Below, one piece after another: positions 1 through 64,000 of a DNA stretch of 64,000 bases. Every line of letters starts with the position of its first letter. The stretch's first letter is position 1. This DNA comes from Stenomitos frigidus ULC18. GTDB lineage: Bacteria; Cyanobacteriota; Cyanobacteriia; Leptolyngbyales; Leptolyngbyaceae. The DNA lies in NCBI RefSeq assembly GCF_003003795.1, contig NZ_PVWK01000017.1:62001-126000 (forward strand), read 5' to 3'. Under the pieces are notes generated by a model. The model was not told the DNA's origin. It saw only the letters and a program-made list of their open reading frames with translations, and did not search any database. The translations under genes and the position numbers were made by a program.

Positions 1-1731
1 GAGCCGAAAACGCACTTGTTTGACGTGTGTTTGCACCTTAAAGGTTGGCAGCAGGGGACACTGTCTTTGCTCGACCTAAAAATGCCAGTTTGGACACCGG
101 GGTCTTACTTGGTGCGAGAGTATGCCAGGCATTTACAGGACTTTTCGACAGTGGCTGACGATCGCCCCGAAACACCTTTACCTTGGCGCAAGCTCAGCAA
201 AAATCACTGGCAGATCGATCGGCAGGGGCACGAGTCGTTGATCGTGCGCTATCGCATTTATGCCAACGAACTCTCCGTGCGTACGAATCATCTTGATAGT
301 ACTCATGGGTATTTTAATGGGGCAGCTTTGTTTTTCTACGTGCCGGGGTATGAGCAGCAATCAGTGTCGGTCACGATTGTTCCTCCCTCTGGATGGCAGG
401 TGTCAACGCCCTTGCCGACGCTAGAAGGACAGACGAACACATTTGAAGCAGCCGATTTTGATACGCTGGTGGATAGCCCGTTTGAAATTGGTTATCACTC
501 GGTATACAACTTCACAGCACTGGATAAACCACATCAACTGGCCATCTGGGGAGACGGCAATCTAGAACCAGAGCGCCTGATTGCAGATATCCAAAAGCTG
601 ATTCAAGTGGAGGCAGATCTGTTTGGCGGGTTGCCGTACGATCGCTACCTGTTTTTACTGCACCTGTCATCTCAGGGCTTTGGTGGACTGGAGCACAAGT
701 CTTCTTGTTCGTTGATTTATCAGCGCTTTGGGTTTCGTAGCAAGGATAAATACGATCGTTTCATCCAGTTAGTCGCGCATGAGTTCTTTCATCTCTGGAA
801 TGTGAAGCGGATTCGCCCGAAAGCGCTGGAAGTCTTTGACTATGAGCAAGAGAACTACACGCCTTCGTTATGGTTTAGCGAGGGCATGACCAGTTTTTAT
901 GATCTGGTGATTCCTTATCGAGCAGGCATTTACGATCTGCGAACGTATCTGGTGGCGCTCAATCGAGAAATTACGCGCTTTCAGATGACACCGGGCCGCA
1001 AGGTGCAGCCGTTAAGCGAGTCGAGTTTTGATGCCTGGATTAAGCTCTATCGAGCCGATGCGAATAGCCCCAACTCTCAGATGTCTTATTATCTCAAGGG
1101 CGAGATGGTGGCGCTATTGCTGGATCTGCTGATTCGTGAGCGCCATCGTAATCGGCGATCGCTCGATGACGTGATGCGACAACTGTGGGAACAGTTTGGC
1201 AAGCCCGAAGTGGGCTTTACACCAGCACAACTTCAGCAGGTAATTGAAACCGTTGCCGAAACCGATTTATCAGACTTCTGGCAGCACTGTTTACATAGCA
1301 CCGATGACCTTCCGTTTGATGACTATCTCAATCCGTTTGGGCTGCGCCTGCTGGCAGATGGTGGCTTAGAAGATGGCGTCCCGTTCCTGGGTCTGACGGT
1401 AAAAACAGAAGCTGGACGGGAAGTGGTGAAATTTGTTGAGACGGCGTCGCCTGCCCAGCAAGGAGGGATTGATGCAGGCGATGAACTTCTGGCAATGAAC
1501 GGGTTGCGGGTGAGCGCTGACCAACTGACTGAGCGCCTGAGAGACTTTCGAGGGGGCGATCGCTTACAGCTCTCCTTTTTCCATCAGGATGAATTGCGTT
1601 CCTCTATAGTGACCTTGGCAGAACCACGCTTGACTCGTTTCCAGGTGATTCCAGTAGAGCGCCCCTCCCACAGCCAGGAGCAAAACTTTCTGGGCTGGCT
1701 AGGCATGCCTCTCGCATCGATTAGAGGGTAA
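1..1731 (+). CDS. M61 family (glycyl aminopeptidase-like) metallopeptidase with C-terminal PDZ domain, 5' partial
   Basis: The frame is open from base 1 (its first codons read EPKTHLFDV) and no convincing start lies inside the window, so the true start is upstream; the family is usually about 590-600 residues and some 572 are present. The zinc motif HEFFH is at bases 778-792, the third ligand probably the Glu in WFSEGMTSF near 885, and GGLEHKSS precedes the zinc motif as in M61 peptidases. The C-terminal part (about 1390-1640) reads like a PDZ domain (GLTVKTEAG, then a GGIDAGDELLAMNG core). Family knowledge: M61 proteins are aminopeptidases with preference for small N-terminal residues; the physiological substrate in cyanobacteria is unknown. 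No signal peptide can be assessed because the N-terminus is missing. It stands alone, followed by a heptamer repeat array. Confidence 0.9.
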   Translation, partial: EPKTHLFDVCLHLKGWQQGTLSLLDLKMPVWTPGSYLVREYARHLQDFSTVADDRPETPLPWRKLSKNHWQIDRQGHESLIVRYRIYANELSVRTNHLDSTHGYFNGAALFFYVPGYEQQSVSVTIVPPSGWQVSTPLPTLEGQTNTFEAADFDTLVDSPFEIGYHSVYNFTALDKPHQLAIWGDGNLEPERLIADIQKLIQVEADLFGGLPYDRYLFLLHLSSQGFGGLEHKSSCSLIYQRFGFRSKDKYDRFIQLVAHEFFHLWNVKRIRPKALEVFDYEQENYTPSLWFSEGMTSFYDLVIPYRAGIYDLRTYLVALNREITRFQMTPGRKVQPLSESSFDAWIKLYRADANSPNSQMSYYLKGEMVALLLDLLIRERHRNRRSLDDVMRQLWEQFGKPEVGFTPAQLQQVIETVAETDLSDFWQHCLHSTDDLPFDDYLNPFGLRLLADGGLEDGVPFLGLTVKTEAGREVVKFVETASPAQQGGIDAGDELLAMNGLRVSADQLTERLRDFRGGDRLQLSFFHQDELRSSIVTLAEPRLTRFQVIPVERPSHSQEQNFLGWLGMPLASIRG

Positions 1732-2042
1732 GGACTTGTTAAAAAATAACTGCATACTTTTGGATTAGCGATCAGCTATCAGCTCTTCTCTAACGGCTGA
1801 CCGCTGACGGCTGATCGCTACAGTCCACAACATTATTTCTTTAAAGTCCCTAAGGTGATTTCTGAAAAAGATCTATCGCTTTAGGGGCTCAAGATTTCGC
1901 TCCCTTACACAAAATGGACGAGTTGTTGATCACTCGTTTGAATAAGCCACATCGACTGAGTGTGAGCGTCTGGTTCACGCCTGCGAGCAGGATGCTCGAT
2001 TGTGGCTGATCCATTAGGTTCTGGAAGCCACCGCCGCGATGC
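1732..2042. other. Intergenic gap with a heptamer repeat array
   Basis: Between two convergent genes. Bases about 1764-1822 are built from degenerate 7-bp units (ATCAGCT, GGCTGAC, CGCTGAC types), like arrays elsewhere in the window. No gene or clear terminator was seen in the rest. Confidence 0.7.
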
Positions 2043-2822
2043 TCACCCAAGACGATAGCCAAACCCTCGCACGGTAATGATGTACTGCGGATTGCTAGGA
2101 TCTAACTCTAATTTTTCTCGCAACCAGCGAATATGCACATCGACCGTCTTCGAATCGCCCATGAAATCGATCCCCCAAACTCTCTCCAGAAGTTGATCGC
2201 GAGAGAAGACCCTCCGCGGATTATTCATAAACAATTCCAGTAGCGTGAATTCCTTGGGTGACAGGCTAACGGCCTCGTCTCGCACGGTGACCCGGCACTC
2301 TTGGGGATAAAGTGCAATCTCTTGAAACTGTACGACCAATTGCTCTTGCAGTTGAGGTTGACGGCTAGCGCGACGCAGTAAAGAGCGACACCGTGCAATC
2401 AATTCCCGCATCCCAAACGGTTTTCCCAGATAGTCATCTGCTCCAATCTCCAGTCCCACCACAATGTCGGTCTCAGAACCCTTCGCACTGAGCATCAAAA
2501 TTGGTGTTGTCATCCCTTCTTGTCGTAGCAAACGGCATAAATCAAGCCCATTGATGTAGGGCAACATTAAATCCAGGATCAGCAAGTCGATCGCGGGTAT
2601 GTCCTCCTGGTCAAGAGCATGAGAGGCCTGAATGACATCTAGCGCTTGACGCCCATCCTCAACCGCTAACACCTGATAGCCTTCATCCATTAATGCCATG
2701 GTGATTGTTTCCCGAATCAACGCCTCATCCTCAACAACCAGGATGAACGGTTGAGAGTCTTCAGGTAGCTTATTCGCTCCTGGCGATCGCATTATTGTGC
2801 TCAGTTTCGTAGCTTCAGACAT
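2043..2822 (-). CDS. OmpR/PhoB-family response regulator
   Basis: Two-component transcription regulator of 259 residues. A receiver domain (about residues 26-145) has the acidic pair E31/D32, the phospho-acceptor D84 in LILDLMLP and K134 in ADDYLGKPF. A winged-helix DNA-binding domain fills residues 165-259, with SPKEFTLLELF and the usual SKTVDVHIRWLREKLE recognition-helix region. The first 25 residues are an unstructured-looking extension. ATG start; the previous 700 bp hold no kinase gene, so the partner is not encoded beside it. The receiver resembles cyanobacterial SphR/RpaA-type regulators, but the exact orthologue cannot be decided by eye and no symbol is given. It is transcribed toward the M61 gene. 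Confidence 0.92.
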   Translation of the reverse strand: MSEATKLSTIMRSPGANKLPEDSQPFILVVEDEALIRETITMALMDEGYQVLAVEDGRQALDVIQASHALDQEDIPAIDLLILDLMLPYINGLDLCRLLRQEGMTTPILMLSAKGSETDIVVGLEIGADDYLGKPFGMRELIARCRSLLRRASRQPQLQEQLVVQFQEIALYPQECRVTVRDEAVSLSPKEFTLLELFMNNPRRVFSRDQLLERVWGIDFMGDSKTVDVHIRWLREKLELDPSNPQYIITVRGFGYRLG

Positions 2823-3544
2823 TCAAACGCCACAGTTTAAAGACTCCAGAACAAACTTATACGCATGTAAAGTAACAGAATAAGTAGTAAGCAGTAGGCG
2901 TGGGTTAAGCTTCAGTAAACCCAAGGTTAAACCTGAGGCAAAGAGGCTTTAAGACCTGCTTGCTTATAGCAAATGAGGCTGAAATACCCATCAGCATCAT
3001 ACAGATTTTTCTGAAGATGACAATCCTGGTATAGATCGTCTACACAAAATCGCTAGCAGATGATTGAGAAAGTTGCACTGATCTAGGGAGATACTCAACA
3101 GCTAAAATTGGTTTTAAGATTAGTTTTTAGCAAAAAGTAAAAATCTGAAGCACTCTAATAGCAATGACTTTGGGCATGGAGTAAGTTGGTCGAACTGCTG
3201 CAGACAGCTGACATCGATTCAAAGGAGGACTTTTAAAGGCGATGTTGGCTGCGAAAATGTGTTCACATTTGAGCCTGTTGAACTAATAACGATTTAAAGA
3301 ACGTCGTTATAGATCAATCGTTGGGTAGGGAGATAGCAATGCTATCTCCCTACAAGATGTGGCCCTTTTCTGATTGAAATTAGTACGTTATCGCCTGTTT
3401 ACTCATCTCTATCCTTGGAGTCAGGAAACATACTTTTTTTCTGTTTAAAGTTCGTTTGGTATAGAGCTATTGATGACACTGAAAATTTCTTTACCAGAAA
3501 TAAGAGCTTGTTTTTCAAACGTCCATTAACGCAGGATTTCTCAC
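2823..3544. other. Long divergent intergenic region with a perfect hairpin
   Basis: About 720 bp between the divergent response-regulator and manganese-catalase genes. No ORF of convincing coding character was seen. It holds a perfect 13-bp inverted repeat at 3325-3353 and presumably the promoters of both genes. No tRNA or known ncRNA was recognised. Confidence 0.6.
3325..3353. repeat. Perfect 13-bp palindromic hairpin
   Basis: GTAGGGAGATAGC at 3325-3337 is the exact reverse complement of 3341-3353, with a 3-base loop (AAT). There is no T-run on either side, so it is less likely to be a simple terminator than a REP/MITE-like palindrome. It lies 190 bp upstream of the manganese catalase. Confidence 0.85.
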
Positions 3545-4228
3545 ATGTTTTTCCACAAAAAAGAACCAATTCACGCTGTGCGAATTGATGAGCCCAATCC
3601 CAAATTTGCTCAGCTATTGCTAGAACAGTTTGGTGGTGCAACCGGAGAACTGTCTGCTGCTTTACAATACTGGGTGCAATCGTTTCATGTCGAAAACCCT
3701 GGCATCCGCGATCTGCTTCAAGACATCGCGATCGAAGAGTTTGGTCATCTGGAAATGGTGGGTAAGATGATTGAATCTCACACCAAAAATGTTGATCAGA
3801 CTGCAGCGTTCAACAGCACGCTCTTTGCAGTGCGTGGCATGGGTCCTCACTTTCTCGATAGTCAAGGCAATGCTTGGACGGCTAATTATCTCAATGAAGG
3901 TGGTGATGTTGTGCGGGATCTACGGGCAAACATCGCGGCTGAAGCGGGGGCGCGTCAAACCTACGAAGCGCTGATCAAATTAGCGACCGACGAAGGTACC
4001 AAGCAAACATTGACGCATCTTTTGACGCGAGAAATATCGCATACAAAGATGTTCATGAAAGCGCTCGATTCGCTTGGTAAACTGACTGATCCCATGTTTG
4101 GCAACATTCAACCTGATGAAACCGTTGATCTTTACTACAATCTGTCAAGCAACGGCAAGGATGAGCGCGGTCCCTGGAATGCTGAACCTGACTTTAAATA
4201 CATTGCTGAACCAATGAAGCAGAAATAG
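3545..4228 (+). CDS. Manganese catalase family protein
   Basis: A 227-residue four-helix ferritin-like protein that should disproportionate hydrogen peroxide at a di-manganese centre. The expected ligands are visible in order: E35 (GELSAA), E65 and H68 (EEFGHLE), E133 (AAEAGARQTYE) and H166 (REISHTKMF). The length fits short cyanobacterial and CotJC-like members, which lack the long C-terminal extension of the Lactobacillus enzyme. The ATG at 3545 gives MFFHKKEPIHAV. A Rho-independent terminator follows at 4262. The gene is monocistronic. Peroxide defence is inferred from the family. Confidence 0.9.
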   Translation: MFFHKKEPIHAVRIDEPNPKFAQLLLEQFGGATGELSAALQYWVQSFHVENPGIRDLLQDIAIEEFGHLEMVGKMIESHTKNVDQTAAFNSTLFAVRGMGPHFLDSQGNAWTANYLNEGGDVVRDLRANIAAEAGARQTYEALIKLATDEGTKQTLTHLLTREISHTKMFMKALDSLGKLTDPMFGNIQPDETVDLYYNLSSNGKDERGPWNAEPDFKYIAEPMKQK

Positions 4229-4261
4229 TTCAAGCAACTCGACATGGAAAAATAGTTTAAT

Positions 4262-4296
4262 TGGGCTAATAGTTAGTTGCTATTAGCCCAGTTTTT
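4262..4296 (+). terminator. Rho-independent terminator after the manganese catalase
   Basis: An 11-bp perfect stem, TGGGCTAATAG (4262-4272) with its complement at 4280-4290, a 7-base loop, then GTTTTTAG. Confidence 0.85.
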
Positions 4297-4402
4297 AGTT
4301 ATTTGAGAAGTCCCAACTGCTTCGAGTACTCGCGTTGCGCTCAATGCAATTGCGATCGGAGCAAAATTTGCAGTATTGTTTTTTACCCTGACGATAGATT
4401 GC

Positions 4403-5767
4403 CTAGACTTTGACGGGTGCCTGACTGCTAATTGGCGGTTGATAAAGGCTGTCGTCATTCAACACAGGCTCACCTGTGATGATGCGTGCACCGCGCTTAC
4501 GGGTGAAATAGTTCCAGCCCCATTGCAGCAGCACAATCAACTTATTGTCAAACTCAATCAAGAAGTAGATATGGGCAAAGATCCAGAGGAACCAGGCGAG
4601 TGGTCCGTCGAATTTCACAAAGCCAAGATCGACCACTGCCTCATTTTGACCAATGACAGCTAGGCTGCCAAAATCCTTATACACAAAGGGGGCAATCGTA
4701 TTGCCAAGCAGTTGCTGCTTGATCAGTTTGGCAACGTATTCGCCTTCTTGCATAGCAACAGGGGCTACACCAGGCAGTGGTCGTTCACCTTGATGGGGAA
4801 AGTTTGCCAGATCCCCAATGACAAAAATGTTTGGATGACCGGCAAGGCTCAGATTCGGCTCGACCATGACTCGTCCGACTCGATCGAGCGTCGCCCCAGC
4901 ACGATCGGCAAGCACCTGACCCATGGCAGAGGCCTTCACCCCTGCTGCCCACAGAACCGTATGTGCGGGAATATATTCTTCTTGACCATCGCGCTTCACC
5001 GTGACTATGTTGTCGTCAATATTGGTTACCAGCACCTTCGTTTCAACCGTCACTCCCAGCCTGGTAAGGGAGACTTCTGCTTTCGCCGATAGATCGGGTG
5101 GATAGGGTGGCAAAATCCGATCCAGACCTTCTAGTAGAAGCACCTGCGCTTCAGTTGTATCAATCTTACGGAAGTCGCGCTTCAGCGTTTTGAAGGCGAG
5201 TTCTGCGATCGCGCCTGCCAGTTCTACCCCTGTTGGCCCGCCACCCACAATCACAAACGTCAACCAGGCGCGGCGCTTCTCTTCATCAGATTCCTTTTCT
5301 GCAGCTTCAAACGCCATAAAAATACGGCGGCGCATTTCTAGAGCATCCTCGATCGTCTTCAAACCAGGTGCCGTTTGCTTCCAATGATCGTTGCCAAAGT
5401 AGTGATGGCTCACTCCTGTTGCCACAATCAGCGTATCGTAAGCCAGTGTTTCGCCTTTTAACACTACTTTTTGCTGCTGCGGATCGAGGTCGACTATCTC
5501 ATCCATTAACACCTGCGTATTTTTGCTGCTGTTGAGGATGCCACGCAGCGGTGACGAAATGTCTGCCGGAGAGAGTGATCCGGTAGCTACTTGATAGAGC
5601 AACGGCTGAAACAAATGGAAGTTTCGTTTGTCGATCAGCGTAACCTCTACAGGCGTATGACCTAACGCTTTAGCGGTATACAGTCCACCGAATCCCCCAC
5701 CAACGATGACAACCCGATGTGCCGATTGTTTTTCAGTCTCATCCACCATTCCTTGTCGCTCCCTCAT
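4403..5767 (-). CDS. Type II NAD(P)H dehydrogenase (NDH-2), FAD-dependent
   Basis: A 454-residue single-subunit NAD(P)H:quinone oxidoreductase. The N-terminal FAD-binding Rossmann motif is VVIVGGGFGG (residues 19-28) and the second, NAD-binding one is FVIVGGGPTGVELAG (near residue 170). GHPNIFVIGDLA near residue 315 is the usual FAD ribityl-binding segment. The C-terminus has hydrophobic segments (LAWFLWIFAHIYFLIEF) expected to attach it to the membrane, as in cyanobacterial Ndb proteins. The ATG at 5767 adds RERQG before a second possible start, MVDETEKQ (5749). NDH-2 enzymes do not pump protons and are thought to sense or adjust the redox state of the plastoquinone pool. It is a single-gene unit. 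Confidence 0.93.
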   Translation of the reverse strand: MRERQGMVDETEKQSAHRVVIVGGGFGGLYTAKALGHTPVEVTLIDKRNFHLFQPLLYQVATGSLSPADISSPLRGILNSSKNTQVLMDEIVDLDPQQQKVVLKGETLAYDTLIVATGVSHHYFGNDHWKQTAPGLKTIEDALEMRRRIFMAFEAAEKESDEEKRRAWLTFVIVGGGPTGVELAGAIAELAFKTLKRDFRKIDTTEAQVLLLEGLDRILPPYPPDLSAKAEVSLTRLGVTVETKVLVTNIDDNIVTVKRDGQEEYIPAHTVLWAAGVKASAMGQVLADRAGATLDRVGRVMVEPNLSLAGHPNIFVIGDLANFPHQGERPLPGVAPVAMQEGEYVAKLIKQQLLGNTIAPFVYKDFGSLAVIGQNEAVVDLGFVKFDGPLAWFLWIFAHIYFLIEFDNKLIVLLQWGWNYFTRKRGARIITGEPVLNDDSLYQPPISSQAPVKV

Positions 5768-6261
5768 TTAGCTATGAACATCAGCCGCTTCTAATCTACT
5801 GCACGATCGACAAGAAACTGTTGTAATACCAACCATCTATGAAGTGAGGCGAGGCGGTTTACCGACGGTTGGTCGGAGGCATACTGCTGTGCTTTGAGAA
5901 CGGGTGTGAAGCGGAAACGTCTCTGCTGTTGTAGTTTCAAGAACAGCCTGTGTACTGGCATTGAGCACGATCGCATCACGAGAAGTTGGACTGTGCAGCG
6001 GTTTTATCGGCTTTATCTGGTGTTTGAAAAGACGGAATCTGCCTCTTTGCAGGAAGCGATACAGTATGGAACCTCTTCGAGTGATGTCATTCAATCGCTT
6101 CCCTACGAAGAAAACGCGAAGTAATCGTGATCAGATATGCCTGAATAAAACCAACTCAATCTTTACGAAATGTTAACAGTTCTAGCCTAACTGATGTCTC
6201 TCAGCAGAGGGGTAGCAACCGTTACGAGGAAAGGCTTTTTAGCAACGCTAACCAATACGAG
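5768..6261. other. Intergenic region with only weak overlapping ORFs
   Basis: About 490 bp. A plus-strand frame (5894-6124, 76 codons) and a minus-strand frame (5837-6094, 85 codons) overlap each other. Neither resembles a known family nor has a good ribosome site, so neither is called as a gene. The plus frame's last 45 codons (WTVQRFYRLYLVFEKTES onward) look the most protein-like and could be a decayed fragment. Confidence 0.4.
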
Positions 6262-7035
6262 TTAGTACAATTCAGGGCGGCGGTCGTCCAAATACGAAAA
6301 GATGGATCGTGTCTCCGCGATCGCTGCTGGGTCGAGATCCGCTACCAGCAGTGTTTCGTCTGCACCTGCCTGGGCCAGCACCGTGCCATCGGGAGCCGCG
6401 ATCGTGCTCAAGCCGCAGTATTTCAGGTTGCCTTCCACCCCAATACGGTTGGCATAGGCGACAAAAACTTGATTCTCCAGAGCGCGAGTGGGAATTAACA
6501 CCAGCGGAATTTGGGTGTAGGGGAACATGAGCGCGGTCGGCACGGCAATGAGTTCAGCACCCTGTAGCGCCAGAGCTCGTACAGCTTCAGGAAACTCGAC
6601 ATCGTAGCAAATCAGGACGCCAACTCGAACGCCTGCGATCGTGTGTAACACTCGCTCCCGGCCAGTCATAAACAGCCGTTGCTCTTCTGCGCCAAAAAGA
6701 TGCGCTTTACGATAATTTGCCGCTAAGTTGCCATCGGCATCAATCAAAGCTGCAGAGTTGTAGAGCGTCTTGCCATCGCGTTCGACATAGCCAAACAAAA
6801 GCGCCAGCTTGGATTCACGGGCAAGACTGGCTGCAAACTGGAGCGATCGTCCATTAAAGGGTTCAGCCAACTCCTTGACTGCGTCGCCAATGTTATAGCC
6901 CGTTAAAAACAATTCGGGAAAGATCAGCAAATTTACCTGCTGCTTGGCGGCAGCAACGGACATCCGCGCTAACAGTGTCAGATTTGCGGTTACATCTTTA
7001 GGGATGCCTGCTCCCTGGTAGATTGCCAGTTTCAT
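6262..7035 (-). CDS. Carbon-nitrogen hydrolase (nitrilase superfamily amidase)
   Basis: A 257-residue hydrolase with the complete nitrilase-superfamily catalytic triad: E41 in LLIFPELFLTGY, K110 in NYRKAHLF and C143 in LICYDVEFPE. The fold covers the whole length with no extra domain. Members cleave non-peptide C-N bonds of linear amides; the compact size and the PELFLTGYNIGD signature suggest a carbamoylputrescine- or omega-amidase-like group, but the substrate cannot be set from sequence. ATG start. It stands alone on the minus strand. Confidence 0.9.
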   Translation of the reverse strand: MKLAIYQGAGIPKDVTANLTLLARMSVAAAKQQVNLLIFPELFLTGYNIGDAVKELAEPFNGRSLQFAASLARESKLALLFGYVERDGKTLYNSAALIDADGNLAANYRKAHLFGAEEQRLFMTGRERVLHTIAGVRVGVLICYDVEFPEAVRALALQGAELIAVPTALMFPYTQIPLVLIPTRALENQVFVAYANRIGVEGNLKYCGLSTIAAPDGTVLAQAGADETLLVADLDPAAIAETRSIFSYLDDRRPELY

Positions 7036-7114
7036 GAGGGTTAACAGGACAGTGAATTGTTAACTAGCTCCAGTATGACCGAGCCACCGTTTGCCGTTTG
7101 TAGCCCATTTCACC

Positions 7115-7140
7115 TAGTGGCGCAAGGCCTTGTGCCACTA
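7115..7140. repeat. Near-perfect palindrome
   Basis: A TAGTGGCGCAAGG arm is followed directly by its complement CCTTGTGCCACTA, with one mismatch that can form a G-U pair. It lies between the nitrilase and YciI genes and resembles other REP-like palindromes in the window. No T-run follows. Confidence 0.75.
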
Positions 7141-7210
7141 CAGGGGCAAAACTTTTCTCAGCGATCGGCTCGAAAAGCGGCTCAGGAACGTCCATAGAGA
7201 CGACCTTAAT

Positions 7211-7480
7211 TCAAAGCGCCTGAATCCACTCTTTTACGTCATACTCCGTCCAAACAGCGTTCTGCCAATAGGGATCAGACTCAATCAGTTGGCGTACGGT
7301 GGCTTCATCTTCAGCGTCATAAAGCCCAAACACTTTCGTTAAATCTTTGGTCGGCCCGATCGTCAGCAGCACTCCAGAGGCTTTCTGTTTCGCAAGACCG
7401 TCGAGATGGGCTTGACGATAAGGAGCACGTTTTTCTAGCACATCGTCACAGTAATTGCCCCAGAGGACGTATTTTGTCAT
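7211..7480 (-). CDS. YciI-like protein
   Basis: A small single-domain protein of the YciI-like/DGPF superfamily (ferredoxin-like alpha+beta fold), about 89 residues from the ATG at 7480 (MTKYVLWGNYCDDV). A longer open frame exists to 7513, but the internal ATG matches the family start. Family features are the N-terminal YVLWG strand, the YRQAHLDGLAK helix with its His, GVLLTIGPTKD and the C-terminal IESDPYWQNAVWTEYDVKEW. The biochemical role is uncertain. It lies just downstream of pheT on the same strand, 121 bp away. Confidence 0.85.
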   Translation of the reverse strand: MTKYVLWGNYCDDVLEKRAPYRQAHLDGLAKQKASGVLLTIGPTKDLTKVFGLYDAEDEATVRQLIESDPYWQNAVWTEYDVKEWIQAL

Positions 7481-7601
7481 CGCTTTAGTCAGTCGGGTTG
7501 AGTTTTGGTGCACAGTTTGAAAGATACCGGGTTTCTGGACGATCGTTGATGCTCAATAGCCTCTCATCATGGAGAAACCCGGTGTCTGCGACAGCCCTCA
7601 T

Positions 7602-10094
7602 TTAGCTTCTGAGGTCAACGCGGAATTTGTCGACCAGGGCTTCTCGCACTTGTTGATGGACAGGTTCGATGTCGTCATCCTTGAGCGTCCGATCGCTGGC
7701 TCGGTAAAGCAGTCGAAAAGCAAGACTACGCTGCCCTGCAGGCACATTTTCACCGCGATATTCATCGAATAAGTCGATGGATTCCAATAGCTTCCCACCC
7801 GCTTTCGTAATCACGCGCTCAATTTCAGCCACCGATACCTGGCTAGAAACAAAAAAGGCTATGTCGCGATCGGACGGTGGGTAAGTGGCAAAGGCCTGGA
7901 AGATCGGGACTCGCGCTTCATCGTGATCGAGGTGATCGAGCAGCACATCCAGATCAAGCTCAAACACATAGACTTCGTCCGGCAGACCGCGTTCTTGACG
8001 TAGTTGTGGGTGAAGCTGCCCAAAAGTGCCAAGACGATCGCCACGAATCCAGAGAGAAGCCGTACGTCCGGGATGCAGCCGCTTATCGCGGCGATCGGGC
8101 TGGTACTCGACCACTAGCCCTAAACGGCGAAAGACACTTTCTAACAGGCCCTTGGCTTCAAACCAGGTCAGTGGTTGTTCTCGTCCAGAACGGACCCATT
8201 TACCGTGCGTCGGATCGCCACCTAAAATGCCTGCAAGCGAATCGGCTTCACTCAGTCCATCCTCCTCAGACCAGAAGATACGACCGATTTCGAACGCATT
8301 TAACGGGCCATTACCTTGTTCCAGGTTGTACTGAAAGGCATCAATTAAGCCTGCCACTAGATTCGTGCGCAAGGCAGAATACTCTGAAAACAGCGGGTTT
8401 GAGAGGACAATTTGGCGTTCCTCTCCAGGTTTGCCTAGCGTGTAGTGCGTCACCTCTGTCAGCCCGATCGCGCGTAGCGTCTGCCGTAAGTTGCGACTGA
8501 TGGCTTGTTCGATCGACAGATAGCCTGCTTCAGTTTTGTCAGGCAGAGTATCACAGAAATTGTTGTACCCATAGAGGCGGGCAATTTCTTCGACGAGGTC
8601 AATTTCGCGCTCTAAGTCGCGATAGCGGTAAGGCGGCACGGTTACAGTCCAGACGCGATCGACCGTCATGGGTGAAAGATCGCAGCCCAGAGCAGTCAAG
8701 GTACGCTCCACATCTTGCGGTTGCAGTTCACTTAGCTCTTCGCCGACGGTCACGGGGCCTAGCACCTGATTCACCCGATCGAGCCGCAGTTCAATCGATC
8801 GCGCTGACGCTTGACTAGTGCGAGCATCAGCCACCGACTGAGCGACGACCACACCACCCGCGAGGTCACCAATCAGCTCGATCGCTCGACGACATGCTAC
8901 CTCAAGCTCTGCCTGGTTAACGCCGCGCTCGTAGCGTGCGGATGCCTCGGTGCGCATACCCTGCGATCGGGCAGAGCGACGAATGACAGCGGCATCAAAC
9001 AACGCCGCCTCCAGCAGCAAGCTCTGAGTGCCAGCATGAACTTCAGTCGCCTCACCACCCATCACTCCTGCCAGCGCGACTGGCTGATTGCCCGCCGTGA
9101 TCAGCAAGGTTTGCTCGTAGAGAGGGCGCGTCTGCCCATCCAAAGTTTTGAGGCTTTCGCCTGACTCCGAAAAGCGGACACCGACCTGAAGCGTTTTAAG
9201 TTTTGAGTTTTGAGTTTTGAGTTCGGGCTTTTGGCTGTCGGCTGTCGGCTGAGCGCTGACCGCTAAAAGCCGATCGCGATCGAACGCATGCAGCGGCTGT
9301 CCCCACTCCAACAAAATGTAGTTTGTGATATCGACCACATTGTTAATCGGGCGCGTTCCGGCGGCCTGTAAGCGCTGCTGGAGCCACCGAGGAGAAGGTG
9401 CGATCGTGACCTGCTCAATGACTGTACCGATATAAGTTGGGCAAGCCTGTGGTTCTGAGATTTTCAGAGTCAGGGCCTCTGCTGTCGAGGGTGCGGCGAT
9501 CGCGGCTGCTTGAGGAAACTTCAAGGTTGCGCCAGTCAATGCTGCCACTTCACGGGCAATCCCCACCATACTGAGGGCATCCGCTCGGTTTGCAGTCGAA
9601 GTCAAATCGAGAATGACGTCATCCAACCCTAAGAGCGGACGCACGTCACTGCCAACTACCAAACCGTCTGCTTCAAAGCTATGAATGCCGTCTGCCTCTT
9701 TCACCAAGCCAAGCTCTGCTAGCGAGCAAATCATGCCTTCTGAGGCGACGCCGCGTAGCTTGGCAGGCTTAATTTTGAGGCCATCTGAAACCTTTGGCAG
9801 GAAGGTGCCCAACGTTGCGACTGGCACAAAGAGACCCGCTTTGACGTTAGCCGCACCACAAACGATCGTCGAAAGGTCTGCTGCACCGATATCGACCTGG
9901 CAGACACTCAGGCGATCGGCGTTGGGATGCGGCTGGCGATCGACAACCTTACCCACAACCACCCCGTCTGCCCATGTTTGTCGATCTTCAATCTCCTCTA
10001 CCTCAAACCCTGCCATGGTCAGCATTTCTGCCAACGCCTCTGGGCTCATTGTGATGTCAACCAGTTCTCTCAACCAGTTCAAAGAAATACGCAT
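7602..10094 (-). CDS. pheT: Phenylalanine--tRNA ligase beta subunit
   Basis: The 830-residue beta subunit of the alpha2-beta2 phenylalanyl-tRNA synthetase. Domains in order: N-terminal [14 protein letters not shown]; an EMAP/tRNA-binding OB domain (about 40-150, [23 protein letters not shown]); the B3/B4 editing region; B5; the synthetase-like core ([19 protein letters not shown]); and a C-terminal ferredoxin-like anticodon-binding domain ending DKFRVDLRS. It is somewhat longer than usual because an 11-unit heptamer array (9193-9269) is translated in frame between [12 protein letters not shown] and [16 protein letters not shown]. It acts in the cytoplasm with PheS, which is not in this window, as is normal in cyanobacteria. 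Confidence 0.97.
9193..9269. repeat. In-frame heptamer array inside pheT
   Basis: Eleven consecutive 7-bp units in unbroken phase: GTTTTAA, GTTTTGA three times, GTTCGGG, CTTTTGG, CTGTCGG twice, CTGAGCG, CTGACCG, CTAAAAG. Read on the minus strand in the pheT frame they encode a polar stretch around [14 protein letters not shown], with no stop. Confidence 0.92.
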
Positions 10095-10641
10095 GACCTG
10101 CCTACTAACCTTTTCTACGCAAAACTATTCTACCGTCCTACTCGCTGCCCCTTGCTGACGCTGCACTCATTCCGTCGAACTGTAGTCCCTTAACTGTGTA
10201 TGGCATGCTGAACGGAGTATAGTGGAGTCCAGCCTCGGTCACCAGCCCACCCAAAATGCAACGTGTGCCTGTTTGTCTGTGCACAATCTTTGCGGCACCT
10301 TTTCAAAATCGTTTTAGCAATAGAGAATCGAAGTGATAGAAATTAACCGCTAAACGTTCGGAATTCTTCTCAGCCTCAAGTATTTACTTATAGGCTTCGC
10401 TATGAGCCTGTTGTGCACCTTCGGCTTTTGGGCACATTAGAAGCAAGGGTGTATCTTGAAGAGACGGCCAAGTCCGTAGATGTAAGGACAATATTGATAG
10501 CTTTACGCGCAGGCAGAAGAACTTTAGCAACTCTTCAAGGGCTAACCCGCATGAACGACACTCCTGTTTGCTGTTCCTGCACAGATAATGAAACTAGGGT
10601 AGCAATATCCCAGTAGGCAACGTCAGAGCGAGTAATGCTAA
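10095..10641. other. Divergent intergenic region upstream of the SpkB-like kinase
   Basis: About 550 bp between divergent pheT and the kinase. A 67-codon frame (10413-10616) has no recognisable family or ribosome site and is not called. Promoters of both genes are expected here; no clear motif can be assigned. Confidence 0.5.
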
Positions 10642-12252
10642 ATGAGCTACTGCTTAAATCCGAGCTGTCCTAACCCCGAAGACTCTGCCCCTGCTGATAT
10701 CTGCCCAGCATGTGGCTCAAATATTCTGCTGAATAATCGCTATCGGGTGATACAGGCGCTGGGACAGGGTGGCTTTGGCGCTACGTTTCTTGCGATCGAT
10801 GAATCTCTACCGGGTCAGCCAAACTGTGTCATTAAACAGCTCCGTCCGAGTGCAACGGCGCCTCATGTGTTGCAAATGGCGAGAGAGTTGTTTGAGCGTG
10901 AAGCCCGCACATTGGGTCAAATTGGCAACCATCCTCAAGTGCCGCGTCTACTCGATTACTTCGAGGCAAACCAAGAATTTTATCTAGTACAAGAGTACGT
11001 CAGTGGTTATACTCTACAGCAAATTGTCAAACGCGACGGCCCGCTGATTGAACAAGAAGTCAAACGCTTTTTAAGCGAAGTGCTGCCAGTCCTGGAGTAC
11101 ATCCACAAAAATCGAGTCATTCATCGCGATATCAAGCCAGCTAACATGATCCGCCGCGCCCAGGATGGCAAGCTTGTCCTGATTGACTTTGGTGCCGTCA
11201 AATACCAGCATCAGCCCAACTCGACTAATTCTGAACAGACCGCTTTTACGTCCTACGCGATCGGCACACCTGGCTTTGCTCCCCCCGAACAAATGGCAAT
11301 GCGCCCGGTGCCTGCCAGCGATATTTATGCTTTAGGCGTCACCTGTATTTATTTATTGACTGGAAAATCACCCAAAGATCTGGACTACGATCCGTCAACG
11401 GGCGAATTGCTTTGGCAAAAGCACGTTCATATCAACGAACACTTCATCGGCGTTCTGAAAAAGATGCTCGAAGTATCCGTCCGCCACCGCTACCAGTCGG
11501 CAGATGACATCTTTAGAGCGCTCGATCTGGAACCCTATCTGGATAGTCTGGCAAACGGCATGGTTGCTCAACCGAGCAATACGATGCGTAAACCAGGAGA
11601 CTACCGTTTCGGTCCTGACTCCACAGGGACTCCGTCTTCTCCCCATGCACGTGCTGCTGCAGCCATTCGAGCACGGCAAATTAAATCTGATGCGACTAGT
11701 CTTCAGTCAGGTCCGGCTCGCAGTCGTGTATTCGACTCCAGAGCCTCTGCCAGTACGTCGCTCAAAAGCAAAGATTCCACTGGACGCGGCAAGGACGCCA
11801 GCGGTGGTAAGACTAAATCCACTCGGTTAGATGCTGACGGTCTGCAAAGCTATTACTCGAAAGGGCGGCGTGACTTTGCTTCCTATGACCTGAACTCTCT
11901 TAACTTGCCAAAGACCAACCTTTCTGGTGCCACCTTTCATCAAGCCAACTTGAGCAAGATTAATCTGCAGGGTGCAAATCTGTTCAATACGGATTTTGGT
12001 CGAGCGAACTTGAACCGGGCAAACTTACGAGACGCCATTATGGTCAAGGCGTACATGAACAACGCCGATTTGGAAGGTGCCGATTTACGGGGTGCTGACC
12101 TCTCACAGGCGTACTTGTTGAATGCCAATCTGCGGGGCGCAAACCTTTGTGGTGCTAACTTAACAGGTGCAAAGCTCACAGAAGACCAACTCTCCATGGC
12201 ACGTACGAACTGGATGACGGTTCGTCCCAGCGGTAAGCGGGGCATGTGGTAG
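10642..12252 (+). CDS. SpkB-like serine/threonine protein kinase with zinc-ribbon N-terminus and pentapeptide repeats
   Basis: A 536-residue Hanks-type kinase. Residues 1-30 carry a Cys motif (CLNPSCPNP, CPACGS), probably a zinc ribbon. The kinase domain (about 34-295) has the glycine loop LGQGGFGATF, the Lys in CVIKQL, HRDIKPANM, DFGAVK and a GTPGFAPPEQ activation segment. A low-complexity linker rich in Ser/Lys/Arg (about 310-410) follows. Then comes a pentapeptide-repeat domain (about 425-520, repeated ANLxxA/ADLRGA units) expected to form a right-handed quadrilateral helix. This architecture is that of Synechocystis SpkB, linked to oxidative stress and motility. No membrane segment is seen. 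Target proteins are unknown. It is a single gene. Confidence 0.93.
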   Translation: MSYCLNPSCPNPEDSAPADICPACGSNILLNNRYRVIQALGQGGFGATFLAIDESLPGQPNCVIKQLRPSATAPHVLQMARELFEREARTLGQIGNHPQVPRLLDYFEANQEFYLVQEYVSGYTLQQIVKRDGPLIEQEVKRFLSEVLPVLEYIHKNRVIHRDIKPANMIRRAQDGKLVLIDFGAVKYQHQPNSTNSEQTAFTSYAIGTPGFAPPEQMAMRPVPASDIYALGVTCIYLLTGKSPKDLDYDPSTGELLWQKHVHINEHFIGVLKKMLEVSVRHRYQSADDIFRALDLEPYLDSLANGMVAQPSNTMRKPGDYRFGPDSTGTPSSPHARAAAAIRARQIKSDATSLQSGPARSRVFDSRASASTSLKSKDSTGRGKDASGGKTKSTRLDADGLQSYYSKGRRDFASYDLNSLNLPKTNLSGATFHQANLSKINLQGANLFNTDFGRANLNRANLRDAIMVKAYMNNADLEGADLRGADLSQAYLLNANLRGANLCGANLTGAKLTEDQLSMARTNWMTVRPSGKRGMW

Positions 12253-12446
12253 GGACGGCTACAGGTAACGTCTCCATCACAGACAGAAACGAGATGGCTG
12301 AACGATAGTCTGAGTGAGAGTAATCTGGATGACAGTAGCATCGCTCTGTCACTCGTTTTGGGTGCTGGCAGAAAACGGGTGGCTGAGCGTTGATGCTTCA
12401 TTGAGCAATGTTCATCAAGCAACGACCAAAGCAATGGCTAGTGCTG

Positions 12447-13238
12447 TTAACTGTGCGCCATGCGTGTGGTTTTAAACGTGACGTTAGAACCTTCCTGGGT
12501 CTGTTCCAACACCAGCATCGGCGTTGGTTTCGCTTTCTGATCCCAGCGCATGTTGGCAATACGCCCTTGAATGGTAGGCTGCCAACTGTCGTGTTCGCTC
12601 GTGGGGTTAAGGAAGGTTTCCATGCAGTCAATAATTTGACCGATCGTGACTGAAGTCGGCTGTGTTGGCAATTTGAAGATTTTGATCTCAATCCGAAACA
12701 ACACGCGCTTAGTGCCTTTGGGCAAATCGCCGGGTTCATACTCGACGTCAAAGATTTCGTCGATTTGCCGCCCTGAACTGGCAATGCCGATTTCTCCTTG
12801 ATTGCCTTGACCGGGACGCAACGCGAGGGAGATTTTGTCTTTGACCTTGATTTTGATTTGGTTGAGAATTGCGAAGTGAAAGACTTCTTCATCCATCCGC
12901 ATTCTTAGATAGTCAAGATTAAATTCTCGCGAGTGAATGAGGTCGGGATTTTTCTCCATTTTGCCGATGGTGCCGACCGCAAACTTAAGCTTTTTCTGGA
13001 GTTCCCGATTCTTCAGCGCTTCAAACTTGACCTGCTTGGCAAGCTTGTCCGTTGCTAGTTTTGACATGATCCCCAGAATCACCAGGAGCAGCAACAAGCC
13101 TCCAGACGTCATCATCCATGGCTGATTCGTGCTGGTATCTGGAGCCTTTGCAGATTCTGTGGTGATGAGCTTAGGCTTTGCAGGTTTGCTAGGCGCTTGA
13201 GCCAACCAGGGTTCTACGAAGAGCATAGGGGTTGACAT
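12447..13238 (-). CDS. Cyanobacterial membrane-anchored protein of unknown function
   Basis: The frame is open to a TTG at 13262; the ATG at 13238 (MSTPMLFVEPWLAQ) is a more likely start, with another at 13226. One hydrophobic segment (SGGLLLLLVILGIMS, about residues 45-60) follows a Pro/Lys-rich N-terminus. A short coiled-coil-like helix (KLAKQVKFEALKNRELQKKLK) comes next, then a beta-rich soluble domain to the end. No enzymatic motif was recognised. The N-terminus could be a signal-like segment but lacks a clear cleavage site. It faces the kinase gene convergently across about 190 bp. Function unknown. Confidence 0.75.
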   Translation of the reverse strand: MSTPMLFVEPWLAQAPSKPAKPKLITTESAKAPDTSTNQPWMMTSGGLLLLLVILGIMSKLATDKLAKQVKFEALKNRELQKKLKFAVGTIGKMEKNPDLIHSREFNLDYLRMRMDEEVFHFAILNQIKIKVKDKISLALRPGQGNQGEIGIASSGRQIDEIFDVEYEPGDLPKGTKRVLFRIEIKIFKLPTQPTSVTIGQIIDCMETFLNPTSEHDSWQPTIQGRIANMRWDQKAKPTPMLVLEQTQEGSNVTFKTTRMAHS

Positions 13239-13423
13239 GGCAGTGGGAGATGGTGAACTCAAATTCTATTGGTAGCATTCCCTGATTGCAGTCTTCTATA
13301 TCACTAGCCTAGCTTACTTTCCGGGAATTCAAGCACTCGCCTAGTCCGTAGTACAAGGCTGGTGCGTTGTGACAGTCACTACTCGACTACAATGGCGCGC
13401 TACGTATAACTCGCTCAAGATGC

Positions 13424-15100
13424 TTACGCTTGCCAGCGGGCGCGATCGCGCCGAGCATCAACATAACAGAGCAAAGGTAGCTGAGCGTCATAGCCTAAGC
13501 CTCCGGTCCACCATGGATCTAAGAACCAGTAGAGTTGAGCACCCGTGATCCCCTCGCAGTAGAAAGTCAATGCATCACCCAGGTGATGACGACGCGATAC
13601 GCTGGCGGTGCGTTCAACATTAGACGCTGCGGTGAGGTACCAATGGGTGACATGCAGTGGGCGACCCAGTCGATCGCGGGCTTGCTGTATCAGTTGGGCA
13701 AGGCGAACGATCGCATCAACCGTTGCCTGGTTAGGCGGTATCTGTAAGCCACCAGCGGTCGCTTCTGCCCAGGTAAAGCTGCCGTTGGGGACGATAGCGG
13801 CATAGAGCTGTAGCGTGTCAGGCGTCCAGCGATCGGGCCGAGCAGACGGGGTGATCGGTACTGGTTTGGGTGGGGCTTCAGGCGTATCACGCCGCGCGGT
13901 TGACATCTGTTTCAGGTCGTTAAGAAGAGACTGGAGGGCTTGTTCAGGTGTACTAAGCGATCGCCAAAACTGGGTTAACCGTAGCATGGCATCACGCTGT
14001 CTATCGGTGGCCCTGTAAAGGGTTGGCAGGCGGCGCATAAAGTCTAGCAGCGCCTGGTCAAGTTGAGCCGCCGCATGAGCGATCGCCGTTTGATTGGGTG
14101 CTTCGATGGTAAACAGATCAGGGTCGATGCCTAGTTCAATCAGTGTGGCACTGCGGCTCTCTAGTTGATGCCAGAGGCGAAAGGCTTCCACCAGAGCATT
14201 CCGCTGATCGCCTCTACCTTCATAGGTATAGGGAAGGCTTTGCACGACCGCCATCAGTGCGGCATCAATGCTGTTGAAACTGAGCGAGGGCGAGAGGGGT
14301 TTTGACAGTGCAACGATCGCCGCTTCTCGTGAGTCCAACTGTTGCCAGAGCTGAGTCAGGCGCAGCAACGCTTCTCGCTGGTGAGGATACCCCGCATAGG
14401 CAGGCGCAACGAGTAGTAGAAAGCGTCGTAAAGCGGAGTCTAGCTTGGCGTCATCGACGATCGCTGACGGATCCGCCAATTCAATATCCAATAAGGCGAT
14501 CGCGTCTTCATGCTGATCCAACTGACGCCATAAACGCACCAATTCCAACAACGCATGACGCTGGTGAGGCAGGCTGAAATAGGAATAAGGCAAGGCTTCC
14601 AAAAAGGCAAGCAGTGCGGCATCAAGATATGAGAACGAAAGAGGCATTTGAGCGATCTGAGCGTCAACCTTTAAGTCGTCGCTGTAGGCCTGAAGTAGGG
14701 CTGTTTGATCGCAGGCTTCTAGTAGGGCGGCAGATTGATCACTAAGTGGTGCGGTGTAGCCTGCTGCGATCGCCTCTATGAATTGATCCGTATAGCGTCC
14801 CGCTTCACCATTCCACAGCTCTACGCTAGTCCAGCCTGCAGCAATGAGACTATGCGTAAGACTACGCACTGTGTTAGCGGCATACTGGATCTGTGCAACA
14901 AAGGTATCCACTTGTTCCAGCGTTGTCTGGTTCGCAGGTGCAATCCCCAAACCTGTCTCGCCATCTGTTAGAGATGGTTGGGTTTGTACCTGATATAGGG
15001 CAGCGAGTATAGGTTTGTGGATACCCGATCGCGTGGCTTCCTGGATATAGAGAGCATGACGCTGAGCAGGAGTAAGTTGTCCCATGTTGGTAAAGGGCAT
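13424..15100 (-). CDS. Repeat protein with degenerate M15A (D,D-peptidase-like) C-terminal domain
   Basis: 558 residues, ATG start. Residues 1-130 (GQLTPAQRHALYIQEATRSGIHKPILAAL onward in sense) look like a lysozyme/glucosaminidase-like helical domain. Residues 157-204, 219-266, 277-323 and 346-392 are four copies of a helical unit with core L-D-A-L, then a Q-R-x-A-L-L-x-L-x-x-L-W-x-Q-L signature. A Pro-rich linker (405-425) precedes an M15A carboxypeptidase-like domain (440-558: SFTWAEATAGGLQIPPNQAT). Of the three zinc ligands of M15A enzymes only the first His (H505) is kept; the Asp position is T512 and the last His is Y546. It is therefore probably a non-catalytic, cell-wall-binding relative. 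No signal peptide is evident. Confidence 0.8.
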   Translation of the reverse strand: MPFTNMGQLTPAQRHALYIQEATRSGIHKPILAALYQVQTQPSLTDGETGLGIAPANQTTLEQVDTFVAQIQYAANTVRSLTHSLIAAGWTSVELWNGEAGRYTDQFIEAIAAGYTAPLSDQSAALLEACDQTALLQAYSDDLKVDAQIAQMPLSFSYLDAALLAFLEALPYSYFSLPHQRHALLELVRLWRQLDQHEDAIALLDIELADPSAIVDDAKLDSALRRFLLLVAPAYAGYPHQREALLRLTQLWQQLDSREAAIVALSKPLSPSLSFNSIDAALMAVVQSLPYTYEGRGDQRNALVEAFRLWHQLESRSATLIELGIDPDLFTIEAPNQTAIAHAAAQLDQALLDFMRRLPTLYRATDRQRDAMLRLTQFWRSLSTPEQALQSLLNDLKQMSTARRDTPEAPPKPVPITPSARPDRWTPDTLQLYAAIVPNGSFTWAEATAGGLQIPPNQATVDAIVRLAQLIQQARDRLGRPLHVTHWYLTAASNVERTASVSRRHHLGDALTFYCEGITGAQLYWFLDPWWTGGLGYDAQLPLLCYVDARRDRARWQA

Positions 15101-15115
15101 AGGGTTAAGAGAGAA

Positions 15116-15226
15116 AGTAGTCAGTAGCCAGTAGTCAGTAACCAGTAGTCAGCAACCAGTAGTCAGTACTAAACCCAACATTCAAAACCCACAACTTCCC
15201 CTCTTCTTCATTCTTCATTCTTCACT
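15116..15226. repeat. Heptamer repeat arrays upstream of the HAD phosphatase
   Basis: About seven units of AGTAGTC/AGTAACC type (about 15116-15165), then TTCTTCA three times (about 15204-15224), filling the gap between divergent genes right up to the HAD start codon at 15231. Confidence 0.85.
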
Positions 15227-15230
15227 ACCG

Positions 15231-16025
15231 ATGCGGTTTGCGCCTCTAGCACAAGCATTTTCTGACGTTGACCTGACATCTGTGCGTCTGGTAGCAACGG
15301 ATATGGACGGAACGTTGACAACGGAGGGAAAGTTCACACCAGCATTACTACAAGCCTTTGAGCAGTTGACGGCAGCGGGGATTCAGGTACTGCTTGTCAC
15401 GGGTCGATCGGCGGGCTGGGGGAGTGGGCTGGCGCATTATCTACCGATTTGGGGCGCGATCGCTGAAAATGGTGGTTTATTTTACGCTGGAGAGCCCCGT
15501 GTAGAAACGCTGCTCGTGCCGCTGGTAGACACTGCACAGCATCGCCAAAGACTGGCTGAGATGTTCCAGCACCTACAAACCACCTTCCCCAATTTACGAG
15601 AGTCTGACGACAATCGCTTCCGCGTCACAGATTGGACATTTGATGTGCAGGGTTTAGCCATAGCGGAACTGGAACAGCTTGAGCGCCTTTGTCAGAGTGC
15701 CTCATGGGGTTTTACTTACAGCACCGTGCAATGCCACCTAAAGCTGCGATCACAGGATAAAGCAGCAGGTCTCCTGGACGTCTTGCAGCAGCACTTTCCT
15801 GACTACACAGCCGCACATATTGTAACGGTGGGCGACAGCCCCAACGACGAGAGCTTGTTTGATGCCAAGCGGTTTCCGTTTTCGGTAGGGGTGGCAAATG
15901 TGTTGGATTATCGCGATCGCTTAGCGCATCAACCGGCTTACGTGACAAACGCAGCCGCAGGCGAAGGGTTTAGGGAATTAGCACAACTGCTTTGCCGGGC
16001 AGGTAAGCGTGAGAAGCTAACGTGA
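15231..16025 (+). CDS. HAD-IIB (Cof-type) phosphatase
   Basis: 264-residue haloacid-dehalogenase-superfamily hydrolase. Motif I is VATDMDGTLT with nucleophile D24 and acid/base D26. Motif II is the Thr in LLVTGRS, motif III the Lys in RSQDKAAGL, and motif IV is VGDSPNDESLF. A C2B-type cap is expected between motifs II and III. The closest familiar relatives are mannosyl-3-phosphoglycerate and sucrose-phosphate phosphatases, but the substrate is not certain. The ATG follows a heptamer array directly, and no clear Shine-Dalgarno is seen. The next gene, aroK, follows within about 90 bp on the same strand and may be co-transcribed. Confidence 0.85.
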   Translation: MRFAPLAQAFSDVDLTSVRLVATDMDGTLTTEGKFTPALLQAFEQLTAAGIQVLLVTGRSAGWGSGLAHYLPIWGAIAENGGLFYAGEPRVETLLVPLVDTAQHRQRLAEMFQHLQTTFPNLRESDDNRFRVTDWTFDVQGLAIAELEQLERLCQSASWGFTYSTVQCHLKLRSQDKAAGLLDVLQQHFPDYTAAHIVTVGDSPNDESLFDAKRFPFSVGVANVLDYRDRLAHQPAYVTNAAAGEGFRELAQLLCRAGKREKLT

Positions 16026-16115
16026 AAGATGCTTGTGAAGGATGCTTGTGAAGGATCAACGGTACAGCGCGATCGCGGTATTCTGGCAACAGCAACGTGG
16101 CATGAGTATCGACGC

Positions 16116-16652
16116 GTGAATGACTTCTTAAAAGGTACCAACCTCTACTTAATCGGCATGATGGGGGCAGGTAAAACGACGGTAGGACAACGCCTGGCAG
16201 CAGAACTGGACTACCGCTTTTTTGATACCGATGCCGTGATCGAGCAAGTGACTGGCCTACCCATTCGCGAGCTTTTTGCTCAGTTAGGCGAGGCTGAGTT
16301 TCGCAAGCTGGAAAGCCAGGTTTTAGCTGAACTATCGCCCTATATGCGGCTGACGATAGCAACCGGTGGCGGTATCATCCTCAAGCGTGAAAACTGGAGT
16401 CACCTGCGTCATGGCATCGTTGTGTGGCTGGATGTTCCAGTGGAGCATCTCCAGGTGAGACTACAAGCAGATGACACGCGCCCCTTACTGCAAGGCACTG
16501 ATCTAACCGTTAAGCTTCAGACGCTTTTAGAGGAACGGCAAGCGCTTTATGCTCAAGCAGATGTACGCATCTGCTACCAGGCAGAAGAAACGCTTGAGCA
16601 GTTGACGATGCGGACGATCGAGGAAATTAAGCAAGCGCTTAAAGCGGTCTAG
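16116..16652 (+). CDS. aroK: Shikimate kinase
   Basis: Phosphorylates shikimate at O3 in the chorismate pathway. The P-loop is LIGMMGAGKTT (K20 from the chosen start). The DTD substrate motif is in FFDTDAVIE, the shikimate-binding GGG in ATGGGIIL, and the lid Arg region is DDTRPLL. The GTG at 16116 (MNDFLKGTNLYLIG) gives about 178 residues, the normal size. An in-frame ATG at 16029 would add 29 residues of non-family sequence next to a 13-bp tandem duplication. It lies close behind the HAD gene. Confidence 0.95.
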   Translation: MNDFLKGTNLYLIGMMGAGKTTVGQRLAAELDYRFFDTDAVIEQVTGLPIRELFAQLGEAEFRKLESQVLAELSPYMRLTIATGGGIILKRENWSHLRHGIVVWLDVPVEHLQVRLQADDTRPLLQGTDLTVKLQTLLEERQALYAQADVRICYQAEETLEQLTMRTIEEIKQALKAV

Positions 16653-17028
16653 CCAGCAGTCTCTTCAAGTGAAAAGCATTGAGAGTCAGCAAGTAATGAT
16701 TTGCTTGACACTGAGATCCGTGTAGCAACTGTGGGAACACTAGATTCATCGAACATTCACAAAAGCTTAACCACAGCCTTAATCTCAAGCCTTTAAAATA
16801 ATTCTGTCACCAGCGTAGAGCAATGCTTGGAAACCCTTGTGTTTAAGGGTGCGATCGTGGGTCCCCGCTACGTTGATTGAGCTAACGCTGGCTGTTTCCG
16901 CCTTGCTATGCACAAATGACATCAAGCGATTGCGTTTACCGCATTAGCACTGCAGATTATGCCCTGAGACAGACATACTAGGATTGGGTTTTGTTTCAAA
17001 GTACTTAATAGCGCCGATTAGGAACTGT
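16653..17028. other. Gap with nothing recognisable
   Basis: About 375 bp downstream of aroK. No ORF, terminator with T-run, or RNA gene was recognised; the leader of the small gene at 17029 lies at its right end. Confidence 0.4.
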
Positions 17029-17169
17029 ATGAAAAATAAAGCTGAAACTGAACAAAATAAAGCTGCTGAGTCGATGAGCAGCAATGCAAACGGATTTAAT
17101 TTTGATCTGTGGGCAAAGCAGGTTCGTCCTCAGCTTCTCGCTTCGCTGCATAAGCGGGGCGCGCGCTAA
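17029..17169 (+). CDS. Small uncharacterised protein
   Basis: A 46-codon frame from ATG 17029 (MKNKAETEQNKAAESM), also open from a TTG at 16984; an inner ATG lies at 17074. A polar N-terminus is followed by FNFDLWAKQVRPQLLASLHKRG, an amphipathic segment that looks like a genuine short cyanobacterial protein. The stop lies in a small GC-rich direct repeat (CGGGGCGCGC twice, about 17155-17182). A Rho-independent terminator follows at 17267. Function unknown. Confidence 0.5.
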   Translation: MKNKAETEQNKAAESMSSNANGFNFDLWAKQVRPQLLASLHKRGAR

Positions 17170-17266
17170 ACGGGGCGCGCTACTAACGCACTGCAAAGGG
17201 TGGTTGCGGCAGAATGGTGAGAGACCACCCCGATCAGCCAGAAACCACAATACACGGCTCATCTCA

Positions 17267-17294
17267 CCCTTTTCCTCAGGAGAAGGGCTTTTTA
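17267..17294 (+). terminator. Rho-independent terminator
   Basis: A 9-bp stem (CCCTTTTCC with GGAGAAGGG, one G-U pair), 3-base loop, then CTTTTTAG. Probably ends the small gene at 17029. Confidence 0.75.
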
Positions 17295-17351
17295 GTAGTA
17301 GCACCAAGGCATAGACCAGTCTTCAAGCCCTTTTGCCCAAGACGCCATTAT

Positions 17352-17393
17352 TGAGCGGTCAGCGATCGGTTTTATCTGATGGCTGACCGCTCA
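17352..17393. repeat. Hairpin made of heptamer units in opposite orientation
   Basis: TGAGCGGTCAGC (17352-17363) is the exact reverse complement of 17382-17393, separated by 18 bases. The arms are TCAGCGG/CTGACCG-type heptamer sequence. Confidence 0.8.
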
Positions 17394-17805
17394 TTGTTGA
17401 ACGCTGCTACCAGGGACGTGACCAGATTTAGAAAAGATAACTACCCGTTTGCTTGCTTTCAGGCCAAAAATTGGTTCACTGCAAGCGATCGGAATACAAA
17501 GCAAACGGTGCAAAGCGCCTCTAGTGCTTCTAGTGCCTGTTGCGTTGAAATGTATTGAGCTGATGGTGCGTTGAGCGGATGTTATGTTACGTTTACTATC
17601 TTGAGGAAGATAAACGCTTCTCTTTAAGTGGTGTGCTTACAGCAACGCTTTCAATCATGGATAAGCCGTCAATTGGCACTGCCCAATTTTCAGCTTGTAT
17701 TTTGCCGATAAGATATTTTGAGACCTTTTAAGCGCTCGAAAAACAACCTAAAAGCGTTCCTGAGCCATCCATTCAACTTGACAGACTACTAGCAAAGAGG
17801 CACAC

Positions 17806-18657
17806 ATGAAGCGTCAGGCTGCACTGCTTGGGACTGTTATTTTGGCAGTCGTGCTTTCATTCTTTGTTGCGGTCTACAGTCTGGCGCAACAGTCATTTCA
17901 GGTTCGGGTTGATCGCTGGCTCGAAGTGAAGCAGGTTACTAATGAGGTGACGTTGGCGGGTGCTGCTACACGCCGTTCTGCACAGGTGGGCGATCGACTA
18001 CAAGCGGTTGGTGACAGCATCACAACGGGTAAAAAGTCCAGTGCCATCCTCTTTGTGGATACTGGCGTGGGTGTCGTTGAAGTCGCGGAGCAAACCACCC
18101 TGCTTATTCGCAGGCTAGATATCGCTTCTGATAATGGTCGAATTACCCATTTGGAGGTGCCTACAGGCAATGCCCGCCTTCGAGTCCGCCCTTTTACACA
18201 CAAAGGCTCAGAACTTGAAATTCAAACACCAGTCGGTTTAAGTGGTGTGCGTGGTACGGTGTTTGGGGTTGCGGTACAGCCAAACGGCAAAACAGGACTG
18301 GTGGTGAGTCAAGGCGCGGTCAATAGTGCCGCACAAGGGCAGTCTGTTAACGTGGCAGGGGGCTTTCAGAACTTTACAATGCCAGGGGAAGCACCCTCTA
18401 CACCTGTAGCGCTGACGGATGATACCAGCCTACAATACGAGTTTGAGAAAGTTATTGAAAGCAGTGTGCGCAAGGTACGGCTGTTGGGAAAAGTTGATCC
18501 AGTCAATAGTGTGACGATTGACGGCGTGCCGCAAGTGACCGATCGGACTGGAAGGTTTAGGGCTGACTCGCGACTGGTGCCGTCTTACCTGAGAATTCAG
18601 GTGGTCGTTACGACACCGCTAGGAAAACAAGAAACCCATGAACTGGCGCTTCAGTAG
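17806..18657 (+). CDS. FecR domain-containing protein
   Basis: 283 residues. An N-terminal hydrophobic segment (LLGTVILAVVLSFFVAVYSLA) is a signal peptide or anchor. The FecR domain (about 55-180) has the typical VGDRLQAVGDSITTGKKSSAILFVD and GLSGVRGTVFGVAV stretches. The C-terminal 70 residues form a beta domain (VRLLGKVDPVNSVTIDG) that looks like an Ig/SH3-like fold. FecR domains classically relay periplasmic signals to ECF sigma factors, but here no sigma factor is adjacent and the downstream gene is a CHASE2 kinase, which it overlaps by 20 bp. A shared envelope-sensing role is inferred. An AGAGG ribosome site precedes the ATG. Confidence 0.88.
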   Translation: MKRQAALLGTVILAVVLSFFVAVYSLAQQSFQVRVDRWLEVKQVTNEVTLAGAATRRSAQVGDRLQAVGDSITTGKKSSAILFVDTGVGVVEVAEQTTLLIRRLDIASDNGRITHLEVPTGNARLRVRPFTHKGSELEIQTPVGLSGVRGTVFGVAVQPNGKTGLVVSQGAVNSAAQGQSVNVAGGFQNFTMPGEAPSTPVALTDDTSLQYEFEKVIESSVRKVRLLGKVDPVNSVTIDGVPQVTDRTGRFRADSRLVPSYLRIQVVVTTPLGKQETHELALQ

Positions 18658-20986
18658 GTATAGCTGGCGGTTACTTCCGGGGAGTTTGACGACTCTAGTT
18701 TGCGCTGGTTTGCTGACCGTAGGAGCCTTGCAACCGCTAGAACAGCTGGCTTATAACGTATTATTTCGGCTGAGGGGAGAGCAGTCATGGGACGATCGCC
18801 TGGTACTCATTGCGATCGATGATGCCAGTATCAAACAGATTGGTCGGTTTCCTTGGGCGCGTGGGCAATACGTGGAATTGCTGCACACCTTGACAAAAAA
18901 GGATACAGAGACACCGAGCGTTGTGATGATGGATCTGGTTTTGTCCGAGTCTAGCCCGGATGATGCCAAACTCGCTCGGGCGATCGCACAAAGTGGTCGT
19001 GTGGTGCTGGCCCAAGGGCGGGATAGCACAGGCTTACCATTGCTGCCAGTCCCTGCTTTGCGGAAAGCAGCGATCGCGACTGGGCATATTTTCAAACAAC
19101 CCGACCCTGATGGCATGACGCGTCAGATCGATCTGCAGACCAAAGACGGTGTTGCTTTGGGGCTGGCCACTGTAAAAGCGTACTCCTTAATGTTTGCCCC
19201 CGTGCCTTTACCCCAATCATTGAGTCAACCTTTATGGGTTAACTGGCCGGGGCGTGCCCAAACGCTATCGCAGCACTCATTTATTGATGTGATTCAAGGA
19301 CGGGTACCCTCACACGCATGGCGAAACAAAATAGTTTTAGTGGGGGTGACGGCAGTCGGTATTGACTCGCTCGTCACCCCCTTTGACCGCAATCCACCTG
19401 CAAGTGGAGTCTTTCTCAATGCGGCTGTTATTAATAATTTGTTGAAGCAAAATGCGTTGAAACCAGTCTCATTTAGCTGGTCTTTACTCATGCTAGGTTT
19501 GCTTGGTCCCGGTTTGAGCTTGCTACTAAGTGGACGCCGTGAATCACTTCAGGTTCTTATTCTGCTAGGGCTATGCTTTGGCTGGGGAGGATTCAGCCTC
19601 CTGCTATTCCAACTGGGTTATTGGGTGCCCGTTGTACTACCGTTGGGATTATGTACGTTAACCACGATCGCAGTTGTAATCAACGATCGTATGCGGTTGG
19701 CAACATTCCTCCAGAGCCAAGTGCAGCAACTTTGGAATCAGCATCATGACGATCTTATTTTGCGGTTGCCTCACTTAAAGAGAGACAACGAGGCTAACCC
19801 ATACCAGAAAGCAAGCTTAGTACAAAGTGTCACTCGTATGGCAACACTGGCAAAACAGTTCGCACGCGCACAGTCGGCACAAGCTGCGATCGCGCGCAAT
19901 TTGCCGATCGGCTTGCTGGCAGCCGATTTGGATGGTTGGGTGTGGTTCTGCAATCCAACCGCCGCCGATTGGTTGCAGGTTGCGAGCGGCAGTAACTTGA
20001 ATACGTGCCTGATACCCAACTGGATGAGTGAAGCGCAATGGCAGTTGGATTTGCAAGCCCTTCAGCAGCGACGCTCTGTGGCATCCAGAAACTATAAACG
20101 GGGCGATCGCTGGTTTGAGCTGAAACTAGAACCGCTTCTCTACCAATCAGAGCGATCGGGGCGCACCGATACGCATGATGAGTCTGACGGCTTTCTTTTA
20201 CTTTTAGAAGAGATTACGTCCAAAAAGCAGGTAGAAGTTGCTTTAGAGCAACAAGTGCAGGAGCTTCAGCGTGTGTCACAACTGAAGGATGATTTCTTGA
20301 GTACGGTGTCGCATGAACTGCGATCGCCCATGGCAAACATCAAAATGGCGATCGAGCTACTCAAAGTCTCTCGCTCTGAAACTTCTACTGCACAGTACCT
20401 GAAAATTCTGCAGACCGAATGCGCTCGTGAGATCAATCTCATTAATGACCTGCTCGACTTACAGCGTCTGGAAGCTGGTGCCCAAACCTATCATCCTGAA
20501 ACCATTAACTTAAATGATTGGCTACCACCCATTATTCAATCATTCTCCGAACGGGCTGAGACACAGCAGCAGAGCTTAACTGTAGAGTTGTCACAGCATA
20601 TTCCTGTGCTCGTTTCCGACCAGCCAAGTTTAGAGCGCATTGTGTTTGAGTTAGTCAATAACGCGTGTAAATACACGCCGCCCGAGGGTGAAATTAAAGT
20701 CGGTGTCAACTGGACAGCCCAACATCTTGAACTCGTCGTTGATAATTCCGGTGCAGAAATTCCAGCGGCAGAACTGCCTCACATTTTTAAAAAGTTCTAT
20801 CGAGTTCCCCAAGCTGACCCGTGGAAACGGGGTGGCACTGGTTTAGGTTTAGCGCTTGTGAGCAAATTGGTTGACTATTTAGGCGGCAAAATTTCGGTAT
20901 ACAGCGGCTCAGGACACACAACCTTTACTGTACAACTACCGCTGGCTGGGCAAATTCCAGCTGAGGGAGTGGGGCACGAGGAGTAG
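18638..20986 (+). CDS. CHASE2 domain sensor histidine kinase
   Basis: 782 residues, starting MNWRFSRYSW within the 3' end of the FecR gene (20-bp overlap, translational coupling likely). Order: an N-terminal transmembrane helix (about 10-30); an extracytoplasmic CHASE2 domain (about 40-275, ERLVLIAIDDASIKQIGRFPW-like in sense); three transmembrane helices (about 280-355); a PAS-like segment (about 425-535); a dimerisation/phosphoacceptor domain with FLSTVSHELRSPMAN; and a HATPase_c domain with N box ELVNNACKY, then GTGLGLALVSKLV. A full, probably active kinase. No response regulator gene is next to it. The unknown ligand is presumably periplasmic and could involve the FecR protein. Confidence 0.92.
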   Translation: MNWRFSRYSWRLLPGSLTTLVCAGLLTVGALQPLEQLAYNVLFRLRGEQSWDDRLVLIAIDDASIKQIGRFPWARGQYVELLHTLTKKDTETPSVVMMDLVLSESSPDDAKLARAIAQSGRVVLAQGRDSTGLPLLPVPALRKAAIATGHIFKQPDPDGMTRQIDLQTKDGVALGLATVKAYSLMFAPVPLPQSLSQPLWVNWPGRAQTLSQHSFIDVIQGRVPSHAWRNKIVLVGVTAVGIDSLVTPFDRNPPASGVFLNAAVINNLLKQNALKPVSFSWSLLMLGLLGPGLSLLLSGRRESLQVLILLGLCFGWGGFSLLLFQLGYWVPVVLPLGLCTLTTIAVVINDRMRLATFLQSQVQQLWNQHHDDLILRLPHLKRDNEANPYQKASLVQSVTRMATLAKQFARAQSAQAAIARNLPIGLLAADLDGWVWFCNPTAADWLQVASGSNLNTCLIPNWMSEAQWQLDLQALQQRRSVASRNYKRGDRWFELKLEPLLYQSERSGRTDTHDESDGFLLLLEEITSKKQVEVALEQQVQELQRVSQLKDDFLSTVSHELRSPMANIKMAIELLKVSRSETSTAQYLKILQTECAREINLINDLLDLQRLEAGAQTYHPETINLNDWLPPIIQSFSERAETQQQSLTVELSQHIPVLVSDQPSLERIVFELVNNACKYTPPEGEIKVGVNWTAQHLELVVDNSGAEIPAAELPHIFKKFYRVPQADPWKRGGTGLGLALVSKLVDYLGGKISVYSGSGHTTFTVQLPLAGQIPAEGVGHEE

Positions 20987-21233
20987 GGCGTGGGGGAAAA
21001 CTCAACGCTCCAAGTTCGGCGCTCAGGCGTGTATTGATCGCTGATAGCCGATGGCTGCTAGCTACCTGCCGATCGCTGAGATCTTTCTATTGGTCAATTG
21101 GGTAAACAGCGTCGTTAGGGTAATGTGCAGTTAGAAGCTTGTAAGTTGGGTACAGCCGGATACAGAGTGGCTCTGGAGTGCAAGCTTTAATCGTACAATT
21201 CGATTTGCCCAGATCTAGGCACAGGTGCAACCG

Positions 21234-23516
21234 ATGGATGCAGAGACGCAGCGAGATATTCAACCCATTCCGCCATTTCATGAGACGAATGATGAAACGC
21301 CCGTGATCGGGGGTGGGCCTTCCGTCATTCAATACTGGGCAGAGCACACGTTGTCGTCAGAAGGCCCCAAGTTATGGGAAACACTGCTGCATCACAGTGC
21401 GTGTCTATCTTGCTCTTGGGGAACGGGTGGACAGAAAGGTGGCTTTACCAACGAAGAAGGTGAGAAGCTGCAGCGCTGCATGAAAAGCGTTGAAGCCATT
21501 TCGTCAGAACTGAAACCCGCGATCGCCCCTCAATTCTTCGAGAAACATAGTATCAGTGAGCTTCAGAAACTGACGTCAATGGAAGCCGATCGCCTGGGTC
21601 GGTGGAGCTTTCCAGTCATTTTGCGGGCAGGCAAATCACACTACGAGCGGCTTTCCTGGGATGAGATTTACGCGATCGCGGAGACTGCTTTTCACAAAAC
21701 GCCAGAACGAATTGCCTCTTACAGCTCTGGGCGATCGTCCAACGAAGCGGCGTATTTGCTGCAACTGATGATTCGGGCGATGGGGTCAAACAATCTGGCA
21801 GACTGTTCAGATCTTTGCCACGCCCCTTCAACAACTGGTCTCAAGCAGATGTTTGGCACCAACACCTCTATGGTGAGCCTGGAGAATCTCAAGAAAGCAG
21901 ACTGTGTGGTGCTAGCAGGCGCAAACTCGGCCTATAACCATCCCCGCTTGATGAACGAGTTGATTAAGCTTCGCGAAAACGGTGCCAAAATCATCGTCGT
22001 TAATCCCATGATGGAAATTGGGCTGGTCAAATTTGGCTCACCGGCCTTTCCGGCCAGTTTGCTGCAAGGGGCTGAGATTTCGTCTCTCTACCTGCAACCG
22101 ATTCCTGGTAGCGATGTAGCGCTGTTTACAGGCATTCAAAAGTCGCTCATTGAGCAAGGATTGCTGAAAGAATACTATCTGCGCATGCACACCGAAGGCT
22201 GGGAAGCCGTCGTGGAGCAAGCGCGATCGACACCGTGGGACATCATCACCGAAACCTGTGGGGTCTCTCAACGGGAGATTGAAGCGGCTGCGTTGATCAT
22301 TGGCACTTCGGAACGGGTGGTTTTCGGCTGGGCAATGGGCATCACCCAGCATGTGAACGGTGTCGATAACGTCTTTAGCATTGCCAATACAGCGCTCATG
22401 ACGGGGAATGCTGGCAAAGAAGGAGCAGGCACGATGCCTGTACGGGGACATTCCAACGTCCAAGGTTTCGGCTCGATGGGCGTGACCGTCAAGCTCAAGA
22501 AAGAAATTCAAGAAGCGCTTGAAAAGCTGCTGGGACGACCGCTTAGCAAAGTTCAGGGCTACCATACTCGCGATCTCATCGAAGCGGCGGATGCTGGTAA
22601 GGTCGATACTTTACTTTGCTTGGGCGGTAATCTGTATGGTGCGAACCCAGATTCAATGCAGGCGAAACGAGCGATCGGTAATATTGAAACCGTCATCTAC
22701 GTCGCCACGAAACCGAATTTAGGACATTTCAACGGTTTGGCAAAGCAGAACACGATCGTCATCCCGGTTCTAAACCGCTTTGAGAACCCGCATAAAGTCA
22801 CGACTGAATCAGGCAATAACTTCGTCCGTTTGAGCGATGAAGGCAAAACCCACCTTAAGGATGCTGACCTGATTTCGGAAGTGGAGTTTCTTACAACGAT
22901 CGCCCATCGCATTCTGGGCCATGATCCGGTTGATTGGCGCAAACTCCAGGACACGAAATACGTCCGTCAACTAATCGCCCAGACCATTCCTGGCTACGAG
23001 AAGATTGGGACGATCGACGAGACTAAAGAAGAGTTCACGATCGGCGGACGCATTTTTACGGAACCAACGTTTGCGACCCCATCGGGCAAAGCTTCTATGT
23101 TCGTCACGCCGCTACCCAAACTGACGTTGCCTCAACCTCAAGACTTCGGCGTACCAGAATCAACCCCAGGCGTTGCATTGGCGCTCATGACAGGACGCAG
23201 CTACTCACAGCACAACACAGTCGTCTATAAAATTGGCGACCATTACCGGGGCATGCCTCACCGCAACTGCATTTTGATGAATCACCTTGATGCCGAGCCA
23301 GCAGGATTGCAGGAACATCAGCGTGTGACCGTTCAGGGTGATGCAGGCAAGCTAGAGCATGTTGAAGTGATTTATGGAGCGGTGCGTCCAGGTGCTGCTG
23401 TGATGTTTTACCCCGAAGTAAATGTGATCTTCAAAGCACACATCGAAACCCGATCGGGTACGCCTGCCTTCAAGCGAGTGCCGGTGTTTGTTTATGCAGA
23501 GAGCACTGCCGCTTAA
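21234..23516 (+). CDS. FdhF/YdeP-family molybdopterin oxidoreductase
   Basis: About 760 residues, related to formate dehydrogenase alpha subunits. The ATG at 21234 is preferred over an in-frame GTG at 21225. The N-terminus contains SACLSCSWGTGGQKGG, so the typical 4Fe-4S Cys set is not complete as in FdhF. The molybdopterin domains include SSGRSSNEAAYLLQLMIRAMGSNN, DCSDLCHAPST, and the C-terminal molydop-binding domain (LMTGRSYSQHNT to the end). The YdeP group has been linked to acid resistance in E. coli, with unknown substrate. No formate-dehydrogenase partner or maturation genes lie nearby. The length fits the family. Confidence 0.9.
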   Translation: MDAETQRDIQPIPPFHETNDETPVIGGGPSVIQYWAEHTLSSEGPKLWETLLHHSACLSCSWGTGGQKGGFTNEEGEKLQRCMKSVEAISSELKPAIAPQFFEKHSISELQKLTSMEADRLGRWSFPVILRAGKSHYERLSWDEIYAIAETAFHKTPERIASYSSGRSSNEAAYLLQLMIRAMGSNNLADCSDLCHAPSTTGLKQMFGTNTSMVSLENLKKADCVVLAGANSAYNHPRLMNELIKLRENGAKIIVVNPMMEIGLVKFGSPAFPASLLQGAEISSLYLQPIPGSDVALFTGIQKSLIEQGLLKEYYLRMHTEGWEAVVEQARSTPWDIITETCGVSQREIEAAALIIGTSERVVFGWAMGITQHVNGVDNVFSIANTALMTGNAGKEGAGTMPVRGHSNVQGFGSMGVTVKLKKEIQEALEKLLGRPLSKVQGYHTRDLIEAADAGKVDTLLCLGGNLYGANPDSMQAKRAIGNIETVIYVATKPNLGHFNGLAKQNTIVIPVLNRFENPHKVTTESGNNFVRLSDEGKTHLKDADLISEVEFLTTIAHRILGHDPVDWRKLQDTKYVRQLIAQTIPGYEKIGTIDETKEEFTIGGRIFTEPTFATPSGKASMFVTPLPKLTLPQPQDFGVPESTPGVALALMTGRSYSQHNTVVYKIGDHYRGMPHRNCILMNHLDAEPAGLQEHQRVTVQGDAGKLEHVEVIYGAVRPGAAVMFYPEVNVIFKAHIETRSGTPAFKRVPVFVYAESTAA

Positions 23517-23547
23517 GTGCTTTGGCGATCGCGCTGTTAGACCATTG

Positions 23548-23584
23548 CGAGGGTGCGATCATCTGCCAGGGTGCGATCATCGCA
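23548..23584. repeat. 18-bp tandem duplication
   Basis: AGGGTGCGATCATC occurs twice, 18 bp apart, in the gap between the convergent oxidoreductase and PTPA-CTERM genes. Confidence 0.8.
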
Positions 23585-23671
23585 GGATAGCATCCCGTTT
23601 GTCGCACGCCTTGCCTCGGAATGCTGCGCTGCCCTTCTATCAAGCTGATGCTGCTCCAGCCTCTGCTTGAC

Positions 23672-24400
23672 TTAGGCTCTAGAAGCCGATCGGCGCTTTC
23701 GCCATAGGGTGACGCCAAAACCAATCAGTCCTGGCAATAATGCAGGAGTCGGCACCGCTTTGGGTGGTACAGGCGCAGGCGCGGGAGTGGGAGTAGCTGG
23801 TATGTTGTTCCCTTCCAGAGCAAAAGCCAGTTCGGCCGTATTGGTATCGTTAAACCACGCGTCACCCGGCTGGAAGCGCCCCAGATTGTTGCCATCCTGC
23901 TGACTCGTCGCCCAAAACCAATCCAGATTGGTATCAGCCTGAGTATTGTTGACAATCGAAAGGAGATAGCTGCCAGCCTTAAGCGCCAGGGGTTGTGTGG
24001 GTGCAAACGAGTAATTGAAAAAGAACGTATTTTGTGGGTTGACCGACCGGTTCACGCTGATGTTATCAAACGTGAATGCAGGCGCGATCGCTGGGGTACC
24101 GTTAAGGAACTCAAAGATACGTACAGAAAATTGATCGACTGATGGAGCGGTTGAAACCGCAGTGGCACTGGAATAGAGACCGCTCCAGGTAATGTTTGTA
24201 ATGGCATTACTAGTAGCGAACGTGAAATTATCGCCAGCTTCCACTGGAAAGCCAAAATCGCTCCTGACTGCAACTTGAAGATCAGGTGCGCCGTTGTTAA
24301 AAAGAACGGCGGCTTGAGCCGCGTTTCCAGTACTGAGACTCAGAACAGCGACCCCAAGTACGCCAAGGGTAAACTGCTGTGGGGCGGTCAGGGTGATCAT
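23672..24400 (-). CDS. PTPA-CTERM (PEP-CTERM-like) sorted exported protein
   Basis: 242 residues. The N-terminal signal peptide is FTLGVLGVAVLSLSTGNAAQA, with cleavage likely after AQA (about residue 30). The middle is a beta-rich secreted domain without known catalytic motif. Near the C-terminus a Pro/Ala-rich linker leads to VPTPALLPGLIGFGVTLWRKRR, the tripartite sorting signal: PTPA motif, transmembrane segment, basic tail. Such proteins are thought to be processed by exosortase-type enzymes and delivered to the surface or exopolysaccharide; the exosortase is not in this window. Function unknown. Confidence 0.88.
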   Translation of the reverse strand: MITLTAPQQFTLGVLGVAVLSLSTGNAAQAAVLFNNGAPDLQVAVRSDFGFPVEAGDNFTFATSNAITNITWSGLYSSATAVSTAPSVDQFSVRIFEFLNGTPAIAPAFTFDNISVNRSVNPQNTFFFNYSFAPTQPLALKAGSYLLSIVNNTQADTNLDWFWATSQQDGNNLGRFQPGDAWFNDTNTAELAFALEGNNIPATPTPAPAPVPPKAVPTPALLPGLIGFGVTLWRKRRSASRA

Positions 24401-24898
24401 AAAAACTCATTACTACAACAGAGGGGTTTGCTGGTAAAGTCACCTAAACGTATGCGGATGGGATGCTAGCAACTACCAGCGGGCAAGACGATGGAAACTG
24501 CCTGTTCTCAGGCGCAATATTTCAATCTCAAGTGACAGCTGAGGAGAGTTCTAATCAACAAAAAACCCGTAGGGGCAGGTTTGACCACAAGCTTAAGAGC
24601 TAGATGCCAAGACTCTGGCAAAACCGGCCCCTACCCAACGGTAAATTTTGTCTTGGCAATCTCCTCACTCGCTGTGATTGACTGCACTAAGTTTGAATAA
24701 CTGCGCCTCTCATCCCAAAAAACAAAATTTCTGACCCCAAAAACTCAACTTACTGCACTGTTCAGTGGCATCAGCATTTGCAACCGTTGGCTGCTGTGCT
24801 CAATTCACCCAACAACTGCTGGTAGTTACCTCTGCACAGACATAGAGCCTATGTCCGGACGATTGTTTTCTTTGCTACGACAACTTAACTGATCGGAT
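24401..24898. other. Intergenic region with a long imperfect inverted repeat
   Basis: About 500 bp between two minus-strand genes; holds the inverted repeat at 24569-24634 and the promoter of the PTPA-CTERM gene. No ORF is supported. Confidence 0.5.
24569..24634. repeat. Inverted repeat with GTAGGGGC-type arms
   Basis: GTAGGGGCAGGTTT (24569-24582) pairs with 24621-24634 at 13 of 14 positions, around a 38-base centre. The arm resembles the GTAGGGGCG core of the dispersed palindromes at 32.3 and 37.7 kb. Confidence 0.8.
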
Positions 24899-26374
24899 CT
24901 AAAATTGCCGTGTCCAGTCCTGCCACCGCTCGACAACCACTTTCGTTTGCGTGAAGAACTCGATGGCCTGGTGTCCCTGTCCATGTAAATCGCCAAAGAA
25001 GCTATCTTTCCAGCCGCTAAAGGGAAAGAATGCCATTGGCGCTGCAACGCCGATGTTAATACCAATGTTGCCAGCCTCGGCTTCATAGCGGAATTTACGC
25101 GCAGCCGCACCGCTGCTGGTAAACAAGCACGCCATATTCCCATATTGACCGCTGTTGATCAGGGCGATCGCCTCGTCCATCGTCTCTAGATGCATCAGGC
25201 TCAGTACAGGGCCAAAGATCTCGGTGCGAGCAATCTCGCCTGCTGGATCAACATTCTGCAGCACAGTGGGTCGGACAAAAGAACCTGCTCCGTAGTGAGG
25301 AATTTTGGGTTGGCGACCGTCCACCAACACGGTTGCCCCCTCGTCTGCGCCTTTCTGGATCAGTCCTTCGATTCTGGCCTGGCTCTGGGCATTAATCACA
25401 GGCCCCATCTGCACGCCGTCGTCTAAGCCATAGCCGACAACACGAGTGTGCGCCACCTCCGCGATCGCATCCGTAAACGTTTGGCGGGCTTCTCCGATCG
25501 TCAGCGCGATCGAGGCTGCCAAACAGCGCTGTCCCGCACACCCAAAAGCACTGTCCGCCATAATGCGCGTGGTCATGGCAAGATCGGCATCGGGTAAGAT
25601 GATGACCGGGTTTTTGGCTCCACCCTGGCACTGCGCGCGTTTACCATTTGCGGCAGCGCGACTGTAAACGTACTTCGCCACCGGTGTAGACCCAACAAAG
25701 CTGATTGCCCGGATCAAGGGGTGATCAAGAATCGCATCCACGACTGTTTTATCGCCATTGACCAGATTAATCACGCCCTTTGGCAGCCCTGTCTGCTCCA
25801 GCAACTGCACCACTTTTTGCATCGTCAAGGGCACTCGCTCAGACGGTTTGAGAATGGTGGTGTTGCCACAGGCGATCGCATAGGGAATGAACCAGAACGG
25901 AATCATACCAGGAAAATTGAAGGGTGCAATCACTGCTGTAACGCCAAGCGGCTGACGGATCATGGTTTCGTCAATGCCCCTGGCAATATCTTCAGAGTTG
26001 TAGCCCTGCATTAGAATCGGAATCCCACAGGCAACCTCGACGTTTTCGATCGCCCGTTGCAGTTCACCCTTTGATTCTGCTAGTGTTTTGCCGCACTCCT
26101 GAGTAATCGTTTGCGCCAGATCATGCAGATGCTCTTCTAACAAAACCTTGAGCTTAAAGAGATACTGAATCCGATCGGTCGCGGGAGTCCGTCTCCAGGT
26201 GACAAAGGCAGCCGCCGCGGCTTGCGCTGCCTGATCAACCTCATTTGCAGGCGACAACGGTACGGCTGCCAAAATTTCGGTGGTAGCTGGATTGGTCACA
26301 TCCAGGTAAGTGGTGGCCGTCGAAGCGCACCATACGCCGTTAATATAATTCTGTAGGACTGTAGAAGCACCCAT
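24899..26374 (-). CDS. mmsA: CoA-acylating methylmalonate-semialdehyde dehydrogenase
   Basis: 491-residue aldehyde dehydrogenase. The NAD-binding region includes [13 protein letters not shown] and the Lys in TILKPSE. The catalytic Cys is C284 in [10 protein letters not shown]. The ELGGKN motif of other aldehyde dehydrogenases is replaced by QGGAKN (about residues 260-265), the mark of the CoA-dependent MMSDH group, which lacks the usual general-base Glu. It should convert malonate/methylmalonate semialdehyde to acetyl- or propionyl-CoA with NAD+, in valine, inositol or beta-alanine breakdown. No other genes of those routes are adjacent. ATG start; monocistronic. Confidence 0.92.
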
Positions 26375-26488
26375 AACGTCAAAGTCTTTTCACTGCTGCT
26401 AACTGGATCACGACATGATAGCTGTCGCTGTTCTGACTGATTGTAGTCTGAACCCCTGCCAGCAGAGCGCATTCAGCTCTGATTATCA

Positions 26489-27010
26489 TCAATTACCCAG
26501 ATTTTCAAAGGAGCCAGTACAAGACGGCCCCACATCAGCAACAAACGCGACACCAGTTGAATCACCCGCTTGCGGCTTCTGCGATTGACACAGTACTGCC
26601 AGTGTGGTCACCTCGCCACCCGCAGCGCCAGTCGTGCTGCCCACACTAACGCCTCCCACGTGCGCTCTTAGCGAAACCGTATTTTGAGGAAAGGAGACGT
26701 TAGTAGCAGCAGTGCTGGAATTGTTTTGAATCGCATACGTATAGTTTGCAGTTTGAGTTTTAATGCCCAAACCCAACAGCGAAAAGTCATCAGTAAATGT
26801 ATTTTTCTCTAGGAAATAGGCCTGGTGAGCACGATTAAGAGAGCCTATATACTGCTTCGATTCAGTCTCTTTCGCTTTACTTGCCTGGTTCAAAAATGAG
26901 GGCAGCGCGATCGCGGACAGAATACCAACAATTACGATGACAACTAGCAATTCAATAAGAGTAAAACCTTCAGAGTCGGCAAGTGATAATTTATGAAGCG
27001 ACGGTCTCAT
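26489..27010 (-). CDS. Type IV pilin-like protein
   Basis: 173 residues with a classical prepilin signal: a short basic leader, cleavage after G15 before FTLIELLVVIVIVGILSAIA, with Glu at mature position 5 (E20) and a hydrophobic N-terminal helix. The globular part (about 50-173) has a C-terminal Cys pair (about 140 and 164), probably the D-region disulfide. It matches cyanobacterial PilA-type major or minor pilins used in motility and adhesion. No pilus assembly genes are adjacent, so it may be a minor or accessory pilin. ATG start. Confidence 0.9.
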   Translation of the reverse strand: MRPSLHKLSLADSEGFTLIELLVVIVIVGILSAIALPSFLNQASKAKETESKQYIGSLNRAHQAYFLEKNTFTDDFSLLGLGIKTQTANYTYAIQNNSSTAATNVSFPQNTVSLRAHVGGVSVGSTTGAAGGEVTTLAVLCQSQKPQAGDSTGVAFVADVGPSCTGSFENLGN

Positions 27011-27064
27011 GCGGCGGATCCTGCATTGTTAAGGGATGTGAGTATTCAGGAGATGACACCCTTT

Positions 27065-27164
27065 CATGACTTACGCAGGTAAATTGGTAGACGATAGTTG
27101 GTCATAGTTTTTGTACCCCTTTCCCCGTACCAAGACCGCTGAGAACGCTTTTGTGTAAGTCTTG
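27065..27164. mobile_element. MITE-like 100-bp element with 13-bp terminal inverted repeats
   Basis: CATGACTTACGCA (27065-27077) and the reverse complement of 27152-27164 (CAAGACTTACACA) agree at 11 of 13 positions. There is no transposase; a non-autonomous element is inferred from structure only. Confidence 0.5.
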
Positions 27165-27472
27165 CCTCAGTTCTTTTGATCCAGGGAAAGGGCTCAAAGA
27201 CATTGAAAAAAGCGTTAACCGATGTGCGTCTCAAACGGATTATCAGCAATTTCACGGAAGACAACAAGCTCTGTAGAAGTGAGTTTACAGAGTCTTGACG
27301 AGACCACACGTAGCATTCATCTCCTCTACATCCTACTGATGGCACTGCTTCCTAAGCTGCGAAACGACTACAGCTAGAAAAGATTACCAAATGCATAAAA
27401 AAGATCAGCGGTTTGGCTGAGAATCACTCTACGTTTTGAGGGCAAGTTACGTTTAGAACTCTGGGTGTAGCA

Positions 27473-27553
27473 ATGGTTTCATTATTGATTTTGACGTTGA
27501 TGACCGTCTTTACGATTTATCAAGTCCTGCTGCTTTCACACGATCGAGTCTGA
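27473..27553 (+). CDS. Possible 26-residue hydrophobic peptide
   Basis: ATG-initiated: MVSLLILTLMTVFTIYQVLL followed by a short polar tail (LSHDRV). It would be a single membrane helix like many small cyanobacterial photosystem or cytochrome b6f subunits, but it matches none that I recognise. No strong Shine-Dalgarno precedes it. Chance is quite possible. Confidence 0.25.
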   Translation: MVSLLILTLMTVFTIYQVLLLSHDRV

Positions 27554-27807
27554 ACGATCGTTGCTGTCCCTAAATGCCTCAATGGCAAGTAGCTTGCCCA
27601 AAACCCACACGAAAAAGTTCGCAAAGATTCACTCAGAAAGGAAAGCAACCAGCTTTTAGGGTACCAACCTTGCCGAGTTAATTAGTTGCCAGCCAGTAAT
27701 AGTATGAACATACAACGTTGTCCACGTGGGGTGATGTTAGCGTCATGCACCAGGCAAAGAAGCTAATGTTATCTGTTAGGACAAGTAATCGATCGAATCC
27801 TACAGCA

Positions 27808-29520
27808 TCATTGACTAGCAGCACTTAGCGGTGGCAGTTCGCCGAGAATGGTAAAGCGGACGTGGTTAATTGCTAACTCACCGATCGAGACGTCCACGCC
27901 ATCATCCTGAGTGGTGATCGTCTCAAATGGAATACCTTTACCAATCTCGGCATGATACCAGGGCAAACCCATAAAAAACCGAGTTGGGTAAGGGCCTCGT
28001 TCAATGACATCATCGGGGTTGGATTCCATAGGCAGCCAGCCATAGCCCGGTACATAGAATTCAATCCAGACATGGTTATAGTCCGGTTCTAGCGGTACAT
28101 GATGCTGTTCAGCTTTGGCGGGGCATTTATAACGACCCACTGTGCGGCAGGCAATGCCATTCAACCGTGCTAGTGCCAGCAGAACACCAACGTATTCTCC
28201 GCAGGAGCCCACGCCTCGCTCCCAAACGATATCAGGCGTATCAATATGAGGGGTCAGGCTATAAGAGAGGCGATCGTAGACGTAGTTGCGAATTTTCAAA
28301 ATTTTGCGCAACAAGTTGGTTTCGGTGCCGATCGCCTCTTTAGCGGCCTGCTGGATCACAGGTGTATCCATGGCTAAATAATCGTCGTCCACCAGATAGC
28401 GGGTTTGGAAATCGGTGGGCAGTGGGGGTAATGCGTCAACGTCATCGGGCGTCAACGCATACTTAATCCCACGGACTTCCAGAAGCGCTTTCCAGCCAAA
28501 AATCTGCCGTTCATGTGCTCTGAGCGTATGGAAGTGGAAGACCGCTACCCGCTGCCCATCTTGCACTTCTTCCGTGAAGGGAAGCCCGATCGCCTCCACG
28601 CGCAGAATTTTTTGACGATGAGTTTCGGTGGGCAGCGCAATGCGCCATTCCAAATGATTCAGCTCTATTTCCTCTAGCGGCAACAACTCCTCCGCATAGG
28701 ACATCTCGATCAGGTAGCCGTTGGAGAGCGTATAGCGATCGTTGGGGTAATGCTGGATGTAGAGCGGGTGGATGAAGGTGCGATCACGAAAGGTAAGCTC
28801 CAGTGGCTCTTCCAGGTTATTTGGATTGTCCCGAATGTACGGTTCTTCACCCGCGTACGAAATATAGAGGCACTCACGCTTCTGCTCCGGGTGCGTGTAA
28901 AACGTGAGACCTGTGGGAAACTCAAACGGGGTCAAAACGCTAAGCTGTTGTGCGCCAGTGGCACGATCGAGGCAATAAACCGTTTGCTCCAGGCGATCAC
29001 ACACCCAGAGTTCTTCGCCGCGTACTGCCAGGTTGGGAATACCCACACCGGGCAACGGCAAGCGGGTAATCAACCGCCGTGACTGTCGCTCAAAAATAGA
29101 GATATACCCTTCTTTCTGGCTGGCAACATACACCGTAGATTCCCAGACGGCAACACCATCCACTTCGTAGGGCATCGTGATGAACAACTGCGGAGTCAGG
29201 TCGTCTAAGCTGCAGACGTAGACATTCTCTTCGCGAGCAAACCAGATACTTTGCTGCCAGATCGATAGCCCCGTCGCACCAACGAAATCATCAACCTGAC
29301 AGGGGTTAATGACTGTTGCGTTGTCTGTTGCCGGATCGACCCGCAGCAGATAGCCTCTAATAGAGTCTAAGGCTACGAGCGCATCGTTCATGACAGCAAT
29401 GCCTTGAATGGCATACGTTCCCAAAGGTCGAACGGTACGAGCCCATGCGTCTTGACTGGAGAGTGGCGTTGGAATGGAGATAGGAGGTTGAACGATGGGC
29501 TGCGCGTGGCTAGTTTGCAT
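27808..29520 (-). CDS. Transglutaminase-like protein with N-terminal beta-propeller-like region
   Basis: 570 residues. The first 250 or so residues show repeated beta-propeller-like blades (GIAVMNDALVALDS, GATGLSIWQQSIWFAR, GVAVWESTVYVAS, NLAVRGEELWVCDR). A linker domain follows. The C-terminal transglutaminase-like core (about 390-520) has the Cys in GSCGEYVGVLLALARLNG, a His in the DYNHVWIEFYV strand and the Asp in MESNPDD, i.e. a complete Cys-His-Asp triad. Bacterial members are usually cysteine proteases or amidases. No signal peptide, so cytoplasmic action is likely. The fusion suggests recognition of a partner by the propeller. ATG start. Confidence 0.85.
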   Translation of the reverse strand: MQTSHAQPIVQPPISIPTPLSSQDAWARTVRPLGTYAIQGIAVMNDALVALDSIRGYLLRVDPATDNATVINPCQVDDFVGATGLSIWQQSIWFAREENVYVCSLDDLTPQLFITMPYEVDGVAVWESTVYVASQKEGYISIFERQSRRLITRLPLPGVGIPNLAVRGEELWVCDRLEQTVYCLDRATGAQQLSVLTPFEFPTGLTFYTHPEQKRECLYISYAGEEPYIRDNPNNLEEPLELTFRDRTFIHPLYIQHYPNDRYTLSNGYLIEMSYAEELLPLEEIELNHLEWRIALPTETHRQKILRVEAIGLPFTEEVQDGQRVAVFHFHTLRAHERQIFGWKALLEVRGIKYALTPDDVDALPPLPTDFQTRYLVDDDYLAMDTPVIQQAAKEAIGTETNLLRKILKIRNYVYDRLSYSLTPHIDTPDIVWERGVGSCGEYVGVLLALARLNGIACRTVGRYKCPAKAEQHHVPLEPDYNHVWIEFYVPGYGWLPMESNPDDVIERGPYPTRFFMGLPWYHAEIGKGIPFETITTQDDGVDVSIGELAINHVRFTILGELPPLSAASQ

Positions 29521-29976
29521 AATGGCGGCTGTGTTTTGTCATACCGTTTAACTGGCTACAAAGATCATAGGCTTCTCTTGCTAGCTCATAAAGCTCTGGA
29601 GAGACAGGCGATCTCGGAATCAGGACAGAATAGCCGTAAAGATTCAGTGTTCCAATCATAAACACAATCCTTTGGCTATATCTGTATCGAGGTAGCTTTA
29701 CTAGGGAATTATTTATAGCAAGCGCTTACGCAGGCAACCCAGAAACGAGCCTTAAACAACGTCGGCTTTTCATAGGATGCACTAGCTGTAACGCACCAAT
29801 CCCTGGAGGCGATGCGTTACAGCTAGTGCATAACACACCCTACGCAAACTAGTTATCATCGTGCTCGTCACTCATGCAACGAACCATTGACCTATAGGCG
29901 TTGCTATGAGAGATGAATTTTCTAGGGGCGTTATAGCCTGTGGCATACAAGAAACGTGAAACACCCCTACAGAGAC
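29521..29976. other. Intergenic region with a long perfect hairpin
   Basis: About 455 bp; contains the 19-bp perfect inverted repeat at 29777-29831. No ORF is supported. Confidence 0.5.
29777..29831. repeat. 19-bp perfect inverted repeat (hairpin)
   Basis: ATGCACTAGCTGTAACGCA (29777-29795) is the exact reverse complement of 29813-29831, with a 17-base loop. There is no T-run. It looks like a dispersed REP/MITE-type palindrome. Confidence 0.85.
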
Positions 29977-30315
29977 TTAACCACCGTAGCCAGCTTGCCG
30001 TACGACATCAGAAATTTCTTCTGCGTCCTTAACGTGGTGCAGTGCTTTCTGACTACCATCGGGTTCATCAACGACAAAGTAGGTTGGTACAACGATATGA
30101 TCCCCGGTGATGTCAGGTGCGTCAACAGCGACTTGTTGAGCTTTTTCTTCTAAAGACTTGGACTCATCAATGCGATCGCCAGGGTTAACCGTCATGTTGG
30201 GATTGCGGTCAAGCGCCTCTCTCTGGGCTCGTTTTTGAGCAGGATTAACCTCTTCAGGTGTCATTGGCTGATTGATTGTCCCTTTGTTGTTGTTCGGTTC
30301 AGAATCTTTGTTCAT
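29977..30315 (-). CDS. Uncharacterised small soluble protein
   Basis: 112 residues. The N-terminal half is polar and likely disordered (KDSEPNNNKGTINQPMTPEEVNPAQ). The C-terminal half (HIVVPTYFVVDEPDGSQKALHHVKDAEEISDVVRQAGYGG) looks like a small folded alpha/beta unit. There are no Cys or membrane segments. ATG with an AGAGG-like ribosome site (complement of CCTCTC at 30319). It lies downstream of a minus-strand terminator, so it has its own promoter within about 130 bp. Function unknown. Confidence 0.65.
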   Translation of the reverse strand: MNKDSEPNNNKGTINQPMTPEEVNPAQKRAQREALDRNPNMTVNPGDRIDESKSLEEKAQQVAVDAPDITGDHIVVPTYFVVDEPDGSQKALHHVKDAEEISDVVRQAGYGG

Positions 30316-30445
30316 GACCTGTCCTCTCTTAACTACTCAGCTAAGCGTAGGAGCAGAGCAATTAGTTCTCCTCTTGCTAACGGAGAGACATTGGGTCTCT
30401 CGAAGGAGGTAAGTATAGTGTTTTTGTTTAATAATTTCTTCAATG

Positions 30446-30468
30446 AAAAAGCCCGACTTTCGTCGAGC
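30446..30468 (-). terminator. Rho-independent terminator downstream of psb30
   Basis: On the minus strand: a 7-bp stem (GCTCGAC with GTCGGGC, one T-G pair), GAAA tetraloop, then TTTTTC. It sits between psb30 and the next minus-strand gene. Confidence 0.75.
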
Positions 30469-30588
30469 TCATTACTACTCTCTCATACCCGGAAAAACTG
30501 CTGGGTGAACGCGTTACGGAGAAGCTTCAAGAGGCTTGACTAGATGAAACGCGTTTCCGAAAACTATTTGCTTAGAAAAAGCAACTTA

Positions 30589-30620
30589 CTTAACAATCTA
30601 AAGGCTTAACAATCTAAAGG
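30589..30620. repeat. 16-bp tandem duplication at the 3' end of psb30
   Basis: CTTAACAATCTAAAGG occurs twice back to back (30589-30604 and 30605-30620). The second copy contains the psb30 stop codon and last codon. Confidence 0.9.
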
Positions 30621-30709
30621 TCGCCGCCACGGGCTGCCAGTAGAAAAATTACAGCAGGACCAGCGATTACGATCGCGGCTAACATCGTAAGCTGAATAAT
30701 CGACTCCAT
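30614..30709 (-). CDS. psb30: Photosystem II protein Psb30 (Ycf12)
   Basis: A 31-residue single-helix membrane protein. It reads MESIIQLTMLAAIVIAG, then PAVIFLLAARGGDL, stop TAG. The pattern QLTxLAxIVxAGPxVIFLLAxRGGxL is the conserved Psb30 signature. Psb30 is a peripheral small subunit of photosystem II near PsbE/PsbJ that supports stability under strong light. A purine-rich AGGGAGTAGGGG stretch just before the ATG serves as the ribosome site. It is transcribed alone; a terminator lies about 150 bp downstream. Confidence 0.88.
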   Translation of the reverse strand: MESIIQLTMLAAIVIAGPAVIFLLAARGGDL

Positions 30710-30971
30710 GCCCCTACTCCCTATCTGTCAACTGCACTAAACTTGATGAACGGTCATAACATTTCTGCAACGATCAAATCTTATCTGCCTCCCTCCCCAA
30801 TTTTAAGAAAGTTAACAAAAGTTAAAGTGACAGCAAGACGGTGATCAGTAGATGTTTGTCAATAGATAAGTGGCTTGAACCGTTAAGCTCATTGGAGAAC
30901 CGTAGCCAGCGTTCAGCTTTGACTCAAAAATTAAAACTCACTCCCCGCAATCCTCTTCCCTCTTAACTCTC

Positions 30972-31334
30972 ATGGCCAGTTGGCGTTGTGTAAAACAGTG
31001 TGGTGCCTGTTGTCACCTTGATCCGACCGATCGACCCGATCTAGAAGACTACCTCTCGCCCGAAGAATTAGCGCTTTATCTGAGCATGGTTGGCGACGGT
31101 GGTTGGTGTGTCCACTTTGATCACACCACTCGCGAATGTGGTATTTACGCCGATCGTCCGCGTTTTTGTCGTGTCGAGCCAGAGGTTTTTAAAGACCTGT
31201 TTGCAGTGGAAGCAGACGATCTGAACGAGTTTGCGATTGCCTGCTGTCGTGAGCAAATCGACGGTGTTTATGGCGATCGCAGCCTGGAGATGATCCGGTT
31301 CGATCAAGAGGTGGGTGTGATCATGACGGACTGA
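30972..31334 (+). CDS. YkgJ-family cysteine cluster protein
   Basis: 120 residues. An N-terminal CVKQCGACCHLD cluster, with further Cys residues at WCVHFD, TRECGIYADRPRFCRVEP and ACCRE, is the putative zinc/iron-binding pattern of the YkgJ (UPF0153) family. Members are small cytoplasmic proteins of unknown role, sometimes linked to metal handling. It is followed 85 bp later by the first GDT1-type transporter gene on the same strand, a context that fits metal homeostasis but does not prove it. ATG start. Confidence 0.85.
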   Translation: MASWRCVKQCGACCHLDPTDRPDLEDYLSPEELALYLSMVGDGGWCVHFDHTTRECGIYADRPRFCRVEPEVFKDLFAVEADDLNEFAIACCREQIDGVYGDRSLEMIRFDQEVGVIMTD

Positions 31335-31419
31335 GCTTTAGCGTCAAGGTTGACCTTTAGTGTCTAGTCCGAGATAATGAAAGGAATATGAAAAGGTCAT
31401 CTCTTAGCTTTAGTTTGCC

Positions 31420-31908
31420 GTGGAAGCTTCATCATTCGTCATCGGTCAGTTAGCTCCAGTCGTTCAGACGGTTCACCCTGGCAGTACGCCTCTTTTGATC
31501 GAGGCAAAACGGGCGACAACAGAGGGAGACTCTGCTATCGATCTGCAAATAGACAATACGAACGCCTTAGATGTACCACCCGTGGATGCCTCTGACTCAC
31601 TTCAGACAGCCGAGCAGGAAACGAGGGCGCAGTTCTGGAAAGTCTTTGGCTCTACGTTTATCACCATCTTTCTGGCGGAACTGGGCGATAAAACACAGGT
31701 GGCAACACTGTTAATGACGGCTGAATCCCATGCACCGTGGATTGTTTTTGCAGGCGCGGCGACTGCACTCGTGACCACTAGCCTGCTCGGTGTTTTAGTG
31801 GGGCAATGGCTGTCCTCTCGCGTCTCTCCCAAAACTCTCGATACTGCCGCTGGCATTACCTTAGCACTGATATCAATGTGGCTGCTTCTGGAGGTTGTGA
31901 GCCTGTAG
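31420..31908 (+). CDS. TMEM165/GDT1 (UPF0016) family half transporter, first copy
   Basis: About 100 C-terminal residues form one GDT1 repeat: FWKVFGSTFITIFLAELGDKTQVATLLMTAES, including the signature E-L-G-D-K-T, then two more hydrophobic helices. A full GDT1 protein has two such repeats, so this is a half protein and should pair with the product of the next gene. The preceding 65 residues are a non-conserved polar extension read from a GTG at 31420; no ATG exists upstream of the core, so the start is uncertain. The family exports Mn2+ (or Ca2+). In cyanobacteria, single-chain Mnx or paired half exchangers keep cytoplasmic manganese low. Confidence 0.88.
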   Translation: MEASSFVIGQLAPVVQTVHPGSTPLLIEAKRATTEGDSAIDLQIDNTNALDVPPVDASDSLQTAEQETRAQFWKVFGSTFITIFLAELGDKTQVATLLMTAESHAPWIVFAGAATALVTTSLLGVLVGQWLSSRVSPKTLDTAAGITLALISMWLLLEVVSL

Positions 31909-32004
31909 ACAGCAGTAGAGGCGCTATACCTAACGCCTCTACGAGCTCAAAGCTTGTCTCACTCCTCTCCCCTCACTTCTCACTCAAAATGTAGACCTCC
32001 TCTT

Positions 32005-32310
32005 ATGGATTGGCATCTCTTAGGGATCAGCTTTATTACAGTGTTTCTGTCAGAGTTGGGCGATAAAAGCCAGCTCGCGGCGATCGCGCTCAGCGGCAAC
32101 TCGAAATCACCTCGCACGATTTTTCTAGGCACTGCTGCGGCACTGTTGCTGGCAAGCCTGTTGGGTGTCTTTATTGGTGAAGGTACTGCCCATTTATTGC
32201 CTGCACGTCTGGTAAAAATTGCTGCGGCATTGGGCTTTGCGGTCATGGCGATCCGGCTACTGCTGCCAAAGTCAGCGCCATCTGACGCGTTGGAAACGTC
32301 TCCTGAATAG
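32005..32310 (+). CDS. TMEM165/GDT1 (UPF0016) family half transporter, second copy
   Basis: 101 residues from ATG 32005 (MDWHLLGISFITVFLSELGDKSQ); a longer frame to 31954 is not supported. The signature E-L-G-D-K-S is in helix 1, followed by two hydrophobic helices, i.e. again a single GDT1 repeat. Adjacent to and in the same direction as the first half, 96 bp apart, which suggests co-expression and a heteromeric exporter. Paired half-size exporters of this kind are known in Anabaena as manganese exporters (Hmx1/Hmx2, from memory). Substrate here is inferred. Confidence 0.9.
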   Translation: MDWHLLGISFITVFLSELGDKSQLAAIALSGNSKSPRTIFLGTAAALLLASLLGVFIGEGTAHLLPARLVKIAAALGFAVMAIRLLLPKSAPSDALETSPE

Positions 32311-32321
32311 ACTTCGGAACA

Positions 32322-32412
32322 AGCGTTCCATAACTCCTGCATTCCGTGTAAGGGCGCACGGTCGCGCTCCCTTACCTGCAGACAATTTACCGATTTTATT
32401 CAATCTGCGATT
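32322..32412. repeat. Dispersed palindromic element, copy 1
   Basis: Its core GTAAGGGCGCACGGTCGCGC is an inverted repeat closed by CTCCCTTAC. The flanks (TCTGCAGACAATTTACCG-type side and GGAATGCAGGAGTTATGG side when reversed) match copy 2 at 37670-37790 in opposite orientation. It lies between the GDT1 pair and grxC. Confidence 0.85.
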
Positions 32413-32478
32413 CTGAGTTGCCTGCGTTTTACCATCTCCAAGCCCTAAAATGGAGTAGAACGCTGCATGAAAAGAATT

Positions 32479-32739
32479 ATGGCTAATGTCGAGATTTACA
32501 CTTGGAGTACTTGCCCATTCTGCATTCGGGCAAAAGCGCTGCTCGATCGCAAAGGTGTTACTTACACCGAATATTGTATCGATGACGATGAGTCGGCACG
32601 AGCCAAAATGTCCCAACGGGCTCAGGGGCGACGCTCCGTCCCGCAGATCTTTATCAATGATCAACATATCGGCGGTTGCGACGACATTACCGCTCTGAAT
32701 GCTCAGGGGAAACTCGATTCCCTGCTTCAAGCCAGCTAA
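32479..32739 (+). CDS. grxC: Glutaredoxin 3
   Basis: About 86 residues from the ATG at 32479 (MANVEIYTWSTCPFC); an in-frame ATG at 32467 adds four residues. It has the CPFC dithiol active site, the cis-Pro in RRSVPQIFI and the GGCDD glutathione-binding motif. A cytoplasmic thiol-disulfide oxidoreductase using glutathione. It is immediately upstream of gshB, a conserved cyanobacterial pairing. Confidence 0.95.
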   Translation: MANVEIYTWSTCPFCIRAKALLDRKGVTYTEYCIDDDESARAKMSQRAQGRRSVPQIFINDQHIGGCDDITALNAQGKLDSLLQAS

Positions 32740-32814
32740 ACTGTCCATAGTTTGTAGGTTGCAGTCAGTGGCTACCAACTACGAACGGCTGCTCACTGAC
32801 GAAGGACAACTCCT

Positions 32815-33810
32815 GTGAAATTTGCTTTTATCATTGATCCCATTCAGCGGCTTGACCCTGGACATGACACCAGCGTGGCGCTGATGGAAGCTGCGCAGGC
32901 GTTGGGGCACGAAGTCTGGGTGACGCAGGCAGCGCAGCTAGGGGTGGCAGACGGTAAAGCCTTTGCACCTTTGGAACAAGTCCATCTGACGCCTGTTCAG
33001 CTGAGTGAGGGACGGTGGCTTGCTGCTAATGCATGGTTTACGCTGGGCGATCGCGCCCTCATGCCGCTGGAAGCGATGGATGCGGTGTTCATGCGTACTG
33101 ATCCGCCTGTAACGGTGCCTTACCTCTACGCCACGTACATTCTGGACTACATCGATCCAGCTAAAACGTTGGTCGTCAACGCTCCCGCAGGCATTCGAGC
33201 CGCTAACGAGAAAATGTACGCGCTGCAGTTTGCCGACGCGATTCCAGAGACCATTGTGAGTCAGGATAAGCAGGTTATCCGGCAATTTGTCGAGCGCAAA
33301 GGCGTGGCCGTCTTGAAACCCCTGGGTGGCAAAGCAGGAGAGGGGATTTTAATTCTAGAAGCGGGCGATCGCAACATTAACTCACTCATTGAAATCAGCA
33401 CGTATCAGGGGCAGGTGCCTGTTATGGTGCAAACTTACTTACCCGAAGCAAAAGATGGCGACAAGCGCATCATTCTGCTCAATGGTGAACCGATCGGAGC
33501 TGTAAATCGGATTCCGACAGGTAACGAGTTTCGGGGCAACATGGCGGTTGGCGGCAGAGTGGCACAAACGACGATTACCGATCGAGAGCACAAAATTTGC
33601 ACTCAACTGGCACCCACATTACAGCGTGATGGGCTAATCTTTGTCGGCATTGACATCATTGGCGGCTATCTGACTGAAGTGAATGTGACTAGCCCTACTG
33701 GCATTCGTGAGATCGATCGACTGGATGGTGTTCAACTCGGACAGCAAGTTATTGAATGGGTGATCCACAATCGATACGAAAGCCATGAGGCCGTCTCGAT
33801 GGCTGGTTAG
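32815..33810 (+). CDS. gshB: Glutathione synthetase
   Basis: 331-residue ATP-grasp ligase joining gamma-glutamylcysteine and glycine. The GTG start gives MKFAFIIDPIQRLDPGHDTS, typical for GshB. ATP-grasp motifs include the Lys in AVLKPLGGKAGEGILIL, MVQTYLPEAKDGDKRIILLNGEPIG and the terminal Mg-binding DIIGGYLTEVNVTSPTG. It forms a likely operon with grxC (76 bp gap). A long hairpin at 33954 lies downstream. Confidence 0.96.
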   Translation: MKFAFIIDPIQRLDPGHDTSVALMEAAQALGHEVWVTQAAQLGVADGKAFAPLEQVHLTPVQLSEGRWLAANAWFTLGDRALMPLEAMDAVFMRTDPPVTVPYLYATYILDYIDPAKTLVVNAPAGIRAANEKMYALQFADAIPETIVSQDKQVIRQFVERKGVAVLKPLGGKAGEGILILEAGDRNINSLIEISTYQGQVPVMVQTYLPEAKDGDKRIILLNGEPIGAVNRIPTGNEFRGNMAVGGRVAQTTITDREHKICTQLAPTLQRDGLIFVGIDIIGGYLTEVNVTSPTGIREIDRLDGVQLGQQVIEWVIHNRYESHEAVSMAG

Positions 33811-34142
33811 CTTGCCAGCCTTCCGTAGAAGCGTCGTTACCTGAGACGATCGACGGACAATGAGCCAAATTACTGGAAGACGATTTTTTTGAGAGTTTGA
33901 CCGAAATTCGCCTAGCTGCTGTTGATATCTTCTTTAGCCCCTCAAAAAGCGAAATGGACAGCAACAAGCCCCCCGTTGCTGTCCATCTCGTTCTTCTCAT
34001 GGAGTTGGCATTCACACAGTCCAACTTGTTTTTAAGATAACTACTGCTAAGAGTGAGTAGGTAAAGCCGTTGTAAAGACGTGATGAGAAAGCCGTAAGGC
34101 TTTTTGAGTCTCATCTTGACCAATATAGTGCGATCGAGGGCA
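33811..34142. other. Gap with the terminator-like hairpin after gshB
   Basis: About 330 bp between convergent genes; apart from the hairpin at 33954-33986 nothing is recognised. Confidence 0.5.
33949..33991. terminator. Long hairpin between gshB and the GIY-YIG gene
   Basis: ATGGACAGCAAC (33954-33965) pairs perfectly with 33975-33986 around a 9-base C-rich loop, and the stem continues outward with one mismatch. No long T-run, but its position between convergent genes suggests bidirectional termination. Confidence 0.6.
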
Positions 34143-34781
34143 TTAGCCGACCACCAAACCGGTAAACGGTGTGCCCCAAAACTCCCAGTTTTCTTTATTA
34201 AACGGCGATCGCCAGCGTTGGATGAGTGCAGTTTCTAGCCGCTGGCGATCGCGGGCTTGGGTGGGTGCCAGCGACCAAAAAGCAATGCCCAAGAGCGTAT
34301 CGAGTTGGTTCTGATAGTGCACCTGTCGGTAGTTCAGCAGGTAGCGTTTGCAATCGTGCTCTCCTTTCCAGCGCTGCCCAGATTTTACGGTTTCGCCGAC
34401 ATAGAGCAAGATTGGTAGCTCATAGTCAATCACAAAGTAGAGCGCCGCTACTCCTGCATCGCTCGCTTTCCAGCGCCAGAATTCTGTGTTCTGCTGCGGC
34501 AAGCTAAACGGATCAATGCTGGCGACATCAATGTCACCAGACGCTGAGCCAATGCTAGACGTTAGGTCAAAGAGCGCGCCCTGCTGCAAGGTTGGGGCAA
34601 CATGGATTTGTTGCTGATATTGAAAAAGACGCTGCTTCCAATCCTGCAAGGCATCGCTGCTAATTTTCAGTAAGTCTGGTTGCTTGCTGCCGTATGCTAA
34701 TGTCTTCTGCTCGGAGACCGAAAAAAGCGAGAGTTGATCGCGGCTATTTGTCAAGCCAGCCTCCAAGGATAGCGTCGTCAA
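34143..34781 (-). CDS. GIY-YIG nuclease family protein
   Basis: 212 residues. The C-terminal half has the GIY-YIG fold in its cyanobacterial form: ALYFVIDYELPILLYVGET, then an Arg/Lys helix (KSGQRWKGEHDCKRYLLNYR) and a late RLETALIQRWRSPFNKENW in which the conserved Glu (ETALI) is the expected metal ligand and the Asn caps the domain. The N-terminal 100 residues (LFQYQQQIHVAPTLQQGALFDLT) are specific to this group. The family is annotated in many cyanobacteria without a known role; DNA repair or mobile-element control are guesses. Convergent with gshB. Confidence 0.8.
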   Translation of the reverse strand: MTTLSLEAGLTNSRDQLSLFSVSEQKTLAYGSKQPDLLKISSDALQDWKQRLFQYQQQIHVAPTLQQGALFDLTSSIGSASGDIDVASIDPFSLPQQNTEFWRWKASDAGVAALYFVIDYELPILLYVGETVKSGQRWKGEHDCKRYLLNYRQVHYQNQLDTLLGIAFWSLAPTQARDRQRLETALIQRWRSPFNKENWEFWGTPFTGLVVG

Positions 34782-34944
34782 TATAAAGACTACGCTATAT
34801 AGCCGAAAAGGATGCAGAAGCGATGCAACTTTTTAAGTTGTATCGCTCCTACCTCAATAGTCGCCGCATCACTACGGCAGTGACTAGAGACTAGATCTGG
34901 TTAAAGTAAACTCTGAATAGAGGTTCTATGTAGTGGTTAAGTGC

Positions 34945-35535
34945 ATGACAGCCAATAACATCAATCTTGAGCCGGGTTACTGGGATAAAATCTGGCAGCA
35001 GGAAGGCGAAGCCACTTGGCGTCGCTATCCAAGCTGTTTTGGCAGAATCTGCTGGGCAGTAGGCCATTTTAACGAAGTGCTAGAACTAGGCTGCGGTGTT
35101 GGGGTTTTAGCGGGTCGCCTGGCTGAGTTCGGTAATAGTGTCACCGGTCTTGATCTTTCCGCTGCCGCGATCGCCCAACTACCACCCGCAATTACCGGCA
35201 TCGTCGCAACGTTACCCGATATTCCGTTACCTGACCACAGTTTTGACGTTGTCGTCGCCACTGAAACCCTGGAGCACATCGAAGACGATCAGGCTTGCAT
35301 TAAAAGAGCCGTACAAATCCTGCGTCCCGATGGTCGAGCCTATATCGCCGTTCCCAATAACTGTGTCGGGCCAGACGAAGATCCTGAGCATTTACGCAAA
35401 TACACGCCAGAGACGATCGAGGCTTTACTTTCACCTTATGGTCAGGTCTTTATCGAAACCTTTGTCGACGAGTTTATTGTTGCTCAAGGACAGATTGTTG
35501 CTTTACCAACTATTCTGGCTGCGCTCTACACATAG
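34945..35535 (+). CDS. Class I SAM-dependent methyltransferase
   Basis: About 196 residues from ATG 34945 (MTANNINLEPGYWDK); a GTG at 34933 is in frame. The SAM-binding motif I is VLELGCGVGVLAGRLA, with acidic D in VTGLDLS and motif III/IV FDVVVATETLEHIEDD. The C-terminal half is the usual Rossmann methyltransferase end (VQILRPDGRAYIAVPN). Small-molecule or quinone-type substrate; nothing in the neighbourhood fixes it. Single gene. Confidence 0.88.
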   Translation: MTANNINLEPGYWDKIWQQEGEATWRRYPSCFGRICWAVGHFNEVLELGCGVGVLAGRLAEFGNSVTGLDLSAAAIAQLPPAITGIVATLPDIPLPDHSFDVVVATETLEHIEDDQACIKRAVQILRPDGRAYIAVPNNCVGPDEDPEHLRKYTPETIEALLSPYGQVFIETFVDEFIVAQGQIVALPTILAALYT

Positions 35536-35862
35536 TTTTTGCCCAATACCAAACAACGATGTGTGGGCTTGCCTTTCAGTAGGATCTAGCACGGTTTACA
35601 GCGGTTTTCAGATCAGTAAGCCACAGGCTTGTGGCTTTGGGTGTCGGGTGTCGGGTGTCGGGTGTCGGGTGTGGTTAATCCAAATGAAAACGGCTGTAAG
35701 AGAAGCTGAATTTCTGATTACGGTTTGGGTACGTGAGCCGCAGATGCTCGTGAGAAAACGATTCCTGCGTAAGCACTGTCCACATGAGAGCCTCTCAAAA
35801 AAACTGAGGTCAAGTATAAGCAAACGCCAAGCAGAATGGTTGCCCCATGTACCGCACCAGCT
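35536..35862. other. Gap with a heptamer array
   Basis: About 330 bp between convergent methyltransferase and STAS genes. Bases 35638-35672 hold GGGTGTC-type 7-bp units about five times. Overlapping longer plus-strand frame (35138-35974) is a shadow. Confidence 0.6.
35638..35672. repeat. Heptamer array (GGGTGTC type)
   Basis: Four exact GGGTGTC units followed by GGGTGTG, tandem and in phase. Confidence 0.9.
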
Positions 35863-36243
35863 TCAACTTGCGATGCCTCTAGGGACGCCTTCAAGGGCTT
35901 CTTGCTCAGTTTCAAAAATCTCAAAGACCGAATCCATCATGGTCACTTCAAACACTAGCTTGGCTTCAGGATGAACATTGCAAATACGGAAGCTACCGCG
36001 CACCTTGTCAGCATCACGCATGCCAGCAACCAGGGAGGTTAACCCAGAACTATCAATGAAGTTAACCTGACCCAGGTTGACCACTACATGGTGGCTCAAT
36101 TTAGAAATACACTCCTGAAGCTTGAGCCGAAACTGCCACGCCGTCGTAATGTCAAGCCGTCCCGTCGGCGTCAAGACAATAACGGTGGTGCCGTCCTGGG
36201 TTGTATGGGTCTTCTGCTCCATGTGAATTGACTTTTGCTCCAT
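35863..36243 (-). CDS. STAS-domain protein (anti-sigma factor antagonist type)
   Basis: Single STAS domain, about 126 residues from ATG 36243 (alternatives: GTG 36252 and ATG 36222). Features: VIVLTPTGRLDITTAWQF, then NLGQVNFIDSSGLTSLVAGM, where the Ser of DSSG is the usual phospho-acceptor of SpoIIAA-like proteins, and SFRICNVHPEAKLVFEVTMMDSVFEIF. Such proteins bind anti-sigma/serine-kinase partners; no such partner gene is adjacent. A distant inverted repeat (36276-36285 with 36344-36353) lies in its upstream region. Confidence 0.88.
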   Translation of the reverse strand: MEQKSIHMEQKTHTTQDGTTVIVLTPTGRLDITTAWQFRLKLQECISKLSHHVVVNLGQVNFIDSSGLTSLVAGMRDADKVRGSFRICNVHPEAKLVFEVTMMDSVFEIFETEQEALEGVPRGIAS

Positions 36244-36504
36244 AAGAACCACTTACCCTCTCCTAAGAACGGTGATGCTTGGGCTGATTCTAACTGAAGA
36301 TTCGCAATCCGTCTCAAGCTTCCAAACTGGTAAGTTCAACGGTAGCCCAAGCATAGGACGATTCATCATAATCGCCTCAAAGCGTCAATTTGCTTCGCAG
36401 CCGAAGCGCTAACTAGATTCTAATACCACCCTTAATCTAACGATTACAGCACCCAATGCAGCCGTGACGTTTTGCTAGTAAATTCACCTTATAAGCAGTC
36501 TACT

Positions 36505-37560
36505 CTAGACTTTTTGGCTTGGTAGCGGCCAATTGATCCAATCTTGAGGTTTCAAAAACGTTTCGTAGAGCGCTGCTTCTGGTGTGTTTGGCTCAGGGGT
36601 ATAGCCATATTCCCAACGTACTAGAGGGGGCAGAGACATAAGAATGGATTCGGTGCGTCCATTAGTCTGCAAACCAAAAATGGTGCCCCGATCGTAGACC
36701 AAATTAAATTCGACATAGCGACCGCGACGATAGAGCTGGAAGTTACGTTCGCGTTCGCCATACTCATGGGATCGACGCTTTTCGACGATCGGTAAGTAAG
36801 CGGGCAGAAAGGCGGTGCCACAGCTTTGGATAAAGCTGAAGAGGTCTTCCCACGTACGTCCTTTCACTGGGCCAACCGTCTGACTATGTTGAGCGGCGGT
36901 TGTATCGCCTTGTGAGCCAGGGTACGCCACTGGGTAAAGAATGCCTTGCGGATCTTGATAGTCAAAAAAGATGCCACCAACGCCGCGTGTTTCCTGGCGA
37001 TGCTTGAGATAAAAGTATTCGTCACACCAAGCTTTGAAGGTGGGGTAATACTCGGAATGATGGCGATCGCACGCTTGCTTTAGCGTTTGATGGAAATGCA
37101 CAACGTCTTCGGCAAAGGGGTAGTAAGGCGTGAGGTCAATGCCACCGCCAAACCACCAAACGGGACCGGCTTCAAAGTAGCGGTAGTTGAGGTGCACGGT
37201 GGGAATGTAAGGATTGCGGGGATGCAAAACCATCGACGTGCCGGTGGCATAAAACTCATAGCCCCTGGCTTCGGGACGCTGCATCACGATCGAGGGTGGT
37301 AGGTCTTTTCCCCACACTTCAGAGAAGTTAACGCCACCCTGCTCAAACACATTGCCTTCTCGCAAGACGCGCGATCGACCGCCGCCGCCCTCCTCTCGCA
37401 CCCAGCTATCTTCCTGAAAAGTCTTACCGCCATCGCTTTCCTCAAGTCCCTGGCAAATCTGATCTTGCAGGTTTCGCAAAAACTGGCTTACGCGTTGCCG
37501 TGAATCGCTTGGAGGTAGAGGTGAGGATACAGCCGTTTCAGAGGTGGAAAACGCAGTCAT
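36505..37560 (-). CDS. hemF: Oxygen-dependent coproporphyrinogen III oxidase
   Basis: About 351 residues from ATG 37560 ([11 protein letters not shown]); the frame extends 20 residues further upstream without family support. Converts coproporphyrinogen III to protoporphyrinogen IX in heme and chlorophyll synthesis. Signatures: [58 protein letters not shown] and the C-terminal [16 protein letters not shown] single-gene unit with the usual length. Confidence 0.96.
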
Positions 37561-37669
37561 AGTCAATCTCGATCGCTCTAAATGCTTTTTCAGACTACCG
37601 CGAATTGTACCGCTAACCAAGTTAGTTGGAGATCTATGAACAAGTGTAAAGAACGCGCGAAGAAAGACG

Positions 37670-37790
37670 TTAAGGATCGTGGATTAAATAAAATCGACAA
37701 ATTGTTTGCAGGTAGGGGCGCACGGCCGTGCGCCCCTACGGAAAATGCCGGAGTGATTAAATTCGTGTTCCTAAGTTTTGAGTTGAAAGC
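37670..37790. repeat. Dispersed palindromic element, copy 2 (inverted relative to copy 1)
   Basis: Core GTAGGGGCGCACGG at about 37712 with complement CCGTGCGCCCCTAC immediately after, a near-perfect palindrome. Flanks AATAAAATCGACAAATTGTT and GGAAAATGCCGGAGTGATTA match the reverse complement of copy 1 at 32322-32412 closely. It occupies the gap upstream of hemF. Confidence 0.88.
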
Positions 37791-37805
37791 GTTACTGAAT
37801 GGATG

Positions 37806-37840
37806 AACAGCTGCTGACTGCTGACTGCTGACTGCTGACT
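37806..37840. repeat. Heptamer array (TGACTGC type)
   Basis: About four TGACTGC units in tandem, reaching the stop codon of the YqgF-like gene at 37839. Confidence 0.85.
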
Positions 37841-38306
37841 AATTCACTAACCGTTCCAAATACCGTTCGATCAACAGGATCGCCACAATGTCATCGATCG
37901 GGCGAGAAATCGTGCGAAATGATTGGGGGATCAATCTCACCAGTCCTTGCGCTGGGTACATTTGCCAGTAGCGATCGCGCGCTGCCAGGCTGCTGTGTCG
38001 CTCATCGACCATGATGATGCGGAGTGGGTCGGCCAAGGCATGGTTGAGCTTTTGCTTCCAATCTTTCGCGGTGGTCTGGTCACCCATCACTAGCAAGGAA
38101 ATCGGAAATTGCTGACGGAGGTTTTGAATCGTGTCGATCGCAGACTCTGCTTCAACAACCTGATGGTAACGCACCATGCGATCGACCCCAATGACTGCCA
38201 GCCCACATTTGCGCCGACCAGGATCAAAGCCTAAAATTACTGGTTGATCAGAAACGGATGGCTCGGGTTGCGAAGAAGGGCTAAAGTGCATGGCAACGCA
38301 TGACAA
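37839..38306 (-). CDS. YqgF/RuvX-like RNase H-fold protein
   Basis: 155 residues. N-terminal VILGFDPGRRKCGLAVIG carries the catalytic Asp of the RNase H/YqgF fold, a second acidic position is in VVEAESAID, and ISRPIDDIVAILLIERYLE near the end supplies the last Asp. Cyanobacterial members are annotated as pre-16S rRNA-processing nuclease YqgF family, but this branch is distinct from the canonical RuvX. An inner ATG at 38291 is an alternative start. It sits downstream of DUF3084 on the same strand, 41 bp away, so they may be co-transcribed. Confidence 0.8.
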   Translation of the reverse strand: MSCVAMHFSPSSQPEPSVSDQPVILGFDPGRRKCGLAVIGVDRMVRYHQVVEAESAIDTIQNLRQQFPISLLVMGDQTTAKDWKQKLNHALADPLRIIMVDERHSSLAARDRYWQMYPAQGLVRLIPQSFRTISRPIDDIVAILLIERYLERLVN

Positions 38307-38347
38307 AAGTGAATCGATCAGCAGAGAAAAGTTGGAGATCAGAAAAG

Positions 38348-39670
38348 CTAGGGGGTTTGCCCGCCTGTAGGGGCGAGGTTTTTTGTACGGAGAAGCACTT
38401 GTCCATTCTGGCTAGCAATCAAATCAATGTTGAGTGGTCCAGCCGTATAGGTGACATCAGCAGCAACGGCCTTAAGCTCGACCGTCTGCTTATACTGTTT
38501 TAACTGTTCGATAAAAGTAATGACATCCTGAATGCGACCAATCTGAACAGAGTCAGTCAAAACACCAAGATTACGGGCTCGAAAATTAGCGGCAGCCAGC
38601 AACAGGTTGATGCGCTGCTGAATTTGATCGTCCGACATGGTCGAAGGGTTAAGCGAGGTGCCTGCGACAACATCGCCAGCTAGAAAGATTACCCGATTCT
38701 TGACGGCATCAGCAAAGACCTGGATAAACTTCTCACCAACGAGGTAGTTCGCACCGGAGTAAATGCGAACGATATAATCCTGCCCATCATCAATCTGCTC
38801 AATCAGTTGCTTAACATCGGCATTCGTAATTTGCACAATTTGTTCTGATGCACCCGGCCTCACCAACCGAAGCGCAGACTGATTGGCCTCTCGCAACAGT
38901 TGATCGATCGCTTGTTTCGCAGTTGCCGTGTTGGTTGTACGAAGCGGCAGAGAGGCAAGCACTTGCCCCCGCTGAATGACGACATTGCCTGTACGCAGGC
39001 CTTGAGCCGTTAGTTGCAGGGCTTGCACATCTCTCGCCAGTGCTTCCTGTTGTTTTTCCAAGTCTTTAAGACGGGCTTCGCGCTGCTGAATAATCTGGTC
39101 TCTCGCTCGAATTTCCTGTTCTCGTTGAGCGATCACACGATCGCGTGCTACCTGCAGTTGCCCAATTTCTGACCGCAATCGCAGCGCCTGTTGAGAGACC
39201 TTTGCCAGCCGTCCCTGCGTCAGATTGAGCGCTGTTTGAGTCCGTGCTGTTTCGGCTTGAGCCCGCGATCGCTCAGCAATGGCTCCCCGTAACGATTGAT
39301 TCGTCTCCGTTAGTTGTTTCTTCGCTGACGCTCGATCAGCGCGCGCTTTGGTAAGTTCACTCTCAACCTGTCCTTTCTGGTTTCTGGCTGCTTCCAGCTC
39401 CGTGCGAGTATTGCGCAGTCGGCGCTGAATGGTGCCCAACTCAAAGACCCCTGTTCGCAGTTGATTACTAGCAGCGAACAAAATTCCTAGGGTGGAGGCA
39501 GAAATGAGAATACCCGTAAAAATAGTCACCAGGGTGGCAGTCTTACGGGGACGTAAATTGAACAAGCTCAAACGAGCTTTACCAACGCGAGTGCCAATGC
39601 GATCGCCTAATGTGGCAATGACCGCACCAAGTATCAGCACTGCCAAAATCAGGATTTCCCCGCCGGACAC
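38348..39670 (-). CDS. DUF3084 protein: membrane-anchored coiled coil
   Basis: 440 residues. Two N-terminal transmembrane helices (about 5-22 and 45-68, TLVTIFTGILISASTLGILFA) separated by a basic loop. A long coiled coil follows (about 80-215, rich in Glu/Arg/Gln heptads). A C-terminal DUF3084 globular domain (about 220-430) ends in KNLAPTGGQTP. Typical for cyanobacteria; function unknown, possibly envelope or septum organisation. The last codons lie in a GTAGGGGCGAGGTTTT sequence that resembles an arm of the dispersed palindromes. Confidence 0.85.
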   Translation of the reverse strand: MSGGEILILAVLILGAVIATLGDRIGTRVGKARLSLFNLRPRKTATLVTIFTGILISASTLGILFAASNQLRTGVFELGTIQRRLRNTRTELEAARNQKGQVESELTKARADRASAKKQLTETNQSLRGAIAERSRAQAETARTQTALNLTQGRLAKVSQQALRLRSEIGQLQVARDRVIAQREQEIRARDQIIQQREARLKDLEKQQEALARDVQALQLTAQGLRTGNVVIQRGQVLASLPLRTTNTATAKQAIDQLLREANQSALRLVRPGASEQIVQITNADVKQLIEQIDDGQDYIVRIYSGANYLVGEKFIQVFADAVKNRVIFLAGDVVAGTSLNPSTMSDDQIQQRINLLLAAANFRARNLGVLTDSVQIGRIQDVITFIEQLKQYKQTVELKAVAADVTYTAGPLNIDLIASQNGQVLLRTKNLAPTGGQTP

Positions 39671-39805
39671 ACTTACACTCCCAAAAGGCCCTGTGCTAAA
39701 ACTCTACGAAGCTGCTGGGGCGAATTCACATACAGCCTACCTCAAGTCGTTAAACTTTGTAGTCCGTTGCTAAATTTGCAACCTGTGGAGAGGTGAGGGG
39801 AGAGA

Positions 39806-39850
39806 AAGTTTTGAGTTTTGAGTTCAGCCTTTAGCCTTTAGCCTTTCTCC
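39806..39850. repeat. Heptamer array downstream of ntcA
   Basis: GTTTTGA-type units followed by TTTAGCC twice, in the gap between DUF3084 and ntcA. Confidence 0.75.
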
Positions 39851-39874
39851 TCCCGACTCTCTGTTCCCCGATGC

Positions 39875-40546
39875 CTACGTAAACTGCTTACTCAGCGTTA
39901 CTGGATTGTGTACTGTGATTTTTTTCTTGTGAATAGAAATCATCTCATCTTGCCGTAAGTCACCTAAGAGACGAGTGACGGTCACACGGGTAGAGCCGAT
40001 CGCCTCCGCGATCGCCTGGTGGGAGAGCTTAAGGTCGATCGTGATGCCATCGTTTGTCGGCACCCCAAAATCGCGGCACAAAATCAGTAGAAAGCTAACT
40101 AAGCGTGAGCCCATATCCCGGTGTGCCAGCGTTTCAATCATCATCTCAGTTTGCAAAATCCGCGACGACAAGCCACGCAGCAAAATCATCGATAGCTCAG
40201 GATTGTCCTTCAGCGCCTTTTCGACTTGTTCAATGGGTACGGCAAGTAGCTCGACAGATGTAAATGCAACGGCATGATAGAAGCGATCGGATCTATGCCC
40301 TGTGATGAGAGACAACACTCCAAAAACGCTGTTCTCCCGCAGCAGGGCGACTGTAATTTCCTCACCTGCTTCGTAAACCCTGGACAGTTTAACGGCGCCG
40401 CGCACTAAAAAATACACACGTTCTGCCGGGTCGCCTGGGAAGAAAATGGTCTTGCCCCGTTCAAACGTTTCAACAACAGGTGGAAATGCTCCACCTCCCA
40501 TCTGACGGAATACAGATGCCAGCGGTCTATCTTGCGTCACTACCAT
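39875..40546 (-). CDS. ntcA: Global nitrogen regulator NtcA
   Basis: 223-residue CRP/FNR-family transcription factor. The N-terminal cyclic-nucleotide-binding-like domain (about 20-120) binds 2-oxoglutarate rather than cAMP. A long dimerisation helix follows, then the [30 protein letters not shown] (about 172-198), almost identical to known NtcA recognition helices. It activates nitrogen-assimilation genes under nitrogen limitation with PipX and binds GTA-N8-TAC sites. No perfect site was found in its own upstream region by eye. ATG start; divergent from fabI. Confidence 0.97.
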
Positions 40547-41035
40547 ATCCCCTTACCTGGTGCCCAAGAAATTGCCCAGACTGCCACAAACCAGCAGTCA
40601 AGGGTTTGTAGCTTAGAACACTTAAACTCACTCTGAGCTGCTTTTTTGTGCCTGATGTTACACATTCCCTTGCGTGGCTCATATTGAACGTTTGACATAA
40701 CATCATCTTTACCTGAGCGCTGCTACAAACCTGAGCGTTGCTACAAGTGTGAACGCAAAAGACACGTGTGAACACAAAAGTCGTAACAGCTTAAAATTAT
40801 CCCAACTAAAACAAATTGGCTCAACAATTTACGCCGCTCGGTTTAAACGCTTCAACGCAGGGCTCCAAACACTAGACGTTGAGCTTTAAAGCACAACTCA
40901 AACGTCAGAGATAACGGCTTCTCCAGTTGATGCCTGGCAAAGCAGGTGCAGACTGCGACTCTACGCGCTACCCGTTGTGCGCCATCTTTGAGTATTCTTG
41001 AAGCACTCTAACGTTGCTGTTGAAGATAGATCGTT
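40547..41035. other. Divergent ntcA-fabI control region with two tandem duplications
   Basis: About 490 bp. Contains tandem 18-bp and 19-bp repeats at 40712-40784. It must hold the promoters of ntcA (minus) and fabI (plus). No ORF. Confidence 0.6.
40712..40784. repeat. Two adjacent tandem duplications upstream of ntcA
   Basis: CCTGAGCG(C/T)TGCTACAA-type 18-bp unit twice (40712-40729, 40730-40747), then TGTGAAC(G/A)CAAAAG-type 19-bp unit twice (40748 and 40767). Confidence 0.85.
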
Positions 41036-41827
41036 ATGCTAGACCTGACCGGAAAAAATGCCCTTGTGACTGGCATTGCTAATAATCGCTCGATCGCCTG
41101 GGGCATTGCTCAACAGCTTCATAAAGCCGGAGCAAACATTGGCGTCACCTACCTGCCAGACGATAAAGGGCGCTTTGAAAAAAAGGTTGCCGAACTGGTA
41201 GAGCCCTTACAGCCCAGTCTCTTCGTGCCCTGTAACGTCCAGGATGATGCTCAAGTAGACGAGACCTTTGCAGCCGTGAAAGAAAAGTGGGGTACGTTAG
41301 ATATTCTCATTCACTGCCTCGCGTTTGCGAATAAAGAAGATTTAACCGGGCATTTTGTCGATACCTCACGCGAGGGCTTCACCACAGCTCTGGGTATCAG
41401 CGCCTACTCTCTCGTCAGACTATGTGCCGCAGCCAAACCGCTTATGACCGCAGGCGGCAGTATTGTAACCCTGACTTACATCGGTGGCGTGCGAGTGATT
41501 CCTAACTACAACGTCATGGGCATTGCGAAAGCGGCGCTTGAAATGAACGTGCGCTATCTAGCAGCCGATTTGGGACCACACAACATTCGGGTCAATGCTA
41601 TTTCAGCGGGCCCTATCCGCACACTTGCCTCTTCGGCGGTTGGTGGCATTCTAGACATGATTCATCATGTAGAAGAAGTAGCACCCTTACGCCGCACGGT
41701 GACGCAAACCGAAGTTGGTAACGCTGCCACATTCCTTTGCAGCGATTTGGCAAGCGGCATTACCGGGCAAATTCTCTACGTAGACGCGGGCTATGAAGTG
41801 ATGGGGATGTCAGAGGCTAAAGGCTAG
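41036..41827 (+). CDS. fabI: Enoyl-[acyl-carrier-protein] reductase (NADH)
   Basis: 263-residue short-chain dehydrogenase that performs the last reduction of fatty-acid elongation. N-terminal GKNALVTGIANNRSIAWGIA is the FabI NADH-binding form. The catalytic Tyr and Lys lie in PNYNVMGIAKAALE, followed by LAADLGPHNIRVNAISAGPI. The C-terminal residues SEAKG after GYEVMGM are encoded by AAGGCTA heptamers, an extension of the usual end. Convergent with thrC; a shared hairpin lies between them. Confidence 0.96.
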   Translation: MLDLTGKNALVTGIANNRSIAWGIAQQLHKAGANIGVTYLPDDKGRFEKKVAELVEPLQPSLFVPCNVQDDAQVDETFAAVKEKWGTLDILIHCLAFANKEDLTGHFVDTSREGFTTALGISAYSLVRLCAAAKPLMTAGGSIVTLTYIGGVRVIPNYNVMGIAKAALEMNVRYLAADLGPHNIRVNAISAGPIRTLASSAVGGILDMIHHVEEVAPLRRTVTQTEVGNAATFLCSDLASGITGQILYVDAGYEVMGMSEAKG

Positions 41828-41831
41828 AGAT

Positions 41832-41882
41832 GAAAGGCTAAAGGCTAAAAGCTAAATTTTATCCTTCATCCTTTAGCCTTTC
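41832..41882. terminator. Bidirectional terminator-like hairpin built of heptamers
   Basis: GAAAGGCTAAAGG (41832-41844) is the exact reverse complement of 41870-41882. The arms consist of AAGGCTA-type 7-bp units. An A-rich/T-rich centre and its position between convergent fabI and thrC suggest bidirectional termination. Confidence 0.7.
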
Positions 41883-41884
41883 CC

Positions 41885-43015
41885 CTAAAACCCCATTGCT
41901 TGCGCGACCGCATTCATTTCTGGCGCAATACCCTGGTGGAGCTGGTTGTTGCTGTGCTTAATGGCGGTGTCTGGGTCTTTGAGCCCATTACCAGTCAACA
42001 CACACACCACCGTTGCGCCAGAAGGAATGAACTCCTTCACTTTTAGCAGCCCAGCGACAGACGCAGCGCTAGCAGGCTCACAGAAAATACCTTCCTCAGC
42101 CGCCAAGAGTCGGTAGGCATCGAGTATTTCGGTATCAGTGACGGCGGTGAATTTACCCTGACTAGCGTGCTGTACAGCGATCGCCCGCTCCCAGTTCGCT
42201 GGGTTCCCAATCCGAATCGCGGTTGCGAGGGTTTCTGGATGAGCTACAGGTTGTCCGGTGATAAACGGGGCAGCTCCTGCGGCCTGAAAACCCATCATTT
42301 GAGGCAGTTTCGTGCAGCGTTGCTCCTGATGATACTGGCAAAAGCCCATCCAGTAAGCAGTGATGTTGCCCGCATTCCCCACTGGAATACAGAGCCAATC
42401 AGGTGCATCACCCAGCGCATCAACAATTTCAAACGCAGCGGTTTTTTGACCTTCCAGCCTATAAGGATTCACTGAATTAACCAGAGTCACAGGATAGTGT
42501 TCAGACATCTCCCGCACAATGGTTAACGCCTGGTCAAAGTTCCCTTTAATGGCCATCACTTCCGCACCGTAGAGTAGCGCCTGCGCTAACTTGCCCAGCG
42601 CGACATAACCCTCAGGGATCAGCACAAAGGCTCTCATACCACCACGACGCGCATAGGCCGCCGCCGCCGCCGAAGTATTGCCAGTACTGGCACAAATCAC
42701 TGCTTTTGCACCGGCTTCCTTTGCCTTAGAGATTGCCATCGTCATGCCACGGTCTTTAAAGCTCCCGGTTGGATTGAGACCGTCGTATTTCACCAGAACG
42801 GTTACTTGTCGGCCAATCTGGGCAGCGATCGCAGGCGCAGGAATGAGGGGCGTATTCCCCTCATGTAGCGTGACAACAGGAGTCTGGTCAGTAACGGGCA
42901 GATACGGTCGATAGGTCTCAATGAGCCCACGCCAGCCAGCTTTTGCGGTTAATGCAGCATGGTTAGGAGAGTTTCCAGAGGGACTGTGGGAATCAGCAGA
43001 TAAAGCTATGGTCAC
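41885..43015 (-). CDS. thrC: Threonine synthase
   Basis: 376-residue PLP enzyme converting O-phosphohomoserine to threonine. The Schiff-base Lys is in [11 protein letters not shown]; the PLP phosphate loop is [29 protein letters not shown] and a C-terminal [15 protein letters not shown] are also typical. ATG start. Shorter, class-II-like bacterial form without an N-terminal regulatory domain. It faces fabI. Confidence 0.95.
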
Positions 43016-43439
43016 AGGAGTTACGCGATCGGGCTGAGCAGGTTTATATAAAGCAGTTTCGCTGACTACTGTCTAGCCACACTGAGCGGACGTTTTGGCA
43101 ATCGAGCAGCGAGCGCTAGTGGAAAGTTGCTTGAGTATTAGTTTACCCTGAACGTTCATTTTACCTCGATCGCTCCCAGCCCCGTAGCACGCTTACTGTC
43201 CGTTTCGAGCAGTCAATGGTCAAGGTTGTGGCTCATGCCCTCAGCGATACTCAATCACTGTTCGAGGGCGCTTGCCCTGGAAAGAGGCGCGATCGACGTA
43301 GTTTACACAAGCTTACAAATTCCGTAATTTTGCCCAGTTAAAGAACTGACTCCTCAACTTACAATCTGCGAATGCAACTAATTACAATTTTCTGTAAAGT
43401 TTGGGTTAAGATATTACCTGCTGGTGTGAGTAAGTACAA
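43016..43439. other. Divergent intergenic region
   Basis: About 425 bp between thrC (minus) and the small coiled-coil gene (plus). It should hold both promoters; a TTAAGATATTA stretch before the small gene is a weak -10 candidate. No ORF or RNA recognised. Confidence 0.4.
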
Positions 43440-43706
43440 ATGACTAGTCAAATCCTAACGGTTGATAGCCCAGTTCACGCGTCCGATGTCCAGCCGCATC
43501 ACGATCAAGCACATCCTCAAAGTGCTGAAGCTGTCGCCGTTGATCGGCAGCGCTCTCGCTTGATCGAAGCCATGAAATCTCAGTATCAACTGGATCAGCA
43601 AGTTAAATTTCTTCATCTTCAAGCAGAAGCAGATTCTCTCTTGCGCCAGTTGCAGTCGCTCAAGCAGCAGCGCCTAGCGTTGGAGACACCCATTTCGTCG
43701 CAGTAA
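43440..43706 (+). CDS. Small cyanobacterial coiled-coil protein
   Basis: 88 residues. The N-terminal 30 are His/Asp-rich and disordered-looking. The rest (IEAMKSQYQLDQQVKFLHLQAEADSLLRQLQSLKQQR) is a strong amphipathic coiled coil. This pattern recurs in cyanobacterial conserved hypothetical proteins; no function is known to me. ATG start, followed by a palindromic terminator at 43732. Confidence 0.7.
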   Translation: MTSQILTVDSPVHASDVQPHHDQAHPQSAEAVAVDRQRSRLIEAMKSQYQLDQQVKFLHLQAEADSLLRQLQSLKQQRLALETPISSQ

Positions 43707-43731
43707 AACCTGCTTGTCGCTTTGTTCATTG

Positions 43732-43762
43732 TCGCTTTTCAAGCGCTTGAAAAGCGATTTCT
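43732..43762 (+). terminator. Perfect 26-bp palindrome, likely terminator
   Basis: TCGCTTTTCAAGC and its complement form a continuous palindrome at 43732-43757, followed by TTTCT. It ends the small coiled-coil gene. Confidence 0.75.
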
Positions 43763-43852
43763 GTTGACCTTTAGCGCATCGCTTTCGCGACTTGGCGTTG
43801 TTGCGCACGTCAAGATCTATACTTGGCATTGTGCTATTGGTTAAGGCTTGCT

Positions 43853-44689
43853 ATGCGCTCTTTCTGGTCTGACCCTTATCTGTGGATTCACCTTGCGGGG
43901 CTGTCGGCGTTTCCTCTCTTTTTAGAGGGATGCTTGATTGGGTTCGCCATGGGCGAGCCATTTTTACCAGTCTGGTTAGAGTTACTGCTAGTTGCGATCG
44001 TGGGGATCACTCCTATTCTGTGGATGCAGTGGCAACGCCCTTTTTATATCTTTAGCATTGTCGCAGTGAGCGTCAAGCCAGAGGCCTTAACAGAAGACCA
44101 ACGGCGCTTTCTAACGTTATTTAAATTGCCTCGTAATCGAGTTTTGGCTGCGTTAGTCCCAGTAGCGCTGGTGGTTGTACTGCGGAAAGCTTACGAAATT
44201 GCGCCGATCGCGTCTGCGTCTGTCTCTTTCTTGCCCGCATGGCATGGGCTAGGGTTGCTGTTAGTGGCAATTGCCTTCCTTGCTTGTAATCTCTTTGTGC
44301 AGGTGCCTGTCAGCGTTGCTAGTGTGATGCTCTCTAGCGAATCAGCCTTCACAGCCACGCGTCCCTATCCACTTGAGCAAGTGCGACGAAGCTTTACGAT
44401 TTTCGGGCTCCAACTCAAGCAAATCTTGCCGCCTGTGCTTCTAGAGACTCAAACAGCGTTGGCTACTGTGCCGCAATCGACGGCTGCTGAAGCGGCTATC
44501 CAGCCTTCCCAAAAAACAGACAGTGCAACTGTCGACGGTGCAAATTCCTTCGATGATGACGTGTGGGCAGAACGCACAGCACCTGCTGACCCTTCAGCCT
44601 TAAATACCCCTGCCGAAACAGATGCTACTGGTGAAGCAGAAGCGCATCGTACTGAATCAGAGGCAAGTAATGAAGCCGATTTGACTTGA
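43853..44689 (+). CDS. Low-complexity-tail membrane protein
   Basis: About 278 residues from ATG 43853 (MRSFWSDPYLWIHLAG); the frame is open upstream to 43823. About five hydrophobic helices fill the first 170 residues (LWIHLAGLSAFPLFLEGC, LLLVAIVGITPILWM, VLAALVPVALVVVL, GLGLLLVAIAFLACNLFV). The last 90 are an acidic Ala/Thr/Glu-rich tail. This matches a family in cyanobacteria annotated by that name. Role unknown. It precedes the RDD gene by 75 bp on the same strand. Confidence 0.82.
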   Translation: MRSFWSDPYLWIHLAGLSAFPLFLEGCLIGFAMGEPFLPVWLELLLVAIVGITPILWMQWQRPFYIFSIVAVSVKPEALTEDQRRFLTLFKLPRNRVLAALVPVALVVVLRKAYEIAPIASASVSFLPAWHGLGLLLVAIAFLACNLFVQVPVSVASVMLSSESAFTATRPYPLEQVRRSFTIFGLQLKQILPPVLLETQTALATVPQSTAAEAAIQPSQKTDSATVDGANSFDDDVWAERTAPADPSALNTPAETDATGEAEAHRTESEASNEADLT

Positions 44690-44764
44690 CTCGCTCAAGG
44701 CGCAACCGTGCAACGATTCAATACCTTCACGCCTAGAATGGAATGAGTTCCCTTTGGATTGGTT

Positions 44765-45292
44765 ATGCGTAGTGACTTAGGTTCGTCCCGACGCTTTCCC
44801 AGGGTACCGAACGATCGACGGGTAGCAGCCTTTGCGATCGATTTTGGTGCAGCGTCTCTACTGAGTACTCTAGGTGGAGCCAGTTCGATCATTCCGCTCT
44901 ATATTTTGAGCTGGTACGGGCTACGCGTCATTCTCGTCGTCAAAAACCAGGGTCAGAGCTTAGGACGATGGGCTTTAGACATAAAAGTGCTTGACCCGAA
45001 GTTACGTTCATTGCCAGGACTGTTGGAGTTAACCAAACGCGAAACCCTGACTGGCTTGGGGAGTTTGCTCATTCTGCTCGGCTTAGTGAATCTAAGTCCG
45101 ACGAACGGCTTGATTTTGGTTGCACCCATTCCACTGTTCATCGACTGCGGCTTAGCATTTTTAGATACTGAGTTTCGACAAGCCTGGCACGATCGTCTGG
45201 CTCGCACAGTCGTCGTTCAAACGCGCCGGGGTTACTCGCTCGACATCAAAGTTAAAAAGATCTTTGCACAACTGAGTGATCGTGTGAAATAA
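44765..45292 (+). CDS. RDD family membrane protein
   Basis: About 175 residues from ATG 44765 ([10 protein letters not shown]). The RDD domain is marked by [16 protein letters not shown] (Arg-Asp positions) and later [14 protein letters not shown], with [25 protein letters not shown] near the end. Three hydrophobic segments. Family members may be transporters or membrane chaperones; substrate unknown. Immediately upstream of rpmG. Confidence 0.85.
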
Positions 45293-45304
45293 TGGATGTT
45301 TGTG

Positions 45305-45310
45305 TATAAT
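45305..45310 (+). promoter_or_regulatory. Candidate -10 box for rpmG
   Basis: TATAAT at 45305-45310, 29 bp before the rpmG ATG. No good -35 hexamer at the right spacing is visible. Confidence 0.45.
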
Positions 45311-45338
45311 TCGTCCTTCTTCACAGATTTGTAGGATT

Positions 45339-45533
45339 ATGGCTAAGGGTAAAGGTGTCCGCATTGTAATTACGCTGGAATGTACTGAGTGTCGCACCAA
45401 TCCCGATAAGCGATCGCCGGGCGTCTCTCGCTACACATCCACCAAAAACCGTCGCAATACCACGGCACGGATTGAGCTGAGTAAGTTCTGTCCGCACTGC
45501 AACAAGCACACAGTGCATAAAGAGATTAAATAA
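45339..45533 (+). CDS. rpmG: Ribosomal protein bL33
   Basis: 64 residues from ATG 45339 ([18 protein letters not shown]). The CTEC and CPHC pairs are the zinc-binding form of L33. The C-terminus [10 protein letters not shown] is typical. A large-subunit protein in the exit-site region. It heads the rpmG-rpsR-RNase cluster. Confidence 0.96.
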
Positions 45534-45559
45534 GCAGCGTTCTGCAGCGCTTGGTCAGC

Positions 45560-45632
45560 CGTCCTTCATTGCCGACTGCTGACCCCCACTAGGATTGCAT
45601 TGACCACTGACCACTGACTACCGACCAATTAT
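45560..45632. repeat. Heptamer array between rpmG and rpsR
   Basis: Degenerate 7-bp units (TGACCAC, TGACTAC, CGACTGC types) fill most of the gap and end directly before the rpsR start. Confidence 0.7.
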
Positions 45633-45633
45633 C

Positions 45634-45849
45634 ATGACTTATTTCCGCCGCCGAGTTTCACCCATTAAGCCTGAAGATCCCATCGATTACAAAGACGTTG
45701 ATCTCTTACGTAAATTCATTACCGAGCGCGGCAAAATTCTGCCTCGCCGGATCACAGGTCTCACTGCAAAGCAGCAGCGTGCGCTCACGCAGTCGATTAA
45801 GCGTGCCCGTATTTTGGCTTTGTTGCCCTTCGTTAATCAGGAAGGCTAA
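45634..45849 (+). CDS. rpsR: Ribosomal protein bS18
   Basis: 71 residues, [21 protein letters not shown], with the conserved [42 protein letters not shown] core. A small-subunit protein that pairs with S6. The order rpmG-rpsR-RNase is widely kept in cyanobacteria. Confidence 0.97.
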
Positions 45850-45999
45850 GTCGGTGGTTTTTGAGGGAATAGGGTGTAGGGTACAGGTTTTTTTAGGTGG
45901 CCTCTACAGTCGTTCGAAGCATCAGACTGAACGCTAGATTTCTAGAACGATCAAGCTCACACCCTGTAACTGTACCTTTCACCTTACCCCCGCACCTCA

Positions 46000-48012
46000 A
46001 TGGAGAAGGGCACTCTTGTTGAATTTCGTCTTAACGGTGAGCGTCGCCTTGCAGTCGCTGATCGTCCAGAGGGCAAAAAGCATTGGATTGTCATTGACGA
46101 TCGCGGTCAAACGCATACGCTACACCCCCGACAAATCACGTATGAAGTGGGTCAACCCTACAAGCCATCTGACATCCCTCACTTCTTGAAGTCGATCCAG
46201 CCTTATCTTGACCCTTCTAACCTGGAGGTTGCATGGGAGATTTTGGTAGAGGAGGGTGAAACAGTCGACCCGAAAGCGATGTCACTGCTGCTTTTTTCAG
46301 ACCAAAGCCCAAACCTCAACTATGCGGCTCACTGGCTTTTAAGCGATGACAAGCTTTATTTCAAGCTGAAAGGCGATCGCTACGAACCCCGATCGAGCGC
46401 TCAGGTGCTAGAACTCAAGCATCAGCTTGAAATGGAGGCACAGCGTGAGCAGGAATGGCAAGGCTTTTTGGCACGGGTTGAACAAGCATTGGCAGGGCAG
46501 CCAACAGAATGGTTAAGTAGCGATCGCCCTCGACTAGATGCCCTCGAACGGTTTGCCACGTTTGGCGAAGAGGCTACCCAGCGCGCTTCCGCTTTAGAAA
46601 CCCTGTTACACTTAAAACGACCTGAGACATCCCAAGCTGCGTTTCAACTGTTGGTCGAAATGGGGTTATGGAGCCTTCATGAGAACCTGGCATTGCGTCG
46701 CAGTCAGATCCCAGTTCACTTTCCTCCCAGGGTATTGGAAGTGGCACATCATTGTCTGACCTCTCCGCCGCCTGACTTGAATGCCGATCGCCTGGACTTA
46801 ACCCATCTCAAGGTTTACACCATTGATGATGAAAGCACGCTCGAAATCGATGACGGTCTGAGCCTGGAGTACCTTGATGATGGTGCTCAACGGCTTTGGA
46901 TCCATATTGCAGACCCGACTCGCTGGATGCAGCCAGGCGATGACCTCGATTTAGAAGCTCGTCGCCGGATTACGACGCTGTACTTACCGACGGGCATGAT
47001 TTCCATGTTTCCGACAGAGTTGGCCACGGGTCCCATGAGTCTGGTACAAGGACGTGTTTGTTGTGCCTTGAGCTTCAGCGTCATTTTGAGCCCAACTGGA
47101 GCGATTCAAGACTACAGCATCCATGCCAGTCTCATTAAGGCTACCTATCGCCTTACCTACGACGACGTGGATGAGATGCTAGAGCTGGGTGTGCAGGCTG
47201 AGTCAGAGTTGGAGGCGATCGCGCAGTGGGCAAAACGTCGTCAGGCTTGGCGGCAATCCCAGGGCTCAATTAGTATTCACATGCCAGAATCGTCGATTAA
47301 AGTTTACGGCGATGAAATCACAATTCAAGTGCTCAATGATTCGTTGGCACGTCAGCTTGTAGCGGAAATGATGATTCTGACTGGCGAGGTTGCAGCACAC
47401 TACGGTCGTGCAAACAATTTGCCGCTTCCTTTTCGCAATCAGCCACAGCCTGAATTGCCTTCTGAAGAAGAACTGTTGCAACTCCCTTCTGGCCCGGTAC
47501 GCTCTTGTGCCATTCGACGGTGTATGCCTCGCAGTGAATTGAGCATTACGCCATCTCGTCACGCCAGCCTGGGACTGGAAACTTATACTCAAGTCACGTC
47601 GCCGATCCGTCGCTATAGCGATTTGTTAGCGCACTTTCAGATTAAGGCGCATCTTCGGGGAGCGTCACTCCCTTTTTCGGCTGAGGCCATGAAGGAATTA
47701 ATCTTAAGTATTAGCTCCGCTGCCTACGAAGCTGTCTTAGTGGAGCGCCAGACGAACCGCTATTGGGGGCTAGAGTTCCTGCGACGTAACGCCGATGAGG
47801 TTTGGGATGCCTTGATGTTGCGCTGGCTCAGAGAGCACGAAAATCTGGGTTTGGTACTTCTAGAAGACTTGGGTATTGAACTGCCGATGCGCTTTACCCG
47901 ACCAGTGACACCGGGCGATCGTCTGGAACTAAAAGTCAGCCATGCTGATCCTCGCCAAGACATCATCCAATTTCAAGAAATGATGTACCAGGAAGCTCAA
48001 GCTAAAAACTAG
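46000..48012 (+). CDS. RNase R/II family exoribonuclease
   Basis: 670-residue 3'-5' exoribonuclease. The N-terminal part (residues 1-120) is a cold-shock-like RNA-binding region. The RNB catalytic domain (about 265-600) has YTIDDESTLEIDDGLSLE, the Asp cluster that binds Mg2+, then DPTRWMQPGDDLDLEARRR and TYTQVTSPIRRYSDLLAHFQ. A short S1-like C-terminal domain follows. It degrades structured RNA and rRNA fragments. Located behind rpsR in the conserved cluster. Confidence 0.93.
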   Translation: MEKGTLVEFRLNGERRLAVADRPEGKKHWIVIDDRGQTHTLHPRQITYEVGQPYKPSDIPHFLKSIQPYLDPSNLEVAWEILVEEGETVDPKAMSLLLFSDQSPNLNYAAHWLLSDDKLYFKLKGDRYEPRSSAQVLELKHQLEMEAQREQEWQGFLARVEQALAGQPTEWLSSDRPRLDALERFATFGEEATQRASALETLLHLKRPETSQAAFQLLVEMGLWSLHENLALRRSQIPVHFPPRVLEVAHHCLTSPPPDLNADRLDLTHLKVYTIDDESTLEIDDGLSLEYLDDGAQRLWIHIADPTRWMQPGDDLDLEARRRITTLYLPTGMISMFPTELATGPMSLVQGRVCCALSFSVILSPTGAIQDYSIHASLIKATYRLTYDDVDEMLELGVQAESELEAIAQWAKRRQAWRQSQGSISIHMPESSIKVYGDEITIQVLNDSLARQLVAEMMILTGEVAAHYGRANNLPLPFRNQPQPELPSEEELLQLPSGPVRSCAIRRCMPRSELSITPSRHASLGLETYTQVTSPIRRYSDLLAHFQIKAHLRGASLPFSAEAMKELILSISSAAYEAVLVERQTNRYWGLEFLRRNADEVWDALMLRWLREHENLGLVLLEDLGIELPMRFTRPVTPGDRLELKVSHADPRQDIIQFQEMMYQEAQAKN

Positions 48013-48145
48013 GAAGGCAGCGTCTCTTGGCGTTAGTTAGCGGCGGTTAGCCACTAGCCTTTTGCCGGCCTCTGACTGCTAAGCCTATTAGGGGTTTGAG
48101 TAGCAGTGCCCTGCGCGCAGACAGAGCACCTACCAACTGGGAGAC

Positions 48146-48688
48146 TTAAACTTGCGTGTCTTGATGAGCAGGGGTGCGGCTTCTCCGCCCGGAGATGAAA
48201 AACTCAACGCGGGTATGACTAAGCTCAACCAAATCGCCATCGTTCAGTAGTTTCTGCTCCAAAGCCGCTAAGCGACGGCAGTTGACGAAGGTTCCGTTAC
48301 TACTGCCCACATCCATGATATAAAAGCCGCGATCGGGGCAATGCCCAATCACTGCATGGCAGCGGGAAATAGAGGTGCTTTTGATGGAAATAGCGCAGGT
48401 GTTGTTACGCCCGATGAGCCAACTTGCGCCCACTGATGTGACTTGGGTGGCGCGATCGTCCGGTAGGTTAGTGGTTAAAAAAGCAGTGCGTCCAGTCGTT
48501 ACTGCCTGAATATAAAAAGAACTGACTTCACAGCGGCTAGAAGCATTTAAAACAGGTTCAATAATAGTGGCTACTTGGCTGAGGTTGGGACCACAGTCTT
48601 CAAGTAAAGATTGAGAGAGTGAAGGATTTTTCTCTAAAAACTTGAGTGTGCGTCGATCAGAGTCACTGGAGGGCTTCAGATTCAACAT
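48146..48688 (-). CDS. FHA domain protein
   Basis: About 180 residues from ATG 48688 (MLNLKPSSDSDRRTL), preceded by a TAGGA ribosome site; a TTG at 48709 is unlikely. The FHA domain (about 85-170) has LIGRNNTCAISIKSTSISRCHAVIGH and MDVGSSNGTFVN, the phospho-threonine-binding motif G-R-N, S-x-x-x-H and N-G-T. The N-terminal 80 residues are unique. It may read out Ser/Thr kinase signals such as the SpkB-like kinase, but no direct link exists. Confidence 0.88.
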   Translation of the reverse strand: MLNLKPSSDSDRRTLKFLEKNPSLSQSLLEDCGPNLSQVATIIEPVLNASSRCEVSSFYIQAVTTGRTAFLTTNLPDDRATQVTSVGASWLIGRNNTCAISIKSTSISRCHAVIGHCPDRGFYIMDVGSSNGTFVNCRRLAALEQKLLNDGDLVELSHTRVEFFISGRRSRTPAHQDTQV

Positions 48689-49316
48689 GATTCCTATCTG
48701 GAAAGACAACTTCTTTGCATTAACAGTTAAAGCCTGGGTTATCAGGGACTAGCAGGTTTAATCATGTACCAATCAACTTATGTAGGCTTCTGATGGAGTA
48801 TGAAAGCCATAACTGAATTGGTACGTTATTTCTACACTGGTCCTATAAACCCTAAAACCCTGATCAGTCTAGTGCAAGCAGTTGGGTCTGCTAACGGTAG
48901 GATGATTACTCCCCCTTAAGGGTGATCGATGTAGCTATGTAGACTAAACAACACAGCTGCAGAGGATGACAACCGTGAAGTATGGCAACTTGTTAGAGCC
49001 TTCATAGAGAGACTGAAGTTAGGTCGGTTCTTTAAGTTTTTATTAAAAATTCCTTCTCAAGTCTAAAAGAGAGATGCTCTTATAAAGTCTTGGTAAAGTC
49101 CTGTGTGACGGGAATCCAGGGTCTCTGTATGATACGTAGTGCTATGGTTTTGAGTCGTGCTATGGCTTTGATCAAAGCGGGGATTCGACGACCATCGCTT
49201 TCGGAGACCGTGTCTGCCTTTGCTTGCAGGCACTCAGCGTCTTTTTACGCCGCCAGCTTTCTACAGCGTCAGTCGAGTCTACAGTTGCTGGTTCAGTAAA
49301 ACTGCTGAATTGGCCT
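48689..49316. other. Gap with no supported gene
   Basis: About 630 bp between two minus-strand genes. A 69-codon plus frame (49090-49299) overlaps an 18-bp tandem repeat (GTGCTATGG(T/C)TTTGA, about 49139-49174) and is not convincing. Promoter of the FHA gene expected at its left end. Confidence 0.4.
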
Positions 49317-50501
49317 TCAAGCAAGGTGATATCTCAGCCAAAAAGCCAACAGCGGCATCGTAATGCGATAGCCATACTCTGGTCCATAGACCAACCCTTT
49401 TTGTTCCAGGCTCGCTAAGGCCCCCTGTAGGCCACCACCTCTTGAGAGTTGATGTTTCTGAATGTAATCCCGCGAATGGGGGCTGTCGGTTGGATCAAGC
49501 GCAAGGCTTTCGAGCACCCGCACCTGACTAGGCGGTAGTAGCAGGATCAAGGACTCAAACGTCAGGGATAGATCTTCCACAAGTGCCAATGTGCTGCGAT
49601 AAACATGATGAGGATAGACCATGTGAGCGTTCGCCGTTTGACTTTGGGCCGGATACTCGACTGCAGGCTGTTTGAGATGGCTAGTAGCGCGTTCTAGGCT
49701 CACCGGGTCAACGGGTAATCTAAAATCCTCAACGGCGCGATGGTTTAACCAGACGCGCCGAGCGAGGGCGATCGCATCACCGACATGCCCCTGTGCATAC
49801 GACAGAAATAAATCAAGCGCCTGCCCGTCCGGTTCAAACTTCAACCCTTCTGCTGCCAGCGTCGCAACAATCCAGGGACGCAGTTCTGCATCTTGAAGTG
49901 GACCCAGAAAGACAACTTTCACCTTACTATCCTGCACCCAGCTTTCGGCAACCGTGGCAATGAGCGCATAGCTTACCTGAGTCTGCTGCTGAATCTCTTG
50001 ACGCAAATAGCGCTGCCATTTTTCTGAGCGATCCCAGGAGCGAATGTGAGCAAAGTTAAGAAACACCAGCACCACACGGCAATGCAACCACTCAGCCATG
50101 ACCTGTGGAAGCGCCAGTAAGCTTTGAAACAGCAACCATTCATTTTTGGGCGTAGAATGCCAAACGAGTTTCGCTTGTCCGTTTGCTGAAGTATCCAGAA
50201 TGATGGGCTGTTCTTGACTCCACTGTTGAATCAGCGCTAGCTCAGCTGCTGACTGAAACGTGGTAATGAGGCCTTCTGTGAGGAGTTGAAGGAAGCGATT
50301 GCTATCGGTCGCACGCAAACAGTCAATTTCAATAACCCTGGCCCCTACCAAATGAGCGGCGTAACGCAACAACGTTCGACGACCACTGCCGGGTACGCCA
50401 GCAAGTAATAAGTCGCCATCTGCAGCAAGAACTTGGCTGACTTGCTCCAGCTCTGCTTGTCTACCAAGTAGGGCTTGGGGCGCAAACGGGTTCACAGCCA
50501 T
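49317..50501 (-). CDS. P-loop ATPase with Arg at the Walker A lysine
   Basis: 394 residues, beginning MAVNPFAPQALLGRQAELEQ, like archaeal-type ATPase/STAND-related proteins. The Walker A region is GVPGSGRRT (G35-T43), in which R41 replaces the usual Lys. The Walker B equivalent is probably CRVVLVFLNFAH. The C-terminal 90 residues contain a winged-helix-like part (LLLPPSQVRVLESLALDPTDSPHSRDYIQKHQLSRGG). Such proteins in cyanobacteria have no known function; ATP hydrolysis is doubtful here. ATG start, divergent from the P-ATPase. Confidence 0.75.
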   Translation of the reverse strand: MAVNPFAPQALLGRQAELEQVSQVLAADGDLLLAGVPGSGRRTLLRYAAHLVGARVIEIDCLRATDSNRFLQLLTEGLITTFQSAAELALIQQWSQEQPIILDTSANGQAKLVWHSTPKNEWLLFQSLLALPQVMAEWLHCRVVLVFLNFAHIRSWDRSEKWQRYLRQEIQQQTQVSYALIATVAESWVQDSKVKVVFLGPLQDAELRPWIVATLAAEGLKFEPDGQALDLFLSYAQGHVGDAIALARRVWLNHRAVEDFRLPVDPVSLERATSHLKQPAVEYPAQSQTANAHMVYPHHVYRSTLALVEDLSLTFESLILLLPPSQVRVLESLALDPTDSPHSRDYIQKHQLSRGGGLQGALASLEQKGLVYGPEYGYRITMPLLAFWLRYHLA

Positions 50502-50626
50502 TGAAAGGAAAACGTTTCGGACTTCATATGATCGAATTTACACTATTTAATAGTGCCAATTATTTGTTTTAGGCACTATGATCAGGTGCTGTAGGTGTTA
50601 TAGCATTCCTTCACCCCTGGTATCCT

Positions 50627-53467
50627 ATGATTGCAAACTCGTCTTCACCCAATACTCCGTTGCTCTGGCATACGCTTGGTGCACATCAAACCTTAGAACA
50701 ATTTCAGAGCGATCACAAAACAGGGTTGACGACGCAACAGGTCGCTGCCCATCTGAAGCAGTACGGTCCAAATGAATTAGTGGAGACGGGTGGACGTAGC
50801 ACCTGGGAGATTTTATTAGATCAGTTCACCAATATCATGCTGCTGCTGCTGGTTGCGGTGGCACTGATTTCAGGTGGCTTAGATTTCTTCGATTGGAAAG
50901 CCGGGAAGCTTGATCCAGGTGAGATTCCCTTTAAGGACACGATCGCCATTTTTGCGATCGTCATCCTGAATGGTCTGTTGGGCTATTTTCAGGAAAGTAA
51001 GGCAGAAAAAGATTTAGCCGCGCTCAAAAAGCTGGCGTCGTCCAGAGTGCGAGTCATTCGGGACAGGAAAACGCTCGAAGTGGATTCAAAGGATCTGGTT
51101 CCTGGCGATATCATGCTTCTGGAAGCCGGTGGACAAGTAGCAGCCGATGGGCGCTTGCTTGAGGCTGCAAACCTGCAAATTAGAGAATCCGCCTTGACAG
51201 GCGAGGCGCAAGCCGCCAACAAGCGGGTTGATGCTGATTTACCACCAGATACGCCGCTGGGCGATCGCATCAACCTGGTGTACCAAGGTACAGAAGTGCT
51301 TCAAGGACGGGCAGCAGTCGTCGTCACAAGTACAGGAATGCAGACCGAGCTAGGGCGCATTGCAACAATGCTCCAGTCGGTTGAAACGGAAGCCACTCCG
51401 CTACAAAAGCGCATGCAGCTACTCAGTAAAGTGCTCGTTTCAGGTGCTCTGGGGTTGGTTGCACTCGTTGTCATCGGTGGCATCATTCATTTGGGCACTG
51501 GCAGCTGGAAAGAATTGCTAGAAGTCTCGCTGAGTATGGCAGTCGCGATCGTGCCGGAAGGGCTCCCCGCCGTGATCACCGTTACCTTGGCATTGGGAAC
51601 CCAGCGCATGGTGAAGCGAAACGCGCTCATCCGCAAATTACCCGCCGTGGAAACCCTTGGCTCTGTCACCACGATTTGCTCGGATAAGACAGGCACACTG
51701 ACGCAAAACAAAATGGTGGTGCAATTGCTGCACACCAGCAGCACCTCTCTGCGCGTGACGGGTGACGGCTACGCTCCTACAGGAGAGTTTGCACCCGCTG
51801 AAGCTCAAACCAGCGCAGCGATCGATCCTCAAGAACAACCTGAACTTTTGAACTTGCTGACTGCCTGCACCATTTGTAATGACGCGGTGCTGCAACAAGA
51901 TAAGGGCAGCTGGATTATTCTGGGCGACCCGACAGAAGGAGCGTTGCTTACTCTTGCTGGCAAAGCGGGTTTTGAAAAGGATCAATGGGCCAGCAAACTG
52001 CCGCGCGTAGCTGAGTTCCCCTTTTCGTCTGAGCGTAAGCGCATGAGCGTGATCGCAGAGGTGATCGACGCCGATCCAGCATTGGTTGACAGCCCCTCCC
52101 ACTACATGATGTTCACCAAAGGATCACCAGAGCTGATTCTAGAGCGCTGTACGCAGATTCAAGTCGGTGATCGTGCGCAGGCGATCGCCGAAGCCCAACG
52201 TCAACTGATTCTAGACCAGAACAATCAGATGGCAGGACGGGGTCTGCGTGTCCTGGGTTTTGCCTGCAAGCCCCTGACGGCGATTCCCCCGGAAGGGTCG
52301 GATGAGGCCTCAGAGCGTGAATTGGTGTGGCTGGGCTTAGTCGCCATGCTAGATGCACCTCGTCCAGAAGTGCGGGACGCTGTTGCCCGGTGCCGTTCGG
52401 CAGGGATTCGTCCCATTATGATTACAGGTGACCACCAGCTGACCGCGCAAGCTGTAGCCGAAGATTTGGGCATTGCGAAACCCGGCGATCGTGCCCTCAG
52501 TGGTCGAGAATTAGAGCGCCTCAGCCTGGAAGAATTAGCGGATCAGGTCGAGCATGTCAGCGTTTATGCCCGTGTCGCACCGGAGCACAAGCTGCGTATC
52601 GTTCAAGTACTGCAGCGGAAGAATCATATTGTTGCCATGACAGGCGATGGCGTCAACGATGCCCCCGCCCTCAAGCAAGCCGATATTGGCATCGCGATGG
52701 GGATTACAGGCACTGATGTGAGTAAAGATGCCAGCGATATGGTGTTGCTAGACGACAACTTCGCCACGATCGTGGCTGCTACCGAAGAAGGGCGCGTCGT
52801 TTACACCAACATTCGTCGTTTTATCAAGTACATTCTGGGTAGCAACATTGGTGAACTGTTGACCATTGGAGCCGCGCCCTTGCTTGGCTTAGGTGGCGTA
52901 CCATTGTCGCCCCTACAAATTCTTTGGATGAATCTGGTTACAGACGGTTTGCCCGCCTTGGCGCTGGCAGTGGAACCCGCCGAACCGGATGTGATGAAGC
53001 GTCCGCCACACGATCCGAGCGAGAGTATTTTTGCGCGAGGTTTAGGCGCGTACATGATTCGGATTGGCATTGTGCTGGCAATTTTGGCGATCGGTCTCAT
53101 GTCGTGGTCCTATGGATACGCACATGCCAACCTCACTGCCGAAGATCCACACGGCGATCGGTGGAAAACAATGGTCTTCACCACGTTATGTATTGCTCAA
53201 ATGGGTCATGCTCTGGCCATCCGTTCTAATTCACGGCTGACCATTGAACTGAATCCGTTTTCCAATCCGTTCCTTTTAGCAGCGGTGTTTCTAACGTCAC
53301 TATTGCAGCTAGCATTGGTTTACGTTCCGTTCATGCGTAGCTTCTTCAATACCCATTATTTGAGCGGCTCTGAGCTTGGTATTTGTTTGGGTGTCAGCGC
53401 GCTCATGTTCATTTGGGTGGAGTTGGAAAAACTGGCGTATCGGTGGTATGCCAAGACGAGAAAGTAA
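50627..53467 (+). CDS. P-type cation ATPase, Ca2+ (P2A) type
   Basis: 946 residues. The cytoplasmic N-terminus matches P2 ATPases (cation_ATPase_N). The phosphorylation motif is [12 protein letters not shown] with D353. TM4 carries PEGLPA and TM6 [12 protein letters not shown], the Ca2+-binding signatures of the SERCA/PacL group. The hinge [18 protein letters not shown] and about 10 membrane helices complete the protein. It should export Ca2+ (or Mn2+) from the cytoplasm, as PacL does. It has its own promoter region and is followed by recF after a heptamer array. Confidence 0.93.
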
Positions 53468-53469
53468 GC

Positions 53470-53562
53470 AATTAGATCTCAGCTTTCAGCTCTCAGCATT
53501 GGCACTTTTCTTTGACGATATGATGTTCTAGCCTTCTGATAGCTGACGGCTGATAGCTGATG
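53470..53562. repeat. Heptamer array upstream of recF
   Basis: Degenerate 7-bp units of CAGCTTT/CAGCTCT and GCTGACG/GCTGATA type fill most of the gap up to the recF start codon. Confidence 0.75.
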
Positions 53563-53566
53563 GCTT

Positions 53567-54805
<1,239 letters not shown>

Positions 54806-54838
54806 GGGGTGGGCGTTGCTGGTGATTCAATCGAGCCC

Positions 54839-57800
54839 TCAAATCACCAGGCTGACTTGAGAACCCTGTTCGGTTTTGTACACTTCAATGCGAGACTGAA
54901 AGGCTTCCCGGAAGTGCGGTACATGAGTCACAGTGAGGATGCAGGCAAAGTCAGCGGCGATCGCGTTGATGGCCGCAATTAAGCGATCGCACCCTTCAGC
55001 ATCTTGTGTACCAAAGCCTTCATCGACAATGAGCATCTGCAAGGCCGTGCCCGATCGATGTGCCAGAAGGCGCGCCAGCGCTAGACGAATCGCAAAGTTG
55101 ACCCGAAACGCTTCTCCGCCCGAATAGGTTTCATAGGGACGTGTCCCATGAGCATCAGCAATCAAAATATCCAGCGTCTCGATTAGTTTGGCGTTTGGCG
55201 TAGTCTGCTTTGCCGCTGCGCTGGAGAGTTTGGCATGACGAGCCTGATCGCGACGGTGAGAGCGTTGAGTGACGAATTGAATGTGTAGTTGGTTCGCGCT
55301 GAGGCGACTGAGAATTTGGTTGGTTTCAGCCTCTAACTGTGGCAGCGCGTTTTCAATCATGAGCGCCTGAATCCCATTCTTACCAAAGGCTTGCGCCAGC
55401 TCTTGATAGATCCGTTGCTGGCGCTGAGCGGTTTGTAATTCAGCTTTGAGGTTTGAGTTTTGAGTTTTGAGGGTTTCTAGCTGCTGCTGCTGCTGCTGTA
55501 AACGACCCAGACAGGCGAGTTGCTCATCCAATTGCGATCGACGTTCCTGCCTTGCCTGCTCCAAACTCTGGATTTGAGCCTGAGCATCGGGGGTCTGCTC
55601 TAGCTGTTGCACAAGCAGCTGTACGTGCGTTTGAGCAGTCTGGTAATCGACCCCACGATCGCTTAGAGTCTGAGTCAACGCGCCAACCCGTTGCTGCGTT
55701 TGAGGATAGTGTTGGCGAGCACGCTCTAGTTCTTGATACTGAAGCTGCCAGCTTTGAGCCTGACGCAACGCCTGACGAAGTTCGTTGTGCTGTTCCACGT
55801 TGTAATCAATGACAGTCAGTTGGCGATCGAAGACGGCAAGTTGAGCAGCCGTTTCGGCCTCCAGTTGTTCAACACTGACTTGCAATTGCCCCAGTTGGGC
55901 TTGCAAATCGGGCTGACGTTGCGTCAGTTGGGCTTGTCGTCGTTGCGCTTGCTTGATTTCGGCATGGCGGATTTCTGCCCAACGCCAGCGATCGACTTCG
56001 CCGCGTGCCAGCGCATGATTTTTTTCGTCGTAGTTTAACTGTTGCAGGCTGCGATCAAGCAGTTGCAGTTCTTCTTGCAGATCCGTTGCATAGTTGCCAA
56101 GTTGGAGCGATCGTTCCAACTCAGCCGCTTCAGCCGTTACCTGTTGCAACGTTGCCTGCACAGCAACCGTCATTTGGAGCTGCTCTTGCAGTTGGCCTCG
56201 CCGTTCTAACACAGCGCTATAGGGCTTCAGCTCTTGCTCCAGGTCACGATACTCCTGGCGCATGATTTGAATTTCGCGCTCTGAAGCCGATAGCTGCTCT
56301 CGAATGACCCAAATTTGCTCAGTCACGGCTTGCTGCTCAGCCTGATGTTTTTCGAGCACCAGATGCCAGTGGTGTTTGTCGAGGGAGCGATCGCAGAGAG
56401 GGCAGGGGGGGTAGAGGGGTGTGGGGTGTGGGGTGTGGGGTGTGGAGTGTGGAGGTTCTGAGTTTTGTTCGCGAAGCGACTCCGTAGCTTTTGCTTCCCG
56501 AAGGGTAGGAGTAATTTTGAGTTCTGAGTTTTGAGTAGCGCTTTGCGCCGCTGCGCTAGAGAGGTTCGAGTGAGGAGCTTTAAGTTCTCCTTGCTCTTTT
56601 ACTCCCTCTGCTCCTCTAATTCCAGGCTCCCTCTGCTCGTCTGCTGACCGCTGACCGCTAACCGCTGACCGCTGACCGCTGACTTCTGCCTCCTCTCCCC
56701 TCTCTCCTCTCTCCTCTCCCCTCCCTTCCCGCTTCAACAACTGCATCTTCTGCTCCAGTGATGCCAACTGCGCTTCGCAGTGTCGTTGTTGCTCTTGAAG
56801 CTGTTCCATAAAGCTGCGGCGTTCTAGACCGCGTTCACGAACACGCTGCTGGTAACTCCGTCGTGCGTCCAGGGTGGTAATACGATCGCTCACTTCCAGT
56901 ACGGCTTGCTGAAGTTGAGGCTGCCGTGCCTGCTGTGCCTGAAGTTGCTGCGCCGAGGTGTGGAGTTCTTCTAGTCGAGCCGTCAGACGAGTGTGCTCAC
57001 GGTCTAGCTGGCTCTGAAGCTGCTGCTGGCGTTGCAAGAGAGGGGAAGCCTGTACCTGAAGTTGATCGAGTTCGCTGAGATGGGTTCGTGCCTGCTGGAG
57101 TTGCTGTAACGCTGCTGCAATATCGGTCGCTTTGCTCAAGGTCTGGTGTAGTTCCGTTTCTTGCTGCACCAGTGCTTCTAGCTGTGCTTCGAATTGTTGG
57201 TGCTGGCGCTGTAGCTTTGCTAAGAGTTCGTTTTGCTGGTGTTGATACTGCTGGCGCTGTGCCTGAGCACCTTGATGTGCTTGAAACCGGGTCGATAGCG
57301 CCTCTTCGTGTGCCTGTAGCGTTTGAAAGTGTTGGTAGCCAGCCACGATCGCTGCTTCTTGCTGGAGTAATGCCCCTAATTGCTGCTGCTGCTGTTGGGC
57401 AATCGTTAGCTCTTGCTGTAAGCGTTGACAATCTTGCTCCAGATGGCGCTGCTGTTGCTGCTGCCAGGTCAACTGTTGCTGCCAGGTTTGTCGCTGTTGC
57501 TGGGCGGCTTGCAACGCCTGAAGCGCTTCGCTGTCAGCAGTTTGTTCCTGCTGCATCACTGAAAGGGTGGACTCTAACAGTGCCTGTTCCTGAGCGATGC
57601 GATCGCGCTGCTGTAGCTGTTCTTGAATCGTCTCCAGGTTGCGTTCGAGTAAGTCAATCTGTCCCTTGAACTGGCGCGATTGATCCTTTGCCTGCTCTGA
57701 AACGTGATCGTACTGATCCAGCTTGAGCAAATCTGCCAGAATTTGTTTGCGCTCAGTCGGGCGTTTGAGCATGAATTCATCTGCTCGCCCCTGCCGCAGA

Positions 57801-58291
57801 TATGCCGAATTCACAAACGTTTCATAGTCCAGTTTTAAATGCTCTAAAATCAATTGCTGCGTAGCTCGAACGCCTTTGGCAGTGAGGGTGCGGAAGACGG
57901 GAGTGGAAAAGGATGAAGGATGAACGATGAAGGATGAAGGTTCAGTTGTTTTATCCTTTATCCTTTCGCCTTTATCCTTGCTTTCTCCCTTTGCTACCTG
58001 AAACTCCAGCGATGATGCCTGCCCTCGATAGCGACTGCGAAGAATGCGATAGGTTTGTTGGTTGTTGACAAAGATGAAGTCTACCTGGGCTTCTTGCGTG
58101 CCAATGTGGATCACGTCATCTTCAGCGGCGGCGCGGCTTTGCCCCCATACAGCCCACGCGATCGCCTCTAGCAAGGATGATTTACCTGCGCCATTGGCAC
58201 CACAAATACAGGCCGTATGCAAACCCCGAAAATCCAGGGTCGCTTCACGATAGCTCAGAAAGTTTTTGAGAACTAGCTTCAGTGGGATCAT
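54839..58291 (-). CDS. sbcC: SbcC/Rad50-type exonuclease subunit with several repeat-derived inserts
   Basis: About 1150 residues from ATG 58291 (MIPLKLVLKNFLSYRE); the frame extends 20 residues upstream. An SMC-like ATPase that, with the SbcD nuclease, opens hairpins and double-strand ends. The N-terminal Walker A is CGANGAGKSSLLEA. Long Gln/Glu-rich coiled coils flank the zinc hook CPLC (C630/C633, bases 56393-56404). The C-terminal signature SGGEAFRVNFAIRLALARLL precedes Walker B MLIVDEGFGTQD. Heptamer or other repeat arrays are translated inside it at 57909-57985, about 56405-56715, 55451-55471 and about 55208-55231. SbcD is not adjacent. Confidence 0.93.
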   Translation of the reverse strand: MIPLKLVLKNFLSYREATLDFRGLHTACICGANGAGKSSLLEAIAWAVWGQSRAAAEDDVIHIGTQEAQVDFIFVNNQQTYRILRSRYRGQASSLEFQVAKGESKDKGERIKDKTTEPSSFIVHPSSFSTPVFRTLTAKGVRATQQLILEHLKLDYETFVNSAYLRQGRADEFMLKRPTERKQILADLLKLDQYDHVSEQAKDQSRQFKGQIDLLERNLETIQEQLQQRDRIAQEQALLESTLSVMQQEQTADSEALQALQAAQQQRQTWQQQLTWQQQQQRHLEQDCQRLQQELTIAQQQQQQLGALLQQEAAIVAGYQHFQTLQAHEEALSTRFQAHQGAQAQRQQYQHQQNELLAKLQRQHQQFEAQLEALVQQETELHQTLSKATDIAAALQQLQQARTHLSELDQLQVQASPLLQRQQQLQSQLDREHTRLTARLEELHTSAQQLQAQQARQPQLQQAVLEVSDRITTLDARRSYQQRVRERGLERRSFMEQLQEQQRHCEAQLASLEQKMQLLKREGRGEERGERGEEAEVSGQRSAVSGQRSADEQREPGIRGAEGVKEQGELKAPHSNLSSAAAQSATQNSELKITPTLREAKATESLREQNSEPPHSTPHTPHPTPLYPPCPLCDRSLDKHHWHLVLEKHQAEQQAVTEQIWVIREQLSASEREIQIMRQEYRDLEQELKPYSAVLERRGQLQEQLQMTVAVQATLQQVTAEAAELERSLQLGNYATDLQEELQLLDRSLQQLNYDEKNHALARGEVDRWRWAEIRHAEIKQAQRRQAQLTQRQPDLQAQLGQLQVSVEQLEAETAAQLAVFDRQLTVIDYNVEQHNELRQALRQAQSWQLQYQELERARQHYPQTQQRVGALTQTLSDRGVDYQTAQTHVQLLVQQLEQTPDAQAQIQSLEQARQERRSQLDEQLACLGRLQQQQQQLETLKTQNSNLKAELQTAQRQQRIYQELAQAFGKNGIQALMIENALPQLEAETNQILSRLSANQLHIQFVTQRSHRRDQARHAKLSSAAAKQTTPNAKLIETLDILIADAHGTRPYETYSGGEAFRVNFAIRLALARLLAHRSGTALQMLIVDEGFGTQDAEGCDRLIAAINAIAADFACILTVTHVPHFREAFQSRIEVYKTEQGSQVSLVI
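55451..55471. repeat. Three-unit heptamer array inside sbcC
   Basis: GTTTGAG and TTTTGAG twice, encoding part of LKTQNSNLKAE on the minus strand. Confidence 0.8.
56405..56715. repeat. Composite repeat insert in sbcC next to the zinc hook
   Basis: About 310 bp of mixed repeats in frame. It includes GGGGTGT four times and GGAGTGT (56416-56450), TTTTGAG types (about 56515-56535), a GCCGCTGCGCTAGAGAG element (about 56547-56563) and CTGACCG/CTAACCG/CTGACTT units (56644-56685), then CTCTCCT-type units. It encodes a proline/serine/glycine-rich linker of about 100 residues ending directly before the CPLC hook. Confidence 0.88.
57909..57985. repeat. Eleven-unit heptamer array inside sbcC
   Basis: AAGGATG four times with AACGATG, AAGGTTC, AGTTGTT, TTATCCT three times, TTCGCCT and TGCTTTC, all in one 7-bp phase. 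The two halves are partly complementary. On the minus strand it encodes KDKGERIKDKTTEPSSF-like residues in the N-terminal lobe. Confidence 0.9.
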
Positions 58292-58368
58292 GCTGTGCCA
58301 ACGTTGCAGCGCTAGTTTCCAGCTTAGCAGTACGTTTGCACTTTGATACAAGTGAACTTGTTGGAGTG

Positions 58369-58438
58369 GTCAGCGGTCAGCGGTTAGCGGTCAGCTATCA
58401 GCGGTCAGCTATCAGCGGTTAGCTATCAGCGGTCAGCA
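58369..58438. repeat. Heptamer array between sbcC and rsmD
   Basis: About ten units of TCAGCGG, TTAGCGG and TCAGCTA type, tandem, in the gap between the sbcC start and the rsmD end. Confidence 0.9.
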
Positions 58439-58454
58439 GAAAAATTATTGGCGA

Positions 58455-59000
58455 TCAAATACTCGATCGATAGAACGTTAGTGCTGTGTTGCTATAAACT
58501 TTTTGACGACAAATTTCCAGCTTGGAGGGTGTTACGGCACTCCAATGATCAGAGCTATGTTCGACTGCCAATTCACCATCTGATGCTAATAGTTGAAGGT
58601 GCGCGATCGCCTCAAGCACTGGCTCATACAAATCACTTTCATAGGGTGGATCGAAGTAAATGCGATCGAATTGTTGTCCTTCTAAGGCTTTGATTCGCTG
58701 TCGCACATCACCTCGCAACACTTGAAAGGTTTGCGTTTCATTCGCCACTTGTTGCCAATTCTGTCGAATAATGGCACAAGCACGAGTCGCTTGTTCAACG
58801 CCAACCGCAACGCTTGCACCCCGACAGAGTGCTTCTGCTCCCATTGCACCACTGCCTGCACAGAGATCGAGCCAACGACAATCCGCGATCGTACCTTGCC
58901 AAATATTGAACAACGCCGATCGCACCATTGCTAGCGTGGGTCGTGTTTCTTGTCCTGGTAATGTTTTAAGTTGACGATTACCGTAAATTCGTAGACTCAT
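58455..59000 (-). CDS. rsmD: 16S rRNA (guanine(966)-N(2))-methyltransferase
   Basis: 181 residues. The family start MSLRIYGNRQLKTLPGQETRPTLAMVRSALFNI is present, then motif I WLDLCAGSGAMGAEAL and the catalytic DPPY (FDRIYFDPPYES). It methylates G966 of 16S rRNA in the small subunit. ATG start at 59000, just behind a heptamer array that carries the end of the next gene. Confidence 0.94.
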   Translation of the reverse strand: MSLRIYGNRQLKTLPGQETRPTLAMVRSALFNIWQGTIADCRWLDLCAGSGAMGAEALCRGASVAVGVEQATRACAIIRQNWQQVANETQTFQVLRGDVRQRIKALEGQQFDRIYFDPPYESDLYEPVLEAIAHLQLLASDGELAVEHSSDHWSAVTPSKLEICRQKVYSNTALTFYRSSI

Positions 59001-59004
59001 TTTT

Positions 59005-59036
59005 AGCTCTCAGCAGTCAGCGGTCAGCTTTCAGCT
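59005..59036. repeat. Heptamer array at the rsmD / four-helix-bundle boundary
   Basis: TCAGCGG/TCAGCTT-type 7-bp units. They encode the last residues (KLKADR) and stop of the four-helix-bundle gene on the minus strand. Confidence 0.8.
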
Positions 59037-59376
59037 TTTGGATTAGTGCAGTGAGCATTCGTTTGACTTCGCTTACTTCACTAGCCAGTTTCTGATGTTT
59101 AGAGGTTTCCAAAAATCCTAGATCGCAGGCAAGCAGCAAGTGATATTCCAACTCACTGGCAGAACCCATTGCCATTTGCAAGAAACGTGCAAAATCTGCA
59201 TCAGTTCCTCTACCGCAGCCTTCAGCAATGTTGGCTGGAATTGAAGCAGAAGCACGTCGCGTTTGACTGGTCAGCCCATACAACTCCTCTTTAGGGAAAA
59301 GCTTTGTTGATCGATAAACATCAAGCGTAGTTTGATGGCTTTTCTGCCAGACTTTTAGCTCCCTAAAATTTTTCAT
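59017..59376 (-). CDS. Four helix bundle protein (23S rRNA intervening-sequence type)
   Basis: 119 residues of the family often found within 23S rRNA intervening sequences: NFRELKVWQKSHQTTLDVYRS, then ELYGLTSQTRRASASIPANIAEG and SASELEYHLLLACDLGFL. It forms a homo-oligomeric four-helix bundle; a function is not established. Here it is not in an rRNA gene but between rsmD and hisH, flanked on both sides by heptamer arrays, and its last residues and stop are read from one of them. ATG start. Confidence 0.92.
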   Translation of the reverse strand: MKNFRELKVWQKSHQTTLDVYRSTKLFPKEELYGLTSQTRRASASIPANIAEGCGRGTDADFARFLQMAMGSASELEYHLLLACDLGFLETSKHQKLASEVSEVKRMLTALIQKLKADR

Positions 59377-59436
59377 CGTTAAACAATAAAGCGTACAGCT
59401 TTTTCTACTGACTCAGCTTTATAATTCCCTTGCTTG

Positions 59437-59520
59437 GCTATCAGCTATCAGCTATGAATTTCCGGCTGACCACTAAAACTCCTAGCTGACCGCTGATAGC
59501 TGACGGCTGACCGCTAACCG
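59437..59520. repeat. Heptamer array between the four-helix-bundle gene and hisH
   Basis: Units of ATCAGCT, GCTGACC, GCTGATA and GCTGACG types. The part at 59482-59520 is the 3' end of hisH. Confidence 0.85.
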
Positions 59521-60153
59521 AACGAAGTTCGCCAGGATTTGTAGTCCCGATGTCGATGATTTCTCTGGATGAAATTGAACTGCCATTAAATTAGCTTGCT
59601 CGTTGGCGAAGCCTGTTGCGGAGCAATGTATCGCTGCTGTCACTGTTTGACTGCCGTGAGTAATCGTTGCAGCACGTACGTTTGGATCGATCGGATCAAC
59701 ATAATAAGAATGCACAAAGTACAGCCACGGATCGACTGGAAGGTTTTGCCAAAGGGGTGAGTTGGTTTGCGTGAGTTCTAGCTGATTCCAGCCCATGTGT
59801 GGAATCGTAATGCCGGGTTCGTGTCGGAAGCGTTTGACGGTGCCTGCGACGATGCCTAAACCGGGTTCTTTGCCTTCTTCGCTCGACTCAAAGAGAATTT
59901 GCAACCCCAGGCAAATGCCCAAAAACGGTTTGCCGCTGGCGATCGCTTGTTTAATGGGCGCTTCCAGGTGGCGCGATCGCAAATGTTGCACAGCTGGATC
60001 AAAGGAGCCAACACCCGGTAACACGATCGCATCCGCTTGTTCCAACTCGGCTGGAGAATCGGTGATTTTGGGAGTCGCACCGGCTTTCTCTAGCCCTTTG
60101 CAGGCAGAGTGCAGGTTGCCCATGTCGTAATCCACCACTGCGATCGTCGGCAT
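59482..60153 (-). CDS. hisH: Imidazole glycerol phosphate synthase, glutamine amidotransferase subunit
   Basis: 223 residues. The class I glutaminase Cys is in GICLGLQILF (about C80) and the His/Glu pair is in VQFHPEKSS. It supplies ammonia to HisF in histidine synthesis. The body ends normally at ILANFVR, after which LAVSRQLSAVS and the TAG stop are encoded by heptamer repeats, an extension not seen in the family. HisF is not in the window. ATG start. Confidence 0.95.
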   Translation of the reverse strand: MPTIAVVDYDMGNLHSACKGLEKAGATPKITDSPAELEQADAIVLPGVGSFDPAVQHLRSRHLEAPIKQAIASGKPFLGICLGLQILFESSEEGKEPGLGIVAGTVKRFRHEPGITIPHMGWNQLELTQTNSPLWQNLPVDPWLYFVHSYYVDPIDPNVRAATITHGSQTVTAAIHCSATGFANEQANLMAVQFHPEKSSTSGLQILANFVRLAVSRQLSAVS

Positions 60154-60234
60154 CGTCTGTCCCTTTATGCGCGTTCACTCTCTAAAATTGTAGTCTGCAA
60201 GCACCGTAGTCTACCCATCGTGTAGAAACGCCCC

Positions 60235-60277
60235 TGCTCCCTGCTCCCTCTGCTCCCCCTGTTCCCTCTGCCTTCTT
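60235..60277. repeat. CTGCTCC-type heptamer array
   Basis: Pyrimidine-rich units CTGCTCC, CTGTTCC and similar, directly before the small gene at 60281. Confidence 0.65.
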
Positions 60278-60280
60278 CTT

Positions 60281-60544
60281 ATGTTCAAAGTTGTCACACC
60301 ACGCTTTTCGCAAACCTTCGATCGCTGGACGGATGCCCTCAACACTGCTAAATCACTGATGCCTGAATGCAAAAGCCTGACAGAAGACATTCGTATCTTT
60401 CTGTTTGACGAGTTGGTGTGGGTCTACAGTCGGCTGCACAAATACCCGCAATACATCGGTGCAGGGATATACGATCGCCTCGCTAAAGTCTTTTTGCAAG
60501 AAGCAATGGAAGACGAGACAGAAGCAGGCGAAGACATGCAGTAG
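60281..60544 (+). CDS. Small cyanobacterial protein
   Basis: 87 residues, mostly helical: FKVVTPRFSQTFDRWTDALNTAKSL, EDIRIFLFDELVWVYSRLHKYPQYIGAGIYDRLAKVFLQEAME and an acidic end. The sharply conserved-looking pattern suggests a real gene in cyanobacteria, without known function. ATG start; no clear neighbour link. Confidence 0.75.
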   Translation: MFKVVTPRFSQTFDRWTDALNTAKSLMPECKSLTEDIRIFLFDELVWVYSRLHKYPQYIGAGIYDRLAKVFLQEAMEDETEAGEDMQ

Positions 60545-60908
60545 AACGACCCACTCAGCCGTCGTTCCGCGTGTATGAAATGAGTTCAGAGTGTTTGAAT
60601 TCGTTACAAAACGTTAGACACCTGTCCTGGAAGCGATGAGTCCAGGTTATACAGTCCTACCCTCAAAGCATAGAAGCTGAAGACAAACGCCACCACTGCT
60701 TTCGCAGTAAGAATTTCATCCGAGCAATAGTAGGTGGGGCTTGTGTCATTTGATTGAATTAATTAAATTCTGCTTAAATGAGCGTCGATCGCCTGGCTTT
60801 TGTATATTTTCAGCCAAGCGAACGATACGTATCACATTAAAAGCCTTAGTATGAAGACGTTAACAAAAGTTTGTTTTTCACGCATTTTAATTTTAGAGTT
60901 TTTACTAT
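60545..60908. other. Gap upstream of the NACHT gene
   Basis: About 360 bp, AT-richer than the rest before the start. No ORF, RNA or repeat was assigned with confidence. It includes the probable NACHT promoter near its AT-rich end. Confidence 0.45.
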
Positions 60909-63221
60909 ATGGTCAAGCGATCGCTTCAGGCATCATTGCCTGGTATTCAAAAGGCTAAAAAAGCGTTTGCCCTCAAGGGCTGGACGCAAGAAAATCTAGC
61001 GGGGGAAGTGGACTTAAAGACGCGCCAACCCATTTGGCGCTTTTTAACAGGGCAACCCGTTGAGCGTCAGGTTTTTCTCAATCTTTGTGCGGTACTGGAC
61101 TTAGACTGGCGAGACGTTGCCGTTGATCCACCCGCAGACTCTGCTCGATTGGACGGGAACGGTCACTCTACAGCGTTCGAGTTGGATGCCCTGGTGCAGC
61201 AGGTGCGATCGCGGCGATACAACAAAATTCAAGACCAGTGCGGCATCTTGCAACTCCTGGATATCAGCCGACCCGTCAGCATTGATGACATCTACGTTGA
61301 TGTCAACATTTTGGAAGAAATCGCGAGCCAGCAGTGGAGCGCGATCGAAGACCTGAAGAGTTTGGGACCTGAAGCATTCGATCGCTTTGGGTTGGGCACG
61401 GTCGATCAAAAACAAATACCAGGCACACGAGCAGTCGAAACCTACCCAAAACTCCGAGTGCTAGGCAGACCCGGCGTTGGCAAAACCACGTTCCTACAGT
61501 ATCTCGCTATCCAGTGCAATCGCGGCGAGTTTGCAGCAAACCAGGTGCCCGTCTTTATTGCACTGAAAGACTTTGCAGAAGAATCCAGAGTCAGCGGTGA
61601 GTACAGCCTGTTAAGCTACATCCGTCAAGAATGGCTCACCTCTGGGATTGTTGACCCCTCTGTTATTGAAACCCTGGCTCAAGCAGGCAGAGTGTTGCTG
61701 TTGCTAGATGGCATGGATGAAGTGCTGAACCATGAGAGCACAGGCGTCTTACGCGAAATGCGCCGCTTTGCAGACAAATATCACAAAAATCGGTTTGTGG
61801 TGACCTGTCGTACAGCCGCGCAAAAGCTCAGGCTACGGGGCTTTACCGATGTCGAAATTGCCCCTTTTACCCATGACCAGATTAACGCCTTTGCCCAAAA
61901 ATGGTTTGTTGCCTTTAGCAAGACGACCGCTCAGGCAGGAAAGGCAGAATCGCTGCACTTTATGCAAAAGCTGGAGTTGCCGGAGAACTGGCAGTTTCGC
62001 CAACTCATTGCCACGCCGCTGTTTCTGCACCTTGCCTGTTGGGTGTTTCATGGTCAAGCAAAGTTTCCGACGAAGCGCACGGAGTTTTACAAGCAAGGGC
62101 TAGACCTGTTGTTGGGCAAATGGGATGAAGCGAGAGGTGTTGAACGAGACGACGTCTATCGAGATTTTTTATTGCCCCAAAAGCTCAAGCTGTTGAGCCA
62201 GATTGCCGCGACATCGTTTGAGCGGGGACAGTACTTCTTTGAGCAGCGGGTGCTGGAACAATACATCGGCGACTACATGCGAACGCTGACGGATGTACCG
62301 ATAGAGCCAGAAGCCCTGCAGCTTGAAAGCGAAGCGGCACTGAAGGCGATCGAAGCGCAGCATGGGCTACTGGTCGAACGGGCGCGCGGGGTGTTTTCCT
62401 TCTCGTATCTGGCATTTCAAGAATATTTTACGGCGCGAAACATCGTTGCCAGCTACAACCTGGAGGCCTTTGAGCAGGCATTGGGTGGACTGGTCAGCCA
62501 CATCACCGACCCCCACTGGCGCGAAATCTTTTTGCTCACTACTGCCATGCTGCGGAGTGCCGACTCGCTCATGCAGTTGATGAAGCAACAAATTGATGCG
62601 CTAGTTGCCAAAGACCCTTACCTGCAGGAGTTTTTAACCTGGGCAAGCCAAGAATCACAGACGACTCCGTCGCCACCCAAGGTTGCAGCCGGGCGAGCCT
62701 TTTACCTGGCGCTGGCACGGACACCGTATGTGGCGTCTCAATTTGTCTTAGCCAACACGCTTGATCAGGGGATGTTTCTGGATGCTGCCTTGGATGACCT
62801 GTTGTTGGAATGCGCGCTCGAAGACAGCCAGGAGTTTGCTTATACTCATGCCTGTGGGGATGCGCTTAACAATATCCTGGTCATGGTGCTGGATGCTGGC
62901 TTTCAAAAATCGCTGCAGCAGCTCAAAGAGAAATTGCCCAGCCCCAACCAAAATCAGCATCAGTTCCAAACCTGGTGGCGCTTGCACCATACGGTATGGA
63001 TCGAACAATTGACCACCACGATCGCCGACTACCGCCACACTCATCATCACTGGACGTTTAGCCCTGAGCAACAGCAAACGCTGCAACGTTATTACGATGC
63101 CAACCAACTGCTGCTGGATTGTTTACGCAGCAACTCCGAGATCACAGCCACGATTCGGCAAGAAATTGAAGCGACGTTGTTGTTGCCACAGAAAGAACTG
63201 GAAGAAAGAGAGTGGGAGTAA
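60909..63221 (+). CDS. HTH-NACHT NTPase (STAND family)
   Basis: 770 residues. Residues 1-75 (SLQASLPGIQKAKKAFALKGWTQENLAGEV) are an HTH-like domain seen at the N-terminus of cyanobacterial NACHT proteins. A NACHT module follows: Walker A GRPGVGKTT (G186-T194), IALKDFAEES, Walker B RVLLLLDGMDEV (D267, D270, E271) and the sensor VVTCRTAAQ (about 297-305). A helical region with a winged-helix part follows (about 390-520: FSFSYLAFQEYFTARNI is typical of NACHT C-halves), and the last 200 residues are a helical sensor-like end without clear leucine-rich repeats. STAND NTPases switch between inactive and oligomeric states on ligand binding; bacterial NACHT (bNACHT) genes have anti-phage activity. 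Ligand and effector here are unknown. Confidence 0.88.
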   Translation: MVKRSLQASLPGIQKAKKAFALKGWTQENLAGEVDLKTRQPIWRFLTGQPVERQVFLNLCAVLDLDWRDVAVDPPADSARLDGNGHSTAFELDALVQQVRSRRYNKIQDQCGILQLLDISRPVSIDDIYVDVNILEEIASQQWSAIEDLKSLGPEAFDRFGLGTVDQKQIPGTRAVETYPKLRVLGRPGVGKTTFLQYLAIQCNRGEFAANQVPVFIALKDFAEESRVSGEYSLLSYIRQEWLTSGIVDPSVIETLAQAGRVLLLLDGMDEVLNHESTGVLREMRRFADKYHKNRFVVTCRTAAQKLRLRGFTDVEIAPFTHDQINAFAQKWFVAFSKTTAQAGKAESLHFMQKLELPENWQFRQLIATPLFLHLACWVFHGQAKFPTKRTEFYKQGLDLLLGKWDEARGVERDDVYRDFLLPQKLKLLSQIAATSFERGQYFFEQRVLEQYIGDYMRTLTDVPIEPEALQLESEAALKAIEAQHGLLVERARGVFSFSYLAFQEYFTARNIVASYNLEAFEQALGGLVSHITDPHWREIFLLTTAMLRSADSLMQLMKQQIDALVAKDPYLQEFLTWASQESQTTPSPPKVAAGRAFYLALARTPYVASQFVLANTLDQGMFLDAALDDLLLECALEDSQEFAYTHACGDALNNILVMVLDAGFQKSLQQLKEKLPSPNQNQHQFQTWWRLHHTVWIEQLTTTIADYRHTHHHWTFSPEQQQTLQRYYDANQLLLDCLRSNSEITATIRQEIEATLLLPQKELEEREWE

Positions 63222-63402
63222 AATCAAGCTTTCCTTACTTTTGGGTAAAAAGTCAGCAATGATGCTCATTTCATGCAAATCAAACATCAGTTAAACGCTT
63301 GCGTATACACGATTTCTAACACCGTGTTGCTAAGCTTTAAAGGATAAACGACCTCTAGACATCGTGAAGTCAGTTTATTGATAGAAGAAGCCGTCTAGAA
63401 GG

Positions 63403-63732
63403 ATGTCTTTTCTTAATAAAAAGACGCCCAATTCAAGTAGCAAAAGAAACAAAGCTGTAACCAGTTCCGGCAAAAAAGCGGTGTCATCATCAAATCAACC
63501 TGATTTAACATCTGGATTTAAAGTGTATACATTGATCAATGATCCAAATCCCTTTTCAAAACATTTAATGCCCGATCGCAACCAGCAGCTACTCTTCGAC
63601 ACAACGATCAAACGATCGATGCAAAAGAGGCATTATTGCTTACTTTGTTCAACGGTTTTGCTACGCCACATGCGCGCAGGAGGGCTTTACTGGCGCTGTA
63701 GCCATTGTCATGAAGAAATGCCGATCGTCTAA
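63403..63732 (+). CDS. Small zinc-ribbon protein
   Basis: 109 residues. The N-terminal 45 are Lys/Ser-rich and probably disordered. The C-terminus has a zinc ribbon, CLLCSTVLLRHMRAGGLYW then CSHCHEE (CxxC...CxxC). Similar CxxC-LLRH tails occur in other cyanobacterial proteins of unknown function. It follows the NACHT gene by 180 bp in the same direction; a link is possible but unproven. ATG start. Confidence 0.7.
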   Translation: MSFLNKKTPNSSSKRNKAVTSSGKKAVSSSNQPDLTSGFKVYTLINDPNPFSKHLMPDRNQQLLFDTTIKRSMQKRHYCLLCSTVLLRHMRAGGLYWRCSHCHEEMPIV

Positions 63733-63867
63733 AACGGTAATGGCCTAACCGTAATGAGAAAAAAGATGACCGCTTTCATCGCCCAAGCCAGTGAGCTTAA
63801 AGTTAACCGAATCGAAAAGCGATGCTGCCCATAGTTAACGATCTTGCATTAGAGGTAACAGGTAACA

Positions 63868-64000
63868 ATGTCACACGGCTTAATCAATTTAACTCTGCCA
63901 ACAGTCATTCAAGAAATTGAGGATGTGTTGGAGGAGTATCCTCACCATCCTTATCATGTAGCATTTTCAATTCATGAATTACGGCAGAAGCTCATTGCTC
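63868..64000 (+). CDS. Uncharacterised small protein, cut by the window's right edge
   Basis: ATG 63868 after AGAGGTAAC: MSHGLINLTLPTVIQEIEDV, continuing LEEYPHHPYHVAFSIHELRQ to the edge; 44 codons are visible. The LPxVIQEIEDVLEEYPxHPY pattern recurs in small cyanobacterial proteins of unknown function. The rest lies outside. Confidence 0.65.
   Translation, partial: MSHGLINLTLPTVIQEIEDVLEEYPHHPYHVAFSIHELRQKLIA

Follow-up and report, generated by a model that had tools for sequence, protein, structure and literature searches.

Why does a stretch of 110 residues, built in good part from short DNA repeats, stand directly beside the zinc hook of an SbcC protein? The hook joins two molecules of Rad50 or SbcC, and this joint of the Mre11-Rad50 machine is regarded as compact and conserved. 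In the window (the whole 64,000-nucleotide stretch of cyanobacterial DNA that was analysed), the residues that lead into this joint are neither compact nor conserved. The initial annotation had described them as a repeat-built insert that should add a flexible segment at the apex of the coiled coil and could change hook geometry. The gene, the linker, its counterparts in other cyanobacteria, the structure predicted for the hook and the source of the repeats are taken in turn below.

The sbcC gene and its hook

The gene occupies 54839–58351 on the minus strand and encodes 1170 amino acids from a TTG, or 1150 from the likely ATG at 58291. Its naming as SbcC is borne out by a profile search, in which it scores 488.4 bits with TIGR00618 (the curated cut-off is 478.5). 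Pfam places ATPase lobes at both ends (AAA_23 at 25–247 and SbcC_Walker_B at 1070–1129), and the ATPase motifs GANGAGKSS, YSGGEA and LIVDEGFG were located. A gene for the partner, SbcD, with TIGR00619 above its cut-off, is on a contig (G000:C164) other than that of sbcC. By its domains and this partner in the genome the ORF is SbcC; SbcCD nuclease activity and a zinc-mediated dimer are predictions from the sequence. The zinc-hook motif CPLC (56393–56404, minus strand) begins at residue 650 from the TTG and 630 from the likely ATG, in agreement with the C630/C633 first noted, and in the model this CxxC at the coiled-coil apex is flanked by long helices on either side.

The frame runs through 54839–58351 without the interruption that would have pointed to a sequencing error. 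Assembly error and a pseudogene were ruled out as readings of the insert because the frame is open and because in-frame inserts occur at the identical site in five other genomes of the genus.

Two further variable inserts are present in the protein. One, in the N-terminal ATPase lobe (57896–57991, minus strand), also bears repeats and is variable in congeners, which have EAGEAGEAGE or HPTPHTPHPTP repeats there. The other is short and lies about 20 residues before SGGE (55187–55237, minus strand). Just upstream of sbcC, at 58368–58437, is a ten-unit GGTCAGC-type array, before a Cons_hypoth95 methyltransferase gene. An ORF of PF05635 (the 23S rRNA intervening-sequence protein family) at 59017–59376 on the minus strand has the methyltransferase gene on one side and a class-I glutamine amidotransferase gene on the other. 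The genome has a second SbcC/Rad50-like ATPase gene (L003, on G000:C43, with a frame of 923 aa). Frames like it, of 924–945 aa, were matched in five congeners, including the one that gave no SbcC (G003, below).

Composition of the linker

Measured from the end of the conserved coil 1 to the hook, the linker is 110 residues long (56405–56734, minus strand), in frame and directly N-terminal to CPLC. It is thus slightly wider than the 56405–56715 first noted; that it is built of repeats and ends right before CPLC was correctly seen. Proline, serine and glycine make up 30% of it and 10% of the remaining SbcC, so that its description as Pro/Ser/Gly-rich holds, though the commonest single residue is glutamate (17 of 110). 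V, I, L, M, F, W, Y and C together account for 11% of the linker as against 28% elsewhere in the protein.

The heptameric character of the DNA is pronounced. Its self-identity at lag 7 is 0.52 (z = 9.3 against 400 dinucleotide shuffles), and an equal-length segment upstream in sbcC, taken as control, gives z = −3.5. Tandem Repeats Finder reports three heptamer arrays, GGGGTGT (5.3 copies), GCTGACC (5.9) and CCTCTCC (4.6). In reading order, all on the minus strand, the linker starts with a block of purine-rich heptamers (56684–56734), encoding KREGRGEERGERGEEAE, and continues with about six GTCAGCG units (56642–56683), which encode 14 residues and whose heptamers recur at many places in the genome. 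After a spacer comes a dispersed 57-bp module (56516–56572) encoding HSNLSSAAAQSATQNSELK, to which a peptide in the linker of CobB is similar. It is followed by a module (56453–56515) with the short palindromic cores CCCTTCGGG and TTCGCGAA, which encodes ITPTLREAKATESLREQNSEP and has copies elsewhere in the genome that are up to 91% identical. The last block, of CCCACAC units (56405–56452), encodes PHSTPHTPHPTPLYPP and reads as the G-rich GGGGTGT on the plus strand, the template strand of sbcC. The earlier view that several heptamer families make up the stretch is therefore right for the three arrays and wrong for its middle (about 56453–56572), where non-tandem dispersed modules are accompanied by a short ACTCAAA run.

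Inverted repeats of at least 10 nt with both arms inside the linker are absent, which rules out a long hairpin pairing the purine-rich with the pyrimidine-rich half. Structured RNA was likewise rejected (fold z 0.89, with 81 of 100 shuffles folding at least as well), and there is no Rfam match within 52000–61000. A slipped frame in the linker would meet a stop within 4–39 codons of the tract starts examined.

Linkers of other cyanobacterial SbcC proteins

A search of the class found matches in 179 of 214 genomes. The loci surveyed were 80 regions hand-picked over families, together with loci from other genome searches. The hook scan looked for CxxC with SGGE and DExFG downstream and was passed by 148 of 181 loci. 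Among those that failed are many repeat places and other genes, and also four loci (L057, L071, L087 and L158) that had been expected to pass. Some genomes are present a second time as named records. Merging of identical sequences left 128 distinct proteins, or 126 without L059 (from an actinomycete) and L153, neither of which has an anchor match. With KNEEAV-CPLC at its hook, L153 appears to be of the short kind. Of the four that failed the scan, L087 and L057 have a long linker with PP at its end; in L158, whose frame lacks the DExFG pattern, the linker is short, and L071 begins at the hook. None of these is counted; four uncounted rows, judged by eye, fit the division described next. A CPxC is present in all 126, the loci having been chosen by CxxC.

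Linker length on the N side of the hook is bimodal. It is 5–7 residues in 53 of the 126 proteins and 14–110 in the other 73, and no linker of 8–13 residues was found among them. The linker of the window is the longest. Long linkers characterize the genus: six of its seven genomes, the window's own included, gave an SbcC (the seventh, G003, gave a weak match to another protein alone), and all six linkers are long and in frame, with lengths of 110, 105, 81, 64, 63 and 62 residues and differing content. The two classes also end differently. [YFL]PP closes 59 of the 73 long linkers and PP closes none of the 53 short ones, 47 of which have P-x-A. The initial annotation had considered that the stretch might be present with conserved residues in distant cyanobacteria. 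A long linker is indeed present there; conserved residues were not seen within the long linkers, where the terminal [YFL]PP alone recurs. Pooled, the long linkers are 27% proline, serine and glycine, and their flanks 6% and 8%.

In an insertion profile of 101 of the 126 proteins, 49 of them with long linkers, the N side of the hook is the main site, with a mean of 45 residues. The next, with a mean of 7, is in the ATPase lobe, where repeats also occur in this genus. On the C side of the hook, the first site with an insert of at least 8 residues comes 107 columns on.

Heptamers are far from universal. Lag-7 z exceeds 3 in 11 of the 73 long linkers and in 0 of 73 matched upstream segments. The 11 belong to five of the six genus members (the window's own included), four other rows of family f1 and two of family f23; in L013, the remaining genus member, z is 2.6. 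A strong heptamer signal is lacking in the other 62, some of which have other periods (L140: lag 15, 0.71). Repeats are therefore one filler among several. The linkers of L088, L140 and L110 carry repeats of their own (NYTSSNHASSNHASSNYTSG, SKSSRSKSSRSKSS and ERASERASERASER), the best lags being 15, 15 and 12 bases.

Among 18 pairs of relatives, 17 have linkers that are less similar than their C-terminal parts (identity was taken over the shorter linker, with no random baseline). Compared with four congeners, the window protein has identities of 0.32–0.60 in the linker and 0.78–0.88 in the C-terminal part, the extremes being the nearest congener (0.60 and 0.88) and L013 (0.32 and 0.78). The exception is the pair L077/L079, with linkers of 16 residues (0.94 against 0.88). 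Some other pairs come close (0.90 and 0.96; 0.93 and 0.98), and the linkers of genus g12, of 26–30 residues, are steady, with identities of 0.73 and 0.90 in the two pairs compared. Three members of the window's genus have 3, 5 and 4 perfect CCCACAC units. The differences are not multiples of three and the frame is kept, so the changes are probably balanced elsewhere in the linker. A viral source of the hook relatives was also considered; viral contigs gave no confirmed match.

History of the long linker

Trees were built with FastTree and a quick IQ-TREE run on the part of SbcC from CPLC to the end, leaving the linker out. On both, the long/short label needs 8 changes, compared with about 40 when shuffled, and the well-supported branches force at least 3 or 4. 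One all-long clade of 35 rows holds every row of family f1 (support 92). A second, of 26 rows, consists of f23, f3 and one named relative (support 98). The two join with one short row (L109) at an unresolved fork, and neither contains a short linker. The six-residue state was seen only in families other than the window's own, and lengths run from 16 to 110 residues within one family. The heptamer-signal label needs 7 changes.

A single origin of all long linkers was rejected (p-AU 0.00106, for a group named after the data were seen and on a quick LG+G4 tree), and the long state has therefore been gained or lost more than once. Holding the [YFL]PP linkers together against the short ones was not rejected (p-AU 0.374), and this main form may be one event. 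The change probably ran from short to long, the short form of about six residues being ancestral. This direction is suggested by a profile with short-linker rows first, which matches the Pyrococcus furiosus Rad50 hook structures 1L8D (E 4e-6) and 6ZFF (1.1e-5) and whose alignment to 1L8D runs through the hook ungapped, with about six residues before CPxC. The HMMER alignment to 6ZFF, a structure that covers more of this hook, has 14 additional residues upstream, in a different coil register. A clean empty site in close relatives, which the initial annotation had led one to expect of a discrete insertion, was sought without success among genus members and family-f1 rows: the six members found and the 35 rows of the f1 clade are all long.

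Predicted structure of the hook region

AlphaFold2 was run on single chains, for a 285-residue segment of the window protein (16 sequences) and for a short-linker relative (13 sequences). The window model has a helix to residue 114, an irregular stretch (block pLDDT 39–61 over 111–210), bridge-type residues at 215 and 222 around CPLC (C216) and a helix from 225. In the short-linker model the first helix ends at 85, C92 lies between bridge-type residues at 91 and 98, and the next helix starts at 101. In both, the bridge-type residues are at identical places, one before the first cysteine of CPxC and the other sixth after it. These predictions suggest that the hook hairpin is alike with and without the long linker, and so do not indicate the change in hook geometry that had been proposed. 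The flexible segment at the apex fares better. Low pLDDT in the linker is no proof of disorder, and the residue composition agrees with it; the linker is probably flexible or disordered. Foldseek ranked 1L8D first for the short-linker model (E 8.1e-3; TM 0.86 by target and 0.50 by query), with no match below E 0.001.

Repeats elsewhere in the genome

The 330 bp of linker DNA match at least 56 stretches of their own genome at E up to 0.001, themselves included. This is a lower bound, for 40 of 448 first-look candidates were scored, and some of the stretches lie side by side. A 330-bp control from the post-hook part of sbcC matches itself alone. Triples of GTCAGCG occur at 191 genome positions (up to one mismatch, overlaps counted) and the reversed pattern at none. 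The GGGGTGT pattern has 29 positions, a count without a useful control because this pattern reads identically backwards.

Of the nine best other places, five are inside ORFs, one overlaps the end of a pfkB-type gene and three are clear of any ORF with at least 80 aa. By Pfam the five ORFs (L183, L184, L185, L186 and L190) are FGE-sulfatase/DinB, CobB, LeuA/homocitrate-synthase-like, DAO oxidase and TPR. The CobB insert NSKLTSVAAQSATQNSKL corresponds to HSNLSSAAAQSATQNSELK of SbcC: a single module is shared, in one frame, by two unrelated proteins. Across the genus this CobB site varies in each of the six genomes that gave CobB, as does a loop site of RecF in each of the seven that gave RecF (own genome included in both). 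In the window, recF is on the plus strand, adjoining sbcC and convergent with it, and has an in-frame repeat-bearing loop (54065–54217). Of the 12 arrays of period 7 or 14 in the window, seven fall within ORFs that have 150 aa or more. The sbcC gene accounts for four of these, and another is in an ORF of 278 aa that has no Pfam match and is perhaps not a gene. A GTTTTGA heptamer array at 9193–9223 is inside an ORF (7602–10094, minus strand) with phenylalanyl-tRNA synthetase beta-chain domains.

Interpretation

The account that we consider fairly likely is of a derived, insertion-tolerant and hypervariable tether, whose frame is kept by selection and which in this genus is filled from dispersed repeats. 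The ancestral SbcC would have had some six residues between coil 1 and hook, and several cyanobacterial lineages would have widened this to 14–110, mostly with CPLC preceded by a [Y/F/L]PP cap. Carried on coil 2, the CPxC hairpin would still form and pair with that of a second SbcC through zinc, and coil 1 would be tied to it by a loose loop bulging out at the apex. We propose that exposure of the loop, together with the self-contained nature of the hook hairpin, may allow linker sequence to be tolerated, with a near-neutral role, provided that the frame stays open. In the genus, dispersed heptamer arrays and short modules would enter and slip, and content would turn over between sister species; selection would hold the frame and CPLC as the loop absorbs in-frame DNA supplied by the genome. 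Such tolerance is plausible because in fission yeast a Rad50 with a MukB hinge in place of its hook is functional, and in E. coli the hook of SbcC is believed to have enough flexibility for twisting, according to the accessible part of one paper (PMC6969161). Being built from dispersed repeats, the linker thus shows repeat DNA absorbed into a core repair protein with the frame kept. The steady linkers (those of g12 and of L077/L079) and the 62 of 73 without a strong heptamer signal count against a tolerant, repeat-filled tether.

The main rival is that the linker itself is selected: its length or charge would give the apex reach or looseness (for twist, ring opening or partner binding), and the repeats would be merely material. 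It has this standing because the long state is retained throughout clades of 35 and 26 rows, the range of 8–13 residues is empty and the [YFL]PP cap is recurrent; the cap and the all-long clades are more than pure tolerance predicts. The steadier linkers of g12 also speak for it. Set against these are the lack of conserved residues seen inside the linker, the spread of 16–110 residues within one family and the tens of residues by which sister species differ. We think this reading unlikely, a selected function for linker length being nevertheless possible.

A bolder proposal is that in this cyanobacterial clade the zinc hook is no longer a tight turn but has become a tether, with a [YF]PP cap, whose length can evolve, heptamer slippage in sbcC being both dial and frameshift switch. 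It is a long shot. If true, the dial and switch would tune a genome-maintenance machine that acts on repeat and hairpin DNA like that feeding the linker.

A contingency locus, in which slippage by one or two heptamer units frameshifts sbcC off and on in subpopulations, has in its favour that such a change does shift the frame, with a stop soon met, and that tract unit numbers differ among genus members. The six members are nevertheless all in frame and the tracts are short and partly imperfect, and the reading seems very improbable. Equally hard to credit is a role for the DNA itself, with the peptide as by-product, whether as a regulatory or recombination site or through a putative G-quadruplex of GGGGTGT in the template strand. 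Four GGGG runs spaced by TGT are present on the plus strand, and related G-rich heptamers form quadruplexes in vitro, as reported in the available portion of PMC4692102. Against this, the single-strand RNA fold is no better than that of shuffles, Rfam matches are absent from 52000–61000 and most long linkers are without a strong heptamer signal. A recent single insertion in this strain, changing hook geometry, would suit the longest of 126 linkers and its repeat-built nature, but is largely refuted by the survey, with same-site long linkers in all six genus members found and throughout the f1 clade. The like prediction of the hairpin in both models also speaks against it, and it has next to no probability left.

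Comparison with known systems

Taken individually, SbcC, dispersed heptamers in cyanobacteria and dispersed repeats in frame within genes are already known kinds. The Rad50 hook of P. furiosus (1L8D, 6ZFF) has, like the protein of the window, a CPxC in a short hairpin between two antiparallel coils. It differs in that the compact hook of 1L8D has no counterpart to the 110 residues that here separate coil 1 from hook, so that the window protein is not of the short-linker type. In the accessible part of PMC6969161 the Rad50 hook is described as a hairpin loop of 14 residues.

A paper that we take to be Rehm et al. 2015 deals with heptameric repeats in Nostoc and Xanthomonas. As there, tandem heptamers in a cyanobacterium are dispersed and partly within genes (PMC4692102, in the part available), and the window's genome shows the same genome-wide dispersal. 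The available text gives 68% of the heptamers as intergenic in the Nostoc genome studied and has nothing on linkers in proteins. It gives the Nostoc unit as GGGGA(C/T)T; those of the sbcC linker, by Tandem Repeats Finder, are GGGGTGT, GTCAGCG, CCTCTCC and ACTCAAA-like, and the linker joins several such units with non-tandem modules. Beyond PMC4692102, little literature was found on cyanobacterial heptamers inside genes.

The Rickettsia palindromic elements provide a parallel for in-frame presence. According to the accessible portion of PMC10969869, they are dispersed repeats, of about 150 bp and in ten families, that are in frame in unrelated conserved genes, as the repeats here are in those for SbcC, CobB, RecF and others. 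The linker differs in being a mosaic of heptamers and short modules, in which a palindromic element of about 150 bp is absent.

What appears to be new is the combination of SbcC with in-frame dispersed repeats, and the two-state hook linker; neither was seen among the titles and abstracts from searches of the open-access literature. That none of these deals with long hook linkers in cyanobacteria is weak evidence that they are unreported. Because natural SbcC proteins range from 5 to 110 residues at this place, they allow a direct approach to the question of how much geometry the joint requires. Dispersed short-repeat DNA has, moreover, been taken in frame into several conserved proteins, at shared sites and with fast turnover, a clear example from bacteria in which the rules of protein tolerance can be read from sister species.
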